Part shown: positions 1-64,000 of the stretch, one piece after another
Layout of the letters: each line of letters starts with the position of its first letter
How positions within the stretch are numbered: position 1 is the first letter of the stretch
Source: Brachycybe producta
Taxonomy: Eukaryota > Arthropoda > Diplopoda > Playtdesmida > Andrognathidae
Direction of reading: 5' to 3'
Assembly: GCA_036925085.1 (NCBI GenBank)
Contig: JAUPFP010000004.1
Coordinates: 1,998,001 to 2,062,000, forward strand
Length of the DNA stretch: 64,000 nucleotides
Made by a program: the position numbers and the translations under genes
Notes under the pieces: generated by a model
Database searches by the model: none
What the model was told of the DNA's origin: nothing
Seen by the model: the letters and a program-made list of their open reading frames with translations, nothing else

Positions 1-1206
1 TTTTTTTCTCTCTCCCTCACTTCCCTTCAAATGTGTTTTCATGATTATTCATCTCTCATATTCTATTTTTTATGAAGTAGTATTTTTTTTTTAAAAAAAT
101 AAACTACAAAACCTATACAACAATTAGAAGTTCAACTGATTTCTATTTCATTTTTTTCACCTGTAATTTTCTTGGTAACTTTTTACGGGCGGTTTTGACA
201 TTTAATTATTTCTGAGTAAACAATTAAATGTATTTGAGTAAATCAGTGTTTTAGATATGATTCATTTAGAGGTTGAAATAAAAAGATAGTCAAGTGGAGA
301 ATTAAAATGACATTGTTCGTTTGTTGTTATTTTTTTGAGCAAAAATATAACAAATGTTTCAGAGAAATTACCAAAAAAAAATCCTCCTTTTTCAAGTGGA
401 TTTCTTTATTGTTGTTGTTATTTTGTTATTATTGTTTCATTTCCTGTACAAAAAATTGTAGGAAATGCTCTGTTGAAAATAACGGAGGGAGGAGGAGAAA
501 GTGACGACGAATTTGCGTGGCCAAAAGAATTTTTTATTTTTCGGTGGGTTCTTATAAGAATTTTATTCTATAATATATAAATAATAATGAAAATTAAAAA
601 AAGACCACACCACCTAGAAATGTTTTCCGTATTTTTCAAAATATGAAAAAATAAAGAGAGAAACATTTTCTCTTTTTTTTTTCTTTTAGGTTTGAACAAT
701 TAAGTTTTGGAATGTTTAGAACTTTTGTTTTCATATTTGGGTTAAATCAGAACTTGAACACGCACAAAACTGAAGAATTTTAAAATTAGTTTGCAACCTA
801 AAAAAATGAATTAAATAAGATTTGATGTTTATTTTGAAGACAAATTTAATTTAATTCGAAATTTATTAGTGATTTGTTTTTGGTTTGTACAATGCGGAAA
901 TGAAATGATAAGAGTATTAGGAAGAGTAATAGTAATTTGCAATAATTAATATTCCTATAAGGATGTTGGACTGTATTCAGGGAAAATCCTAAATCATTGC
1001 GGGCCAAAATGAGAGTTGTTTGTTGTTTTTCAAAGGTCCTATTTTTGTTGATTGCTATCTTGTGCTCTAAACTCATTAACTTTTGATAAAAGGTAATGAT
1101 TGTCGATATCAATAGGAAAAGTTGGAATGTAATGGAAAAGTTGATAAGTTTAGCACTAGTTTTGACCATTTTACAGTTAGCAGCAGTCGTTACGAATAAG
1201 ACCCAG
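1..1206. other. No gene seen
   Basis: AT-rich sequence with homopolymer runs. The short overlapping frames at 307-580 are low-complexity. Confidence 0.6.
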
Positions 1207-1681
1207 TTAAGGTAGTTTTACAGTGTAAACGCCTCTCGATCTTTGATTATTTATTCTTTTTCAGATACAAAATATGAAGAGAAACTTTTAACGTCTTTTA
1301 GAAACTAGAAGGGTAGCTCAATCACTTAAAGGTATTTTCATGTCGATATCTTTCAAAATAAGCTTTTATGTGAATTTTAAAATCGCTCAACTTTAAACAG
1401 ACGATATTTTGTAATATTTGCCAATAAAAAGTTTATTTTGAAAGTTATCAAATATGAAAATACCTCGAAGTGATTGGCCTAACCCTTTTAGTTTGCAAAA
1501 CATTTTCAAATACAAAATTAAGAGAAACTAGAAAGAATGATCAAGGAAGACTTTTAGAAACGTTTACAATTTATTTACAAATTCTTTCGTATATTCTTAA
1601 TAATTTTGAAGTCAAAAGGTAGAGTTGTGCTCCCCATCCTCCATGTTTAAATTAAAATCAGCTGTTCACAAACCATCTTAA
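1207..1681. mobile_element. Family A foldback MITE, copy A1
   Basis: Bounded by TTAA on both sides (1207 and 1678). The left end shows GTTTTACAGTGTAAACGCC; the inner arms AACTAGAAGGGTAGCTCAAT and AGTGATTGGCCTAACCC are near reverse complements around a loop near 1380-1430. It ends with the family's CTGTTCACAAACCATCTTAA tail. It has no ORF, so it is non-autonomous. Confidence 0.82.
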
Positions 1682-2781
1682 AATGTTTAACTGCTCCAAA
1701 TAGAATTCACATTTAACAAGTGTTTTCAAAAGAGAGTTTTTGTGGGCAACAACTGTCGAAGTTGATGGATTTTCTAAATAGAAAATGAGATAAAATCAAA
1801 TTGTGGAAAGTTTTTTTTTTCTAGTCAATTGACTATAATACATATACATTACCTTGTGCAAATTAACTTTTTTTTTCTGCCTTTACTAGAATCTTATCTT
1901 TAAAAGAAACATGAATGAATAAATTGGTTTGTAAAAAAAAAAATTGTGCCATATGTTTGGGCCACACAAAACGTTGTCCTTGCGGGCACTTCCTTCATTT
2001 TTAGTAAACATTTAGTGGTAGACCCCATTCCGTGCATATACCGAACCTATAAATTGAAAACCTCATTTACCTGTCATTTACTTATACAAATGACCCTATA
2101 AGTTTATTCCATATAGATATATGTATTTAAATATAAGATAGGAAACTAATTTTAATAAAGTAAATTGATTACACAGATAATGTATATGCTCTTTGACCCG
2201 TACTGAAAAATGGGTAGTTTATACATTTCAAGTTCAACTTTCCTTCAGGAGAGGAATCACGATTTTTTAATATTCTAACTATAGAATAAGAAATAGAACA
2301 CAAAGGTAAAAGTTGTTTTTGTTACATGGAGAGATGTGTATGTGTCTCTACCATCAGGATTTAACAATTGTAGCAAGAAAATTAAATGTACCTATAGTGT
2401 TTTATATTTATTGAAAGTGATTGCCATGATTGAAATACGAGCATAGTAAGTAATTTATGAAAACGTTTATGCAAATAAAAATTCAGAAATGTGCAAATTG
2501 TTTTTAGAAATGAGTTTTTTTATATATATTTATTTCCTATTTTACAACAATAGAAAATACGCAAAAAAATGCAATAAAATTATTCTTATTATGCAAATAG
2601 AAATGTAAATTATTTAAATGATTTAAGAATAAGAAACCTTTTTGATTTTTTTTTTCTTACTGCTACAAAATTTTCTTAAAGAAATAAGTGAAATTATGCA
2701 ACTTTATGCAGATTTAAAAAAAATGCAATATGGATGTTTTATTTTTGATTAAATTGATTATATTTATTATGATTAGAATTA
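1682..2781. other. No gene; octamer-like words
   Basis: AT-rich. ATGCAAAT occurs near 2470 and 2592, with further TATGCAA words to 2800, the octamer bound by POU factors. No exon is seen. Confidence 0.5.
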
Positions 2782-3113
2782 TGAGGGATTGGATTTTTAT
2801 GCAATATTAACCAATTGTTTCTGAATCTGTGTGTGGCTCAAGAGTTAATTGTAAAGTAACAATCCCGTTTAGATCAACCAATGATTGTTTTTTTTTTCCA
2901 ATAAAAACACTGTTTAAGAGGCTAGAACTTTAGTTGACAACTGATAATAAACAGACATCTAGCCTCAAACAGCGGTTATGGATTAGAAAAAGCATAATTG
3001 TAGTTGATCTAACGATGATGATGTGGATGATTATTACTACACGATTAGCGTTTGGGCCACAAATTGAGAAACATCTGCTTGATATTACATTACAAATCAT
3101 ATTCCTGTTGATT
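2782..3113. mobile_element. Family B hAT-like MITE, copy B1
   Basis: Left end AGGGATTGGATTTTTATGCA; inner GTTTAGATCAACCAATGATT, then TAGCCTCAAACAGCG; right TTTGGGCCACAAATTGAGAA. The right terminus is diverged and no target duplication is visible. A 75-codon reading frame through it is chance. Confidence 0.75.
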
Positions 3114-3780
3114 ATTATTGTGAAGTTCTGTCATTATGCGTTTTGTGCATTTTATACAAACTTTGGCTTGAATAATAAGTTGTGTTTTTATTTAGAATGA
3201 AGCTTTATATAAATGAATGTCAATATTATCATGGTCAAGCATCACTTTGGTGTAAAGTTTAATTTGTACAGTAATTGGTTTGAAAAACGATCTTCCAAAT
3301 GCACACCTTTTTATTTTAAGCCTTTTTTAAAAAAAACACAAGGGTAGATTGAAGCTATATATATTCAGTGTGGATTTTTCTCAGGTTCCAATTTAAATTG
3401 TTGCAAAAATAAATGCATGGACACGGAGAGAGAGAGAGAGAAGTTCTTTAATTGTTTGTGAACTGTGCTAACTTCTTCTTGTCAATTAATCTTATATAGA
3501 AATCTTTTTTTTTTGTAGAAAGAAATAAAAGAAAGGTTTTTTATTTTATGATTCTAACATAATTGGGTAGTACTAATTTATGGTTAACGGGGGGAAGTTT
3601 ATTAAAAAACCTGCTTTCTTGCTTTTATATTGTTCATATTTAAAAAAAAAAACTATGAGGCTCATTTCTTAATTAGCAAAAATGTGTTCGTTATATAATT
3701 TAATGTATATAGGAAGAGAAAAAAAATTATAGGATTTATCCTAATTTTAGTGTGGACAAAATTAATCCACCTGCTCTTTT

Positions 3781-4096
3781 TTAAGATCGTTATGAACAGT
3801 TAATTTTCAAATTCTAATTATGCTGTCTTTCAGGAGAAAAATTAAGAAACTAAAAACTAGAAAGTTAGCTCAATCACTTAAAGGTATTTTTATGTTCCTA
3901 TCTTCCAAAGAAAACTTTTTTATAGACATAATTAATAAATATCGTCTGCTGAAAGATACCAACATGAAAACATTCTTAAGTGATTGAGCTACTATTCTAG
4001 TTATTAAAACACATTCAAGTTTCTGTTCATATTTCAATTGAAAGACAGAATAATCAAAAGTTCTAGAAGCGTTTACACTTTACAACCACCTTTTAA
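3781..4096. mobile_element. Family A foldback MITE, copy A2
   Basis: Starts TTAAGATCGTTATGAACAG (the reverse complement of the usual right tail) and ends GCGTTTACACTTTACAACC...TTAA. The arms AGAAAGTTAGCTCAATCACT and AAGTGATTGAGCTACTATTC face each other. It is shorter than A1 because it combines the long and short forms of the terminus. Confidence 0.82.
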
Positions 4097-4120
4097 CTTG
4101 ATAGATAACTTGTGGATACA

Positions 4121-4309
4121 CAAGCTCAAATTCGAGAATAACATTTGGCACTTGGAATTTGAATCCTTCCGAATCTGAACAGATTTGAAAAGAGAAAAAG
4201 TGAATACCCCTTGAAAAAAGGTGGTTTGTTATTTTCTGAACACTGGCTGAAAGTATTGAAATTTGGCTGAATTCAAAGTATGAAATCATCTTTTTGAATT
4301 CGGGCCTTA
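4121..4309. mobile_element. Family F element, copy F1
   Basis: AAGCTCAAATTCGAGAATAA with GGCACTTGGAATTTGAAT on the left, and TTTTTGAATTCGGGCCTTAA on the right in reverse. It lies directly after family A copy A2. Confidence 0.5.
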
Positions 4310-4894
4310 ATTACTTGCTGACATTGTGTTGTTTGGGTCATACTAATGATCCTGACGTCATTTTATCCGGATATGACTTGTGCTTTGCTCATTTTCACTG
4401 TCCACCATCAACTTGAATCAAGTTTTTTTTTGTTATTCTTTCTTTCTCTCGACCATTCTCTCTCTTTTTTTTCTGTTTTTATTGTTTCTACTTTTTCACT
4501 TGCCATTCAACAAGACTGTGTGATATTATAAACTCAAGTAAGTTTTGCCATGGAGAAAGGGAGAACTCCTTTGGCTTGTTATAAAAATTTCCTGTCATTT
4601 GGAGGCCATAATTAACTCTTGGCAATTATAACTTAATAGTATTTTTGGAAGTTTGCAAAAGGACAAGACAGGATTTTTTTTCCATTCTTCTTTATCCTTC
4701 TTCCTCTTGTTGTGTGTGTGTACCTTGTTAGAATAGAAAACTTATTTACTTCATTTATTATATGAGTGTGTGTGTGGTGCTCGTGATTGGCAACAATATT
4801 TTATATTGTCTTTTCAAGACACTTGTTTTTTTTTCTTCAAGAGGTCATGACCCTACTTGAAAGTGAGTGGAGTGACAACTAGCACAAGTTATCC

Positions 4895-5240
4895 AAAGGT
4901 CATATTCTTAATGATTACTAAGTCATAGCTAGACCTAAACTCATCAACTTTCACATTACTAATGTGGTTAACCAAAGCTATACAAGGCTGTAGCATATAC
5001 TAAACTGAAGGATCAAATCTCATGTTAGTAAAGGCTAAACTGATGCTTAGCTTTTGGTAGAATAGCAGTGAGTTGAGATGAGTATGTGAACTTACCAGTA
5101 GAGGGAGCTGTCATAGGCAGTTGATTGTATGCTATTGTAAATATTAAATTTGATCTGAACTAGGCCTCAGCTAAGTATTTTCCTAGCTCAATTATGAATG
5201 CGAATGCTCATCTCTAAGCATTCGTTAAGAATACCATCCT
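4895..5240 (+). mobile_element. Family D element, copy D1
   Basis: Starts AAAGGTCATATTCTTAATGA and ends CTCTAAGCATTCGTTAAGA plus ATACCATCCT; the two ends are imperfect inverted repeats. It contains a near-match to the CTCF core at 5095-5108. D2 follows with no gap. Confidence 0.7.
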
Positions 5241-5500
5241 AAAGGTCATATTCTTAATGATTACTAAGTCAAAGCTAGTGCTAAAGTCGTGAACTTTCAT
5301 ATTCTTAATGGGATTAGTATATGCTAAAAGAAGCATTAACATGTGTTAAATGTAATTACCAAAACTCATGTTAGGTGCAAATATAGACATTTGCTTTGAT
5401 TTTATTCAAAATATGAAATTGAGGTGAGCCATTTCCCAGCTAAATGCCTAGCTGAGCTGAGGCAGTGTTCATCTCTAAGCAGTCATTAAGAATACCACTT
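5241..5500 (+). mobile_element. Family D element, copy D2 (tandem to D1)
   Basis: Begins with the same AAAGGTCATATTCTTAATGA and ends CTCTAAGCAGTCATTAAGA plus ATACCACTT. It is shorter than D1 and carries ACTCATGTTAGGTGCAAA, shared with D3. Confidence 0.7.
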
Positions 5501-6028
5501 TAAATGATTTTTGCTAAATATCCCTTGAAAAATAAAATTAAAAAGACAACTCAGAAATCCGTTTTAACCCCTTAAGAAGTTAAGACCTTGCATTTCAACA
5601 TAAGTCTTTTTTACTAATTTGTCACTATCCTATTTGAAGAGAAAGGATTTCGGTATTCCCTTTGGCGCAAAATGGCTGCCTATTAATTAGCGGCCATAAT
5701 TGCGTGATAAATTTATCAAGAGACGTCGACACATTACAATAATAAAAAATAAGAGAGAGAAGAAAAAAAAAGCATTTATAATATTGCCCACTTAGTGTTA
5801 TTTTTCTTCTAATAAGGACTTAATTGTTATATTTTTGTGAGATGTTATTTTTCTTGAATGTATGAATGAATGGATCTTCCCGCCATTTTTAAGTTGAGGT
5901 CATTAACCCTTTTGACCCATCTCCCCCCTCCACCACAAACCACCTTGTTTTTTTTTCTACTTTTCCTTCAGATTCTGTCCTGTTGTTCTTCCGTCCGTTT
6001 TGTCATTCGTCATATTCATTATGTTTCC

Positions 6029-6032
<4 letters not shown>

Positions 6033-6068
<36 letters not shown>
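6033..6068. repeat. (TTA)n microsatellite
   Basis: About 12 units of ATT. Similar simple runs occur at 20531-20550 (GT), 20654-20677 (GAAT), 34892-34914 (CT) and 41876-41911 (GT). Confidence 0.95.
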
Positions 6069-6069
<1 letters not shown>

Positions 6070-6561
6070 AAAACAACACTCCTTATATGTACAGATGACA
6101 ATATAGTCACTAATTAATACATAAATAATGATAACAATCACTTTTCATATTTTAATCAGAATGCTTTTATTACTTTACCTCATTTCCTCTTTGTATTGAT
6201 ATATACTGTATATGTATTTATACTGATGAAATTTGATAGATCTGTAGTCATACTTGTCTTTTTTTTTAAATATGAAATATGAATTAACATTACCATTTTT
6301 TGATATCAATTTATCAAGTGGATTTTATTTCATTGATTTCAGGAGATAAATAATTAATTGACCTACTTTAGAAAACGGAAGTTGGATGGTAAAAAAAAAT
6401 CTGAAAATATTGCCTGAATTTATCAATTTTTATCATTGTTATTAAAGTGTGATGATACCTGTTAACTGACAAATGCGATAGCATTATAATAATTAGCAAA
6501 TTAGTACTATGCAAGTGGTGCCTCATAATAATTTTTACCTACGCAATTGTTAGACGTATCT

Positions 6562-6935
6562 TTAAGGAGGCCTCTCGAACTCTTGATTAGACTCGTATTT
6601 TGTCTTTCAGGTGCAAACTTAAGAGAAACTTGAAAGTGGTTTTAGAAACTAGAATGGGTAGCTAATTGATTTCATGTTGTTATCTTTCAAAATAAACATT
6701 TTTTGTCAGCTTCAAAATGGCCCAAATTTAAAGCGGACGATATTCTTTAATTTTTGTCCATAAAAAGTTTATTTTGTGAAAGATCCATGAAAATATCCTG
6801 AAGTAACCACTTCATCCTTCGTGTTTCTAAAACATTTTCAAGTTTTTTTAAAAAAATTTTGGTCCTGAAAGACAGAATAATCAAATTTTTTTTTACAAAA
6901 AATCAGCTGTTCATAAACCATCTTAGCCACCTTAA
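6562..6935. mobile_element. Family A foldback MITE, copy A3
   Basis: Starts TTAAGGAGGCCTCTCGAACT and contains the TTGTCTTTCAGG and AGAATGGGTAGCT arm words and the CAGCTGTTCATAAACCATCT tail. The central loop has the GGACGATATT word shared by all copies. The right edge is approximate. Confidence 0.8.
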
Positions 6936-8324
6936 CTTATTTTAACTTCTACAGTAGAATTGTTATTGGAGAATTTAGTTTACAAGTCGAATTTGTGACC
7001 CAAACAATTTTCAAAAATGTCTTTTCAGTAGAATACAATATGTTCCGTACACAACTTCACCTTACGTTTCTTGTGACAATGACACATGCAGTTAAATACA
7101 TACCACTTTATATAGCCTATTGTTGTTCACTTTAATGATGGTAATGAATAATGATTAATAAGACTTTTATTTGTGACAATATGGCATATGGTTTCAAAAA
7201 AAAATATTGTGTTCTGAAGAAATTTCACTAAAGGGTTTCTATAAATATGCAATATGAGGGTGGACCCCAACTGCCAAAATAGTGACATGAAAGGAGGAAT
7301 GGGGGCATCTTGCATCACACAGTTGAAACAAAATAACTATTTTGTAGAAGAGCTATTTTGAATTGTTCTTTCCATATTTCATATAAAATGTGTATATATC
7401 AAAAAGGTGTTTTCTAGTTTTCTTGCACCTGGTGGTGTTTGTATGAACTTAGCATTATAAAGGTTTATTTATATACCTTATAAGTGTACAAAACAGAAGC
7501 CCTAATCTGATTATAGTAACAGGTGACATTGATATTTGTGACAAACCATTGCAATTAAAAATTGGCTTTATTATTTTCGATTGTTTTGCCTAAAATTTAA
7601 CTTTGATAATAAATCTTTTTTTTTTTACTCAGTTTAGACTTCTTAGATTAGTTTACTTGTTATCATATTGCCTTTGGGCTGGTTGATTGAATGCTGAGGG
7701 TTTTTTATAGATTAAATGCTATTTTCGAAAAAATATAAATTTTATAGAGTTTATGAAATAAAATAAATTTGCATTTTTGTTTATAAAAAAAATCCTGTCT
7801 CATAAAATTTTGCAAATAAAAAATACATATTTGATAATTGCCTGCAGTCAAGACAAATTTAGAAACTATAAAAATGTTGATTTTCTGAAAATTATGGGTT
7901 AAGCATTAGATTAACTTCGAATTATTTGATGATGTGTGAAGGTGTATTTTTTTCAAACTATTTAGGGTACTTTTAAATGGAAAAATATTTTTAGGCTTAT
8001 TTTTATTATTATTTCGGGTCTGAAAAAGGTGTAAAAAAATCTGTTGGGCGTTAACGCTGGTTATTTTGTGTTAGCTACCAGACATTCTAATAAAAATGCT
8101 AATCGAAAAACTAGATGTTTTACATGAAAAAAGGGAGGAATTATAATGATAATAAAAAAAAATTGCGTAAATTGTAAAAAAAAAAAATCGACAATTTTAA
8201 AAACAGTGTGTGGTATTATTCTATTTAAAATAATATCCTGCATGTTCGATCACTATAAATTCACAATATGCTAGTTATACCTCGCTTAACGTTACTTATG
8301 TGAACGATACTCGCTATAACCTAG

Positions 8325-8930
8325 TGGGTCAAGCTCTGTAGCTTTGCGCCCGAGGCAAGAATATTATTGGCGCCTCGCCTGGGGGCGCCCACAGGATTGA
8401 TTCAAATGGAAAGGAAGGGGTGGAGGCAAGTGGCAAAATCTAAATTTGTGCAAAATTTTGCCAGCCAGGGGCGTAGCTCGGGACCCCCACCACTGTGTGT
8501 GGGGGGCGCAGTAGGTTTGGAGGGCGCATTTTGGGGGTGCAAAAGGGGCGCAATGTTTTAAGCAATAATGGAGCGTAACCAAGTCATAACTACGCCAAGG
8601 GTTTACTCCCTGAGGGCGTAAACTTTTTACAGTCAACTTTAACACGAGGTTTTATGGAAGACGGGTGCCCTAGTTCGACCCTGTTGAGCCCAGAAAAAAC
8701 CACCCGGGGGGAATCTTATCTGGACATGGGTTGCCGACACCCGATGCCGGTTATCAACAGGCCTTGGACCATCACCACTTTTTAGACAGTAAAAAATAAT
8801 AATAACGCAATTTGTTAAAAGTGATAAACTAATACATGTACATGTATATGAGTACATGAAGAAGTGCATTTCATTTTTGCGCCACATTAACCTTTGTGCG
8901 CCCGAGGCATGTGCCTCACCCTAGTTATGG
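8325..8930. repeat. GC-rich composite repeat island
   Basis: A sharp GC island in AT-rich DNA. GCGCCCGAGGCA occurs at 8347 and again near 8898. Inside, 8466-8600 starts CAGGGGCGTAGCTCGGGAC and ends AACTACGCCAAGG, an inverted pair typical of small hAT-type elements. The stretch 8660-8765 (CACCCGGGGGGAATC and GACACCCGATGCCGG) looks like another old insertion. ORFs here on both strands resemble no known gene. Confidence 0.6.
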
Positions 8931-8984
8931 TTCTGTTATATTTTTGTATTTACTCTATTGATGACTTGGTTAACGAATTGATTT

Positions 8985-9245
8985 TCAGGAACTCGCTTTT
9001 CAAAATTTGCTTGTCCACTGCCACCTTCAGAAATATTTGAAAATAATCCAGACTGCACTGGGATTAAACCCATGACCAACATTACCATGGGCTGAGAGCC
9101 TGATACACTAACCATTACACCAACATGACAAGAGGGAATTAGATCTTGTTTTTTTTTTAATTTTTAGACTTTTTTTTATAAAAGCGATGTTTTTTTTGTT
9201 TAATTTTCTTGTTTTTAAATTTAGACATACTAGAAAAATCTCATT
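8985..9245 (-). mobile_element. tRNA-like repeat (SINE-like), copy 1
   Basis: On the minus strand, 9127-9055 reads TGTTGGTGTAATGGTTAGTG (A-box-like), then CAGGCTCTCAGCC, then CATGGGTTTAATCCC (B-box-like). These are the internal RNA polymerase III promoter elements of a tRNA. Similarity with the copy at 42000 extends past both sides of the tRNA-like part, including 9130-9240. Confidence 0.75.
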
Positions 9246-9816
9246 TAGATTCCGATAGATGGCGCCATTTGACATTTCTGTTGAACACACGTTTGCATTA
9301 TTTTATAATAAATTAGTTTATAGGTGTATGTAAATTTTTTGGTTAGGTTTTAATGCAAAAGATTTTTTTTAACCCTTTTTCTTTTCGCTTTTCTAATTTA
9401 TTGACTTGATATTTTGGCTTATAATCTTTGTTAAAAAAAAAAAAGAATAAAAAAAAATAGAACTGGTCAATGCCGTTTGTTGTTTTGGGTTGTAATCTCT
9501 TTATTTTTTGGTTTAGTAACAAGTTTTCTAGAAATTATTGCTTAAACAATTATTTTTTTTTTACAAAAAAAAGTTGTGGTCATTTGGCTACCTGTCGTTT
9601 TGCTTAATGTTTACCTTCAGAACAAAAGAAACAACAAAAATAAGTGGACATATTTATTTATTGTCTAATCTTGTGAAAATGTTGTCAAAAACAAGCTTTG
9701 AACACATTTTTGGTTTAAATTTTTGTTCAAAATTTTTTTTTAGTAAGAAAGACAATAATTTTAAAGTATTAAATGAAATGGAATTACTAATTGATTAATG
9801 TAATAAATGTGTTTAG

Positions 9817-10162
9817 TTAAAATCCAAACACACCTCGAATTCTGATTATATTGCCTTTCAGGAGCAAAGTTGAGAGAAATTTAAGTGTTTTAGAAACTAC
9901 AAGAGTTGCTCAATCGCTTAAAAGGTGATGTCTTTCAAAATAAACTTTTTAAGTCAGTTTAAAAATGACCCATCTTTAAGTGGACGATATCTTTTTTTTT
10001 TAAATATTGTCTGTGAAAAGTTTATTTTGAAAGAGATCAACATAAAATATTAAGTGATTCAGATACCGCTTCTAGTTTTTAAAACACTTTTAAATTTGTA
10101 GTGTTTGTTGTTCCTGAAATGCAGAATAACCAGAGTTTAATAAAAATCTCAGCTGTTCTTAA
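9817..10162. mobile_element. Family A foldback MITE, copy A4
   Basis: Bounded by TTAA at 9817 and 10159. CCTTTCAGGAGCAAAG and TAGAAACTACAAGAGTTGCT form the left arm; the right arm is a diverged inverted copy ending with CTCAGCTGTTCTTAA. Confidence 0.8.
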
Positions 10163-10945
10163 ATATATAATTGGTTCTCAGCATTTTCTTTGTTGCAGAA
10201 ACATTAAGATTTTTCGATTAAATAGTTAGCTAATCAAGTGTTAATAAATGTCACATGTTGAATATATAACCCTTGAGTACCTACTGTGCTTACAGACTTA
10301 AAATGTTAATGATTCTTAAATTTTTATCTACAATATTATTAATAATACAGAGCAAAATAACATGCATTTTAACTAGTTTTACTAACTAGTTTTAATTTTT
10401 TTTATAAGTATTTTTGTGATAATTTTCAAGGATTTTAACTTTTCAAAAGTTTTTTAAGCTCGCAATATATATATTTTTTTTACTTCAAAGTAACTTTTTA
10501 CTAAGAATCTTAAGAAAATAAGATGCCATTAATTTTTATTTTGAATGTGCTAAAACGCAATTTTAATTTTATGACATTGACATGCAAAATAGAGCAATTT
10601 GTTATTTTTTTAAATAATTTTTTGCTTTTTTTTTACAAAAAAATAAGTGTTTAAAAATTGGATCGTTTTTGGAGGAAACTTTTCTTAAATTTTAATGGCA
10701 AGAGAGAGTGGGGTGGGGGGGGGGAAGAAAAAATAGTCCTTGCAAAAAACTTTTTTTTAATATTAACTTCAATTATTTGTTAGCATTGACCAATATTAAT
10801 GGTTATCAATCAGATGTAAGTTAATAAATTACAACTAAATCAAGGTTTTTTATTTACTTTTAAATAAGTTTTTAATTGGAACAATTTTTAATTTCATTAG
10901 GAAAATGTGGTTTTGAGACAATCGTATGATAGATTGAGTCTTCAG
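10163..10945. other. No gene seen
   Basis: Very AT-rich with one G-run near 10715. No splice-flanked frame. Confidence 0.6.
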
Positions 10946-11424
10946 CAGTGTTGGAACAAATTACTTTTTAAAATAATTAATTACAATTACATTAGTGAAA
11001 AACTAATTAATTACAATTACTAATTTTTTTTTTTGTAAAAAAAAAAGAAATTACGAATTACTCATTTTCTCACTCAAATCATTTGAATTACGTTCTAAAG
11101 TTTCTAACTACAAATCAGATGATAAAGAACTACAAAAACATTAATAAACTAAATGCTAAAACAACAATGACTTAGTAAGGAATAATTAATGCAAGTTCCG
11201 AGTAATTTTAAAACAAAAGTAGTTAAAAAAAATACACAAACAAACGTAATTTAAAAAATATTAATTAAAAAGCAATATAAAGTAATTTTCTTTTTCATTT
11301 TAAAAAAAAGTAATTACTTAGAATTACAAAATTACAAATTTTAATAATTTAAATTACTAATTAATTAAAAAAGTAATGTAATTACAGTAATTGATTACAT
11401 TTGCCAAATTACTTATGAACCCTT
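10946..11424. mobile_element. hAT-like non-autonomous element rich in AATTAC words
   Basis: GTCTTCAG occurs at 10938-10945 and again at 11425-11432, an exact 8-bp duplication fitting nTnnnnAn. The element starts CAGTGTTGGAACAAATTACT, typical of hAT ends, and ends CCAAATTACTTATGAACCC. The interior is almost wholly made of TTAATTAC/GTAATTA variants, so it folds on itself. No transposase frame is present. Confidence 0.85.
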
Positions 11425-11432
11425 GTCTTCAG

Positions 11433-13419
11433 AAAGTATAAGAAAAAATTCTACACTATAAAGTCACTTTGTGTCTGATTCTTACAGCATTTATCTACAA
11501 AAAACGTTTGAAAATTTGTTAAATGACAAAAAAAAAGCACATATGATTTGCATATGTAATACATGCTTGAATTTTTGTGCAAATAATAACACTTGTTTTT
11601 TTTTACATCAAACTAAACAACGTGTGCATTATATATTTTTACATAAAGGTTCTTCTTATTTGATGTGTTTGTGAAGTGTTTCATTATCCTTTTTTTTGGG
11701 TCCGCCAATATCCAATATTCTTGACAACAAACACACTCATTGACTGATTGATTTATATTTCCATGTTTGAAAAAATATTTCTTTGAGATTCATTAGTTAC
11801 AATGTTTGTATATTGTATGTTATTTTTTTTTCCGATTGTGTTTGTGTGATTGAGGTTTCTACACCTAACTTCATTTGTCATATTCGTTTCAAACTTGTTT
11901 ATATTATCATCATCATCATCCCTTTCTCTCTTTTTCTTCTTAGGGATATGTTACCCTTAATAGTGTCTGATTCAACCCTTTGGTGACAGATTCGAATGTT
12001 GAAGGAATAATTTATGTAGTCTTTAAAAGATTTACACCTATACATGTATAGCAAACGACAATAATGTTTAGAAATGTTGTACCAAGGTTGTAACTTGTAA
12101 GTTACAACCAGTTTTGAGGTGTTTTTAAAGAGTATAAACTCATATCATCAGTCATAATAAGATAATACTTGAAAATAGTTTCTCAAATTACACAAGTAAT
12201 GTTTTCAATAAACACCTTTAGGCCCAGATGAATCTTTTTGAATTACCTTCAAATCGCTGAAAATTTCTAAACACGTTAACACAATTTTGTAACAAATTGG
12301 CGAACTTGATTCAAAGTTTGTCGTGAGTTTTTTTATATATTCAGTGAAAGAAAATAGCAAAGCTTTTATTATCAGCTGGTTTTTTTTTTCATTTTTAAAG
12401 TGATGTGCATTATAAATGCATCATGCCACAAATGGACAAAAAAAAGTTTTTCATTCACTTATGTAAATTCCAGTTTTTGTTTGGTTAAAAAAAAAGATTT
12501 TTTGTTGAAAAAAATGTGTAATCTTCATAACTCGAAATTCCTCTTAACAAGGTGCATTTTTCATGCAAAGATGAGAATTACAATTTTTTTTAAATTTATT
12601 ATGTGATAATTTTAACAAAAGGGTAAAATTAAAATATTCAGCAAAAAGAATTACTTAAGAATTGTAATTTCTACGTTTAGCAAATTATTATTTAACTCAG
12701 GCTTAAGAAAGTAACTTGGCACCAATTGAACCCTCTGAACAGGGTTTCAACATAATTATAGAAAAAAAAACTTGTTTTATTGACTACTTTTGTTAAAGGG
12801 GTTTTCAGTGTTGAGACTCTGCTTTGAGGGTTCAAATTGAACTACATGTGCCTAAGTTTCCTTCTTGAATTGAATTGGGTGAGATTTTTGGGCCTGCAAT
12901 TCCTTTAAGGACCTTTTATGTGATGTATTGCGCCATCTATCGAACATTTCAAACACTTGCAAAAGAGAAAATTTATTGGAGTTATGACGACATTATTTGA
13001 ATATTAAATAGCAATTTGCTAATGTCTGGTTTAAAGATTTAATTAATATTACTGACACAAGAAATTTATTTTCTTATCTTCATTATTTTTATTAGTCTTA
13101 TTTCTATATAGCCAGGCCTATGAATATGAAATATTATGTATGCAGTGAATAATTGAGTTGTCAGTGTTATTAGCTTTCTTTCCATGGTTGACAACTCAAA
13201 ACTCCTTTTAGTTTAATTTTACGTTTGTAAATTTGCCTCAATTGTTTTTCAAGTTTTTACAACTAATGTCAAGGGTGAACAACAGTTAAAAAAAACTGGC
13301 TGAAGGCTTTTTTAAAAACAAAAAAAAAGTTGAAGCTATTTCCTATTTGTTTCTTGTTTTGTTTCTAGCAATACATTTTTAACTTTAGTTCAAAATAGAA
13401 TGTAAATAAATATTACATT
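11433..13419. other. No gene outside family F copy F2
   Basis: AT-rich. A small hairpin GGTTGTAAC/GTTACAACC lies at 12086-12109. Short frames at 11471, 11783 and 12400 are low-complexity. Confidence 0.6.
12696..12896. mobile_element. Family F element, copy F2
   Basis: Left: AAGTAACTTGGCACC, then TTGAACCCTCTGAACAG. Right: TGAGGGTTCAAATTGAAC, then CCTAAGTTTCCTTCTTGAA and GGGCCTGC. The two sides are inverted relatives. Confidence 0.65.
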
Positions 13420-13427
13420 CTTATTAC

Positions 13428-13733
13428 CTGAGGCTTAGATTTTTATGTAACATCAACTTAAATGTTTCTCAATTTGTGTCAATTGTGTAGCAATTATCAT
13501 CATTAGGGCAACTGCAATTATGCTTATCCTAATCAAAAACTCTAAATAGAGGCTAGATTTTTTTTTTACAATCAATTGTCAGTTGAGACTGAGTTCTAGA
13601 GTCTAACCAGTGGTTTTGATTGAACAAAAACTAATTTTTGGTTGATCTAAACGGGCGTGTTACTCAGCAATTGGTTCCTGGGCCACAGATTGTGAAATAT
13701 TTGTTTTAATATTGCATAAAAATCCGGGCCCTA
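13428..13733. mobile_element. Family B hAT-like MITE, copy B2, with exact 8-bp target duplication
   Basis: CTTATTAC at 13420-13427 is repeated exactly at 13734-13741. This fits the hAT pattern nTnnnnAn. The ends are TGAGGCTTAGATTTTTATG and CATAAAAATCCGGGCCCTA. Confidence 0.88.
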
Positions 13734-13741
13734 CTTATTAC

Positions 13742-15069
13742 TAATAAATAAGGCGAAAAATGATTTTTTTCTAATAAAAAATACTGCTTAGAGTCTACAA
13801 TTTAGTAGTTAAGCGAGGATTACCTTTGAGAAAATTATAGCCTCTGAACAGCCTTTTTAATTACAAAAAGCAAATTTTTTTTCGCATTATTAATAAGTGC
13901 AGAAATTATTTATATTTATAAATGATTTTTGTGTATGAAGTACATGTACATCTATAGAATAAGCACATTAGTTTCTAATGAATTCCACTAGAGGGCGCTA
14001 TGGTTAGCGTACTCTTGATAGTTTTGCCAAAAATTTGAATTTACTCAGTTTTAAAAAAAAAATATTACTTATGTATTACAACACCAGGGGTCGCAATTTT
14101 TTTTTAAAATGAAAATGGCTTGTAAAATATTTAAATAATTTCTGTGTTTGAATATAATATGGCTGGTTGGGTCATAGTTTGTGAGACATGCATGATAATG
14201 TCCAAATCAGCAATTCACTCAATTAGTGAGGCTTTTCACAGCTCAATAGGACCTATTGAATGGACAACAAATTTCTAAATAAACAAAAGTTAATAAACGT
14301 TTGTGTTTGTGTACATTGTGTGAAGATACTTGAAAGCAATGACCTCGCCCTGAAACTTTTTAGTTGAGTGTTACTATTGAAATAGGCCTAAATTAGTAGT
14401 TCCTCTCATCTTTTGACCACCCACCCTTTTATTTCCGGTTTAGACGACAAAAAAAAAATTACACACACACACACACATACAAAAAAAATTGTTAAATTTT
14501 AGAAACAATTTTGTGAAAAAAATTAGATTTTATTTGTCAGAAAATAAATCTGAAATCTAGGTATATTTATAAGAAATGTTATTATACAGTATGTATGTAT
14601 ATATCTATCTGTCTGTCCTTTTGACCGTTCAAAGCTACTGCTTACAATAATTACAATAAATATGGTAAAAACATGTGTTTACGCCTCAGAAACTAATATG
14701 ATTATTGTTTGGTTCAATGATCTTTTTCTTGTTGTGTTAGTCACAAGAAATAATTTTTTTTTTGTAAAAAAAAATATTCCTTTAAATATTTTGCCCAGTT
14801 TTTTTGTTGTACAAATTTCCATCATTTATTTCTTATTACAAATTTTTAGCATTGCTATGTTATGACTATTTAGAATTTTAAATATTTTGAACTACTTTTT
14901 AAGTATTAAAAAATTTGCAAACAGCAGTTGTTTATTATTTTAGGTCTAACCTAAGACAATGTAAAATTGAAGATTTTTTAGGTTTCAATAATGATGGACT
15001 ATTATTATTATTATGATTGGCCTTAATATTCAACTGGGTATACGTACAATCATCTCGAAAGCCATGTGG
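13742..15069. other. No gene; CTCF-type site
   Basis: Apart from the site at 13985, AT-rich with a short CA run at 14461. Confidence 0.6.
13985..13998 (+). promoter_or_regulatory. CTCF-type site, perfect core
   Basis: CCACTAGAGGGCGC matches the CTCF core CCASYAGRKGGCRS at all 14 positions. CTCF exists in most bilaterians and organises chromatin loops. Weaker relatives are at 5095-5108 (13/14), 9252-9265 (12/14) and 12930-12943 on the minus strand. Confidence 0.55.
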
Positions 15070-15565
15070 GGGGGGGGGAGATTGCTCTCGATCATACTGT
15101 AAATGATTGTCATTTAGGCAAAATAAGACATCATTGTTAAATTAAAATCGTCCTAACAAAGAACTATCTACTGGAAGAGATTTCCATAGTCCAATAATAA
15201 TAATATTTGGGAAGAAAGACCAAAAATATGCATCAGTTCTGGTTAATAATTTTTTGACGATCAAAACTTTTGAGTGCCTTGTCTAAATTTACGGAGGTTT
15301 CTAGTTAATAGGCCATCAAGCAGGACAATTTTTATCATCACTTTCATCAGTCTACAACTGTTTTAAAAGGGCAAGGCATTGTTTGTCTCTTCTGGCTGCT
15401 AATGATTACCATTGTAGTTCCTGAAGCATAGAAGAAGATACTCTATCGGTATACATGTATTTTCCTTTTACAAATGTTGCAGCCCTATACTGAATCATTT
15501 CAATTTCATGTTTTACGTTATTTCTGAATGGGTTCCAAATTGGAGAACAATATTCTAATATACAG
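15070..15565 (-). pseudogene. Decayed LINE: C-terminal tail of a reverse transcriptase
   Basis: One minus-strand frame starts LEYCSPIWNPF, then IEMIQYRAATFVKGKY and SSSMLQELQW. This is the well-known tail of non-LTR reverse transcriptases (Leu-Glu-Tyr, Trp-Asn-Pro, IExxQxRAAxFV, MLxxLxW). It continues after stops as LAARRDKQCLALLKQ and later WKSLPVDSS, matching the 'WNSLP' ending of these proteins. Several in-frame stops show it is dead; the upstream polymerase core is absent, as expected for a 5'-truncated insertion. Clade (CR1, Jockey or similar) cannot be fixed from this tail. Confidence 0.82.
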
Positions 15566-17951
15566 TAGATCTAAGATAAATTGATAAATAACAGTATGTT
15601 CAGAAAGTCGAAAACATTATTGTATAGTAAGCTGGTGCAACATGAAAGTTTGCTATTAGCATGTTTGCAATGTCCCAATTTTGGATATCCATAATTCCAA
15701 TATTTATATCCACAATTCAAATATAGCTATGCACGATTTAATTATGAATATTCGCAATTAAATTGTAAATATTCATAACAGTTCATAGTAGTCACAAAAT
15801 GGTTTGACCAAAAGTGCAAAAAAAAAAACACCTCATAACATATTTTCAGTATAAAAACGTCAAAATAATAAAAAAAGTAGTTGTTCAGAGGTGGTTAGGT
15901 ATTAGGTTGTATTTGATTAACAACAATTCGACTATCACAACAATTGATTGGATTACATTGTACAGTAAAACATAAAGAAATTTTTCAGAAAACCTTTGTA
16001 GTTGTGTTTTTGACACACCTTCAAGAATTTTCGTTAATTTTAATTGTACTTTTTTGGGGGGTGTGATGATGATGATGGTCGTCATCGCCACTTTTAAAGG
16101 AAACCACATTTGAACTTTTTTTTCTTTCTTATTTTTCATTACTATCAACACCTTTTTTGTTTTAAGACGTTTCAAATGTAAATGGTTATAGCCACAGGAC
16201 ATTCTTCTAAACCATTGTATTGGGTGTTAATTTTTTAATGCAAAAAAAAAAGAAGTGTCATGGAATGTCAGATGCTTGTCAAGAAGTGATGTTATTTGTT
16301 GCTTTTGGTATTTTTAATCAATGATTTTTCGAGAACGTGTTCGCAACAACAACAACAACAACCACTTTTGAAAAGAATGTTGTTGATGTTTGTTGTGGGC
16401 TTATCTTGTATTAGTTGATGCCCAAATATTTATTGCGCGAATATTTCTTCAGGGGGTTTAAATAAATGTTCAAGAACACTATTGACTATTATACTTAGGC
16501 ACAGAATTCAAGAAGGAAACTTTGACACGTGAACTTCAACTTGAACTCTCTGAACACAGTAAAAAAAGTTATGCAATTTGTGTGGTTTATGCATTTATAA
16601 ACCTAATTAATTGTATAACTTGAATTTGAATTTTAAGAATTATTCTGCAAGCAGCCCCGATAAGGCTTTGTGTGGCAGAAAGACAAATGTCTAATTGCAG
16701 CATGCAAAATGCATTGTTAAAATTCAAATATAAAAACCCAATAGCAATTACAACGTGTTCTGGTTTACATAAAGTCCATAATTTATAAAAACAGTTTGCA
16801 TATTTTTGAATTTTTGTAAGCATAAGCGTTCTGGCCTTATGACATGACAGAAAGATCTTATTCAAGAATGCTGAAATCAAACAAGGTTTTTTATATCTAC
16901 ATTAGAAGCCTGTTGAGAGGGTTTAAGTGTTACGTTTCCTTCTTGAATTTGGACCTTCTAAACGTTTGCATTGTTGTATAACCACCCCACCCACCCCCAT
17001 GTTCTTTCAAATCTAATCTTCATTTGTGTCCTGCAGCTAAAAGAGAACAAAATATTTATTTGTTTTGAAGTTCATCGATTGATTTTCATTATTAATTCAT
17101 GGGGTATCGTTTTCTAAGAAAAAAGATAAGGTAAGGTGGTTAAGTGAACCAGCTAATCACCATCCCGTCCCATCTCTTAGAAACCTATTATCCTTATAAG
17201 AGCCTTTAGGAAGGTTGAATCTTGTCACTTGACCACTCGCAAATCAAGAGGAGGTGGTAAAAAAATTCTTAAATTGATTTATCATTTCCCTTAAGAAAAT
17301 TAAAACTTGTTTTGTTTCTCGCATTTAATATTTTTCCAAAGTATTTTTTGATAGATAACTAACTAATCAATTATTTTTTTTCTGTAAAACATTGATTATA
17401 AGCTTGTTGATTAAGTTCTTTTTTTAATTAACTTTCGCTTCTTTGTAGTGAGTGCGTAATCTTTTTTTTTCGAAACTTAAGTTATAAATTTTTATTGATT
17501 TTTTTTTGTTATTGTTTTTACACCATTAATATTTTAATAATGTTGAAAATTTTGTTTGAAGTGACGCTTTTTTTTCTTTATTCCTTCTCTTAATATTTTA
17601 TTCTTATTTGCTTAATTTTTTGTACACAATTATCTTGTTTACATAAATTTTAGATTTTATCGCGATGAAATTTTATTAATCATAAATTAGTTTCGTAAAA
17701 AACCCCTCTCAACTATAGTTTTAACTTAACAATGGGGAGAACAAAAATGGAAATGGGCCAGTTTTATTTCTAAAATACCTATTAATTTTCAAAAAATGCC
17801 AATTTTTTTAAAAAAAGGCTGTATTTAAAAACAATTACCCAGTACTTGTTATTCTTAACATAAATAAGATTCACAGGATTACAGAGTGCAATTATTATTG
17901 TGCAGACTAATTTTGACATCGACCTATTACTTTTTTTTTGTTGAAAAATAA
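15566..17951. other. No gene outside family F copy F3
   Basis: The minus-strand frame 15885-16202 (105 codons) lies just upstream of the LINE tail in its orientation but shows no reverse-transcriptase motif. The remainder is AT-rich. Confidence 0.55.
16496..16957. mobile_element. Family F element, copy F3 (long form)
   Basis: Left: ATTCAAGAAGGAAACTTTGA, then CACGTGAACTTCAACTTG. Right: GAGGGTTTAAGTGTTACG, then TTTCCTTCTTGAATTTGG. About 380 bp lie between them, including a 97-codon minus-strand frame (16587-16880) with no recognisable domain. Confidence 0.65.
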
Positions 17952-18241
17952 TTAAGATGGTTTAAAGTGTAAACGACCCCTCGAACTCCAGTTATTTATC
18001 CGGAAGGAAAAAATTAAGAGAAACTTGAAAATGTTTTAAAAACTAGAAGGGTTGCGCATTCATTTTTTGTCTGTGTAAAATTAATTTGGAACGATATCAA
18101 CAAGAAAAATACTTACAGGTACTATTCCAGTTTCTAATACTTTTTTTTATCATACTTTCAATTTCTTATTAGCGTTGCTTTTTAAACGCAAAATTATAAC
18201 TAGAATTCGAAATTCAGTTGTTTAAAAAAAATCATCTTTAA
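17952..18241. mobile_element. Family A foldback MITE, copy A5 (inner deletion)
   Basis: Bounded by TTAA at 17952 and 18238. It starts AAGATGGTTTAAAGTGTAAA, then CCCCTCGAACTCCAG. The arms are shortened: the left arm is lost after AGAAGGGTTGCGC. Confidence 0.78.
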
Positions 18242-19002
18242 GTTGACCTTTTGTCTTTTATGTCTATCATTTCTCACATACACAATCTGGTATGTTTATA
18301 TAAGTTATAAAACTGTGTACCTTATATGACATGTTTTAAGAGTTAATATATCATCTAAAATCAATGTTTCAGTTGTGTACACTGTCAAAATTCAAGTATG
18401 ATTGATCTAAAGAAGAAAAAATAGTTTAAAATATAAATTCATAATTTTTTTTTGGGGATAAGTTAAGAAACTTTGATAAGTTCGAAGTTAGCATATTATA
18501 GATTTTAGCTCTGAAAGAATTGAAACGTCCTCCTAATTCAGATGCATCCTATTTTTTTTTGTTAAGAAAACAAGAAAAAAATGCAACTTAAAGAATGTCT
18601 AAAAACAATTGAATTCACTCTACTTGTAATTCACTTTGTAGTGAATTTATTTTACAAGACAGGTGCGCTTTTCTTTAAAATACAAATTCAATTTGAAATG
18701 AGAAATTATTCAAGTCTAATCTTACAGACTTTTAAGAGAAAGTGCATTTTAATTGTTAGCTTTTTTCCCTCTTGTTTTTTTGTAATCATCATTTATTGGC
18801 AACTGCTTTTGTGTAAAACTAAACATGAAATTCTTTGAGGTTTCTTTTTTTTTTTCGATTTTTTTTTATTGTAATCATGAAAACAGAGACTTAATTTTGA
18901 TTTAATCAGAAAATTTCTGTAATGTTTGTCTCGAAATTGTTCTTTTTTGTTTATTGGTTTATTGGGTGTTAAAGTTGGTCTTTTAAATAAACCCACAATG
19001 AG

Positions 19003-19300
19003 TAGGGATCGGATTTTTTTCAAGCAATTGTTTATCAACCTGTGGCTCAAGGGCCAATGGCGAAGTGACATCCTGTTTAGATCAACCGACAATTATGGCA
19101 TTTCAATCAAAAACACTGGTTAGAGACTAGAACGATATTTGAAAATTGAAAGTAACCATACATGTTGCCTCAAACCAGCCTTTTTTGATAGAAAAAGCTT
19201 AATTGCAGTTGCTCTGATGTAGAGGATTACTTCACAATTGGGACTTGCGCCACAAGTTTAAGAAACATGTGCATCATAATGCATACAAATCCGAGTCCTA
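19003..19300. mobile_element. Family B hAT-like MITE, copy B3
   Basis: Starts TAGGGATCGGATTTTT and ends CAAATCCGAGTCCTA. The flanks ACAATGAG and ATAATAAG agree at 6 of 8 positions. The inside has CACTGGTTAGAGACTAGAAC facing TTGCCTCAAACCAGCC. Confidence 0.82.
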
Positions 19301-19308
19301 ATAATAAG

Positions 19309-22300
19309 TATTCTATTAAGCCACTTTTTAGTATATATCTTTGCATCAACAAAACACATTATTAAATAATAGGCAATAGAAATCAGGTGCTTGTAAATCA
19401 CAAGTGTGGACGGAAATGGTTTTATTTAGGGATAGATGGAAGGAGGGGGGGGGGTATTAACCCCAAATTGATCTGGCCCCTGTCTTTTTTCTCTATATTT
19501 TTCCACCCTTCTACCATACTGATTTTTGCTCATTGTCATGTATGTCTGTATTGATAAATGTCTGTGGTTATCTGTATAATACATATATCAGGTCTTATGT
19601 ATATAAAAAAAAAAGATATATGGGGCCTTCCTACATCAATACTTTATTTTAGTAATTATTTTTGAAAGGGGCGTGGGCCAGAAAGAGAAAGTATATGCTA
19701 TTACCCCCCACCCCCATTTGGGAATTGGGACCTCTTTGTAATCATTCATCAACAGTAAGATCAAATGGTATGGAATCATTTGTGTGTGTGTGTGTTTTAG
19801 AGAAGATATTATATCCAGTTGCATCAAATGTTGGTTTTAACATTCTGTGATAATCCTTCACAATATGTTGGACTGATAGTTGTTGAACATCCTGTATATT
19901 AGTAGGCCTACACGTCAGTCTTGTTACAATTGTATATCCAATACCTATTTCATGCCATGTCTATTTCTGAAGTTGCAAACAATACATGCCAAGGGTCTTT
20001 TTTTTTTGACAGTACAACATGACTAACACCTTGTGAAGATGATCTCTTGTGATAGTGTCATTTGGTTTCATTTTTGTTTTGATGTCTTCATCTTCCGTGC
20101 ATATTTTTTTAGGGGGAGGGGGAGTGGAGGGGATATTTCTCTCTTCTGTCCATCATCAGGGAAGTTTTTCTTTTCAAATTCATTCTTTGCCCTGCATAGG
20201 CCCGACATGGCGTGATGAATTGGGTAATGTTATTTGATGTACACAAACAAGTAACCTCAGTAACCAAGTAACCTCATATAAAATATTACAAATTTGAATA
20301 TTTGTAGCAAAAGCTTGACAGCCATTACTAGCAGAAGTTATAACATCGACTAGCAATGACAGTCCAGATTTACCAGCATACCCTTAAAATTATGTGTTTA
20401 AGCTTTGTGATAATCGTGAATTAAAATGAAATAACAGCAATGGGTCTGTGGTTAATATTGCCTAAGCTCATGTAGCACAGTTTTAGACTAAAGGTAATAA
20501 ATAGCTCAGGCTACAAATGGTTTTTATTCAGTGTGTGTGTGTGTGTGTGTGATTCGACCATGCTTGACTGTTAATGGTCAAAGAAATTGAAGTTACTGTG
20601 TCGTTTTATTTAAAGAAAATGTCTAGAGTAATAGGATTCGGTTACTGCAGTCGGATGAATGAATGAATGAATGAATGTTTTTTGGCTTGACTTCTTTTGC
20701 GTGGAAATGATGATCATGATAGTTTTGTGTGTTCTAAAGTGGTTTTTGACTATGTGTTCTACTAGTATAGTTACATGAAAGTCTATGTACATGTATATTG
20801 GTGTTTGTATGTGTGTATGTTTATTATGAGAGAGAAAGTGGTCAAACTATCTCAAAGCATTTTTGGGTGTTGTGACTATAGTGAAAAATGCCCTGAAAAA
20901 TGCCTCGGTTGGCAAGCACAGGAAGTGATCCGGAGAGTGAGTTCGCTTAGTGGTCCATCAAGTTTTCTCTCCATCCATGGATGCTTTGCAATGTGTGTTC
21001 TTTTTTTTTTGGCCAGCAAATACGAACGGACAGACCATAGATATAAGAGAAAAGATATACATTATTTTCTCTCTCTTTCTTTCTCTCTATTTGTATAGTA
21101 TAGTTTTGGAACGGATGCCTGGTTTCGGCCTCTTCGTTCTGGATTGCTAACTTAGTGGTTTACATTTGTTACTTGTGCTTGTTACACTTTACTTACTTTT
21201 AGCCTTTTTCGTTTCGTTTTGAATTACTTTGCGCTTTTTTTTCTTCTCTTTTTGCTTTTTTCCAGGCCTTCAATTTGGTTTGCATTCAGTTGTAAGTTTT
21301 GTGAGGATCAGAAAGCATGTGTTTTAACATCAACATAATATCTAAATATTAACTACAATTGATATTTGTTTGCTTTTATATTTATTTAAATTTGTCTTGT
21401 GTGATAGGCAATATAGTTTTGGATACATGGTGACAACAGTGTGTTGCAGCTCAATAAGAATGTGTTCTTTACTGTTCTATGCGCACATGGTGCCATGGGA
21501 AAAAAATGTTACAACTTTGTGACACTATGGTTATGGTATGACTTTATGGTTTTCTGAATGATTTTGAATTTAGTTTCATCTTCTGCAACCCAAAAAAGGT
21601 AGGAATGTACTGCATGCTACATATGTATGTAGCATGTTATTTTTGTACATGTTTCTGCACATGCGCATAATGTGAATTGTTATATTATATGACATCTTTA
21701 GTGACATTTGTGGAAATTGTATTGGTATTGCCACGTTTACAGTTAGAAAGTAACTTAGACTGCACACAAAATAAGCACAATATAATTTTATAACATTGTG
21801 TCCATTCCACAATCTGAAAGATCAATACAATGTTTTGAACTTTTGATAGAAACAAATATCAGCAGCCAATTGTAGGAATAGTTGGGTGTTAGTTAACTCT
21901 TATGTGAGACGTTTCTTCTAGGCTTTATAAGGTATGTTTGAAATCGATAATGCTATGCACTTTTTTTTTCTTCTGGATTTGCATGCATGCCTGTTTGAAA
22001 ACTGACGACAATAGGTTCACACTACTAACCCTCATTTTCTCAAGTTCTCCCCTTAACTATTATTATGTCTTATATGTATTGCCATTGTATGAAATAGGGC
22101 TCAAAGTTTCTTTCTCTCTCTTGACTTTATATTTTCTACAACAAATGCCACAAACCAATCTTCTAAAAATGGGAATTCTACTGTTTTTTATGGTAGTTCT
22201 GTGTATATTGGACTGGTGTAAAAGTTGCATTAAGCTATATCATTATGCCACATGATATTCTTTAACATAATGCAAATTGCACATAGCCAATAAATAGACC

Positions 22301-24126
22301 TTCTATTATTCTATATATGCAGGTATATAGTGCTGGAAAATGTTTCTTTCTTCTCTCCCCCTCTTTTTTTTTTGCTTCAAACATCATCCTAAGATCATAA
22401 CATAGAGGCTTACAATAGGTTATTATGATGAACAGAAATGGGATTCTGGGAAAGAAATTCTTGTATATATAAATAAGTGCACAGATGGAATTTATAGAAA
22501 ACGATTGTGAAAGAAAAAAAAACTATATGTATATATATACCTTATTCCGATTTTTAACATTATCTTAAAATGTATATATATGAAGGTTTTCGTATTTTTT
22601 GGGTATATTATATAGGCTATATGGACATAATATTTTGTGCACTGCTTGCAAAGCAGTTTACTTCTGTAGAATCCATTTACTTGGTGCAACAAAAAAAAGA
22701 GACTTTGTATATGTATGAAGCTCGAGGGAACTTAAATTGTGGATTTTTATGTGATCTTTTTTTCTTTCTATTTCCTCCTATAAATATCGTCTCTTTTTTT
22801 GTTGCTCTTTTCTCTTCCCTCCCCATCTTTTCTTCTTCTAAATTCGCTTTAGGGTCCCATATATATGCAAGGATATGTATATACAATGAATGTGACATTA
22901 AATCGGAATTGTATGCCCCATAATACGTATATACAGTATACATATACATTGAACGTGCATTTCTTGTTACAATGTTGGTTTGCAATCACTTTGTGCACCA
23001 GCTTTTTTGGTGGTTGCATTAGCAGCATGGGATCGCAGCTTCCATCCAGAGTCGTTGCCATTCATCTGTATGTTCAGGGCCTATATACAATATATAGGGG
23101 ATGCGAGTATAGTTGGTAGGGAAGGGAGTTGGGTGGTTGGACGTTCAATCTCGGCGTGAAGTCCATCCGCTTCCAACGATGTTAAGTGGTGAGGATTTAG
23201 ATAGACTTATGTTTCCATTATCCAATCGACGTTTTCGGGAATGTTTTATGGACAATAGAGTGGTCGGGGTGGGTGGTGGTGGCTGTGGTGGTTCTAACTT
23301 CACATTACTTGCTCTCTTTTGTATTTCTTTTCTACTTTATAATATATTATAAAAATTGACGGTATTGACCCTTTTTTTCAATGTTCATTTGTTGGTTTAC
23401 ACAATGTTCTTCTTGTTTAAATACAATAAGACATTTTTTTTAAAAAATACTGAAGATTATAACATTTTTTTAGAAGTTCTAAACAATGGGATGACAAATA
23501 TAGTTTATATTAGATTTCAGTTTTGTGAAGACTTAATTAATTATTAAAATGTAAATTTTTGTGTTTTTTACCACTTTTTTCTTAATAAAATGTGATGAAT
23601 TGATTATTTTTTTTAAAAAAATTATTAAAGCACAATTTGGTGATGTTTAGAACCCCGTTAATTCAGACTGTTTTCAATGTGTTTGTTTTAGCTTTATTTG
23701 ATGTACTGCGAAATTAAACTTTGTGTGATACAAAATTAATTGCTGTTATTTTGAATAAGTCCTCTTTTTGCCAAAAGGAATATCGATCGTTGGGGTTACC
23801 AGTCTGTTGGGACCAATATGGCGCAAGATATTTAATCATAAGAGAGAACGAGTATTTTGTTTTATGGATGTTTAAGTTGGTCCGCAAATAAAATCAGTTG
23901 CTTAGTCATTTTGACGTTTGTAATGTGAAACCAAATCTATTATTCTTTCTCCTTTTCCCCTTTCTATTTTGATTGAAATTAATGCATTACTCTGTTTTGA
24001 AAACATCTAACATCTAATCATAGCACCTCTTAAAATTGACTAAATATAATTTATGCATTAAATTGAATACAGATCGAAATTTTAATTTGTGGATTTCAAA
24101 ACTAGTCAAAAATAGTCATAAGCGTC
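19309..24126. other. No gene; a few complex-sequence islands
   Basis: Mostly unique AT-rich DNA. More complex blocks, possible enhancers, are at 20870-21030 and 23010-23300. A 10-bp-stem hairpin CATGCTACAT/ATGTAGCATG lies at 21613-21636. The frame 23113-23352 ends in a Gly-rich simple stretch and has no known domain. Confidence 0.5.
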
Positions 24127-24129
24127 TAA

Positions 24130-24575
24130 GGCTGGCTTCACACGAACCACTTTGTAGCGCCACACAAAGTTGTACTCTTTTCCAGACCACTGATTAGATA
24201 GGTGTTCACGCAAGCCACTGCTACCGTGGTGCCACGGTGATGAGTGGCTCGAACCCTGTTACAAGAGGCGACCGCTTCCAGTGGCACTACTGACAGATGA
24301 CTATAATTTCAAATGAAGGTTTATGTATGAGCCATAAAGTGGTGTCACTACCACGTTTCAGTAAAACCGTCTTGGCTTTTGGTTACCGTTCAATTATTTA
24401 TGTATGTTTCTAAAATACCTCCACTGTGTGATTGTTAAAACTGTGGCTTGCTAAAACCACTGAGTGGTTATTTCAGTGATTCTAGCAAGCCACAGTTTTA
24501 AATGGCGTTTTTCACAAGGACCACGTTGTGATGCCATAAAATGATCGCCATAAGGTGGTTCGTGTGAAGCCAGCT
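24130..24575. mobile_element. Harbinger-like MITE with 23-bp inverted ends
   Basis: GCTGGCTTCACACGAACCAC at the left and GTGGTTCGTGTGAAGCCAGC at the right are exact inverted copies. TAA flanks both sides (24127-24129 and 24576-24578), fitting the 3-bp TWA target of PIF/Harbinger. The inside has more hairpins (CCACTGAGTGGT; GTGGCTTGCTAAAAC with its complement). No transposase is present. Confidence 0.82.
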
Positions 24576-24804
24576 TAATGTTGAACTTAGTGCCGGAGTG
24601 TGTGTTGTGTGATTGCCCTCTTTGAGGGTGCAGCGTTCTTTTATTTTATCATCATCACCTGAGCTTTTAATATAAATTATTTTGGGTTGACATTCTGACA
24701 TTGTTTTTGTACAAACATACGATTAGCGGGCGTGTTGAGTATTTCCAGAGATTTATTCACTTTTTGGGGGGGGAATGTGTATAATTAAAAAATGAAGAGT
24801 TTTT

Positions 24805-24886
24805 GTGTCAGAAACAAAACACGCAAACATTAGTGTTTAATAATATGATGAAGACTTTAAATGTTTGCGTGTTTTGTTTCTGACAC
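24805..24886. repeat. 27-bp perfect inverted repeat (stem-loop)
   Basis: GTGTCAGAAACAAAACACGC plus AAACATT at 24805-24831 is exactly complementary to 24860-24886, with a 28-nt loop. Only one copy was seen in the window. RNA from either strand would form a strong hairpin. Confidence 0.9.
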
Positions 24887-27800
24887 CAAGTTAATATTTT
24901 TACTAAATCGACTTTAGCTTTTTTGTTGTTGTTAGTTTTACTTTTAGTTAGCATTGATAACAAATAAAGTTTTACATATACACAAAGTAAAATATACTAA
25001 CTTTAGAAAAGATTTCTATATCAACTTGAATTTTCTGCTCAAGTTGATACAAAACTTTTTTATAAGGATAAGGTTATTTTTATGTATTTAAATTTTATGA
25101 TTGCATTGATCACATATGAGTGTTATTTTTCCTCTTTTTTAAAACTTATTATACGGTTCGTATATATGGAAAATATATATAGAAGAGGGTGTGCAATATA
25201 TACAATTGTATATATGTAGACGTCATTGTTAGACGTCAACACCATCAGAATATTTTCTTCTTCTTATTCTCTTCAGTTCCAAGCCAGTGGTGACTACTAT
25301 ATTTCAAAAAAAAAAAATACAACATGGTTTGATTTCTACGAAGCAGAACGTATATTGTATACATACAGTTGTACGCGTTTGTGAACCGTGTATGACTTTG
25401 GCTTTTTATTTCACGTTCAAAGAAATATTCTGGATAGGTCTCTATACATATGTATAGTAGTAAGGTCCCTATTTGTTGGCCAGTTTGACTGAACTTATGT
25501 GAAGAAATTGGGGAAAAAGGAAGGGAATGGAAAAGGAAATACAAACCCTTCTTATATTCTTTATTATAGGCTGTGTATGTGGTGTAAGAAGAAACATGTC
25601 CAATTGGAGTCGCGCGTCACTGAATTTTCTCTCTATCTTACTATTCCATGAAAACGTAAGAAGAAAAATGAAGGAAATCATGAGAAATGGTTCTGTGACT
25701 TTTTTGAAAGAAAAAAAAAAAGAAGACAAAACAAAACACTAACTTTTATAGATCTCTCTTTATAATAGAGAGTTTTAAGTTTCTTGTATTCAAGAGTCGC
25801 CGTTTTCTATTCATTGGTCCCTTTTTCTTTATTCAACCAATTTATTATATATGTAGAAAATTTATTCAAATATATATTGGACAAGTCTAGAAAAAATAAG
25901 AAAGATTTTTAAGTCTTTTATGTTCAAAGAAAATTCAGTAAGAAACTCAAGTTAAATTTATTTTTTTTAAAGCAATCGTAATTCTTACATGTTTTAGTGA
26001 AGAAGAAGAAAAAAAAAAGAAAAAAGTTCTATTGAGCGCATTCGGAAATGAAAGAAAAAGTTGTTATCTTTAAAGAAAATAGAAATGTTAGCATTCGGAA
26101 ACAACGTGTGGACTGGGGCTTCTGTAAAGAAAAAAATGTCTCTGGGAAATTACTAGATCTACGACCCTACCATTCTTAAGAAAGCAAGCGTCTAATTCAG
26201 GTACTTGCTTTCTTGAGAAAATTAAATTGAATCTGGTGACCTTTAGTGTAAGGATCACAATGTATAAAGAATGTGTATATTTAGACGTTACGTTTGCATC
26301 TTGTTGGCAAAATCAAGCACATCCGGAAATTTTTTTTCTTTAAAGAATTATTGTAGAGGTGGAGCAATTCTTCTAGATTTTTTACAGCACAAAGAAATAG
26401 GCTTTAGTTTCCGATTGCGGCTTATGTCTCATTTTATGCAGCGTTTATAGTTTGCATTTTACAAAGCCAGATTTGCATTAAAAATTTGCATTAAATAAAC
26501 GATAAACGTGATATTTTTTAAAGTCTATGCAAAATATTACAGACTTCTGTGTTGTTTTTCAAGGCTTGTTTATATCTTGTTTCTATTGTTGTTCGCGGGT
26601 TTTTTTTTGCTTCTTCTAAACATTTTTCTTCTTGTTTCATTTTTGGCATTTGAGTGAAAGAAAAATTCGGGTTTGAGTTTTTTTTTGACGATTACCTATA
26701 ACGCGTGTTTCATGCTTACTTAAGCCGAACCAAACGAGATTCTTCGGTGCATGTCACAACCTTATTCACACCCGTGTATCTTCTTTTTTCTTAGAAAAAT
26801 CCACGTTTTATAAAAAGAATGAAACTTGTTATATTATGTGGAAATACAAAATATAATAAATGAAAAATTATATTAGGTTCGAAAATCAATTAAAATTTGA
26901 TTCTTTTATTTTATAGACTTATTGAGCCATAATAAACGAATTGCCATTTTTTTGAAGGTTTATTATTTTTGTCATGTAGTGATTTTTTTTTTGAAAGCTT
27001 GCTTTAGTTTACAGTTAGGTTTTCTTCACACATGGATTTTTTTTTGTGCGCTGAGTTCACATTTTGACGGATTTTTTTCATGCAATTGCCGCCTCGTCGC
27101 TTCTTGTCTTTTCTTAGTAAAAAAAAAATTCGGGAAAAACAGATCATAGCTAAAAGTTGCTCCATTAATTCTTCTAGGACCCCCCTTCTTCCTTATCCAG
27201 AAAAAAATATAGCAAAACAGAATAAAGAATGATAGGAGGAGGAGGAGGGAAAAAAATTCTTGTTCTTTGTCGGAGTATAAGACATAACAAGAAGAGAAAA
27301 AAAATCGAACTAATGGAGAAAAAATTGAAACCGATAATTAATGGAAGACTCGTTTGTTGAAGGGGCGTATAATATTTTTTTTGTTTTTGTGCTGAGTTTC
27401 TTTCCATATTGTGTTTATTCATGTGGTTGCTGGCTGTTTTAAAGAGACTGAAGTTGTTGCTTGTCGTCGCTGCTGTCGTCACTAGGATAAATTGAGTGCA
27501 GAAATGCTATTAGATGAAAATAGACATAAAAAACAGACATGAGGTTGATGCAAATGAGACTTAATATAGAAATTGCATGTTTAGTGAAATTATACATATA
27601 TACCTAATGATTAAAGTAAAAAGTTTTCATAATGTGATCTAAAATGTATAATACAGGTACAATACAGGGCTACATTATGATACCATATGAGTGCCATTTT
27701 ATGCAATAACAGTTTGATCTAAAATAAAAAGGCATAAAGTGCACGATTTTCATAATTTTCAGAAATTTGCATAAAGTTGACATAATTTTACAGATAAAAA

Positions 27801-28089
27801 AAAACACTTTTTTGAGCAGAAAGAATTCTATAAAATTTTAATTGATTCATTTCAATTCAGTTGACACCTGTAATCAGCTCGAGAGCAATATGGCAGGGGG
27901 AAGTGGATAAGGGGTTATTATTCATTAAATTTAAATTTATCATCAAATTGAATTCGTTCTGACAACATGATTATCATATATATATATTTGGAAAGAAATA
28001 CCACAAATCTGTATCAGTTTCAATCATTAACCATCTGCTATTTTAAATTGTAAGCAAACTTTGATTAATGCCAAAATAAAATTAGATAA
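24887..28089. other. No gene seen
   Basis: A short hairpin TATCAACTTGA/TCAAGTTGATA lies at about 25019-25052. The rest is AT-rich with no exon-like block. Confidence 0.6.
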
Positions 28090-28097
28090 CTTTTAAA

Positions 28098-28411
28098 TAG
28101 GGCTCGGATTTTTATGCAATATCAAGCAAATGTTTCTTAATCTGTGGCACAGAGGCCAATTGTGAAGTAACAATCCGGTTTAGATGAACCAACAATTACG
28201 GGTTTCAATCGAAAACACTGGTTAGAGGCAAGGTTAGTTGACAACTGATAGCAATCAGACATTTAGCCTGTAACCAGGCTTTTTGATTAGAAAAAAGCAT
28301 AATTGCAGTTGCTCTAATGATGATGATGATGATGATGATGATTTCACAATTGGCAGTTGAGCCACAAATTAAGAAACATTAGCTTGATATTGCATAAAAC
28401 TCCGAGTCCAT
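28098..28411. mobile_element. Family B hAT-like MITE, copy B4
   Basis: Starts TAGGGCTCGGATTTTTATGC and ends CATAAAACTCCGAGTCCA. The flanks CTTTTAAA and CTTATGAA agree at 6 of 8. A (GAT)n run at about 28315-28343 has grown inside the right arm, where sister copies have one or two units. Confidence 0.84.
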
Positions 28412-29268
28412 CTTATGAAATAAGTCAAATAAATCATTTACTGTAAAGTCATGGCCATCAAACATGTTATTTATTGTTTCAATGCAGTTTAATTACTCCT
28501 GCTTCTGGGGGTAATACCTATGTTTAGAAAGCTGAACAAGAAAGTAGAAGAAAAAAAAAAGACTTAGCCTTTTTAGGCTGTCCTCTATAATGAGTTTAGA
28601 CAAAAAAAATTTAAGCTGAAGAATGTTACATGTGATTTATAGACAGTCGTTTGTCTTTTAAAGGAGTTTCTTAAAAAATGCCCTCATACTATGAATTCCA
28701 ATGAACAAAATGCGAGTATATCTCTTTACAGAGAACATCCTCTTCGAATTAGTGAAGCTGCTTAGTTATTTGAGTAACATTATCTATGATGATGATACAT
28801 AGGCGCTTACATACAGTAGTATATAGTAGAGATAGACCCTACTAAATTTTAATTTTTTTTAATGTAATCTGTTACTATGTTACAATTTTAAAAATTATAG
28901 CAAAAAAAAATGAAACACTTGTCTCATGTATTAAAGAGAATTTTTTTTGTATATAAGTAATCAGTGATGCGCTCAGTTGATTCACTTTTCCGATGCAGAT
29001 TACTCGATAATTTGAGTTTACATATGCGTGATGGAGAAATTATTACTATTATTATTATTATGATGCAAATAAAATGCATACTCAGCAGGAGGTTAGAAAT
29101 AGAAAACCAGAATGGCGTCCTTTCTTTTGTCGCCTATGGGTCTTTTTTTTTTTGGTTGTTGCATATTTCTTATGCCAACATGACGAAAATGGATATTTTT
29201 CTTCCTCATTTATTTATTCAAATATAATTTTACATTACGAATCCATTGTCATCAAACATAAATTTGGC

Positions 29269-29599
29269 TTTAAGTTGGTTTGAAAGTGTAAACGCCCATT
29301 CCGAACTCTCTGGTTATTCTGCATTTTGGGAGCAAAATTAAGGGAAACTTGAAAGTGTTTTAGAAACTAGAAGAGTAGCTTAATCACTTAAGGGCTTTTT
29401 TTTTTAAAGATGTTGATTATCTTTTAAAATAACCTTCTTATTTGAGTTTGCGTAAAAGATGATTTTTTTTATAATGTTTGTCTATAAAAAGTTTATTTTG
29501 AAAGATTTGAAGTGATTGACCTACCATTCTAGTTTCCAAAACACTTTCTAGTTTTGCTCCTTATAGATCTAAAATTAGCTGTTCAGAAAACATCTTTAA
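29269..29599. mobile_element. Family A foldback MITE, copy A6
   Basis: Bounded by TTAA at 29269 and 29596. GGTTTGAAAGTGTAAACGCC, GGGAGCAAAATTAAGGGAA and AGAAACTAGAAGAGTAGCTT are clear family words; the right arm has CTACCATTCTAGTTTCC. Confidence 0.8.
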
Positions 29600-31141
29600 T
29601 TGCACTCATCAACATTTAAGTATTGAAAGTAAGGCATTTAATGTAATTTTCTAATGAATTTTTAGGTTTTATGAAATAATTTTATTAAAATCGGTAATGT
29701 TTTTAGTGTCACATCTACTGTAAATAAAAAAAGGAGACTAGAATTTAGTTTTGACCCTATGTATATAATATTGTTAAAAATGGGTACATTATGTACTCTT
29801 GACTGAACACACTAACATTTTGATGAGTTATGATGCTGATTTCCAACACAACATCAAGGAGGGATTTATTTTAATCTGTTCAATGGTTATGTTGTGGAGA
29901 AGGGTATTCATATTTTTTGGTGGTGGTGGTTGAAAGAGAGAGGGGGGGGGGGTTATATAGTCGTCGACGTCAACCATATTGCTCTTAACTTCATTGAACT
30001 ACAGGAGGTTGAAAGGAAAAAAAAATGTTCAAAAAGAGAGGAGGAGGGGTGGGGGGGGGGGACAACAACAAGAACAGAAAATATACAGAATGAGAAAGGG
30101 GGGGAGGGGAGAGATATATACTGTATGTGTATATAGTGAAATGATGGAGAACCTAACGAAACAAGAGCACCGCAGGAGTTCCCATCTTTTGTGGGCCACT
30201 TGAACCAGTGGCTGCCGGTCTTTGTTGGCCACTCTATCGATCCCTATTATTTGAGCAAATCAACCGCTCGGATACATCGTGTGTGACACAGACACACTAT
30301 AATAACTACTCAACTTGAGGAGTTGTTCAAAAGCCAATTTTACACCATCCCAACATTTTCTTTTTTTTTTCTAAAAAGTGCTTCGACACTTCATACCGTG
30401 TATTACCTTTATGTAGATGGATGGTTGTAGAAAAACTAGCTAGCTCTCCAAATATTGCAAGGTAGATTTGCCCAGATTTATACACATATTAGTGACGTGT
30501 CAGTTCAGTGTCAGTGACGTGTCAGTTCAGTGTCAGTGACGTTTCAGTGACACCTTTGCGCACATATCCGTACAGTTTGGGGTAAGTTTGAAGTCAGTGA
30601 TTTTCGAAATGTCAAAGTATATAGACATAGAATTAGCATTGATTGCCCTAATTTTGGCAATCATCGCATCACGTCACAGCGTAACTGACACTGAGGGCTA
30701 AAATAAGACACTGCATCGGACATGTGTGTTGATGCGTCGTCAGTCAAATTCAAAGAAACGATGTTGTTTATCACTGACACTGACGAAATTTCATGTGTAC
30801 TATGTTAAGGTGTACTATGGCTACCAAAATTGTAGTCTATGCCCCCTGACAGTGCTGTATGTGCAGGAGAATCGATCTCTCAGGAAATCTAGCTGCATTT
30901 TCTGGAGAGCTACATTTTCTACAGCAGATATGTTGTCGTCTTTCTTTATTTGACTCCCTTTTTCTCTTTTTACAAAAAAAAATACCTTTTGACTTTTGTC
31001 CACATACACTCACAAAAGTCATAAACATTTCAAAATTGGAGCCCGTTTTTTAATTTTTTTTTAATGTGTGTCCAAATGGTCAACTGTCCCACGGATATTG
31101 CTGAATGTGGTCTTTTTTTTCTCATCCAACATCATGTAACA
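29600..31141. other. No gene; G-rich runs and complex blocks
   Basis: GGT, GA and G runs at 29920-30110. A complex, less AT-rich block at 30160-30345 is open in one frame (FVGHLNQWLPVFVGHS) but matches no family I know. The 22-bp tandem repeat follows. Confidence 0.5.
30491..30553. repeat. 22-bp tandem repeat, about 2.8 units
   Basis: The unit TCAGTGACGTGTCAGTTCAG(TG) repeats. Each unit contains TGACGTGTCA, a near-palindrome related to CRE/ATF sites. More TCACGTCAC and CACTGACG words occur to 30790. Confidence 0.8.
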
Positions 31142-31365
31142 CTTTGGAGTGGCATTTTTAATGGGTGCTTAGAAATGAGCACTGATTCGGTTTAGCTAGG
31201 TCTGTGTTGTAGCTTAGAAGTGGCTCACCGCACATTTTCCATTTTCAATAAAATCAAAGCAAATGTCTATCTTTGTGCCTAACATGAGTTTTTGGTAATA
31301 AAGTTTAGCACATGCTAATATCTCTTAGCATCACTATCTTTGACTTGTCGTTAAGAAATACGACG
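31142..31365 (-). mobile_element. Family D element, copy D3, inverted
   Basis: Its reverse complement carries ACTCATGTTAGGCACAAA, GACATTTGCTTTGATTTTAT and CATTTCTAAGCACCCATTAA, as in D2. It directly abuts a family F palindrome on its right. Confidence 0.68.
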
Positions 31366-31370
31366 ACCAT

Positions 31371-31475
31371 CAGGCCCAAATTCGAAAAGAAAATCTGACA
31401 CTTGAACTTCAACTGGTACCTACAGAGCTAGGTTCAAGTTGAAGTTCAAGTGCAACATTTTTTTCTAGTATTTGA
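31371..31475. mobile_element. Family F element, copy F4: near-perfect hairpin
   Basis: CACTTGAACTTCAACT (31399-31414) and its exact complement AGTTGAAGTTCAAGTG (31437-31452) form a 16-bp stem with a 22-nt loop. Outside it, CAGGCCCAAATTCGAAAAGA matches the family end. Confidence 0.65.
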
Positions 31476-32705
31476 TTATCAGATTAAGAATTTAAGTCAT
31501 TTTAATAAACTTTAAATGGAAGATGAACTGAGGCTCAGCTATACATTACACACATTGTGACATCGAATTAATCTTGGAAAGGGCTATAAATGAAAACTAT
31601 AAGTTGATAACTTTCATTTGCAACCTTAAATTATTATCATGTTATAAATTAAAATGATTCCGATCTCATATGTAACGTGATAAACTTTATGATAATTAAG
31701 TTTAATGGTTGATGTCACTATATCGACGTTATGAACTGAAAAAAGTGACCAAGTATGTCATCCCCCAATCCATACCAAACACACCTCAGTTTTCCAGAGG
31801 CATTTTTTCTCCCCTCTCCCTTTCTCGTTTTTTATTTTTTTTAAAAGTCGATGAAAATTTTCAAGTTTCCTTTCTTTGAAAAGAAGTCTTTTTCTTTTTT
31901 ATTTTATTTCGGAAGTCCTCTTTTTTTTTCGTTTCTCTCTCTCTCTCTTTTCCAATGTCTCCATGAGGCATGCTGAGTCGTGAAGAGGTTTTTACGCCAT
32001 GGATGACTTAAATAAGGGACCCACCCTTCTTTTTAACTGATGTCTGATGCGTGACCTGTTAAATAAACGCTTTTTTAAAAGAGATCCAGTCGACTGTATT
32101 GGTTTACAACATTAGTTTTTTTTTTCAACACTTGATCATCAATGTGTGTATATAGTTACCTATACACATTATTACACCTATAACACACATCACTATATTA
32201 CATTTATCACATTTTTTTTTCTTTTTCTTCTTCTTCTAAACAACTTTTATTTTTTCTTTCTTTTCATATTTTTTTCTTTCATTTTATCACAATGTCCACA
32301 TCTTATAATGACAAACACATGCTGGTACACATTACATTCTTAAACATACATAAATTGGACACGGTTTTTTTGTGTCATTTTTTAGAAATTTTTTGAGGTA
32401 TTTTTATTCTAGACCGGAACTTATCTTCATACCTGGTTTTTTTAAACATTACCCATCTTGAGTCTTCCTTCTCTTAAACGCAGGCAACCACATCTGCCCC
32501 TTCATCTATCCGACCATCCATTTCCCATCCTTAACACCACTGTTTGGAAGGAGAAAAATGAAACAGGGGATTAATAACAGAAAACGTACATTTTGAATAA
32601 TTGAAGAATATTTTATGTTTGCGTGTGTTAGATTTTTTTATTACATGGTGATTCAAAACGCCTAAAATCAACTTTTTTTTATTCAAAAGTTACTTTTATA
32701 AATGT
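31476..32705. other. No gene seen
   Basis: AT-rich with T- and CT-rich runs at 31790-31960 and 32200-32290. Confidence 0.6.
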
Positions 32706-32990
32706 TTGTGGCGCTGATCATTGCGCCAAATGGAACAAATGCCAATTGGAATAAGCGCCAATTAGAACAAATGTTAATCTTGACACAACGCGCCAAAACA
32801 GTACAACCGTCAAAACATCATATATTTAAGGTTCAAATGCAAAAAATACACCAAAAATGGTAATCAGTTAGTCTCCGAACTTTTTAACTGCAAAGATACA
32901 TATAAGTATGGTGATTAAGTGCTGCTGCGAAAAAGGCGCGCAATAAGGTGTATGGTTGTACGGTAGAGGCTAAAATATAAACCATGATCT
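32706..32990 (+). repeat. Family H repeat, copy H1
   Basis: GTGGCGCTGATCATTGCGCC is followed by three near-repeats of AATGGAACAAATGCCAATT. It shares GTAATCAGTTAGTC, then TTTTTAACTGC...ACATA with the copy at 51086. Confidence 0.6.
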
Positions 32991-35900
32991 TTTTTGAACA
33001 TGGCGTTTGTAGAATTTGGCGTTAAATAAGTTCAGTCACCTGTAAATTATTAAGTATTTGAATAAAAAAAAGATTGAAGATTATACATCTTGACATCAAT
33101 TACACATTTAAGTAATCCGAATTATTGTAGACTTGTAATTTTATAGTCTGAGTAAAAACTTTTTTTCAGAAGCAACATTATAAGTTTAAATAAAATTTAA
33201 AGTTTGTCCGAAACTAGAATAGTATGCGAATATATAAAGAGTATTTTAATAATATATTTTTAAAAAAAAATAAACTATTCATTGTAGTTTGTGAAGTTAT
33301 CAAACTTGACTTTTTATTGTCGTGAAACAGCTAGCTCCTCGTACTATTGAGTTGAATATTAATTTACTAAGAGTAGTTTTAACAAAACTTTGAATTTTTA
33401 CATTTGTTTGCTTCCAAACAAGTTTCTATTAATTATGTAAATTTTCTCTTAAAGTGGGTTGTTTTTTTAAAAAAAGGTTTTTCATTTATAGTGACACACT
33501 CTGTATTTCTAGTAACCCTCTTCTAGTAACTTTTCACTTGTTTGTGGTTTTATTTTCATCTAATTTGAATGTTACACGATAACATTTGATGATAACAAAA
33601 AATTAATTAGTGAGAATTTTTTTTTCTCTCTCGCAAAATCAGACGTTATCTGTTCATGTTTTTGTCTATCTTTCTTTCTATTAATAAAAAAGACAAATAA
33701 TAATGAATGGAACGAGAGTGGAGGAGCTAATTTCTTTAAGGTTAAAAATATATAATTTAATGGATAAACGGGACCGGAAATAGCGTGTTATATGAACACA
33801 TGCGCGCGCGAGTGTGTGTGTGTGTGCAAGCAACACCTATCCATTTCATTGTATCACCCTTCTTTATTGGAGAGGCTTTTTTTATTTATTCATTATTATT
33901 ATTATTATCATTATCATCATCATTATGATGAGAGAGAGAGAGAAAAAAGAACAAAATTGGCCGCGTGTGCGCCAACCTCTTCAAATATTTACATTAATAA
34001 ATCTGCTTGAATGGACTCAAATTATGCTAACGTTTTTTTATTGCATGCATTTTTCATATACAAAATGGATGTATGAATCTGCCTGCCTCAGCATCATATT
34101 GGACCCTAAGCTTATTTAGAAGAGATAAATGTTTCATTTAAAGCAAAAAATATAATAATTGAGTCAGAAGGATGCTAAAGATAAAAGCACATTTTTAATT
34201 GTACATATTTTTTTTATAAAAAAAACCTATATAATATACATGATGGTTTTTTTTATATATATAAGTTAGAAATTGATGCCCCTACCTTATGTAGTAAAAA
34301 AATGCCAAAAAATTATTGAAAAATCACTTAAAAATACGAATTTGTGCCTTGTTGTCATATAAACATTTTTTTTTTGTAACAAAATTGTTAATTTTTTTTT
34401 TTCAGTTTTAGAGATGATTTTTCGTTGTGCTTTTAGCTTTTATGTCAACTACAGTATATATAACTATATATGATGTTAAGAAAATGACAGGATTTTTTTA
34501 GGGTGCCTTCAGTTCACTACACATGCGCACTAGAATTTAAGACCTCCCATCACATGATCATTTAGACCAATAAGATTTTAAGTTTGGAAGCCATTTGAAA
34601 GTAGACGACGTCGATGATTGACTAAAACCGCGCTATTATACAAAGATTTCATAGTGCTGAATACATACAAGTATGGGAGGTAAAGAAGGGGGGGGGGGGG
34701 TAGAATAGGGTAGGGGATAAAGAAGAAGAAGAGGAGGAGGAGGACGAGGATGGGGTGGAGGTTTGAATTTGAAAATGAGGTGGAGAGGGGGGATACAAAA
34801 AAGGGCGGCAGAGCGAAGCGCCAATCGGATTATATAGGCTCAATTATAATCGAACCGTGCTCTCAACGTTGTGCTTTGATTTTATAAGTAATCTCTCTCT
34901 CTCTCTCTCTCTCTATACATAGACACAGATAGATGTTTTGTTATTAGTAAAAGGCCCTATAGTGAGCAGCACTACACTACTGCTACTCCTACCATTGCTG
35001 CTACTGCAACTACTGCAGCCATTTTTAGCCCTATATCCCACCCACCTTTCTCCATCCCTTTTAACGCATTCTTTCCACTTTATTACTCACCTAACCCACT
35101 CCATCACACCCAATTTTACCATTTGAGAGAAATCTTTCTGTGCTATATGACGTCCATATTACTTAACTATATAGATATTTTTTTCTATATTCTTCTTTCA
35201 TCGTTCTAATCATAACTGTATATATTTTGTCTACCCTCCCACTCCCTTTTTTTTTGGAGGGTGCCCACCCCTACCTCTCTCCACCTCCTTCTACTCTCCA
35301 CCTCTCTTACTCTCTCTCTCTTTCTCTATTCCCTGGAAGAACTCCCTCCATTTCACTCAATATCTGTCTTCTCCATCCAACCAACAAACCGTCATTTTTT
35401 GGCTATATACCATATGAACACACCCTTTGCTGTAGTGTCACATACACAAATATACAACACGACACACACACATATGTAGCCAAACCTCATCTTCGCGACT
35501 CTTCTTGAAAACGCGTGCAAAAGAGCATTTCAATGTGTGTCAATGTTTGTGTACATGTCTCTTGATGCTGCTGTTGATGATGATGATGATCATAATGATG
35601 ATGACGGAATGAAAAGTCCATCCTTATAGGCTTTTATACTTGTGGTGACCACTGACCACACCAACCAGCTTATGGCTTGTTGTTTGCTCGTGGTGGTGAC
35701 CAGTGTGTTGTACAGGGTGAATCAAAGACTGACTTTTTCTTCAAAGTGACCTAAGTATATTTTATGAGTTAAAAAGCTCTTGGGTCTTTTTTTTTTGGCG
35801 GTGGCTGGCTGGCTACTGCTGTGCTACTTTTTAGTTTTACTGAAAACCATCTTTGGATGTTTTTTTTAAAGCTTTAAATGTGTTGAAAACTAATTTTATT

Positions 35901-37589
35901 GAATTTTAAGTCAATTACAAAAAAAAATACATAATATTTTGTTCTGAGGTGTTTGTGGAACACCTTTTTTTCACCTGTCCTTATGGATCTGACAACTGCA
36001 TATCGTTATAATCAAACCATGATGGAATATTATTCATGTAAAAGTAAGTATTGGATAAAATGGTTTCACAAAATGGCCCTTTTCATGTTTTTTTTTTTAA
36101 ATCAAAAGGTCTTTTTTGTGTGTGTTGCTTTTTCTGTTAACTTTTTAAACATTGTTTTATGTGTGAAGGTTTTTTTTTTTTTCACAGCTGGCATTTTCAC
36201 TTTTTCAAATTTTGTTTTTTGTATCTGAAAACTCTTGAATGAAATTTTATTTTGACTTTTATTGAAGAACTTTTTTTTTCTGTATCTGAATTTCTTAGAG
36301 GAAGATTTCACTTTCATGAGTTTCTAAGGTAAATAGTCTATATATTGAGTATACTATACAGTATATAAAGAAGTGTATTCAATGTATATGTAATCATAAT
36401 TGGATTTAGCTTTACAAAATTAGTTTCTTCGTCTTTCCCATCTTGAGATTTTTTCTGTCTAATCTTTCTAGGCTTTAGACCTATATATTGGTTTTATATA
36501 AAGTAGGTAATCCTATAGAAAATTTACAGGGCCTTGAATATGAGGTTGATACAATGAAGCTCAACACTTATTTTGCAATTGATGCATTCAGCTTTATATA
36601 TATATATAGGGTTCACTTCTTTCTACATCACAAGACATGCAAACTTTTGTGTATTTCATTTGAAAGAACTTTTTCTTTCGCCCCATTATCTTGGTATTTT
36701 GAATTCATGTTCTTTACAGTTGGAAGAAATAAACAAGATATTTTTCAATGATTGTTGTTGTCCCTTTCCAAAGTTGATTAGTTTTTCTCTCTCTTTTTTT
36801 TTCTCTTGGAAACTGAACAAACCATTTTCTCCATGCACTTATATAGGTTTCTCTTCTTTCTGGTCTTTTGAATCAAATTTTACAATTGCCAAAAACCAAA
36901 TATACAAACAAACAAACAAAAAATACACATAGATTTTGCCTTTTATTTTACTGATGCTTCAAAATGAAATTAATGAAATATAATTGAATAGAAAATGAAG
37001 GTGATATGAACATGCATGCATGTATTAATAATACATGTATGATGATGGTAAACTTGTATTCATGGCAGCATAACAAGAAAAGTCCTGCTGTGTGTATAGT
37101 ATTTATATTTCATAGATTTTCAAATAAAAATGAATACTCTCTCTCTTTCTTTGACTCACTCTGTTTTTGGATGGCAAATAAAATTTTTATACAGAGAAAT
37201 TGCATTCTGTTCTAAAATAGAATGTTGTTTATTTTTGAGAATCTAAAATGCATGCATGGGTCAAGTCGACATGATGATGATGATGATGGCCGTCATTGTG
37301 TTTCAATAACTTTATAGGTAAATGGAAGTGTCCTTTCAAGTTTTCGCTTCTTGTGTGTTTGAATTTGAATGTCCACTTTGTGTCTATGTAGACTATATGC
37401 TTCTTGCATGGACCCTACCTATGTGTGTGTGTGTGTGTGTGTGTGTGTAGTATATATGCAGGATATACTGTCTAGTGCCATTTACAACTAAAACCGAGCT
37501 CCAATTCAATAATAAGTAAGAAAAAGAAAGAGTAGCGGCAGACCACTCACTCTTATTTCATGTTTTTATTCGTGTCCATTACATGATAA

Positions 37590-37636
<47 letters not shown>

Positions 37637-38063
37637 GACCCACATAACATGTGTACCTATATACTGCATATATGTGTATAGCTATTTCCAATGGGTTTAT
37701 TTTCTTGATGATGTCAGAGTGATTTTGTTTGCTGTTTTTTTTTTCTTCTTATCTTTCTTTAAGAAACCGCATGGTTTTGAGTGAATGTAGTGGTGTGTGT
37801 TGTGGTCATTTTGAAATGACGATGGTCAAATATATACTCTAGTTTATAAGTAGTTTTGTGTAAGGATTGGAATGTGAGTACACCTCACTCACGTTCTATA
37901 GAAAATTTAGAAAGAAGACGAGGAAGATTCAGTGTAACAACATGCAGATGACACTTTTCCAACCAAATTTACTTCTATTCTTTTTTAGTGTCTTTTCTTA
38001 TTAGACTTTTTCTTCTAAATTCAACATCTAAGTTTGTAGAGTGGTTTTTCTAGTCTACTATTT

Positions 38064-38109
<46 letters not shown>

Positions 38110-38889
38110 AGTGTGTTTATATTTGATCATGGATTATTATCAGATTAATTACTACAATTATCTAACTGATGTAAGGGTACGGATGCTGAAATTAGGTATA
38201 ATATACACTGAGAGGCTAAATCCCTCACTTTATTTCTATATCTTGTCATTTTTCTTTATTGCAAATTGCATCTAATTGAAATGAAATCAATTGATTTCCG
38301 TCTTGAGCAATATGCGAATTATTTGGATTTGATTTTTAGCAAAGATTTATCTTTTTAAATATATATATATTTTTTATTCTTATTTAAATTTATGTTTTTC
38401 TTCTTTTTTTTTAAAGAAAATGCATAAGACATGATTTGCATAACTGTTCTGAATAATAATAATAATAATAAGAATACGAAGCTCAGAGTCGCCTTGTTTT
38501 TCAAAGTGGCTTCTTTTGTCATTTTCACTATTAGCTAATTATCAAATTCATGGTTTGTTGCTTCCAAGATGAGCTGTCTCAATTCGTTTCTTGACTCATT
38601 ATTTTGCAAACACTCATGCAAATAAGACTGGCCCACTACCATCATCATCATCCAATAGACCTCTTGTAAATATATATTAACAAACAGTTTTATTTTAAGT
38701 CTTTTGAGACACATTTTTTTCTTCTTCTTTCATTCTCATGATTCTTGTTAAAATATTTTTGGTCCTAGAAAAGTAAACAAGGTCTAAGCTTATTATTAAG
38801 TTTAAGATTCATTGTTAATTATAATTGTATGTTCTAAGTTTAAAATTTGTGGCTTGTTTTCAAGTGCTATATATGTATATTATATGTGT
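32991..38889. other. No gene seen
   Basis: AT-rich. Contains a faint family A relative (33165-33360), GT/GA and ATT runs (33800-33930), a G and GGA block (34690-34760), pyrimidine-rich DNA (34960-35360) and the GT/TA runs. Frames here are simple-sequence translations. Confidence 0.55.
37422..37630. repeat. (GT)n and (TA)n microsatellites
   Basis: GT run at 37422-37448 and TA run at 37592-37630, with unique sequence between. Confidence 0.95.
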
Positions 38890-39075
38890 TTGTTGGCTGC
38901 ATGTTGAGTCGTCGTCGTTGTTGTTGTTGTCGACGACGTTGATGATCAGCTTTGCGTGTAACTGGCGTTCGTCGGCGTCCATGCTTGCACCAACGCTCTG
39001 CTGCACTTGGAGGCCAAATCAGGCTTCGATGCGTTGCATTGATGCTCTTTTGCACGCATCAACGTGCTGCCACTT
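38890..39075. promoter_or_regulatory. CpG-dense island upstream of Pax2/5/8
   Basis: About 16 CpG in roughly 180 bp (GTCGTCGTCG, CGACGACG, GTTCGTCGGCG, TCGATGCG), where the neighbourhood has almost none. ACGTTGATG and CATCAACGT form an inverted pair across it. It could be a promoter, a 5' exon or an unmethylated regulatory site, 3.6 kb before the micro-exon. No strand or product can be assigned. Confidence 0.4.
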
Positions 39076-39646
39076 TTCTCATAGGTCTTAGCACATTTCT
39101 AGAGTACAATATGCACACGTAGACACAAAGAAGTCAAATGAAGTTCTTCTTGCCTAACTATTTAGACCTATATAAGTCTAAATTATGTCTGTGTATCTTT
39201 TTTAATCATGCAATATACTTAGCTTAACAAGCTGTTGCTCTAATGTCAACAACAAACACAATTAGGTTAAACAGGTTTTAAAAGTAACTAACTTAAAAAT
39301 ATTCAAATTATTTTAAGATACTTGGAGAGTCATGGACTAGATTATAATATTTTTTAAAATAAACGATTTATGGCAGCTTGAAAATGACAAACTGTAGCAT
39401 TTTTCACTTCCAATTGAGTGGATAAATGTAAAATTAGGTTTATTTTTTTTTTATCTCAAAATGCTTGTCAAAATTTGCAATCAGAAAATTGTTTATTTTT
39501 TACAGATATATGTATTCAATTTGTTTACTCTTCTAGTTGCTAACAAATTTTTAATTTTTTTTTTCTACACAAGAAGTGGTAGTATTTCTAGTATGGTATT
39601 AAAGTCTTAAAAATGAACTTTACTTAAGAAAAGGGCCTCCTAATAC

Positions 39647-39760
39647 CCTGTTTCCATTAGGGCAAAAATAATAGGTGAAAGTGAATTTGGATCAGGTTTA
39701 AAAAAATTGTTTAAATGAAAATTCATTTTCACCTTCTATTTTGACCAAACGGAAACAAGC
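39647..39760. mobile_element. Small MITE with about 40-bp inverted ends
   Basis: CCTGTTTCCATTAGGGCAAA with AGGTGAAAGTGAATTT on the left faces ATTCATTTTCACCTTCT with TTGACCAAACGGAAACAAG on the right. The element is 114 bp, nearly all of it stem. Only one copy was seen. Confidence 0.72.
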
Positions 39761-40455
39761 CATTTGTGAGAAATCCAATTTATTACTACACTGATGATGG
39801 TGTATTTAAGAATGATGATCATCATTTGCTCATCTGCTGTCAAATTTCAGCTCAATTTTCGTTTCCTTGACTGATTCTTGCCTTTAGGCTACATTTAAGC
39901 TTAAAAGTAGAGTCTACAACTTGTAGTAGTTCTACAATAGATCTATCATTGAAGTTGAGACGTGAAACAAGGCACACATAACAAGACCTTATTTCGTGAT
40001 ATATCTATAGTGTTGGTCATCGAAGCGGGACCACTAGTAAAAGTACATCCCACCCACCCAACACACACACTTTTCATTTCTAAAAATCCCTTTTTGGTGA
40101 CGTCTAAATGTGTGTATGTTGTATTGCTTGAGTTGTTGGTGTGTCCCTCCTGAGTGTTCTTTTCGCTCAGGTAACCATGCGAGTGACTGGAGTTGGCACC
40201 TGTGACGATTGCGGCCATTACACGGCTACCTGCATCTTGACTTCCGCACTTGAGACATGGAGAAAGAAAGAGAGAAGAAAAATCTCTTGTATACAGTTTC
40301 TATATAATAAATACCCTATCTTAAGATGGGTGAGAAAATATCATTGGAGTTAACATTTTATGCCTCCACCTGTATATATACACTACAGTATATAGTGATT
40401 ACGAGTGCATTCACTGTATCGTCTCGAAATACACACCTATTCTGTTCTATTATAA

Positions 40456-40567
<112 letters not shown>

Positions 40568-41152
40568 TTTACTATGACTATAGTTAGAATTGCGTGACCA
40601 AATCAACACCATTTTACCCCCCACACACACACACACATACACACTCTAAATCCCCCTTCCCCCCACCCTTCTATTTTTTTTTTTGAATACAGCATCCTCA
40701 AGTATCTTGAAAAATATAACACCCAAAATAAAATTGTAAACATTGATGACAGCGTTAATAGGAAATCCATTTTGCATGACATAATGTGTGCGCACGAGTG
40801 TATCGTCATCAACATCATTATTATATCAGTATCACTATCACATATAGTAATCATTGTCTTGTAAAACATTTTTTTTTCAATCATATAATAGGCTAGACAG
40901 GTATTTGGATCAATCACCTGTGTAACTTATTAGAATTAAATCTATTGTTAAAAAAATGGATGTTTGTGATGATGCTAATCATTGGTGATTTAGCAGTTAA
41001 AAGATCCGAATATAAATTCTAAACTAGCACTAAAAATGCAGCTAAATTTGTTCTAAGAAATCTTTCTAGCGGAAATAACTGTCGCTTTGATGACCGAATT
41101 TTGCACTAGAACCTTGCCCCTAAGATTGCCACCTCTAGAGGTTGATAATTAT

Positions 41153-41469
41153 TAGGGTTCGGGTTTGTATGCTGCAATATCGAGCAAATTCAATTTGTGG
41201 CGCAAGTGCCAATTGTCAAGTAATTATCATCATTAGAGCAACTGCAATCATGCTTTTTCTAATCAAAAAGGCTGGTTAGAGGCTAGATGTCTGCGTACTA
41301 TTAGGTGCGAACTAGAATGGTAGCAGCTAACCAGTGTTTTTGATTGAAAGAAAAAAACCAATTGTTGGTTGATCGAAACGGGATTGTTACTTCACAATTG
41401 GATCTTGGACCACAGATTGAGAAACAATTGCTTGATGGATAGATCGATTGCATAAAAATCTGTGCCCTA
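41153..41469. mobile_element. Family B hAT-like MITE, copy B5
   Basis: Starts TAGGGTTCGGGTTTGTATGC and ends CATAAAAATCTGTGCCCTA. The flanks ATAATTAT (41145) and CTAATTAT (41470) agree at 7 of 8. It lies 1.2 kb before the Pax micro-exon. Confidence 0.86.
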
Positions 41470-41999
41470 CTAATTATGTTCCACCGTTTTTATACAGAGA
41501 TCAAAAGACACTCAGCCAATTATCTAAAAATTGTGTTCGAATGTCTACTCAAGGCACTAAAAGTTGCAAATATTTATTTCATCTAGAAATCTCAGTGAGT
41601 CAGGTTTTAGTTTTCTGGATACCTATATTTTCTACTAAATGTATGCTACATATATAGTTGAGGATGTAGTGGGCCTTTAAATGTCTGAAATTCGTTTTTT
41701 TTTTTTAAATTTGCATGTCTACAATGCCTGCAATGTGCATGTGCCTTCATGTTTTTTCTTGTGTGTTTTTAGTGTCTTTTCAAATCAGCCTCATTGCCTT
41801 TTTGTCTGATGGTACAGACTTAGTAGGCTATATAGTGGTGTTTTTGTGTTTACTGACATTATCTGTATGTCTGTGTGTTTGTGTGTGTGCGTGTGCGTGT
41901 GTGTGTGTGTGATTTGTAACATTGCATGTTAGAATGCTATTTCTTACAAGTTTAGTCTCGACTAAACCAATCTAGACTATTTACATGTTCAATTTTTAC

Positions 42000-42260
42000 T
42001 CGTTACTCGCTTTTATTTAACTTCATAATTTGTTTGTTTGTCCACTGATACCTTCTGAAAAATTTGAAATAAATTCACACTACACGGGGATTGAGAACTT
42101 ATGACCAACATTACCAAGGGCTGAGAGCCTGAGACACTAACCACTACACCAAGACAAGAACAGATTATATTTTGTTCTTTTTTTACTTTTTAGACCTTTT
42201 TTATTATAAAAGCGAAGTATCACAAAAACATGTTTTTTGTTTAATTTTCTTGTTTTAAAT
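42000..42260 (-). mobile_element. tRNA-like repeat (SINE-like), copy 2
   Basis: On the minus strand, 42152-42083 reads CTTGGTGTAGTGGTTAGTG, CAGGCTCTCAGCC and GTTCTCAATCCCC. It is flanked by the same TTTTCTTGT and TTTATAAAAG-type words as copy 1. It lies about 380 bp before the Pax micro-exon. The tRNA fold is too worn to call a working tRNA. Confidence 0.75.
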
Positions 42261-42640
42261 TATTATTATAAAAACAATTCAATTCTATAAGTTTTTTTTA
42301 GGATTTTAATTGCAGTTCCGTGACTTGAACATATATAATTTGATTTTATATTATGTATACTACAAAATAAGTGTTGATATAACCAAATAAATGCCAGTTG
42401 TGAAAATATTATTTTATACCTGTTTTATTTGAAACTGTGTTTTTTGTGTGCTTTAAAATCGTTTTTTTTATATATATTTTTTATGATAAAAAATGAAATA
42501 TAATTCTTAAATATATAACGATCAATGAACTGTATCTGTTTTGTTATAAATATGTTTTTTGTTTTTTGTTTTCTTTCTGAAAAACTGTATGCATTAATTT
42601 GAGATAATAGCCTCTAAGCTCCTCCCTTTTCGAATTGCAG

Positions 42641-42679
42641 GGGCGCATTTCCTGTCCAGTGTTGCTGACCAACAATCAT
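42641..42679 (+). CDS. Pax2/5/8: Candidate 39-nt micro-exon of Pax2/5/8, just before the paired-box exon
   Basis: A pyrimidine-rich acceptor (tract about 42611-42640, ending TTGCAG) and a strong donor (GTAAGT at 42680) enclose 39 nt. Read in phase 1 the exon gives (x)-AHFLSSVADQQS and ends with one base, T. That T joins the GT opening the exon at 43812 to make Cys, followed by HGGVNQ, so the frame runs straight into the paired domain. The exon begins with GG, so the upstream intron would also be phase 1 and the exon can be skipped or included without a frameshift. Vertebrate Pax2/5/8 genes have a short first coding exon at this place, also split after the first base of a codon. No in-frame ATG occurs here: the frame is open back only to about 42598, so a start exon must lie further upstream. 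Cys before HGG is unusual (Gly is typical), which is the main doubt. Confidence 0.62.
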
Positions 42680-43811
42680 GTAAGTTGACGAAGATGATGA
42701 AGAAGAAAAAAATAACTTTCTCGGAACGATTGGGAAGCTGCTTTGCATATCTAAACTAATTAACTGCATGTCGTTTTAATTATTAATCGGGATCTTTTTT
42801 TTTAATTTGTTTTTTTAACAATTTCTTGTTAATTAACACATTTTTCTTTTTAACTTGGGAAATTGATAAATTGTGGTTTTATTTCACGACCCAAATTGAA
42901 TTAAGATGTTTGAAATTAGAATAAAAGCAGAAAGAAATCTTTTTTGAATCCATCTGTTATTTAGAACGTTTACATTTGTATACTTGGGGCCTATTTATAA
43001 TAGACTTTTTTTTTTTGGAAAAACTCAAATTCACACAATTTGTGTAATTTAAAGAGGAAAAAAAGATATGGTCAACATTGCAATCAATACAAAATACAGT
43101 TCATTATATATATTGAACTGAATCAATTGTGTTTTGTTTGTTTGGTATTAAGAGGAGAGAAGGGGCTCTTTTCTATACATGGATTTTTCTATCAAGGGAC
43201 CTAAATATAAATGAGCTTTATTGAGATATGTTGCACATGAGGGGAAATAAAAGATAAACCTATACTTAAATGGACATCTTAATTAAATTGGCTTCAAAGT
43301 AGGATTCATGATTTGGACCATGACAGCCATTTCAACTACCCTTTGTTCACTTTTGGGTCTTTTCATTTGGGTTGGGTCCTTTGTGTTTTCTATATATAAA
43401 TATATATGTAGGACCAAAATGCAGTTGTCATTGCATTGGAGATTTTTCTGAATGTCCATATGTTTGAAAAACCCTCTTCTCCTCCTTCACATCCCTGCTG
43501 TTCATTTAAAATAACCTCCTCCCACCCTCAGTAATGTTTTGGTGTAGGGTTCTAATGTTAGATATACTGGAGACACAAAAGGGGTAAATTACATTCTTTA
43601 TAAATTGTCTATTTAATTTTCAAAGTAAAATAAATGTATTATATTTTAGATAATATTCTTTATTAATTTTAATGGATGCAACTTTTTTTTTTATTATCGA
43701 TTTGGTTATTTAAATCAGCAGCTAACATTTATTAATTTGCATGTTAGGCTATTGTTTTTTTATATAAATATTGTAATTAATTTCTTATTGATTTTTTTGT
43801 TTTGTTTGTAG
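42680..43811 (+). other. Intron between micro-exon and first paired-box exon (1.13 kb)
   Basis: The intron runs from GTAAGT to TTTGTAG and holds no recognised transposon. At 43220-43560 the sequence is more complex than its surroundings and contains AT-rich homeobox-type (CTTAATTAAAT), GATA-type (AGATAA) and Sox/TCF-type (CTTTGTTC) words, so it is a plausible enhancer. That is inference from motif words only. Confidence 0.6.
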
Positions 43812-43977
43812 GTCATGGCGGGGTCAATCAATTGGGCGGTGTTTTTGTGAACGGACGACCTCTGCCGGACATTGTCCGGCAGCGGATCGTTGAATTGGCT
43901 CACAATGGAGTTCGACCGTGTGATATCAGTCGGCAGCTCCGTGTTTCTCATGGTTGTGTCTCAAAAATTTTGGGCAG
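43812..43977 (+). CDS. Pax2/5/8: Pax2/5/8 paired-domain exon 1: PAI subdomain
   Basis: This exon encodes the N-terminal half of the paired domain, from HGGVNQLGG through [16 protein letters not shown] and [15 protein letters not shown] to [12 protein letters not shown]. It covers the beta-hairpin and the first helix-turn-helix, which bind DNA through minor- and major-groove contacts. The key recognition residues read Q-L-R-V-S-H, that is Gln42, Arg44 and His47, the combination known for Pax2/5/8; Pax6 has Ile, Gln and Asn there. The acceptor is TTTGTAG and the donor CAG/GTAAAG. The length is 166 bp, which I recall as the length of the matching vertebrate PAX2/PAX5 exon, with the same phases (1 at entry, 2 at exit). 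The exit splits an Arg codon that is completed at 48860. No stop or frameshift is seen. The product acts in the nucleus as a sequence-specific transcription factor; animal Pax2/5/8 genes work in sensory, neural and excretory development. Confidence 0.97.
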
Positions 43978-44044
43978 GTAAAGACACTTCATTGCTATAG
44001 AGCAATTATCACATTTATGTTTTTTTTCCCTAACCGAAATGACT

Positions 44045-44165
44045 CGTTAGAGACTTGAATTCTCTAGTTGACCGGTACGGGTGACTATTGACTAGAAAAT
44101 TCTAGCCTCTAACTAATCTTTTGGTTTAAAAAAAATGCAGAATTGTGCTAATTATTGCCATCATG
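44045..44165. mobile_element. Family B fragment
   Basis: GACTCGTTAGAGACTTGAAT faces TCTAGCCTCTAACTAATC, then ATTATTGCCATCAT. These are the inner arm words of family B without the termini. Confidence 0.55.
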
Positions 44166-44410
44166 AAAATAATTTTGTTTTCTGTTTATACTTCTTATAT
44201 TAAATTCAATTAGTTGTTGGTATAAATCTCTTTGTACTGACTAATTGCTTATGATCATGCACACAACAAAACATACACAAACTATGATGCAATTAGGTAA
44301 TGGTACTGTTAAATCTGACGCCTGTAAATAAATAATTCATCTCTAGGAGATACCTTTTTTTTCAAAATGGCTGCCAACTCAACATATTTTTTGTCAAACT
44401 ATAGCACTAT

Positions 44411-44767
44411 GAATGACAAGCTCTGATTATTTTGCTATTTTCAGGAGCGACGCGGAGAGGAAATTGAAAGCGTGTTAGAAACTAGAACGGTAGCTGAATC
44501 ACTTAAGAATTATTTCATGTTGATATTTTTTCAAAATAAACTTCTTATAGACCAAAAAATTAAGAAATATTGTCTGCTTAGAATTTAATCATTTTAAAAT
44601 TGTCAGAAAAAGCTTATTTTAAAAGATATCAACATCAAAATATTGATATGTGATTGAGCTAGCCTTCTAGTTTCTAAAATACTTTCAAGTTTTTTTTTTA
44701 AATTTTGCTCTTGAAAGACAGAATAACTAGAGTTTGAAGGGCGTTTACATTTGAAAACTAGCGTTAA
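44411..44767. mobile_element. Family A foldback MITE, copy A7, inside the Pax intron
   Basis: The left arm is TTTTCAGGAGCGACGCG and AGAACGGTAGCTGAATCA; the right arm is TGTGATTGAGCTAGCCTTC, ending GGGCGTTTACATTTGAAAAC and TTAA at 44764. The left end is truncated or diverged. It shares subfamily changes (GTGTTAGAAACTAGAACGG) with copy A8 in the same intron. Confidence 0.8.
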
Positions 44768-47700
44768 GAAACCCGTATTTTTTTATCTCAAATAGTGAAT
44801 TCAAAATAGCAACCCATGCAGCAACATAATAGGTCCTTATATATACAGTATATACTGAGGAAAAATTTCGCCTTATGAATGTTACATGGACGCTACCGTC
44901 ATCATCCATGAGGGAATTTGAATCCATTTCTATGTTTTATGTTTAGACCAATGGCAATGTCGGTATACTCGGATGGATATACAATAGTAAATTCTTGTGT
45001 TTTCAACCTGATCAATATGATCATCATCATCATGTATCTAAATTCTGTTTCTCTTATGCATTCGAGTGTTTAAATGAAGTTATTTTGATTTGCATCCTTT
45101 TCTGGCCACTTTATTTTCTAGCGTATTTTGTGCATGACGCACAAAAAAAAACCTTCGACACATTTTCTTCCAAATAAAATGGATTTTTGCATTGCATACG
45201 AATTTTCTAAATAATGAAATTAAGAGAGCTCTACAGTATGTATAATATATACACAAGAGAGCAAACAAAAAAGGAAAATGGAGGCTATTTTTTTGGCTAA
45301 AGTAAACATCTTTTTTTGATATTTTCTACATGAATTTTTAATATAAATTTTTGGTATTTTCTTTAGATCGTCTTAACTTTTTTTTTTGTTCTTGTGGTGT
45401 GGGTTCTTTATAGGATTTTTTTACGGTTTTGTTTTAAATTTCTATATTGAACAACACTTAATATATTGCAATTATATAATATGGCCGTTTGTTTTGTGGT
45501 TTTTTTTTCGTTGACAAATTGTTCAGTCATATATTACTCTTGCATTTTTTTTCTAGACCTCTAACCCTCAAATTGGATTTATTCTTTTTGATCTTATGTT
45601 TCAAACCGCAATTCCATCCTCATTCCTATTTTTTTTAAAGTAAAATTCCATCATTTTACATAGTTTTCGGCCATCTTGAAACCATGTGTTATGATTCAAA
45701 ATATCTTTTTAAAGATGCTGGGTAAAATTTAAAGTCCTGTCTTCAATAACATACAGTATATATTAAATGACCACTTGCCTTCATTTTGCTTTGGACATAG
45801 TAACTAAATGCAATATAAATTAAATTTTGGGCTTTGTGTAGTGAGGCTATATTTTATGAACTGTTTTCTTCTAATAAGTTCTTCAAAATATAAAACAATT
45901 TTTAGTAAAAGGCAAAAAAAGTAAACTAAAATAACATATTTATATAAGTTTTTTTTTGCTGGTATTTCGGCCCTTCAGAGCAAATAATTTAATCAAAATT
46001 ATTAGTCTTAATTTAAGAGGTTATACGTCACAAATTGAAATTTTTAGTGCACTGGTCAATAAACCAGTAAGTCAGCAAATAATAAAATTATGGTAATAAT
46101 AAAATGGATAAAAGATTTATTGTTATTAAATGGCATCAACATTTATATTTCTAAAGTTGGTGGTAAGAGAACTGGGTGCACAATATGAAAAGAAAAATGA
46201 TGAGAACTATCAAATTGGACATTACATGGATTTGACAACTATCGATAGTGTTTGAGAGAGAGGGTTTGGATTGTCTTCAATGCAATCGACCGTTTCTGAT
46301 AATTACGAGGCAATGCAATCTGACAAGTGCATTATCTGTGAATGGCTGCTGCCTCAAATAAAACAGGGTTTAAATCTATATGTATTGAAGCCAATTTTCT
46401 TCCAACCACATCAGTGGATATTTCAGATTCGTCACGGTTTTTATATTGGCTTATTGTCAAAAATATATAGAAGGGATAGTCTAGATCTTATATCTCAAAA
46501 ACCCGCCAATTTATATTATTAGATGTATTTTAGGATTATTCTGGTGGTGGGGTGGTGGGTCTTTGAATGTTTCTCATGCCACAGTTTATCTAAAAAAAAT
46601 CTTTTCACATTTTCTATTTTTTGATATTTTTATGAAATAATGAAGAAACGTAAATTATGTAATTACATGTGTACATTGCACACAAAAGTTATAAATTCTT
46701 CATCTCTACGCCCTTCTAGTTATTGTTTTAGTTAGGTTTTTTATGGATTGTTTGTAGTTTTTTTTTTCTAAAATATAAAAGCAGTGCATCAAATCTAACT
46801 TTGTGCTTTAGGACTATATATACATTATGCCCTATAGAAATCCTAATTATGAATAAAAAATAAACTAATTATTTTCAGCCTTATTTGCTGTATGTGAGGG
46901 CGAAGGGAAGATAATACAGTATATAGTGTTGACTGTTTGGTGTTTGTTGGTGAGAGAGAGAGAGAGAGGAGTAAGGGAAATTTAATGGACACTATACGTT
47001 GAAAAGTCCTGATCTAATATATTAATAATAGGTTTGCATGTTTGTTGCTATAATTTTGGTCGTTATTTCTAACGCTTGGTGTGAGTCCTCCACACTCTCT
47101 ACCAAAGTGTATGGTGAAATGGAGAAATCACATATAGTGAAATAAGCCATGCATATCCCTTATGGACATAATACCAGTGTGTCCAGTTCAGAAGTGACCG
47201 GGGTCCCACCTCAAAATTAAACAACATTTGGTGGAGCTTATTTGTCACAAATATAGTTTATTTGCTTAGACACACACACATGAACATAGAAACTAACTGA
47301 AATTTTAGATTCATTGTGCCATATCAAGAGCTACCTAATTTCATTATTATCTGACAAAAAATATATCTAATTAAAGCTCTAAAAAAGGGACTGAAAGAAA
47401 AACATAAATTATACTACATAGCTAAAAAAAACTTTTACAAGCGTAAAAGAATATGCGTTTAATATTTTTTAATAAATTAAATTATTAGTATGCTTAGTCA
47501 AAAAAAATTATTCCTTTTTTATTAGGTCTTATTTGAAGATTTAGTTTTCTTGTATTTTGTAAACGAGGCGGATCAACCTCATTAGTAGAAAAGTAGAAAA
47601 CTGCGATTTCCAAGTGTCATTTAATATTTTTTTTTGTATAAGAATACAAGATAGTTATTGGCTTAATTTCATAATATAAGAAAGCTTCTTAGTAATATGG

Positions 47701-48579
47701 CTAATTATATAAGAAACCCATGTTTTTGCTTGTTAATCGAGCAACAGAATGGATGTCAAATAAAGACAAGGTGCTTTTTGGATTGCATGAATTGGTTGGT
47801 TGTTGCATGAATATACAGTAGGCCTATATACTGTAAGCATATATATATATATATATATATATATTCTGTCTCAACGGAAGTCGTTGCCAAGGCTACCAAG
47901 AGGTCACATGATCTTGAAGATGTTGTTGCTACTATGTTTTTTTGTCAGCATACATGATGATGTGAGGATTGGATTTCTTAGTCCTTACAGCTCTTTGTCT
48001 ATTTCTTTTTACTGGTGCTTTACCAGACTCATAAGAATGTCTTTAGCAATGCCGCCACTTGAAGACTTTTTTAAGTTCCAACAAGGAAAAAAAAATGTGA
48101 AGAAAAAAAATGACATGGGGACAGACCACAACAACGAATCCTTTGAAAAAAAATTTTCACTACTACATTTATGTAGAATGTTGTGCAATAATATATTATA
48201 GCCTCTATGTGTCTGCTTGCTTTGGTCGAAGTCGGGTCTTTTGCAATTTTCATTTTAGTCAATTGGCCTTCTTTTTAAGTTTGTCTGGTTTCTTAATGTG
48301 GCTGCAGTTTTTTTTGAAGGAGGTGGGGTTGAGTTGTCTTGATGCAAAAGCGCCGGTTTCTAATAAAATAGGAATGCATTTTTGTAGCTGACAAAATATG
48401 TACAAGCTTAGAACACATTGAGCCATATGCATTTTTGTTTAAAAAAAGGGAAATAAAAATCTACAAAAAATATAAATATACAAGAAAAATTGGGGCACAC
48501 AAGTTGAAAAAATCTGTCGCATGGCTGATTACATTTGTCGCACTTTTCAAATGTCAAATTCAATTACAGGAAATAGTGT

Positions 48580-48829
48580 TTAGTATATTAAAATTAACAT
48601 TGTTTCAGGAGCAACACTAAGGAGAAATTGAAAGTGTGTTAGAAACTAGAACGGTAACTGAATGACTTAATAGTATTTTCATGTTGATATCTTTCAAATT
48701 GACATAATAAGCTTATTTTAAAAGATATCAACATCAAAATGATTTTAAGTAATTGATCTACAATTCTTGTTTCTAAAACACAAAGTTTTTTTTCTTGAGG
48801 GTGAGGTTTACATTTTAAAACCATTTTAA
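48580..48829. mobile_element. Family A foldback MITE, copy A8, abutting a Pax splice acceptor
   Basis: GTTTCAGGAGCAACACTAAG, AGAACGGTAACTGAATGAC and an inverted right arm with AAGTAATTGATCTACAATTC; it ends TTTTAAAACCATTTTAA (TTAA at 48826). The acceptor AG for the RED exon is at 48858-48859, so only about 29 bp separate transposon and exon. Confidence 0.8.
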
Positions 48830-48859
48830 CATATTTTCTTTTTATTTGCATTTCTCTAG

Positions 48860-49057
48860 GTATTATGAGACTGGGTCAATACGACCAGGTGTCATTGGAG
48901 GCAGTAAACCTAAAGTTGCAACTCCGAAAGTAGTGGATGCAATTGCAAATTATAAGAAACAAAATCCGACCATGTTTGCCTGGGAAATCAGAGACCGGTT
49001 ATTGGCGGATGCTATCTGTGATCAGGACAATATTCCTAGTGTTAGCTCTATCAATAG
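48860..49057 (+). CDS. Pax2/5/8: Pax2/5/8 paired-domain exon 2: linker and RED subdomain
   Basis: The exon begins by completing the Arg codon, then reads [18 protein letters not shown] (end of PAI and the linker). The C-terminal RED helix-turn-helix follows: [33 protein letters not shown] and [14 protein letters not shown]. These are hallmark motifs of all Pax paired domains, and the GVIGGSKPK linker fits Pax2/5/8. The acceptor is TTTCTCTAG and the donor AG/GTGAGT, close to consensus. The exon is 198 bp, matching the vertebrate counterpart as I recall it, and exits in phase 2. A palindromic family A transposon ends only about 29 bp upstream of the acceptor. The reading frame is intact and the residues that make the fold are conserved, so the gene looks functional. 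Confidence 0.97.
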
Positions 49058-49404
49058 GTGAGTAATTTTAAAGTTTTTGGTTTGCTTGTAAAAAAAAATA
49101 ACTCCCAAGCTTTCAAACTATTTCAAATGTTTCCATGTCATCGCAGTTTTCTTCAGTGAAGTTGCCAGATTTTTTTCTCTCTCTAGTAAATAACAGCTGT
49201 TTTCATAAATTTAGCAATGAAAAACGTTGATGTAGGCTACAGATAGGCCCTTATTAACTGTTCCTTTTGGAAGATTCCTTCATTATGGTGGCACTGCATA
49301 AAAAATGCCTTAATTTAGAGTTTTCATTTTTAAATCTGTTCTAAAGCTTTTTAAAAGCTTCTTCTAAAGCTTTTTTAGTCTTTCAGGGATGCTGCAATGG
49401 GTTT

Positions 49405-49775
49405 TAGGTCACTTCATCTAAAACACAGTTCATCAAAACAAAAAAATGGCCTAAACTAAATAATCTACGTGTAATTTCTTTCACCTAAATGACAGTGTAA
49501 AGAAACATTTTCATCCAATGAACATTAACCTAAAGAAAGTTCTTTTCATCTAAACATTTAAGCTAAAATTATTTTACCCAAATTTGTTGACCAAAAAGTA
49601 TTTTCAGCAAAAAAAAGTTCAACTAAAATACATTCTGCCTGAAGTAATTTTCATCTAAACTTTTTTCTTCTTGACCATTTAAGTTAAATAAATTCGCCTA
49701 AATACAGTTCACCTAAAATTGGCCTAAATACTGTTCACCTGATTTTCTCCTAAATATTTGTCTTCTATGACATTT
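49405..49775 (+). repeat. Degenerate tandem tract of 'ttcacctaaa'-like words
   Basis: Over 370 bp, variants of CACCTAAA, CATCTAAA and GCCTAAAT recur about every 15-25 bp, for example TTCGCCTAAATACAGTTCAC and AAATTGGCCTAAATACTG. No exact period is left, so this is an old, diverged minisatellite or a low-complexity remnant in a Pax intron. Confidence 0.6.
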
Positions 49776-51085
49776 TGATGAATTGTCCATTTTAGGTGCA
49801 ATTTGCTATTGCAGATGTTTGAAAATGGATTTGTTGGCTCTCAATTGTGGGTGGGATTCTATTCTTTTGTCGATTGATTTGTAAACATTTAATTCAGTTA
49901 GGAAACACATATAGATACTAGAATAGATAGGTGAAGAGGTGAGAGGAATATTAAAAGATAGGAAAAAAGAGTGGATTTGTGAGGTGAAGGGAGTAGTAGT
50001 AGTACAATGTAATAGGGATTGGAGATTGAGGATAACAATAGGAGAAGAAGAAGAAAAAAGTGAATTAAAATGGAACAGTTGTGTGAAAGCCACCAAAAAA
50101 AAAAAGGGATGGATGGATGTACAATGTACATACAGTATATACTATTATAGTTCATCACGGTGGAGTGGTCATCAGGGAATAACAATCATGTGTGGACTAA
50201 ACTAACTGGCACATCTGTATTCTGAATGGAGCATGCGCACATTTGAAACACATTTTGGAATTTTTGTTTGTGCATCAAAGAATAAAAAAAAATATCAATT
50301 AAAAAAATAGGTGTATTAATAATTATATATGATTAGGTTTTTATGTGTTTAGGCTTTTTTGGAGCTAGATTTTTATTCTCTTGTCTTTATTGTGTCTTTA
50401 AGATATATTATATAGAAAGTATTGTCTATGACTCTATGGGGGTGTCGTCGAATTGGTCCTATGTACAATTTGAGGTGTGCTTAACAATTGTTAGAAGAAA
50501 ATCACGCGAAAAATGTTTTTCGCTTTCAATCGAGGTCATTTTCACGGACTGGCGATTTTTGATCGCTTTGGCTTTTTCTCTTTCTGGCACAATAATGATT
50601 ATATCAGGGATTTTAGGGTTTTTTTTTCTTTCTTCAAGTTATTTTTTTTTTCTACTTTTCTTTCTCATTTAATACGTTTCACTTTCACCGCAGTAGTTGA
50701 ACAACCTTTTTTGACGAAATTTCTTGGATTTGTAATCGATTAAGGGTGGTTTTAGTAGTAGTGATGTTGGTGGTGAGGAGGGGGAGTCTCAGTGAGAAAT
50801 AAATCGGGAGAGATTTTGAACGAAATTTCAAATAGAAAGAGAGAGAAATAAAAAAAAAAGAGAAGGGGCGATTCTGAAAATAAGATTTGAGTTTTAGTGA
50901 AAGAAAATTCTATATATATATATATATATATAAGGTCCATTTGAGAGACTTATCTATTATATTTAAAGTGATTTTCAAAAGACCACTGAATTACATGTGT
51001 GTGTGTGTGTGTGTGTGGTTGAAGGAGAAAATCGCCTTTGAAAGTTTTTTTTTCCCCAAATTCAGCTGTAGTTTATTTTTCATTT

Positions 51086-51360
51086 TTGTGTGGCGCTATT
51101 GTCCAATGGAGGCCCTTATCTAGCGCCAAATTACAGAAACACCAAATGGAAGAAACGCCAATGCGCTACATTCGCTACATCTCCCAAAAATATTAATGAT
51201 TTAGTCCAAGCTTTTAACTGAGAATTGTTACATAGAGAGTAGAAATGAACCAAAATCTTTTCAAGCAATAATGAATTCCTCAACTTAGAAAACTGAATAA
51301 ACACCAAACTGATTAAACCCCAATTGAAATAAGCTCCAAATGAAACAAACGTCATACTGA
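51086..51360 (+). repeat. Family H repeat, copy H2, in a Pax intron
   Basis: TGTGTGGCGCTATTGTCC, then AGCGCCAAATTACAG, CACCAAATGGAAGAAACGCC, and TTAATGATTTAGTCC with TTTTAACTGAG...ACATA as in H1. The right part repeats CACCAAACTGATTAAACC-like units. Confidence 0.6.
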
Positions 51361-51445
51361 ATACATGTAGATGCCAAAAATTTGGTGGTTACTCAAGTGG
51401 TCGTTTCTTCAATTTGCTCCTTAATCACTGTATAATCAGTCGCCT

Positions 51446-51621
51446 CAACACAACTTCAAGAAGGATAGGATACTTTGCTCGTAAATTGTAACTTATACCC
51501 TCTGAATAAAGTTCTAAGATTGAAAACCCCTGTTTGGGAACCTTTGAAGAACATTTTTCGGTGTTGTAGCTCTGTTCAGAAGGTTCAAGTGACAAGTATT
51601 CTTCTTGTAATTTTGACCTAT
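51446..51621. mobile_element. Family F element, copy F5, close to a Pax exon
   Basis: Left: CAACTTCAAGAAGGATAGG and TATACCCTCTGAATAAAG. Right: CTGTTCAGAAGGTTCAAGTG, then TTCTTCTTGTAATTTTGACC. It ends about 100 bp before the exon at 51725. Confidence 0.6.
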
Positions 51622-51724
51622 ATTAAGGTAGTTACCCCACTGTATACTAAGTCCACTATAAAGCAAGAAGAAAATTGTTTTTAAATATATTTTTTTAAAT
51701 TTGATTTTGTTTTTGGTTTCAAAG

Positions 51725-51972
51725 GATTGTACGCAACAAAGCTGCTGAAAAGGCCAAACATATACCCCATGTAAATCAACCGAACAACGGTGCTAGTCCC
51801 ACGGGTTCCGTAGTCTCAAATACGACATCAGTCATCACTCATGCACCTCCAGCTCACGAAGGCACGCCACCATCATTGCATCGACCTTCCTATTCGATTA
51901 ATGGAATTCTTGGTATTCCAAATGCTGATCCCAATGGCAATAATATTAGCAAAAGGAAAAGAGATGATAACG
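51725..51972 (+). CDS. Pax2/5/8: Pax2/5/8 exon with end of RED, spacer, octapeptide and KRKRDD
   Basis: The first base completes Arg; then IVRNKAAEKAKH ends the RED subdomain. A Pro/Ser/Thr/Asn-rich spacer of about 43 residues leads to the octapeptide YSINGILG (51891-51914), the Groucho/TLE-recruiting motif of Pax2/5/8. After IPNADPNGNNIS comes the basic KRKRDD (51951-51968), the equivalent of vertebrate KRKRDE and probably part of nuclear localisation. The acceptor is TTTCAAAG and the donor G/GTAAGG, exit phase 1. In vertebrate PAX2/5 an intron separates the IVR segment from the octapeptide segment, whereas here both lie in one 248-bp exon, so an intron was lost or never present. The next expected exon would carry the partial homeodomain; I do not find it in the remaining 12 kb. 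The frame has no stops. Confidence 0.95.
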
Positions 51973-52298
51973 GTAAGGAATATTTATATTTTTGGTTTAA
52001 ATTTTGGATTTTTTCTTATTTTTTTATTCAAAATTTTTTTTAACTGCAGTTATTTTAACTTTCTTAACTACAGTTGTTAATTTTGTAGTAGAAAAGTGAC
52101 GTTAAAAGGTAGTATGTGCCTTAATTTCTCTTTTTTTCATAACCGTTTTAGTGGTTTTACTGTTATTTTCTGCAACATCTATTTAAAAGTTGATGTAAAA
52201 CTTCCTTCTTCTAAATTCTCAAAGCTACATTCATAAATTTGATTTGAAATTACCACACATTAAGAGAGCTTCTAATCATCATTAACGTTGAAGCAGAC

Positions 52299-52301
<3 letters not shown>

Positions 52302-52349
<48 letters not shown>

Positions 52350-52437
52350 TGAATAAAATAGGGAAAGAGAGACTTAATTCTTAAAAGTCTCTTGATGAGA
52401 GAAGCTAAAATTCATGAGGGAGGACCACATTTTAAGC

Positions 52438-52477
<40 letters not shown>

Positions 52478-52478
52478 G
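52302..52478. repeat. (GA)n and (TTA)n microsatellites just inside the Pax intron
   Basis: GA run at about 52302-52348 and TTA run at about 52438-52478, 330-500 bp after the octapeptide exon. Confidence 0.95.
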
Positions 52479-55108
52479 TTAGCTACTAAAAGAGAAAATA
52501 GGGGGTGGGAAGGGGAGCAAATTTACTGGTTCTTCAAATGTGCTTTTTCTAAAAGTAAAGCGTTTTTCTATTTAAGATGAGAACGACTAATGAAATGGTT
52601 ATGTTAATGAACGTGGACAAGCTCATAACCTGAGAAAAGAGAACTCATTTCGCAATTCTTATTAACGTTGTTGCATTGTCTATATATTCTTTAGCTTAAT
52701 TATCGAGTGTTGGTGGAGAAAATATAGTAGAAAGTGAGAGAGAGAGAGAGAGAGTGAGACACAAAGAGAAAAGTGAAGTTGTTTCATTCACATTGGAAAG
52801 TAACCCATTAATTCAAAAGATGCTGCTGCTGCTGCTATTGCATTTTACTTTTGTGTGTTGTCTTAATGTAGTAATACTGCTAATGTAATGTTGAAATACA
52901 ATAGCACACACATGCTGAAAATGTTGTGTGCAAAATTGTCACTTGTGTACAAATGCAAAAGTGTTATAAAGAGTGAAGAAGAGGAGGAGGTTATTTTTTT
53001 TCCAAAACAAAAAGACTTCTTATTTTGGAAGCCTTTTTTATATTTAGGGAATTGGAGCACTTCTTTTCTACTTTATTTCAGCTTCACGTTCAATAAAAAC
53101 AAAGATACTAACCTAAGATAGAGGTAGCTTTTCATTTGAAAATTTTCCTCTATATAATAATAATGCACTTGATCTCTCTTTCTCTCTTTTCTGAACATTT
53201 CTTATCTGAGGTAAAATATCTCTCGGGTCTAATTGTCCAGATGCTTAAAATAACATTAGGTTCAGAGCACAAGCTATATAGCAAATGTGATCTCTCTCTC
53301 TCTTATCACCACACACATTTTCCTCCTCTTTTGGTATATATTTCTCAAAGTGTTATTGTTGCTTTTTTTAATCTATATGGAAAAAGTGGAAAAGGGTTTT
53401 AACATTATGTTAGGATGCGATTATTGTTTTCATGACATTAGAACATTCAAAGCTCCATAAATGAATAGCATTTTACACCCACTGTTGTTTTATTGGCAAC
53501 AAAATAAAGGTTGATGTTTTTGAATCATGTTAATGCCGTGATGTACTTAGAACTCTCATGAAAAGCCTTAAAATATTTTTTGTGTGGCGCTCTTTCTCTC
53601 TCTATTTTGAGGTTTTCTACTAAATTTTCTCGAAAACATGGAATGAACACCAACATTTCAGAAAAGGGTCCATTTTATATGATGTTCCCTAGAGTCCTCT
53701 ACATATACTGCACATTCTCTTATTCATCGATTTTTTTTTCTTCTCAGTGTTATGACGTACTCTTCATGTATTTCTAAGGATGTGACGTAACACTGCTGAC
53801 TAAATCGATGAATAACAGAATGTGTATAGAGGGAGAGTAAAATGTCCAGAATAAAAGTGAACAGTGAATTAGGGGGGGGGGGCGATATTATCAGGAGTCT
53901 AATTTGTCGGCAATGTTTCTTATCAGATTGGGACCAACAAATGTTACATGAATAATGAAATAATTCTGAGTTTTATGTCTACATTACGTGTAACATGAGC
54001 CGAAAATTAATACATACAAAAGTAGACCCTTTATATCTAATATATAATAAAAATTCAATTTTTTGATATAAAAATCTGTCATGTTTTATACAATTTTTTT
54101 TTTGCTAATAATTATTTAAAATATCTTTTTTAAAACATATTTTTTCATAAAAATTTATTCTCAATTTAAGTATAGAAAGATGGGTCGTTGTTGTTGTTGC
54201 TGCTGCTGCTGCATTACTTTAATTTATGTTTTCATAAAAAGAAAACCTTATAAAAGTGTAACGAACACGCCCATGAATACAACAGCAACAACAAAAAAAT
54301 AATCTATGTTGTATTACAGGAAATAATTTTTACTATGTTTGGGATGTTTTGCATATCAATATTAGAATCTTGACACTTTAATAATTGTGTATCGTTTTTC
54401 AATTTTTTTTTTTGGTTTCTTTCCTTTCTAGTCTACAATGTATACTGGCAATATACACATTTTAGTTGTTCTATACTTAGGTTAGGTCTACATATGGATT
54501 TTTTTTATTATATGTGTATGAGAGAGTGACATATACAAGTAGCTGTATATATATATGTGTGTTCTATATTTGTGTATGTGTGTAACTGCAATGTGATGGA
54601 AAATTCATGGGAGCCAGTAATGGAAAAATAATGGTAGATGCAGACCGAAAACTTAATTATGTGTCACAAAGCAGAGGAAAGGCAGTTTGCTGCTGATCAT
54701 GTTTCCACTGGAGCGCACTCACTTGCTTCAAACAACTATACACACACACACACAGTTATATGTAGTAGGCCTACTATACAGACTACACATAGATTGAAGC
54801 TCTAGTATAAAGTGTAAGCCAATGAAATTCATTGGAGCAATGCACTTTTGCAATATAGGAACTATATGGTGGCTATGAAACGTGCACATTATATAGACTC
54901 TTACTCTGTTCTAATACAAATTGAACCGAAAAAACTGTTACCTAAACCTTCTTTTTTTAGATGCACTTTTTTTTTATTTATATAACATGTTTCTCTTATG
55001 TATTTTATTTGGTGCAAACTGAAAATATGGACCAAAAGGTGTTTAATACAGTGTGTTCCATAAACATGGAATCAGAAATAATAAAAATGACAATACAAAT
55101 GTCATTAT

Positions 55109-55240
55109 TAAAGCTTGGATTTTTATTCAAAATATAAAAGCAAATGTTTCTCAATTTGTTGCCCCCAGTGCCAAATTGTGAATTATTTTGTAACAGATTG
55201 AGAAACATTTGCTTGATATTACATAAAAATTCGTGCCCTA
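55109..55240. mobile_element. Family B hAT-like MITE, copy B6, 132-bp deletion form
   Basis: Only the termini remain, almost back to back: CAAATGTTTCTCAATTTG on the left and AGATTGAGAAACATTTGC on the right. The flanks GTCATTAT and GTCATTAG agree at 7 of 8 and fit nTnnnnAn. The whole middle (about 170 bp) is missing. Confidence 0.85.
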
Positions 55241-55384
55241 GTCATTAGTCACAGAACGTGATCAGTGTGTCTACCATTATTTCTGATACAAAAATTCAGA
55301 CGAAATACTCAAGAGATAGAAATTTAGTGGTGTGAGATCCAGGCTTCTCGCGGGCTTTTTCACAGGCTCTCGACATCTTAAGGC

Positions 55385-55510
55385 CAAAAGAATGATGCTT
55401 TTTGAAATCAAAGAGGCTAGTTAGAGACTACAGTTAATAAAAAAAGCTTTTGAATGCAACTGAATTAGAGTTGTAGGTTGTTTGTAAGCCTCTAGCCAAC
55501 CGCTTTTCTT
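55385..55510. mobile_element. Small foldback with family B-like inner words
   Basis: AAAGAGGCTAGTTAGAGACTA at one side and AAGCCTCTAGCCAACCGC at the other form an inverted pair. The family B termini are absent. Confidence 0.45.
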
Positions 55511-56445
55511 GCAAGAAGTTTAGTTCTTTTCGCCTTACCTACCTGTGATTAACTTATGGGGGCACCCTCTGTATAATTCGGCCGTCACAGGTTTAAAAAA
55601 ATATATTTTTAACTGAAAATATCTAATTAAAAATATTTTAAGTATTTATTGTCTAGAAATTATGTTAATTTTTTTTATTAATTTTGTACATATCAGTTAT
55701 TTGTTAGTTTATTTAATCTGCATTTTGTACGCACGCACACACACATGGTGTTGAATTTTGTTCAACTGAAAATATATAGATTAGTTTTAAGTTTTGTCAA
55801 AATTCATTTTGTTTGCTCATTTGGGCACGATTGATTTAATCATCTACGAAAATTGATTGAAGGGTGGAGATGACGTGAGTGATTAAATGGATGTTGTTTC
55901 ACCTTGATTAAGTCGTCAAAATCGGGCTGTTGTGGTTTAGATCTCCAGCTGAGAAACACAGAGAGAGATGCGAAAGGGCGGTCCCTCCATTCTCACCCCC
56001 ACCCTTTCACCTTTTTTTTTTCTTCTCTCCCGTCTGTTCTTCTCTATAATAATATATAATGTATATATGAACAGTAGTGGCCTTTTCTACTCTCGCAATC
56101 CCTTTTCAAAATAAAAGCAAAGAAGGGGAATGAAAGTGAAGGTAATTGGAAACACATTATACAAGTATGCACTTACACATTAGAGGTGAATAAGTTAATA
56201 AGAAAATGATGTACTTGTTGAGAAAACCCTCTTTGTAAACATGAAAACATTGGCACTGAGTTATTATTTTTAACAAACAATAAATTGTGTTGTTTTTATA
56301 GTTAGTTGATTAGAATTGATGGAGAGAAGAGAGTCACTATGATAACATGCTACGTGTGATTGCCGATGTTCAGGGGGTACAAATGTAAAAGGTGCTGTTT
56401 TAACTTTTAACTTTTTACGCTTTTTTATGAGCTGTTTTTGTGTTT

Positions 56446-56925
56446 TTAAGGTGGCTGGCTACAAAGTAATTTAACATTGTGAACATATTGTACGTGTAGA
56501 TTTTTTCAAAAGCAACATTAATAACAATTAATTTAAATGTTTGTAAAGTAGAATAGTATGTCATACAGCATAAGATAAAAGTATTTTTATGACTTTATAT
56601 GATTACAATGTGGAACAGTTTAGCAAAAAATATGAGGAACGGAAATATTTTATTATTTTTAAACAAATTTAGTGTTAAAAGAAAGAATTTGTATGCTATT
56701 TTAAGGGTTCAAATCGAAAATATTGATTTTGCGCGTTAAACGGTTTTGTGGTTTTTTTTTTAAAATAAAGTTTTGCTGAGCTTGATTTTCAAATAGCGAT
56801 AAACAAATATTTTAAAAAATACTTTTAACACGTTTCATTACTATTCTAGTTTCTAAACATTTTTTTGGATTTTTTTTTTCAGAATGTTTCTTCTGTAAAA
56901 AAAAGCAAAACAAAAAAGTCAATTA
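56446..56925. mobile_element. Family A foldback, degenerate copy A10
   Basis: Starts TTAAGGTGGCTGGC. AAAAGCAACATT and AGTAGAATAGTATG mark a worn left arm and TACTATTCTAGTTTCTAAAC the right arm. A still weaker relative with AACTAGAATAGTATGCG lies at about 33165-33360. Confidence 0.55.
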
Positions 56926-58514
56926 TGTAAATCTCAGTTTGAATTTCCATAGCAGATTTACTTACGAGCAATCGTAATAAATGTGAAAATGAAAATCAGA
57001 AAGAAACATTTAACCATTTTATTTTCAAAAAAAAATAACGCCGATTTATGTTTAAAAAGAAGATTTTTCTCAAGTATTCTATACTTTTCTTGTTGTTGTT
57101 CTTTGAAGAAGGGTTTAACAACAGACTTTTATATACAAACACATACGATCAGATATTAATGAACCTCAAATTAGATTAACGTAATTTCTCTTTAACGTAT
57201 TTCATTTATGAGTGTGTTATAGTAGTTTATAATACGGTGTAATGAAGCATTGGTCTCTGAATTTCCCCCCACCCTTTCTCTCTCTTTTCTATGCAATTTC
57301 TCCCTTCTTTTATCAACTTTTACTGCATTTATTATTATTAGTAATGGAAATTCGACAGAGTGGCTCTGATCTTTTTTTTTTATTATTTTCTCTCTCTGTT
57401 TTCTCCCCTCCGCCTCCTCTTTCTCCCCTTGTATCGCTCAGATACCAGAGATTGGAGTTTTTCGCCCAAGTTGAGCTATCATTTACAGTCCCCGTCAATA
57501 GGACGACGACAAGCACTTAATCACAAGCTGGGAGGAGGGACCTCGACACTACCATATTTTTGAATCTCTATAGGGTCTATATATGCAAATTGAACTTAGG
57601 TCCACGCTAGAACAGTTTTTCTAATGCGCTTGCGTCAACTTTGTCTCTATATAGACATACACACACATACATATATATATAATATAATAATAAGAAATAT
57701 ACTTTATAAAAAGCCACCACCACTACCAATAGGCCTATATATGATGAACCATCTGGCATTGAAAATAAAAAGTGCATGGAATCTCTTCCGAAAGAATAAG
57801 ATTAAAAATTACGATTTGTCGATTTCTCCGCCCAGTTTGTCAAACCCTCTTTTTTGTTACACACATTGCATGTTATTTTTTTTTCTTCCTATACCTATAC
57901 GTGTCATATGTAGATTATGCATAAATAGGTTTATGCGTCTGTCATAATGTCACAACTAAATTATTGTGCATAAATGCGAACGGAAAAATAAAAAGGAAAC
58001 TAAAAATGAATTCGATTGATATCTCTATAAGAACAATGCTATTTTTATGATGTCGACAGCAGGAGGGTCATTTTTTTAAAAGATATAACAATTGTTTCCA
58101 TCCGGCATATTTTATAACATATAGAGGAAGAGGGTACATTTTAAGTTGGTTGCTTGCTTATAATAATAATAATAAAAAGCAATTTTAGCGGTGGTTTAAG
58201 TTAGTATTGCAATTAAAATCTAATAACAATGAAACGTGAGGGGTCAGCCTTCATTTGTATTTGAATGGCAAACTTATTGAATATTCTTTTTTTTTTTTCT
58301 GTCTGGTTAACTGGTATTGATTTGTGAGTTGAATGTTTTGGTTGGTGGGCAACTGGATGTGGGGCCTTGGGTCTAAATTGCTAGAACAATCAATAAAGTA
58401 GATTCTCAATTGTTATACAAGATATATTACATGGCCTACTTGTAAGTTACCCCCGGTACCTGGTGAAATCTGTTTTGCCCCAGCATTGTTTAAGTGCTCT
58501 CAGTTCTTAATCAT

Positions 58515-58808
58515 TAAGACTCTTGGTTTGTATGCAATGTCAAGTAAATGTTTCTCAATTTGTGGCCCAACTGCTAATTGTTAAATAATCATCAACATTA
58601 GAGCAATTCTAATTTTGTTTTGTTTTTCTAATGAAAAAGGCTGGTTAGAGGATTTATGTCTATTTATTATCAATTGCCAACTGAAGTTCTAACCATCTAA
58701 TCAGTGTTTTGATTGAAAACATCCTAATTGTTGGTTAATGATGGGATTATTACTTCACAGTTGTCCTTTGGGCCACAAATTGAGAAACATATGCAAATCC
58801 GAGCCCTA
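58515..58808. mobile_element. Family B hAT-like MITE, copy B7
   Basis: TAAGACTCTTGGTTTGTATG at the left and AAATCCGAGCCCTA at the right, with AAGGCTGGTTAGAGG inside. The right arm is slightly shortened (CATATGCAAATCC). The target duplication is unclear. Confidence 0.8.
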
Positions 58809-58874
58809 TCATTTCTGTATTGCAACTTTTATTATGTATATATTTAGGCTTACAATGAAGTTATTTCATTATCT

Positions 58875-59135
58875 GGAGATGAGCAGGGCAAGTAGTTTTA
58901 TTTTAGTTGTAACTACTTAAAAAAGTAATTAAACTACCATAGTTGGTAATTAAATAGAATTAAAACTAACAACTACTGCAGTAAAACTACTAAAAATTCA
59001 AATTTGAATGTAAATAGTTAGACTGGCGTTGGAATAAAAACTCGCTACAAAAGTAGCCATGGAAGTGGTTTTAACTACCAACATTTATAGGTAGTTAACA
59101 TTAGTTTATTAGTAGTTTGTACTCATTTCTGCAGT
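58875..59135. mobile_element. Foldback element rich in AACTACT words
   Basis: The left side has CAGGGCAAGTAGTTTTATTT and the right side TTAGTAGTTTGTACTCATTT; between them are repeated GTAACTACT, AAACTACC and GTAGTTAAC words. It is similar in style to the element at 10946 but with a different unit. Edges are uncertain. Confidence 0.55.
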
Positions 59136-60293
59136 GTTCTTTTTACTTCTTTTTTTATACAACAATCTTATTATTTGTAAGTTTTAACATGTTTTTCTAT
59201 CTGTTTGTATTCATTTTGTAATCAATATTATTCATACTTAACAATAGGATCACTTTCTATTTTTGCTAGTATCTTATTGGTTCATCTTGTTTATACTATA
59301 GACATTGTTACTCTAAATTTATAATTTCATTCATATAGTTTTGATTGATATTGTTGATTTATATACAGTATGTGAACACACCCGTTTATAATCTACAATT
59401 GTTTGTAGTCTTGAATTGTTACTTGGTTAGTAATCAATGACAATCACGTTTGAAGGAATATCTGGAGCTAACAAATAGAATGGAAAGATTTGACAAGTGG
59501 AATTTAGAACTATGTTCATATTTTTTGGCATTTGTTAAGTCATGTGATGAATCCTAAAGATGGCATCAGCAACATCCAATTCTTTATATACTAAAGCTGC
59601 GATCACATTGGCAATGTTTACAGCACAAATCACTGTATTGTGTTCTTGAAGAAATTGCAATTAGTTACCAATGTGATAATACTCTTAACAAGATTTGCAA
59701 TGGTTTCTTGCAGTAAGCTGTTGATTTTGAATTTTTGCACGAAATTTTACAAGATTTAACAACAATATTTCAGTCATTTCTTGCAGTAAATCTTACTGAA
59801 TTACAGTGGGATTGAAACTTAACCTCAAACTATTTTAACAAAAACTAATGTCTCATGATGAGTATCTTTTTCTTTCAATATTGTGTAACACTTAAATGTG
59901 GTTCCTTTAATAGGCTTATATTCGGATGATGGGTAGGTGGTGGTAAGCCTCTCTATACTCTTGTGTCATGGCTGACCTAATCTAAAATTTCACACAACAT
60001 CTTTGTGAATTGCAGATCTGATTGAGAAAATCTATCCATTGCACAGGTTCTTGAAGGAAGGAGAGAGAGGAGAGAGTGGTCTGATAGATTATAATGGAAA
60101 CTAAATCGAGCAACGGGTTTTTTTATTGCATTGCGAGGCAAAGTGTTTTTCTATATAGTCCCTACTATAGTATGCTTGTCTATTATGCATATGTTGGTGG
60201 TGGCTGGGTTTTATTGAAGAGGTTGAAAAATTTAATGTGCCTTAGGGGCCCCTGAGTATTTGAAATTAAAAGAGATAAGGTTACAAAATACTA

Positions 60294-60297
<4 letters not shown>

Positions 60298-60327
<30 letters not shown>
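60298..60327. repeat. (CT)n microsatellite
   Basis: About 15 CT units; a (GA)n run follows at about 60460-60478. Confidence 0.95.
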
Positions 60328-60330
<3 letters not shown>

Positions 60331-60906
60331 GTCTGCAGTTAGTGTTGATAATGATAACATTGCTTTTATGTTTTGGAAACAAACTCTTATTTTTTTTCTT
60401 CTGTGCATTTATTGTTATTACTCGCAAGTGGAGTGAGAGTGAGATTGAGAGTTTTGGGTAGAGAGAGAGAGAGAGAGAGTACCCTCAATGTAGGAGGTCA
60501 TTTATCTATATACTCTTCCAGGAGCCTAATATAAGCACACATATATACACACTCAATCCAATTTCAATCGATATTATAAGTATTAGGAGAATGAAAAGCA
60601 AGAGAGGGACATATTGAAAGAGTCAATTAAGTAGATTAAATGTCATAAAATCAATCAACATTTACACAATTGATTTTTTTGTTCACTCTTGCAAGTGGGG
60701 TCTTGAGTTATGGCCCCCTTTTTTTTAGTCAAATATAGGTATAGATTACAAATTAATCTTGTGTTTTTGTGTTTTTTTTTTTCGTACAGGACATAAATGT
60801 CAATCATCAGGTTATTATGTTATTATTCACAACATAATTACATATGTTTGGCATGTTTTATGTTTGCAACCATTGGAGCAGATTTTTTTTTTTATGTTGA
60901 TTCACT

Positions 60907-61281
60907 TTAAGGTGGTTTTAAAGTGTAAACGCCTCTTTTAATTCTTGATTATTCTGTTTTTCAGATGCAAAATGAAGAGAAACTTGAATTCGTTTTAGAA
61001 ACTAGAAGGGTCAATCACTTAAGGAGAATATTTTTATGTTGATATCTTTCAAATTATAGCTTTTTATGTCAGTTTTAAAAATGATTCAACTTTAAGCAGA
61101 TGATATTTTTTTTTTTAATTTTTGTCTATAAAAAGTTTATTGTAAAAAATATCAACTTATCCTTAAGTGATTTAGCTAACTTTCTAGTTTCTAAAATATT
61201 TTATGGCTTCTCTTAATTTTGCTATTATAAGACAAATTAATGAAGAGTTCGAGAGACGTTTACACTTTAAGACCATCTTAA
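60907..61281. mobile_element. Family A foldback MITE, copy A9 (best preserved termini)
   Basis: The left end TTAAGGTGGTTTTAAAGTGT and the right end ACACTTTAAGACCATCTTAA are reverse complements with few mismatches. The symmetry continues outside the TTAA (ttcact...agtgaa). The arms TTAGAAACTAGAAGGGTCAA and TTTAGCTAACTTTCTAGTTT flank a loop with the GATGATATTTTT word. Confidence 0.85.
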
Positions 61282-64000
61282 AGTGAATTACATTTTTTTT
61301 TTAAAAAACTCTTGTTTCAATATTTGCAAACATAAAACTTGTCGAAAATCGGCTTTTCATAAACCATTTCAATGTGGAATGCACTTTTTATTATTAAATT
61401 ATAGTTTTTTTTAATTATCTATTTAGTTAATATCAAATGATGGTGAAAAGTTCGGCTTTGAAACTGTGATTTTTATTTTGTCAGTTTTACTCAATTTGTC
61501 ACATCATTTCAGATTTGTTAAAATTAAATTAAAGAAACTTCAAATAAAAATGACAATTTAACGAAATGTTTGAGCTCACTTATAATAACAGTAAAAGAAG
61601 CTGGCTGAAAATTTAGTTTTAATCTTTTTTTCAAATACCAGGTATGTTTTCTAACAAAATCGCTATACCTTCAAATTTTCTTCTGAATTTTACCTTTCTG
61701 TGTACTCCTCTATTTTTTTATCCCTCTTTTCTCCCCATATTTTCCCCACTCATTTTTCTTTTCTCCCCCCTTTTCTTTACTTTTCACCTTTTCTTCTTGT
61801 TGCCTTTTTACCTTTTTAATACAGTGTGGCAAGAAGAACATGTTCTTTTGGGTAAAACACAACAGATTTATAGACCAGGTTTATGTGACCCACTTGATAC
61901 ATTTGAATGGAACCCGTCTGTCTTTTCTATATGTATTTCAGTCTTTTTTTTTTGTGTATGAAGTTTTTGGACAACCCTCCGAATGCCTTTTTTTTCTTCT
62001 TCACTCACTCACTCTTTTGCAAAAGTATACAAACCGACGCCTCACTGTCTGCCCTTTAGTTTTCATTTGTGAAACGCTTTAGACTGACCACGGCCCATTG
62101 AATATAAGCGAAGTTTATTTATGAACTGTCCGACACAAAAGTGAAAATCAACTTGACTTTTCTGTACAAAAAGAATTGTGAAGTTTTTTTTCTCGCTCTC
62201 TCTCTCTCTTCTTTTTCTTTCTCTATTGTATACTAGAAGAACCTCTGTATTTTTTTCACAAACCCCTTCCTTTTTCTTGAGCGTGAAGATCGAGTCAGCT
62301 ACGGAGGCTTTTTTCATTACAATAGGGCATTATAGGGGGCCACTTCACTTTTTTTTGAAGAAGAAGAAGTGGAAGAAAAAATGTCCTGCACGCGTTTCTT
62401 GAAGGGAGAGTAAAAGACCTTAAAATATATATTCATATACATAGAGAGTATTGAGAATGACACCGCATCATATCTATTTCAAGTATACCAATGAGATGCA
62501 GTCAATCGTTGCTAAAAGGACCATTGACGTGAAGAGAGAAGAGAAAAAAAAAAAAAAGAAATAGTAATAATAGTTGGGGCCATTTCGTCACAAATTTACT
62601 CAGCCTTATAGTATTCGTATTACCAATGTGTCCATATATTAGGGGATTTATTGGGTCTCCAGTTTAGCCTTATAATGTGGTACAAAATTTACTGACCAAC
62701 ACGTGACCGCGAGTTTGCTTTTTCTTTTGTGTCACTTATACTGGCATTGGGTATAAAGAGAAGGACATTGGTCAAATTCCAGGATCTTTATTCCATTGTT
62801 ACGGGTAGCCAAACAAAGTAAAAACTATTTTACAGCTTTATATATGTATTTTCTAGTGTCAAGTTTTCTTTTTCTTCTTCTTCAGTTCAAAAAGATAATG
62901 CATTCCATTCTTTCTTTCTTGCATATAATTTCATTTGTGAAGAAAAAAACATTGGTGCAGACAGAATGGCTCCTAGATATATAATATAGCTTACATTTAT
63001 ATGTCTTATGTAACTTATCAATTCCTTGGAGTCCTACTTGAAATATTGAAAGAATTACTTATAGGCAGCAATAAGCATAAAATTAATAATTATTCATATT
63101 GAAAATTCTAGTGGTGGTGGAGGATTTCTAAGGTTGATTTTTGCTGGTTGCCAGTAATAATGCACTTAAATTATTTATGTTTTATATCATTGTATGAAAT
63201 ATTTAATCTATATAGTAACATAAGTTAGAAACAGTTTTTTTTATTTATTCTGAGTTTCAACTTCAGTATTAATATTAGAGAGAAAAAAAGATGAGTTTTC
63301 AATATATTTTGCATATTTGAGCTTATGTATTGCCAAAATAAAAATTACCATTTGTAAGTCAAATATAGGCTTGCATATGTGGCATGTATAATTCAATACA
63401 TGTAGGCTATATTAATATGCTTTTGTGTAATAATATTGACTGTGTGTGTATACATACATGTATACTCATAGATCAGTCAGTTCTATTATCATTCTTGTCG
63501 CAAATATGCCATCAATATATCAATGCATGCGTGTATATGTATATATGGAATCTACTATTTAGGCCTATACATACTTTAAAAGAGGTTGTTTGTATTTTCT
63601 GTATACTATACATTATATGTATAGTATATACTTCAAAGGTAAAATGCTGTCAAACTGCAATAGCTTTTAACATATATTGATATTGTACATTATAACGAGA
63701 TGCACACGCGGCTTATAGTATGTTTTAGGGGGGTGGAATAGGAGGACGAGGAGGAGGAGGGTATGGAGGAGGTTACTTTGGGAGTGTGTTCAACAGATAA
63801 GCTTTCCCAACTGTACTGACATAATTATAGGATGTGCTGACACTTGGTAAAAATGGCAAAGTGCTGGGGCTAAACAGATAGGAACACCCTCGAGTGACAT
63901 TTTCAATGATGTCAATAGCTAGTTAATGCCACACAATTTCATCTCACTCAACAATGTGTAAAACATTAATAGGGTTCTAGATGATGTGTCGTCTTCTTGA

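Follow-up and report, generated by a model that had tools for sequence, protein, structure and literature searches.

The window analysed here is a stretch of 64 kb (C4:1998001-2062000) from an animal genome of 295 Mb in 442 contigs. Judging from its sequence, the window carries on its plus strand the 5' portion of a Pax2/5/8 gene, which we take to be the shaven-type gene, and our model of it spans exons 1 to 4. The paired domain is divided between exon 2 (43812-43977, 166 nt, HGGVNQ...SKILG; Pfam PAX, E 1.6e-31) and exon 3 (48860-49057, 198 nt; Pfam PAX, E 1.4e-35), both bounded by splice sites. Exon 4 (51725-51972, 248 nt) is an open frame with splice sites that encodes the octapeptide YSINGILG and the motif KRKRDD. 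In the Pfam run (9 of 191 stop-to-stop frames of at least 60 aa) the PAX matches were exons 2 and 3 only; the open frame of exon 4 had no Pfam match, and the window held no tRNA and no Rfam match. Human Pax5 chain 1k78_A is the best of the four PDB sequences matching exon 2 (E 8.5e-33), and the order of the matches is Pax5, then Pax8, Pax6 and Prd. The PAX matches, the rank of Pax5 and the presence of the octapeptide bear out the first-pass annotation, which had called this a Pax2/5/8 gene. A partial homeodomain of Pax2/5/8 is found in chordates and is reported absent in Lophotrochozoa. As literature text the string HGGVNQLGG turned up, among the matches listed, in a cattle Pax gene paper. The octapeptide fits the form Y[TS]IX2ILG quoted in an excerpt of PMC5333810.

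The first coding exon is likely the segment at 35983-36043 (plus strand), which runs from an ATG through MDLTTAYRYNQTMMEYYSCK plus a base A, ends in phase 1 and has the donor AAAA/GTAAGT. Our scan gave 13 candidates that run from an ATG to a phase 1 donor scoring at least 2.5, and by donor plus codon score this one ranked only 11th. It was selected because its DLTTAYR is the peptide of a Sepia officinalis Pax2/5/8 forward primer (PMC5333810, partial text), so the assignment is based on a primer-peptide match rather than on a transcript. The pattern D[LIVM]TT[AS]Y occurs once in the six frames of the window, and the 20-residue peptide of the exon has one genome match (E 5.6e-8). As literature text DLTTAYR was found, among the matches listed, in the available part of PMC5333810 only. 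This suggests a first-exon peptide common to the present animal and a cephalopod.

Between exon 1 and exon 2 lies a short candidate exon at 42641-42679 on the plus strand, laid out as ...CTCCTCCCTTTTCGAATTGCAG / GGGCGCATTTCCTGTCCAGTGTTGCTGACCAACAATCAT / GTAAGT. Its acceptor region (42618-42640) has the pyrimidine tract CTCCTCCCTTTTC, a TGC at -5 and a final CAG, and the donor GTAAGT occupies 42680-42685. Read in phase 1 it gives (A)GG AHFLSSVADQQS T(GT), so that AHFLSSVADQQS runs into TGT-HGGVNQ. Exon 2 begins at 43812 with GT CAT GGC, which makes it a phase 1 exon and the junction codon TGT, a Cys. The sequence confirms what had been read at first sight, an AG acceptor, a GTAAGT donor, 39 nt with phase 1 at both ends, a frame into HGGVNQ and a Cys before HGG on inclusion. 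The 13-codon frame described then is indeed open; more exactly, it comprises 12 complete codons and two that are split. Exon 1, which was located independently, ends in the matching phase.

Splice sites were scored with a general matrix rather than one trained on the present genome. On this scale the acceptor of the 39-nt exon scores 7.62, in the top 0.38% of the 3196 AGs scored in the window, which agrees with its earlier description as strong, and the donor scores 4.47, in the top 0.75% of 3599 GTs. The other acceptors of the same gene score 7.71 (exon 2), 6.24 (exon 3) and 3.87 (exon 4), and the donors of exons 1 to 4 score 3.58, 4.05, 6.63 and 6.56, so the candidate falls inside the range of the remaining junctions of the gene. 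The stretch has what an internal coding exon has: an AG and a GT of exon-like strength, an open frame, and a phase matching both neighbours. It is also single-copy, with one match genome-wide for a 201-bp stretch containing it. Its GC content, 51%, is exon-like; the intron averages 30%, and 3.8% of the 39-mers in it attain that level. Codon usage is not decisive with either of two training sets: with the first, 7.4% of open upstream 36-mers do as well as it does; with the second, 11.9% of those in the intron and 27.5% of those in 400 kb do; and of 165 true coding 36-mers, 33% have codon log-odds no better than its own. Among the proteins searched, no known one matched the peptide of 13 residues.

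How often would such a cassette arise by chance? We counted open frames of 12-150 nt in phase 1/1 with a total splice score of at least 12.09. Positions 1-43800 of the plus strand contain exactly one, 42641-42679 itself, and there are none at 43800-64000 or on the minus strand of the window. A control of 20 regions of 10 kb elsewhere in the genome, both strands, gives 2 per 400 kb of strand-sequence (both in L020, and conceivably real exons), which corresponds to 0.039 expected per 7.8-kb intron. In 60 dinucleotide shuffles of 44 kb, in 2-kb blocks, the mean was 0.05, and 3.3% contained at least one. The interval between exons 1 and 2 holds three candidates, and the runner-up scores 7.74. When the frame rule is relaxed to any open frame the picture is different, with 19 candidates per 400 kb, 0.4 per shuffled 44 kb, and two on the minus strand of the window, at 14.57 and 12.76, that exceed the 39-nt exon. 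Much of the chance argument rests on the phase match.

On the plus strand, any frame, nine candidates score at least 9.5, among them exons 2, 3 and 4, a shorter form of exon 4 and the 39-nt exon. The remaining ones are 40171-40329, 60790-60911 and two short pieces, one of 26 nt at 21266, which has the highest score of the nine (13.4), and one of 13 nt at 25277. The segment 40171-40329 is 159 nt long, with an acceptor of 7.55, a donor of 4.04, a total of 11.59 and an open frame with an ATG, and a GC-rich island lies there at 40150-40249. Its phase is wrong for linking exon 1 to exon 2: joined in phase 1 it reads into a TGA, so it cannot be a coding exon at that place and we rejected it as an extra exon between exons 1 and 2. 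Its exon-like signal may be chance.

Exon 1, the 39-nt exon and exon 2 all join in phase 1, so omission of the middle one is also in frame, and when the frames are joined in silico both forms stay open through exon 4. Inclusion reads ...YYSCK-R-AHFLSSVADQQS-C-HGGVNQ..., and skipping reads ...YYSCK-S-HGGVNQ.... The first-pass annotation had expected a Gly on direct joining of an upstream exon ending in G, and a swap of a single residue. Both expectations have to be revised: the final base of the likely exon 1 is A, so skipping yields Ser (AGT) before HGG, and inclusion replaces that Ser with Arg-AHFLSSVADQQS-Cys and so lengthens the protein by 13 residues net. The predicted segment between the primer sites used for Sepia, counted from the second base of the Asp codon to FAWE, is 390 nt with the 39-nt exon and 351 nt without it, and the segment amplified from Sepia Pax2/5/8 is given as 420 bp in the accessible text of PMC5333810. 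If the paired domain lengths are equal, the N-terminal segment of Sepia would be longer than both forms here. This lends weak support to a longer N-terminus, not to the 39-nt exon in particular.

About 1.2 kb upstream of the 39-nt exon, at 41250-41500, lies a short, dispersed repeat with partly inverted arms (MITE-like). Related copies are found near 2930-3090, 19101-19261, 28234-28395 and 58508-58794, and there are very many genome-wide. An origin of the 39-nt exon from a transposon is unsupported, as it has one genome match against 3567 first-look candidates (40 scored) for the repeat. A second family with inverted arms occurs at 1259-1367, 3851-4015, 6592-6838, 29311-29547, 44426-44716, 48590-48784 and 60946-61240, one copy lying just 3' of exon 2 and another just 5' of exon 3. 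The interval between exons 1 and 2 also contains a (TA)55 microsatellite (40458-40567). Elsewhere in the genome there are two paired domains about 200 kb apart in opposite orientation (G000:C40:399260-399421 and 596321-596482; L003, L002), which are presumably pox-neuro-like, and further Pax loci that we take to be one pox-meso-like Pax1/9 and two Pax3/7-like genes. No Pax relative was confirmed among the 34 pattern matches in viral_contigs or the 214 in genome_contigs. A COX1 frame that contains TGA has a copy on C442, and further COX1-like copies are present on large contigs (G000:C1:12697416-12698753 and G000:C17 at about 4.0 Mb; L012, L013), one of which has a TAA besides its TGAs. The large-contig copies look like nuclear copies of mitochondrial DNA. 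The TGA within the COX1 frame, the pox-meso-like Pax1/9 and the two Pax3/7-like loci point to an arthropod as the probable source of the gene.

We believe the best explanation for 42641-42679 to be a real internal coding exon, second among those of this Pax2/5/8 gene, and we put the probability of this at roughly 0.8. It sits in the 7.8 kb that separate the MDLTTAYR exon from the first paired-box exon, and the spliceosome, using its acceptor and its GTAAGT donor, would join exon 1 to the 39 nt and these to exon 2. The contrary view is that a chance AG and GTAAGT pair happens to flank a short open stretch and is never used. Short open frames are common, any-frame equals turn up at 19 per 400 kb, the codon usage of the stretch is near background, and in the excerpts of PMC6132355 the first exons of vertebrate PAX5 are followed directly by the paired-box exon. 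Set against this, the expectation falls to 0.039 per intron once the required phase is imposed, and the other candidates in the same intron reach at most 7.74. We consider an unused pseudo-exon unlikely, while giving it more weight than the other account that would deny an internal exon here, namely that the stretch belongs to an alternative first exon driven by a promoter of its own, as PAX5 exon 1B is. Its position beside the paired-box exon does resemble that of the vertebrate alternative first exons (PMC6132355, partial text). However, the frame holds no ATG between the stop at 42595 and the donor, so the exon is not an initiating one, and it starts at a good acceptor. This makes an alternative first exon highly improbable.

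A real internal exon would probably be included in most transcripts, with skipping possible. The phase symmetry merely permits skipping, and the strong splice sites argue for frequent inclusion; the acceptor, at 7.62, matches the one of exon 2, at 7.71, in strength. A more specific version of the same explanation, in which the exon is a regulated cassette included in some cells (e.g. neurons or sense organs), is possible and we hold it tentatively, at somewhat less than even odds. Inclusion would then lengthen the protein by 13 residues and put a Cys at the paired-domain edge, and skipping would give the short Ser form. The phase symmetry with exon 1 speaks for such a cassette, as do a CTCT run and the TGC found at -5 of the acceptor, and vertebrates vary their N-termini at the same junction while two N-terminal kinds are given for Mytilus Pax2/5/8 in the partial texts. 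The genome also encodes an eMIC/SRRM_C domain (G000:C68:306782-306931, L035; peptide RRRGSPSFLDKRRITR; E 1.6e-4, above the cut-off), a match which suggests that machinery for splicing short exons is present. On the other side, a TGC in the final 20 nt is also found at 66 of 201 high-scoring AGs.

The comparison with the eMIC (Srrm234)-dependent neural exons of the fly, as excerpted from PMC8797185, cuts both ways. The likeness lies in the shortness of the exon and in a UGC close to the 3' splice site. The fly exons have a weak 3' site, a long AG-free zone and short introns, whereas here the 3' site is strong, the flanking introns are long and there is an AG about 23 nt upstream. That the exon is a neural cassette controlled by eMIC, toggling between the Ser form and a Cys form 13 residues longer at the edge of the paired domain, we regard as quite improbable. 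If it were true, a protostome gene would gain by splicing what vertebrates gain through the alternative promoters of PAX5, and the added Cys could render DNA binding redox-sensitive.

What then would follow from the real internal coding exon we prefer? Should transcripts carry it, splicing could vary the N-terminal arm that lies just before the beta-hairpin of the Pax2/5/8 paired domain in a protostome as well. A constitutive exon, on the other hand, would be a small one of the ordinary sort. A 5' model of exon 1, a 39-nt exon and exon 2 is of the kind that automatic annotation can miss. A description of this exon in the literature was not found among the matches listed, in a search that took in few subscription journals, and the available portions of PMC2532684, PMC4625944 and PMC6065069 describe no such exon.

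The suggestion that N-terminal variation at this junction was already familiar from vertebrates is well founded, as both the PAX5 exons 1A/1B and a 12-bp insertion in fish Pax2.1 are described in the texts as excerpted. The N-termini of PAX5A and PAX5B come from alternative exons 1A and 1B with two promoters; each isoform is able to replace Pax5 in early B-cell differentiation, and PAX5B acts more weakly on the Cd19 promoter and shows no activity in S194 cells (PMC6132355, partial text). As in PAX5A/B, it is some 14-15 residues directly before HGGVNQ that would vary here, at the same junction and with the paired domain unchanged. The difference is that the candidate is an internal exon where PAX5 has alternative first exons, and the peptides are unrelated. 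In zebrafish and medaka Pax2.1, the 12-bp insertion falls where the paired domain begins, is described as using an alternative donor, adds 4 residues and is supported by ESTs, and a 21-bp exon between exons 2 and 3 is alternatively spliced (excerpts of PMC4488758). Again it is a Pax2/5/8 gene whose in-frame variation would lie right where the paired domain starts; unlike the fish case with its ESTs and alternative donor, ours is a separate 39-nt exon predicted from genomic sequence. So the same junction is varied in vertebrates by promoters (PAX5) or by donor choice (fish Pax2.1). Among protostomes, Mytilus galloprovincialis has Pax2/5/8 transcripts of two N-terminal kinds, which may come from two genes or from alternative splicing, with variation flanking the paired domain, and Sepia has the same first-exon peptide DLTTAYR (PMC5333810, partial text). 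The newness of our finding is modest, since it would be splice variation of a known kind at a known place.
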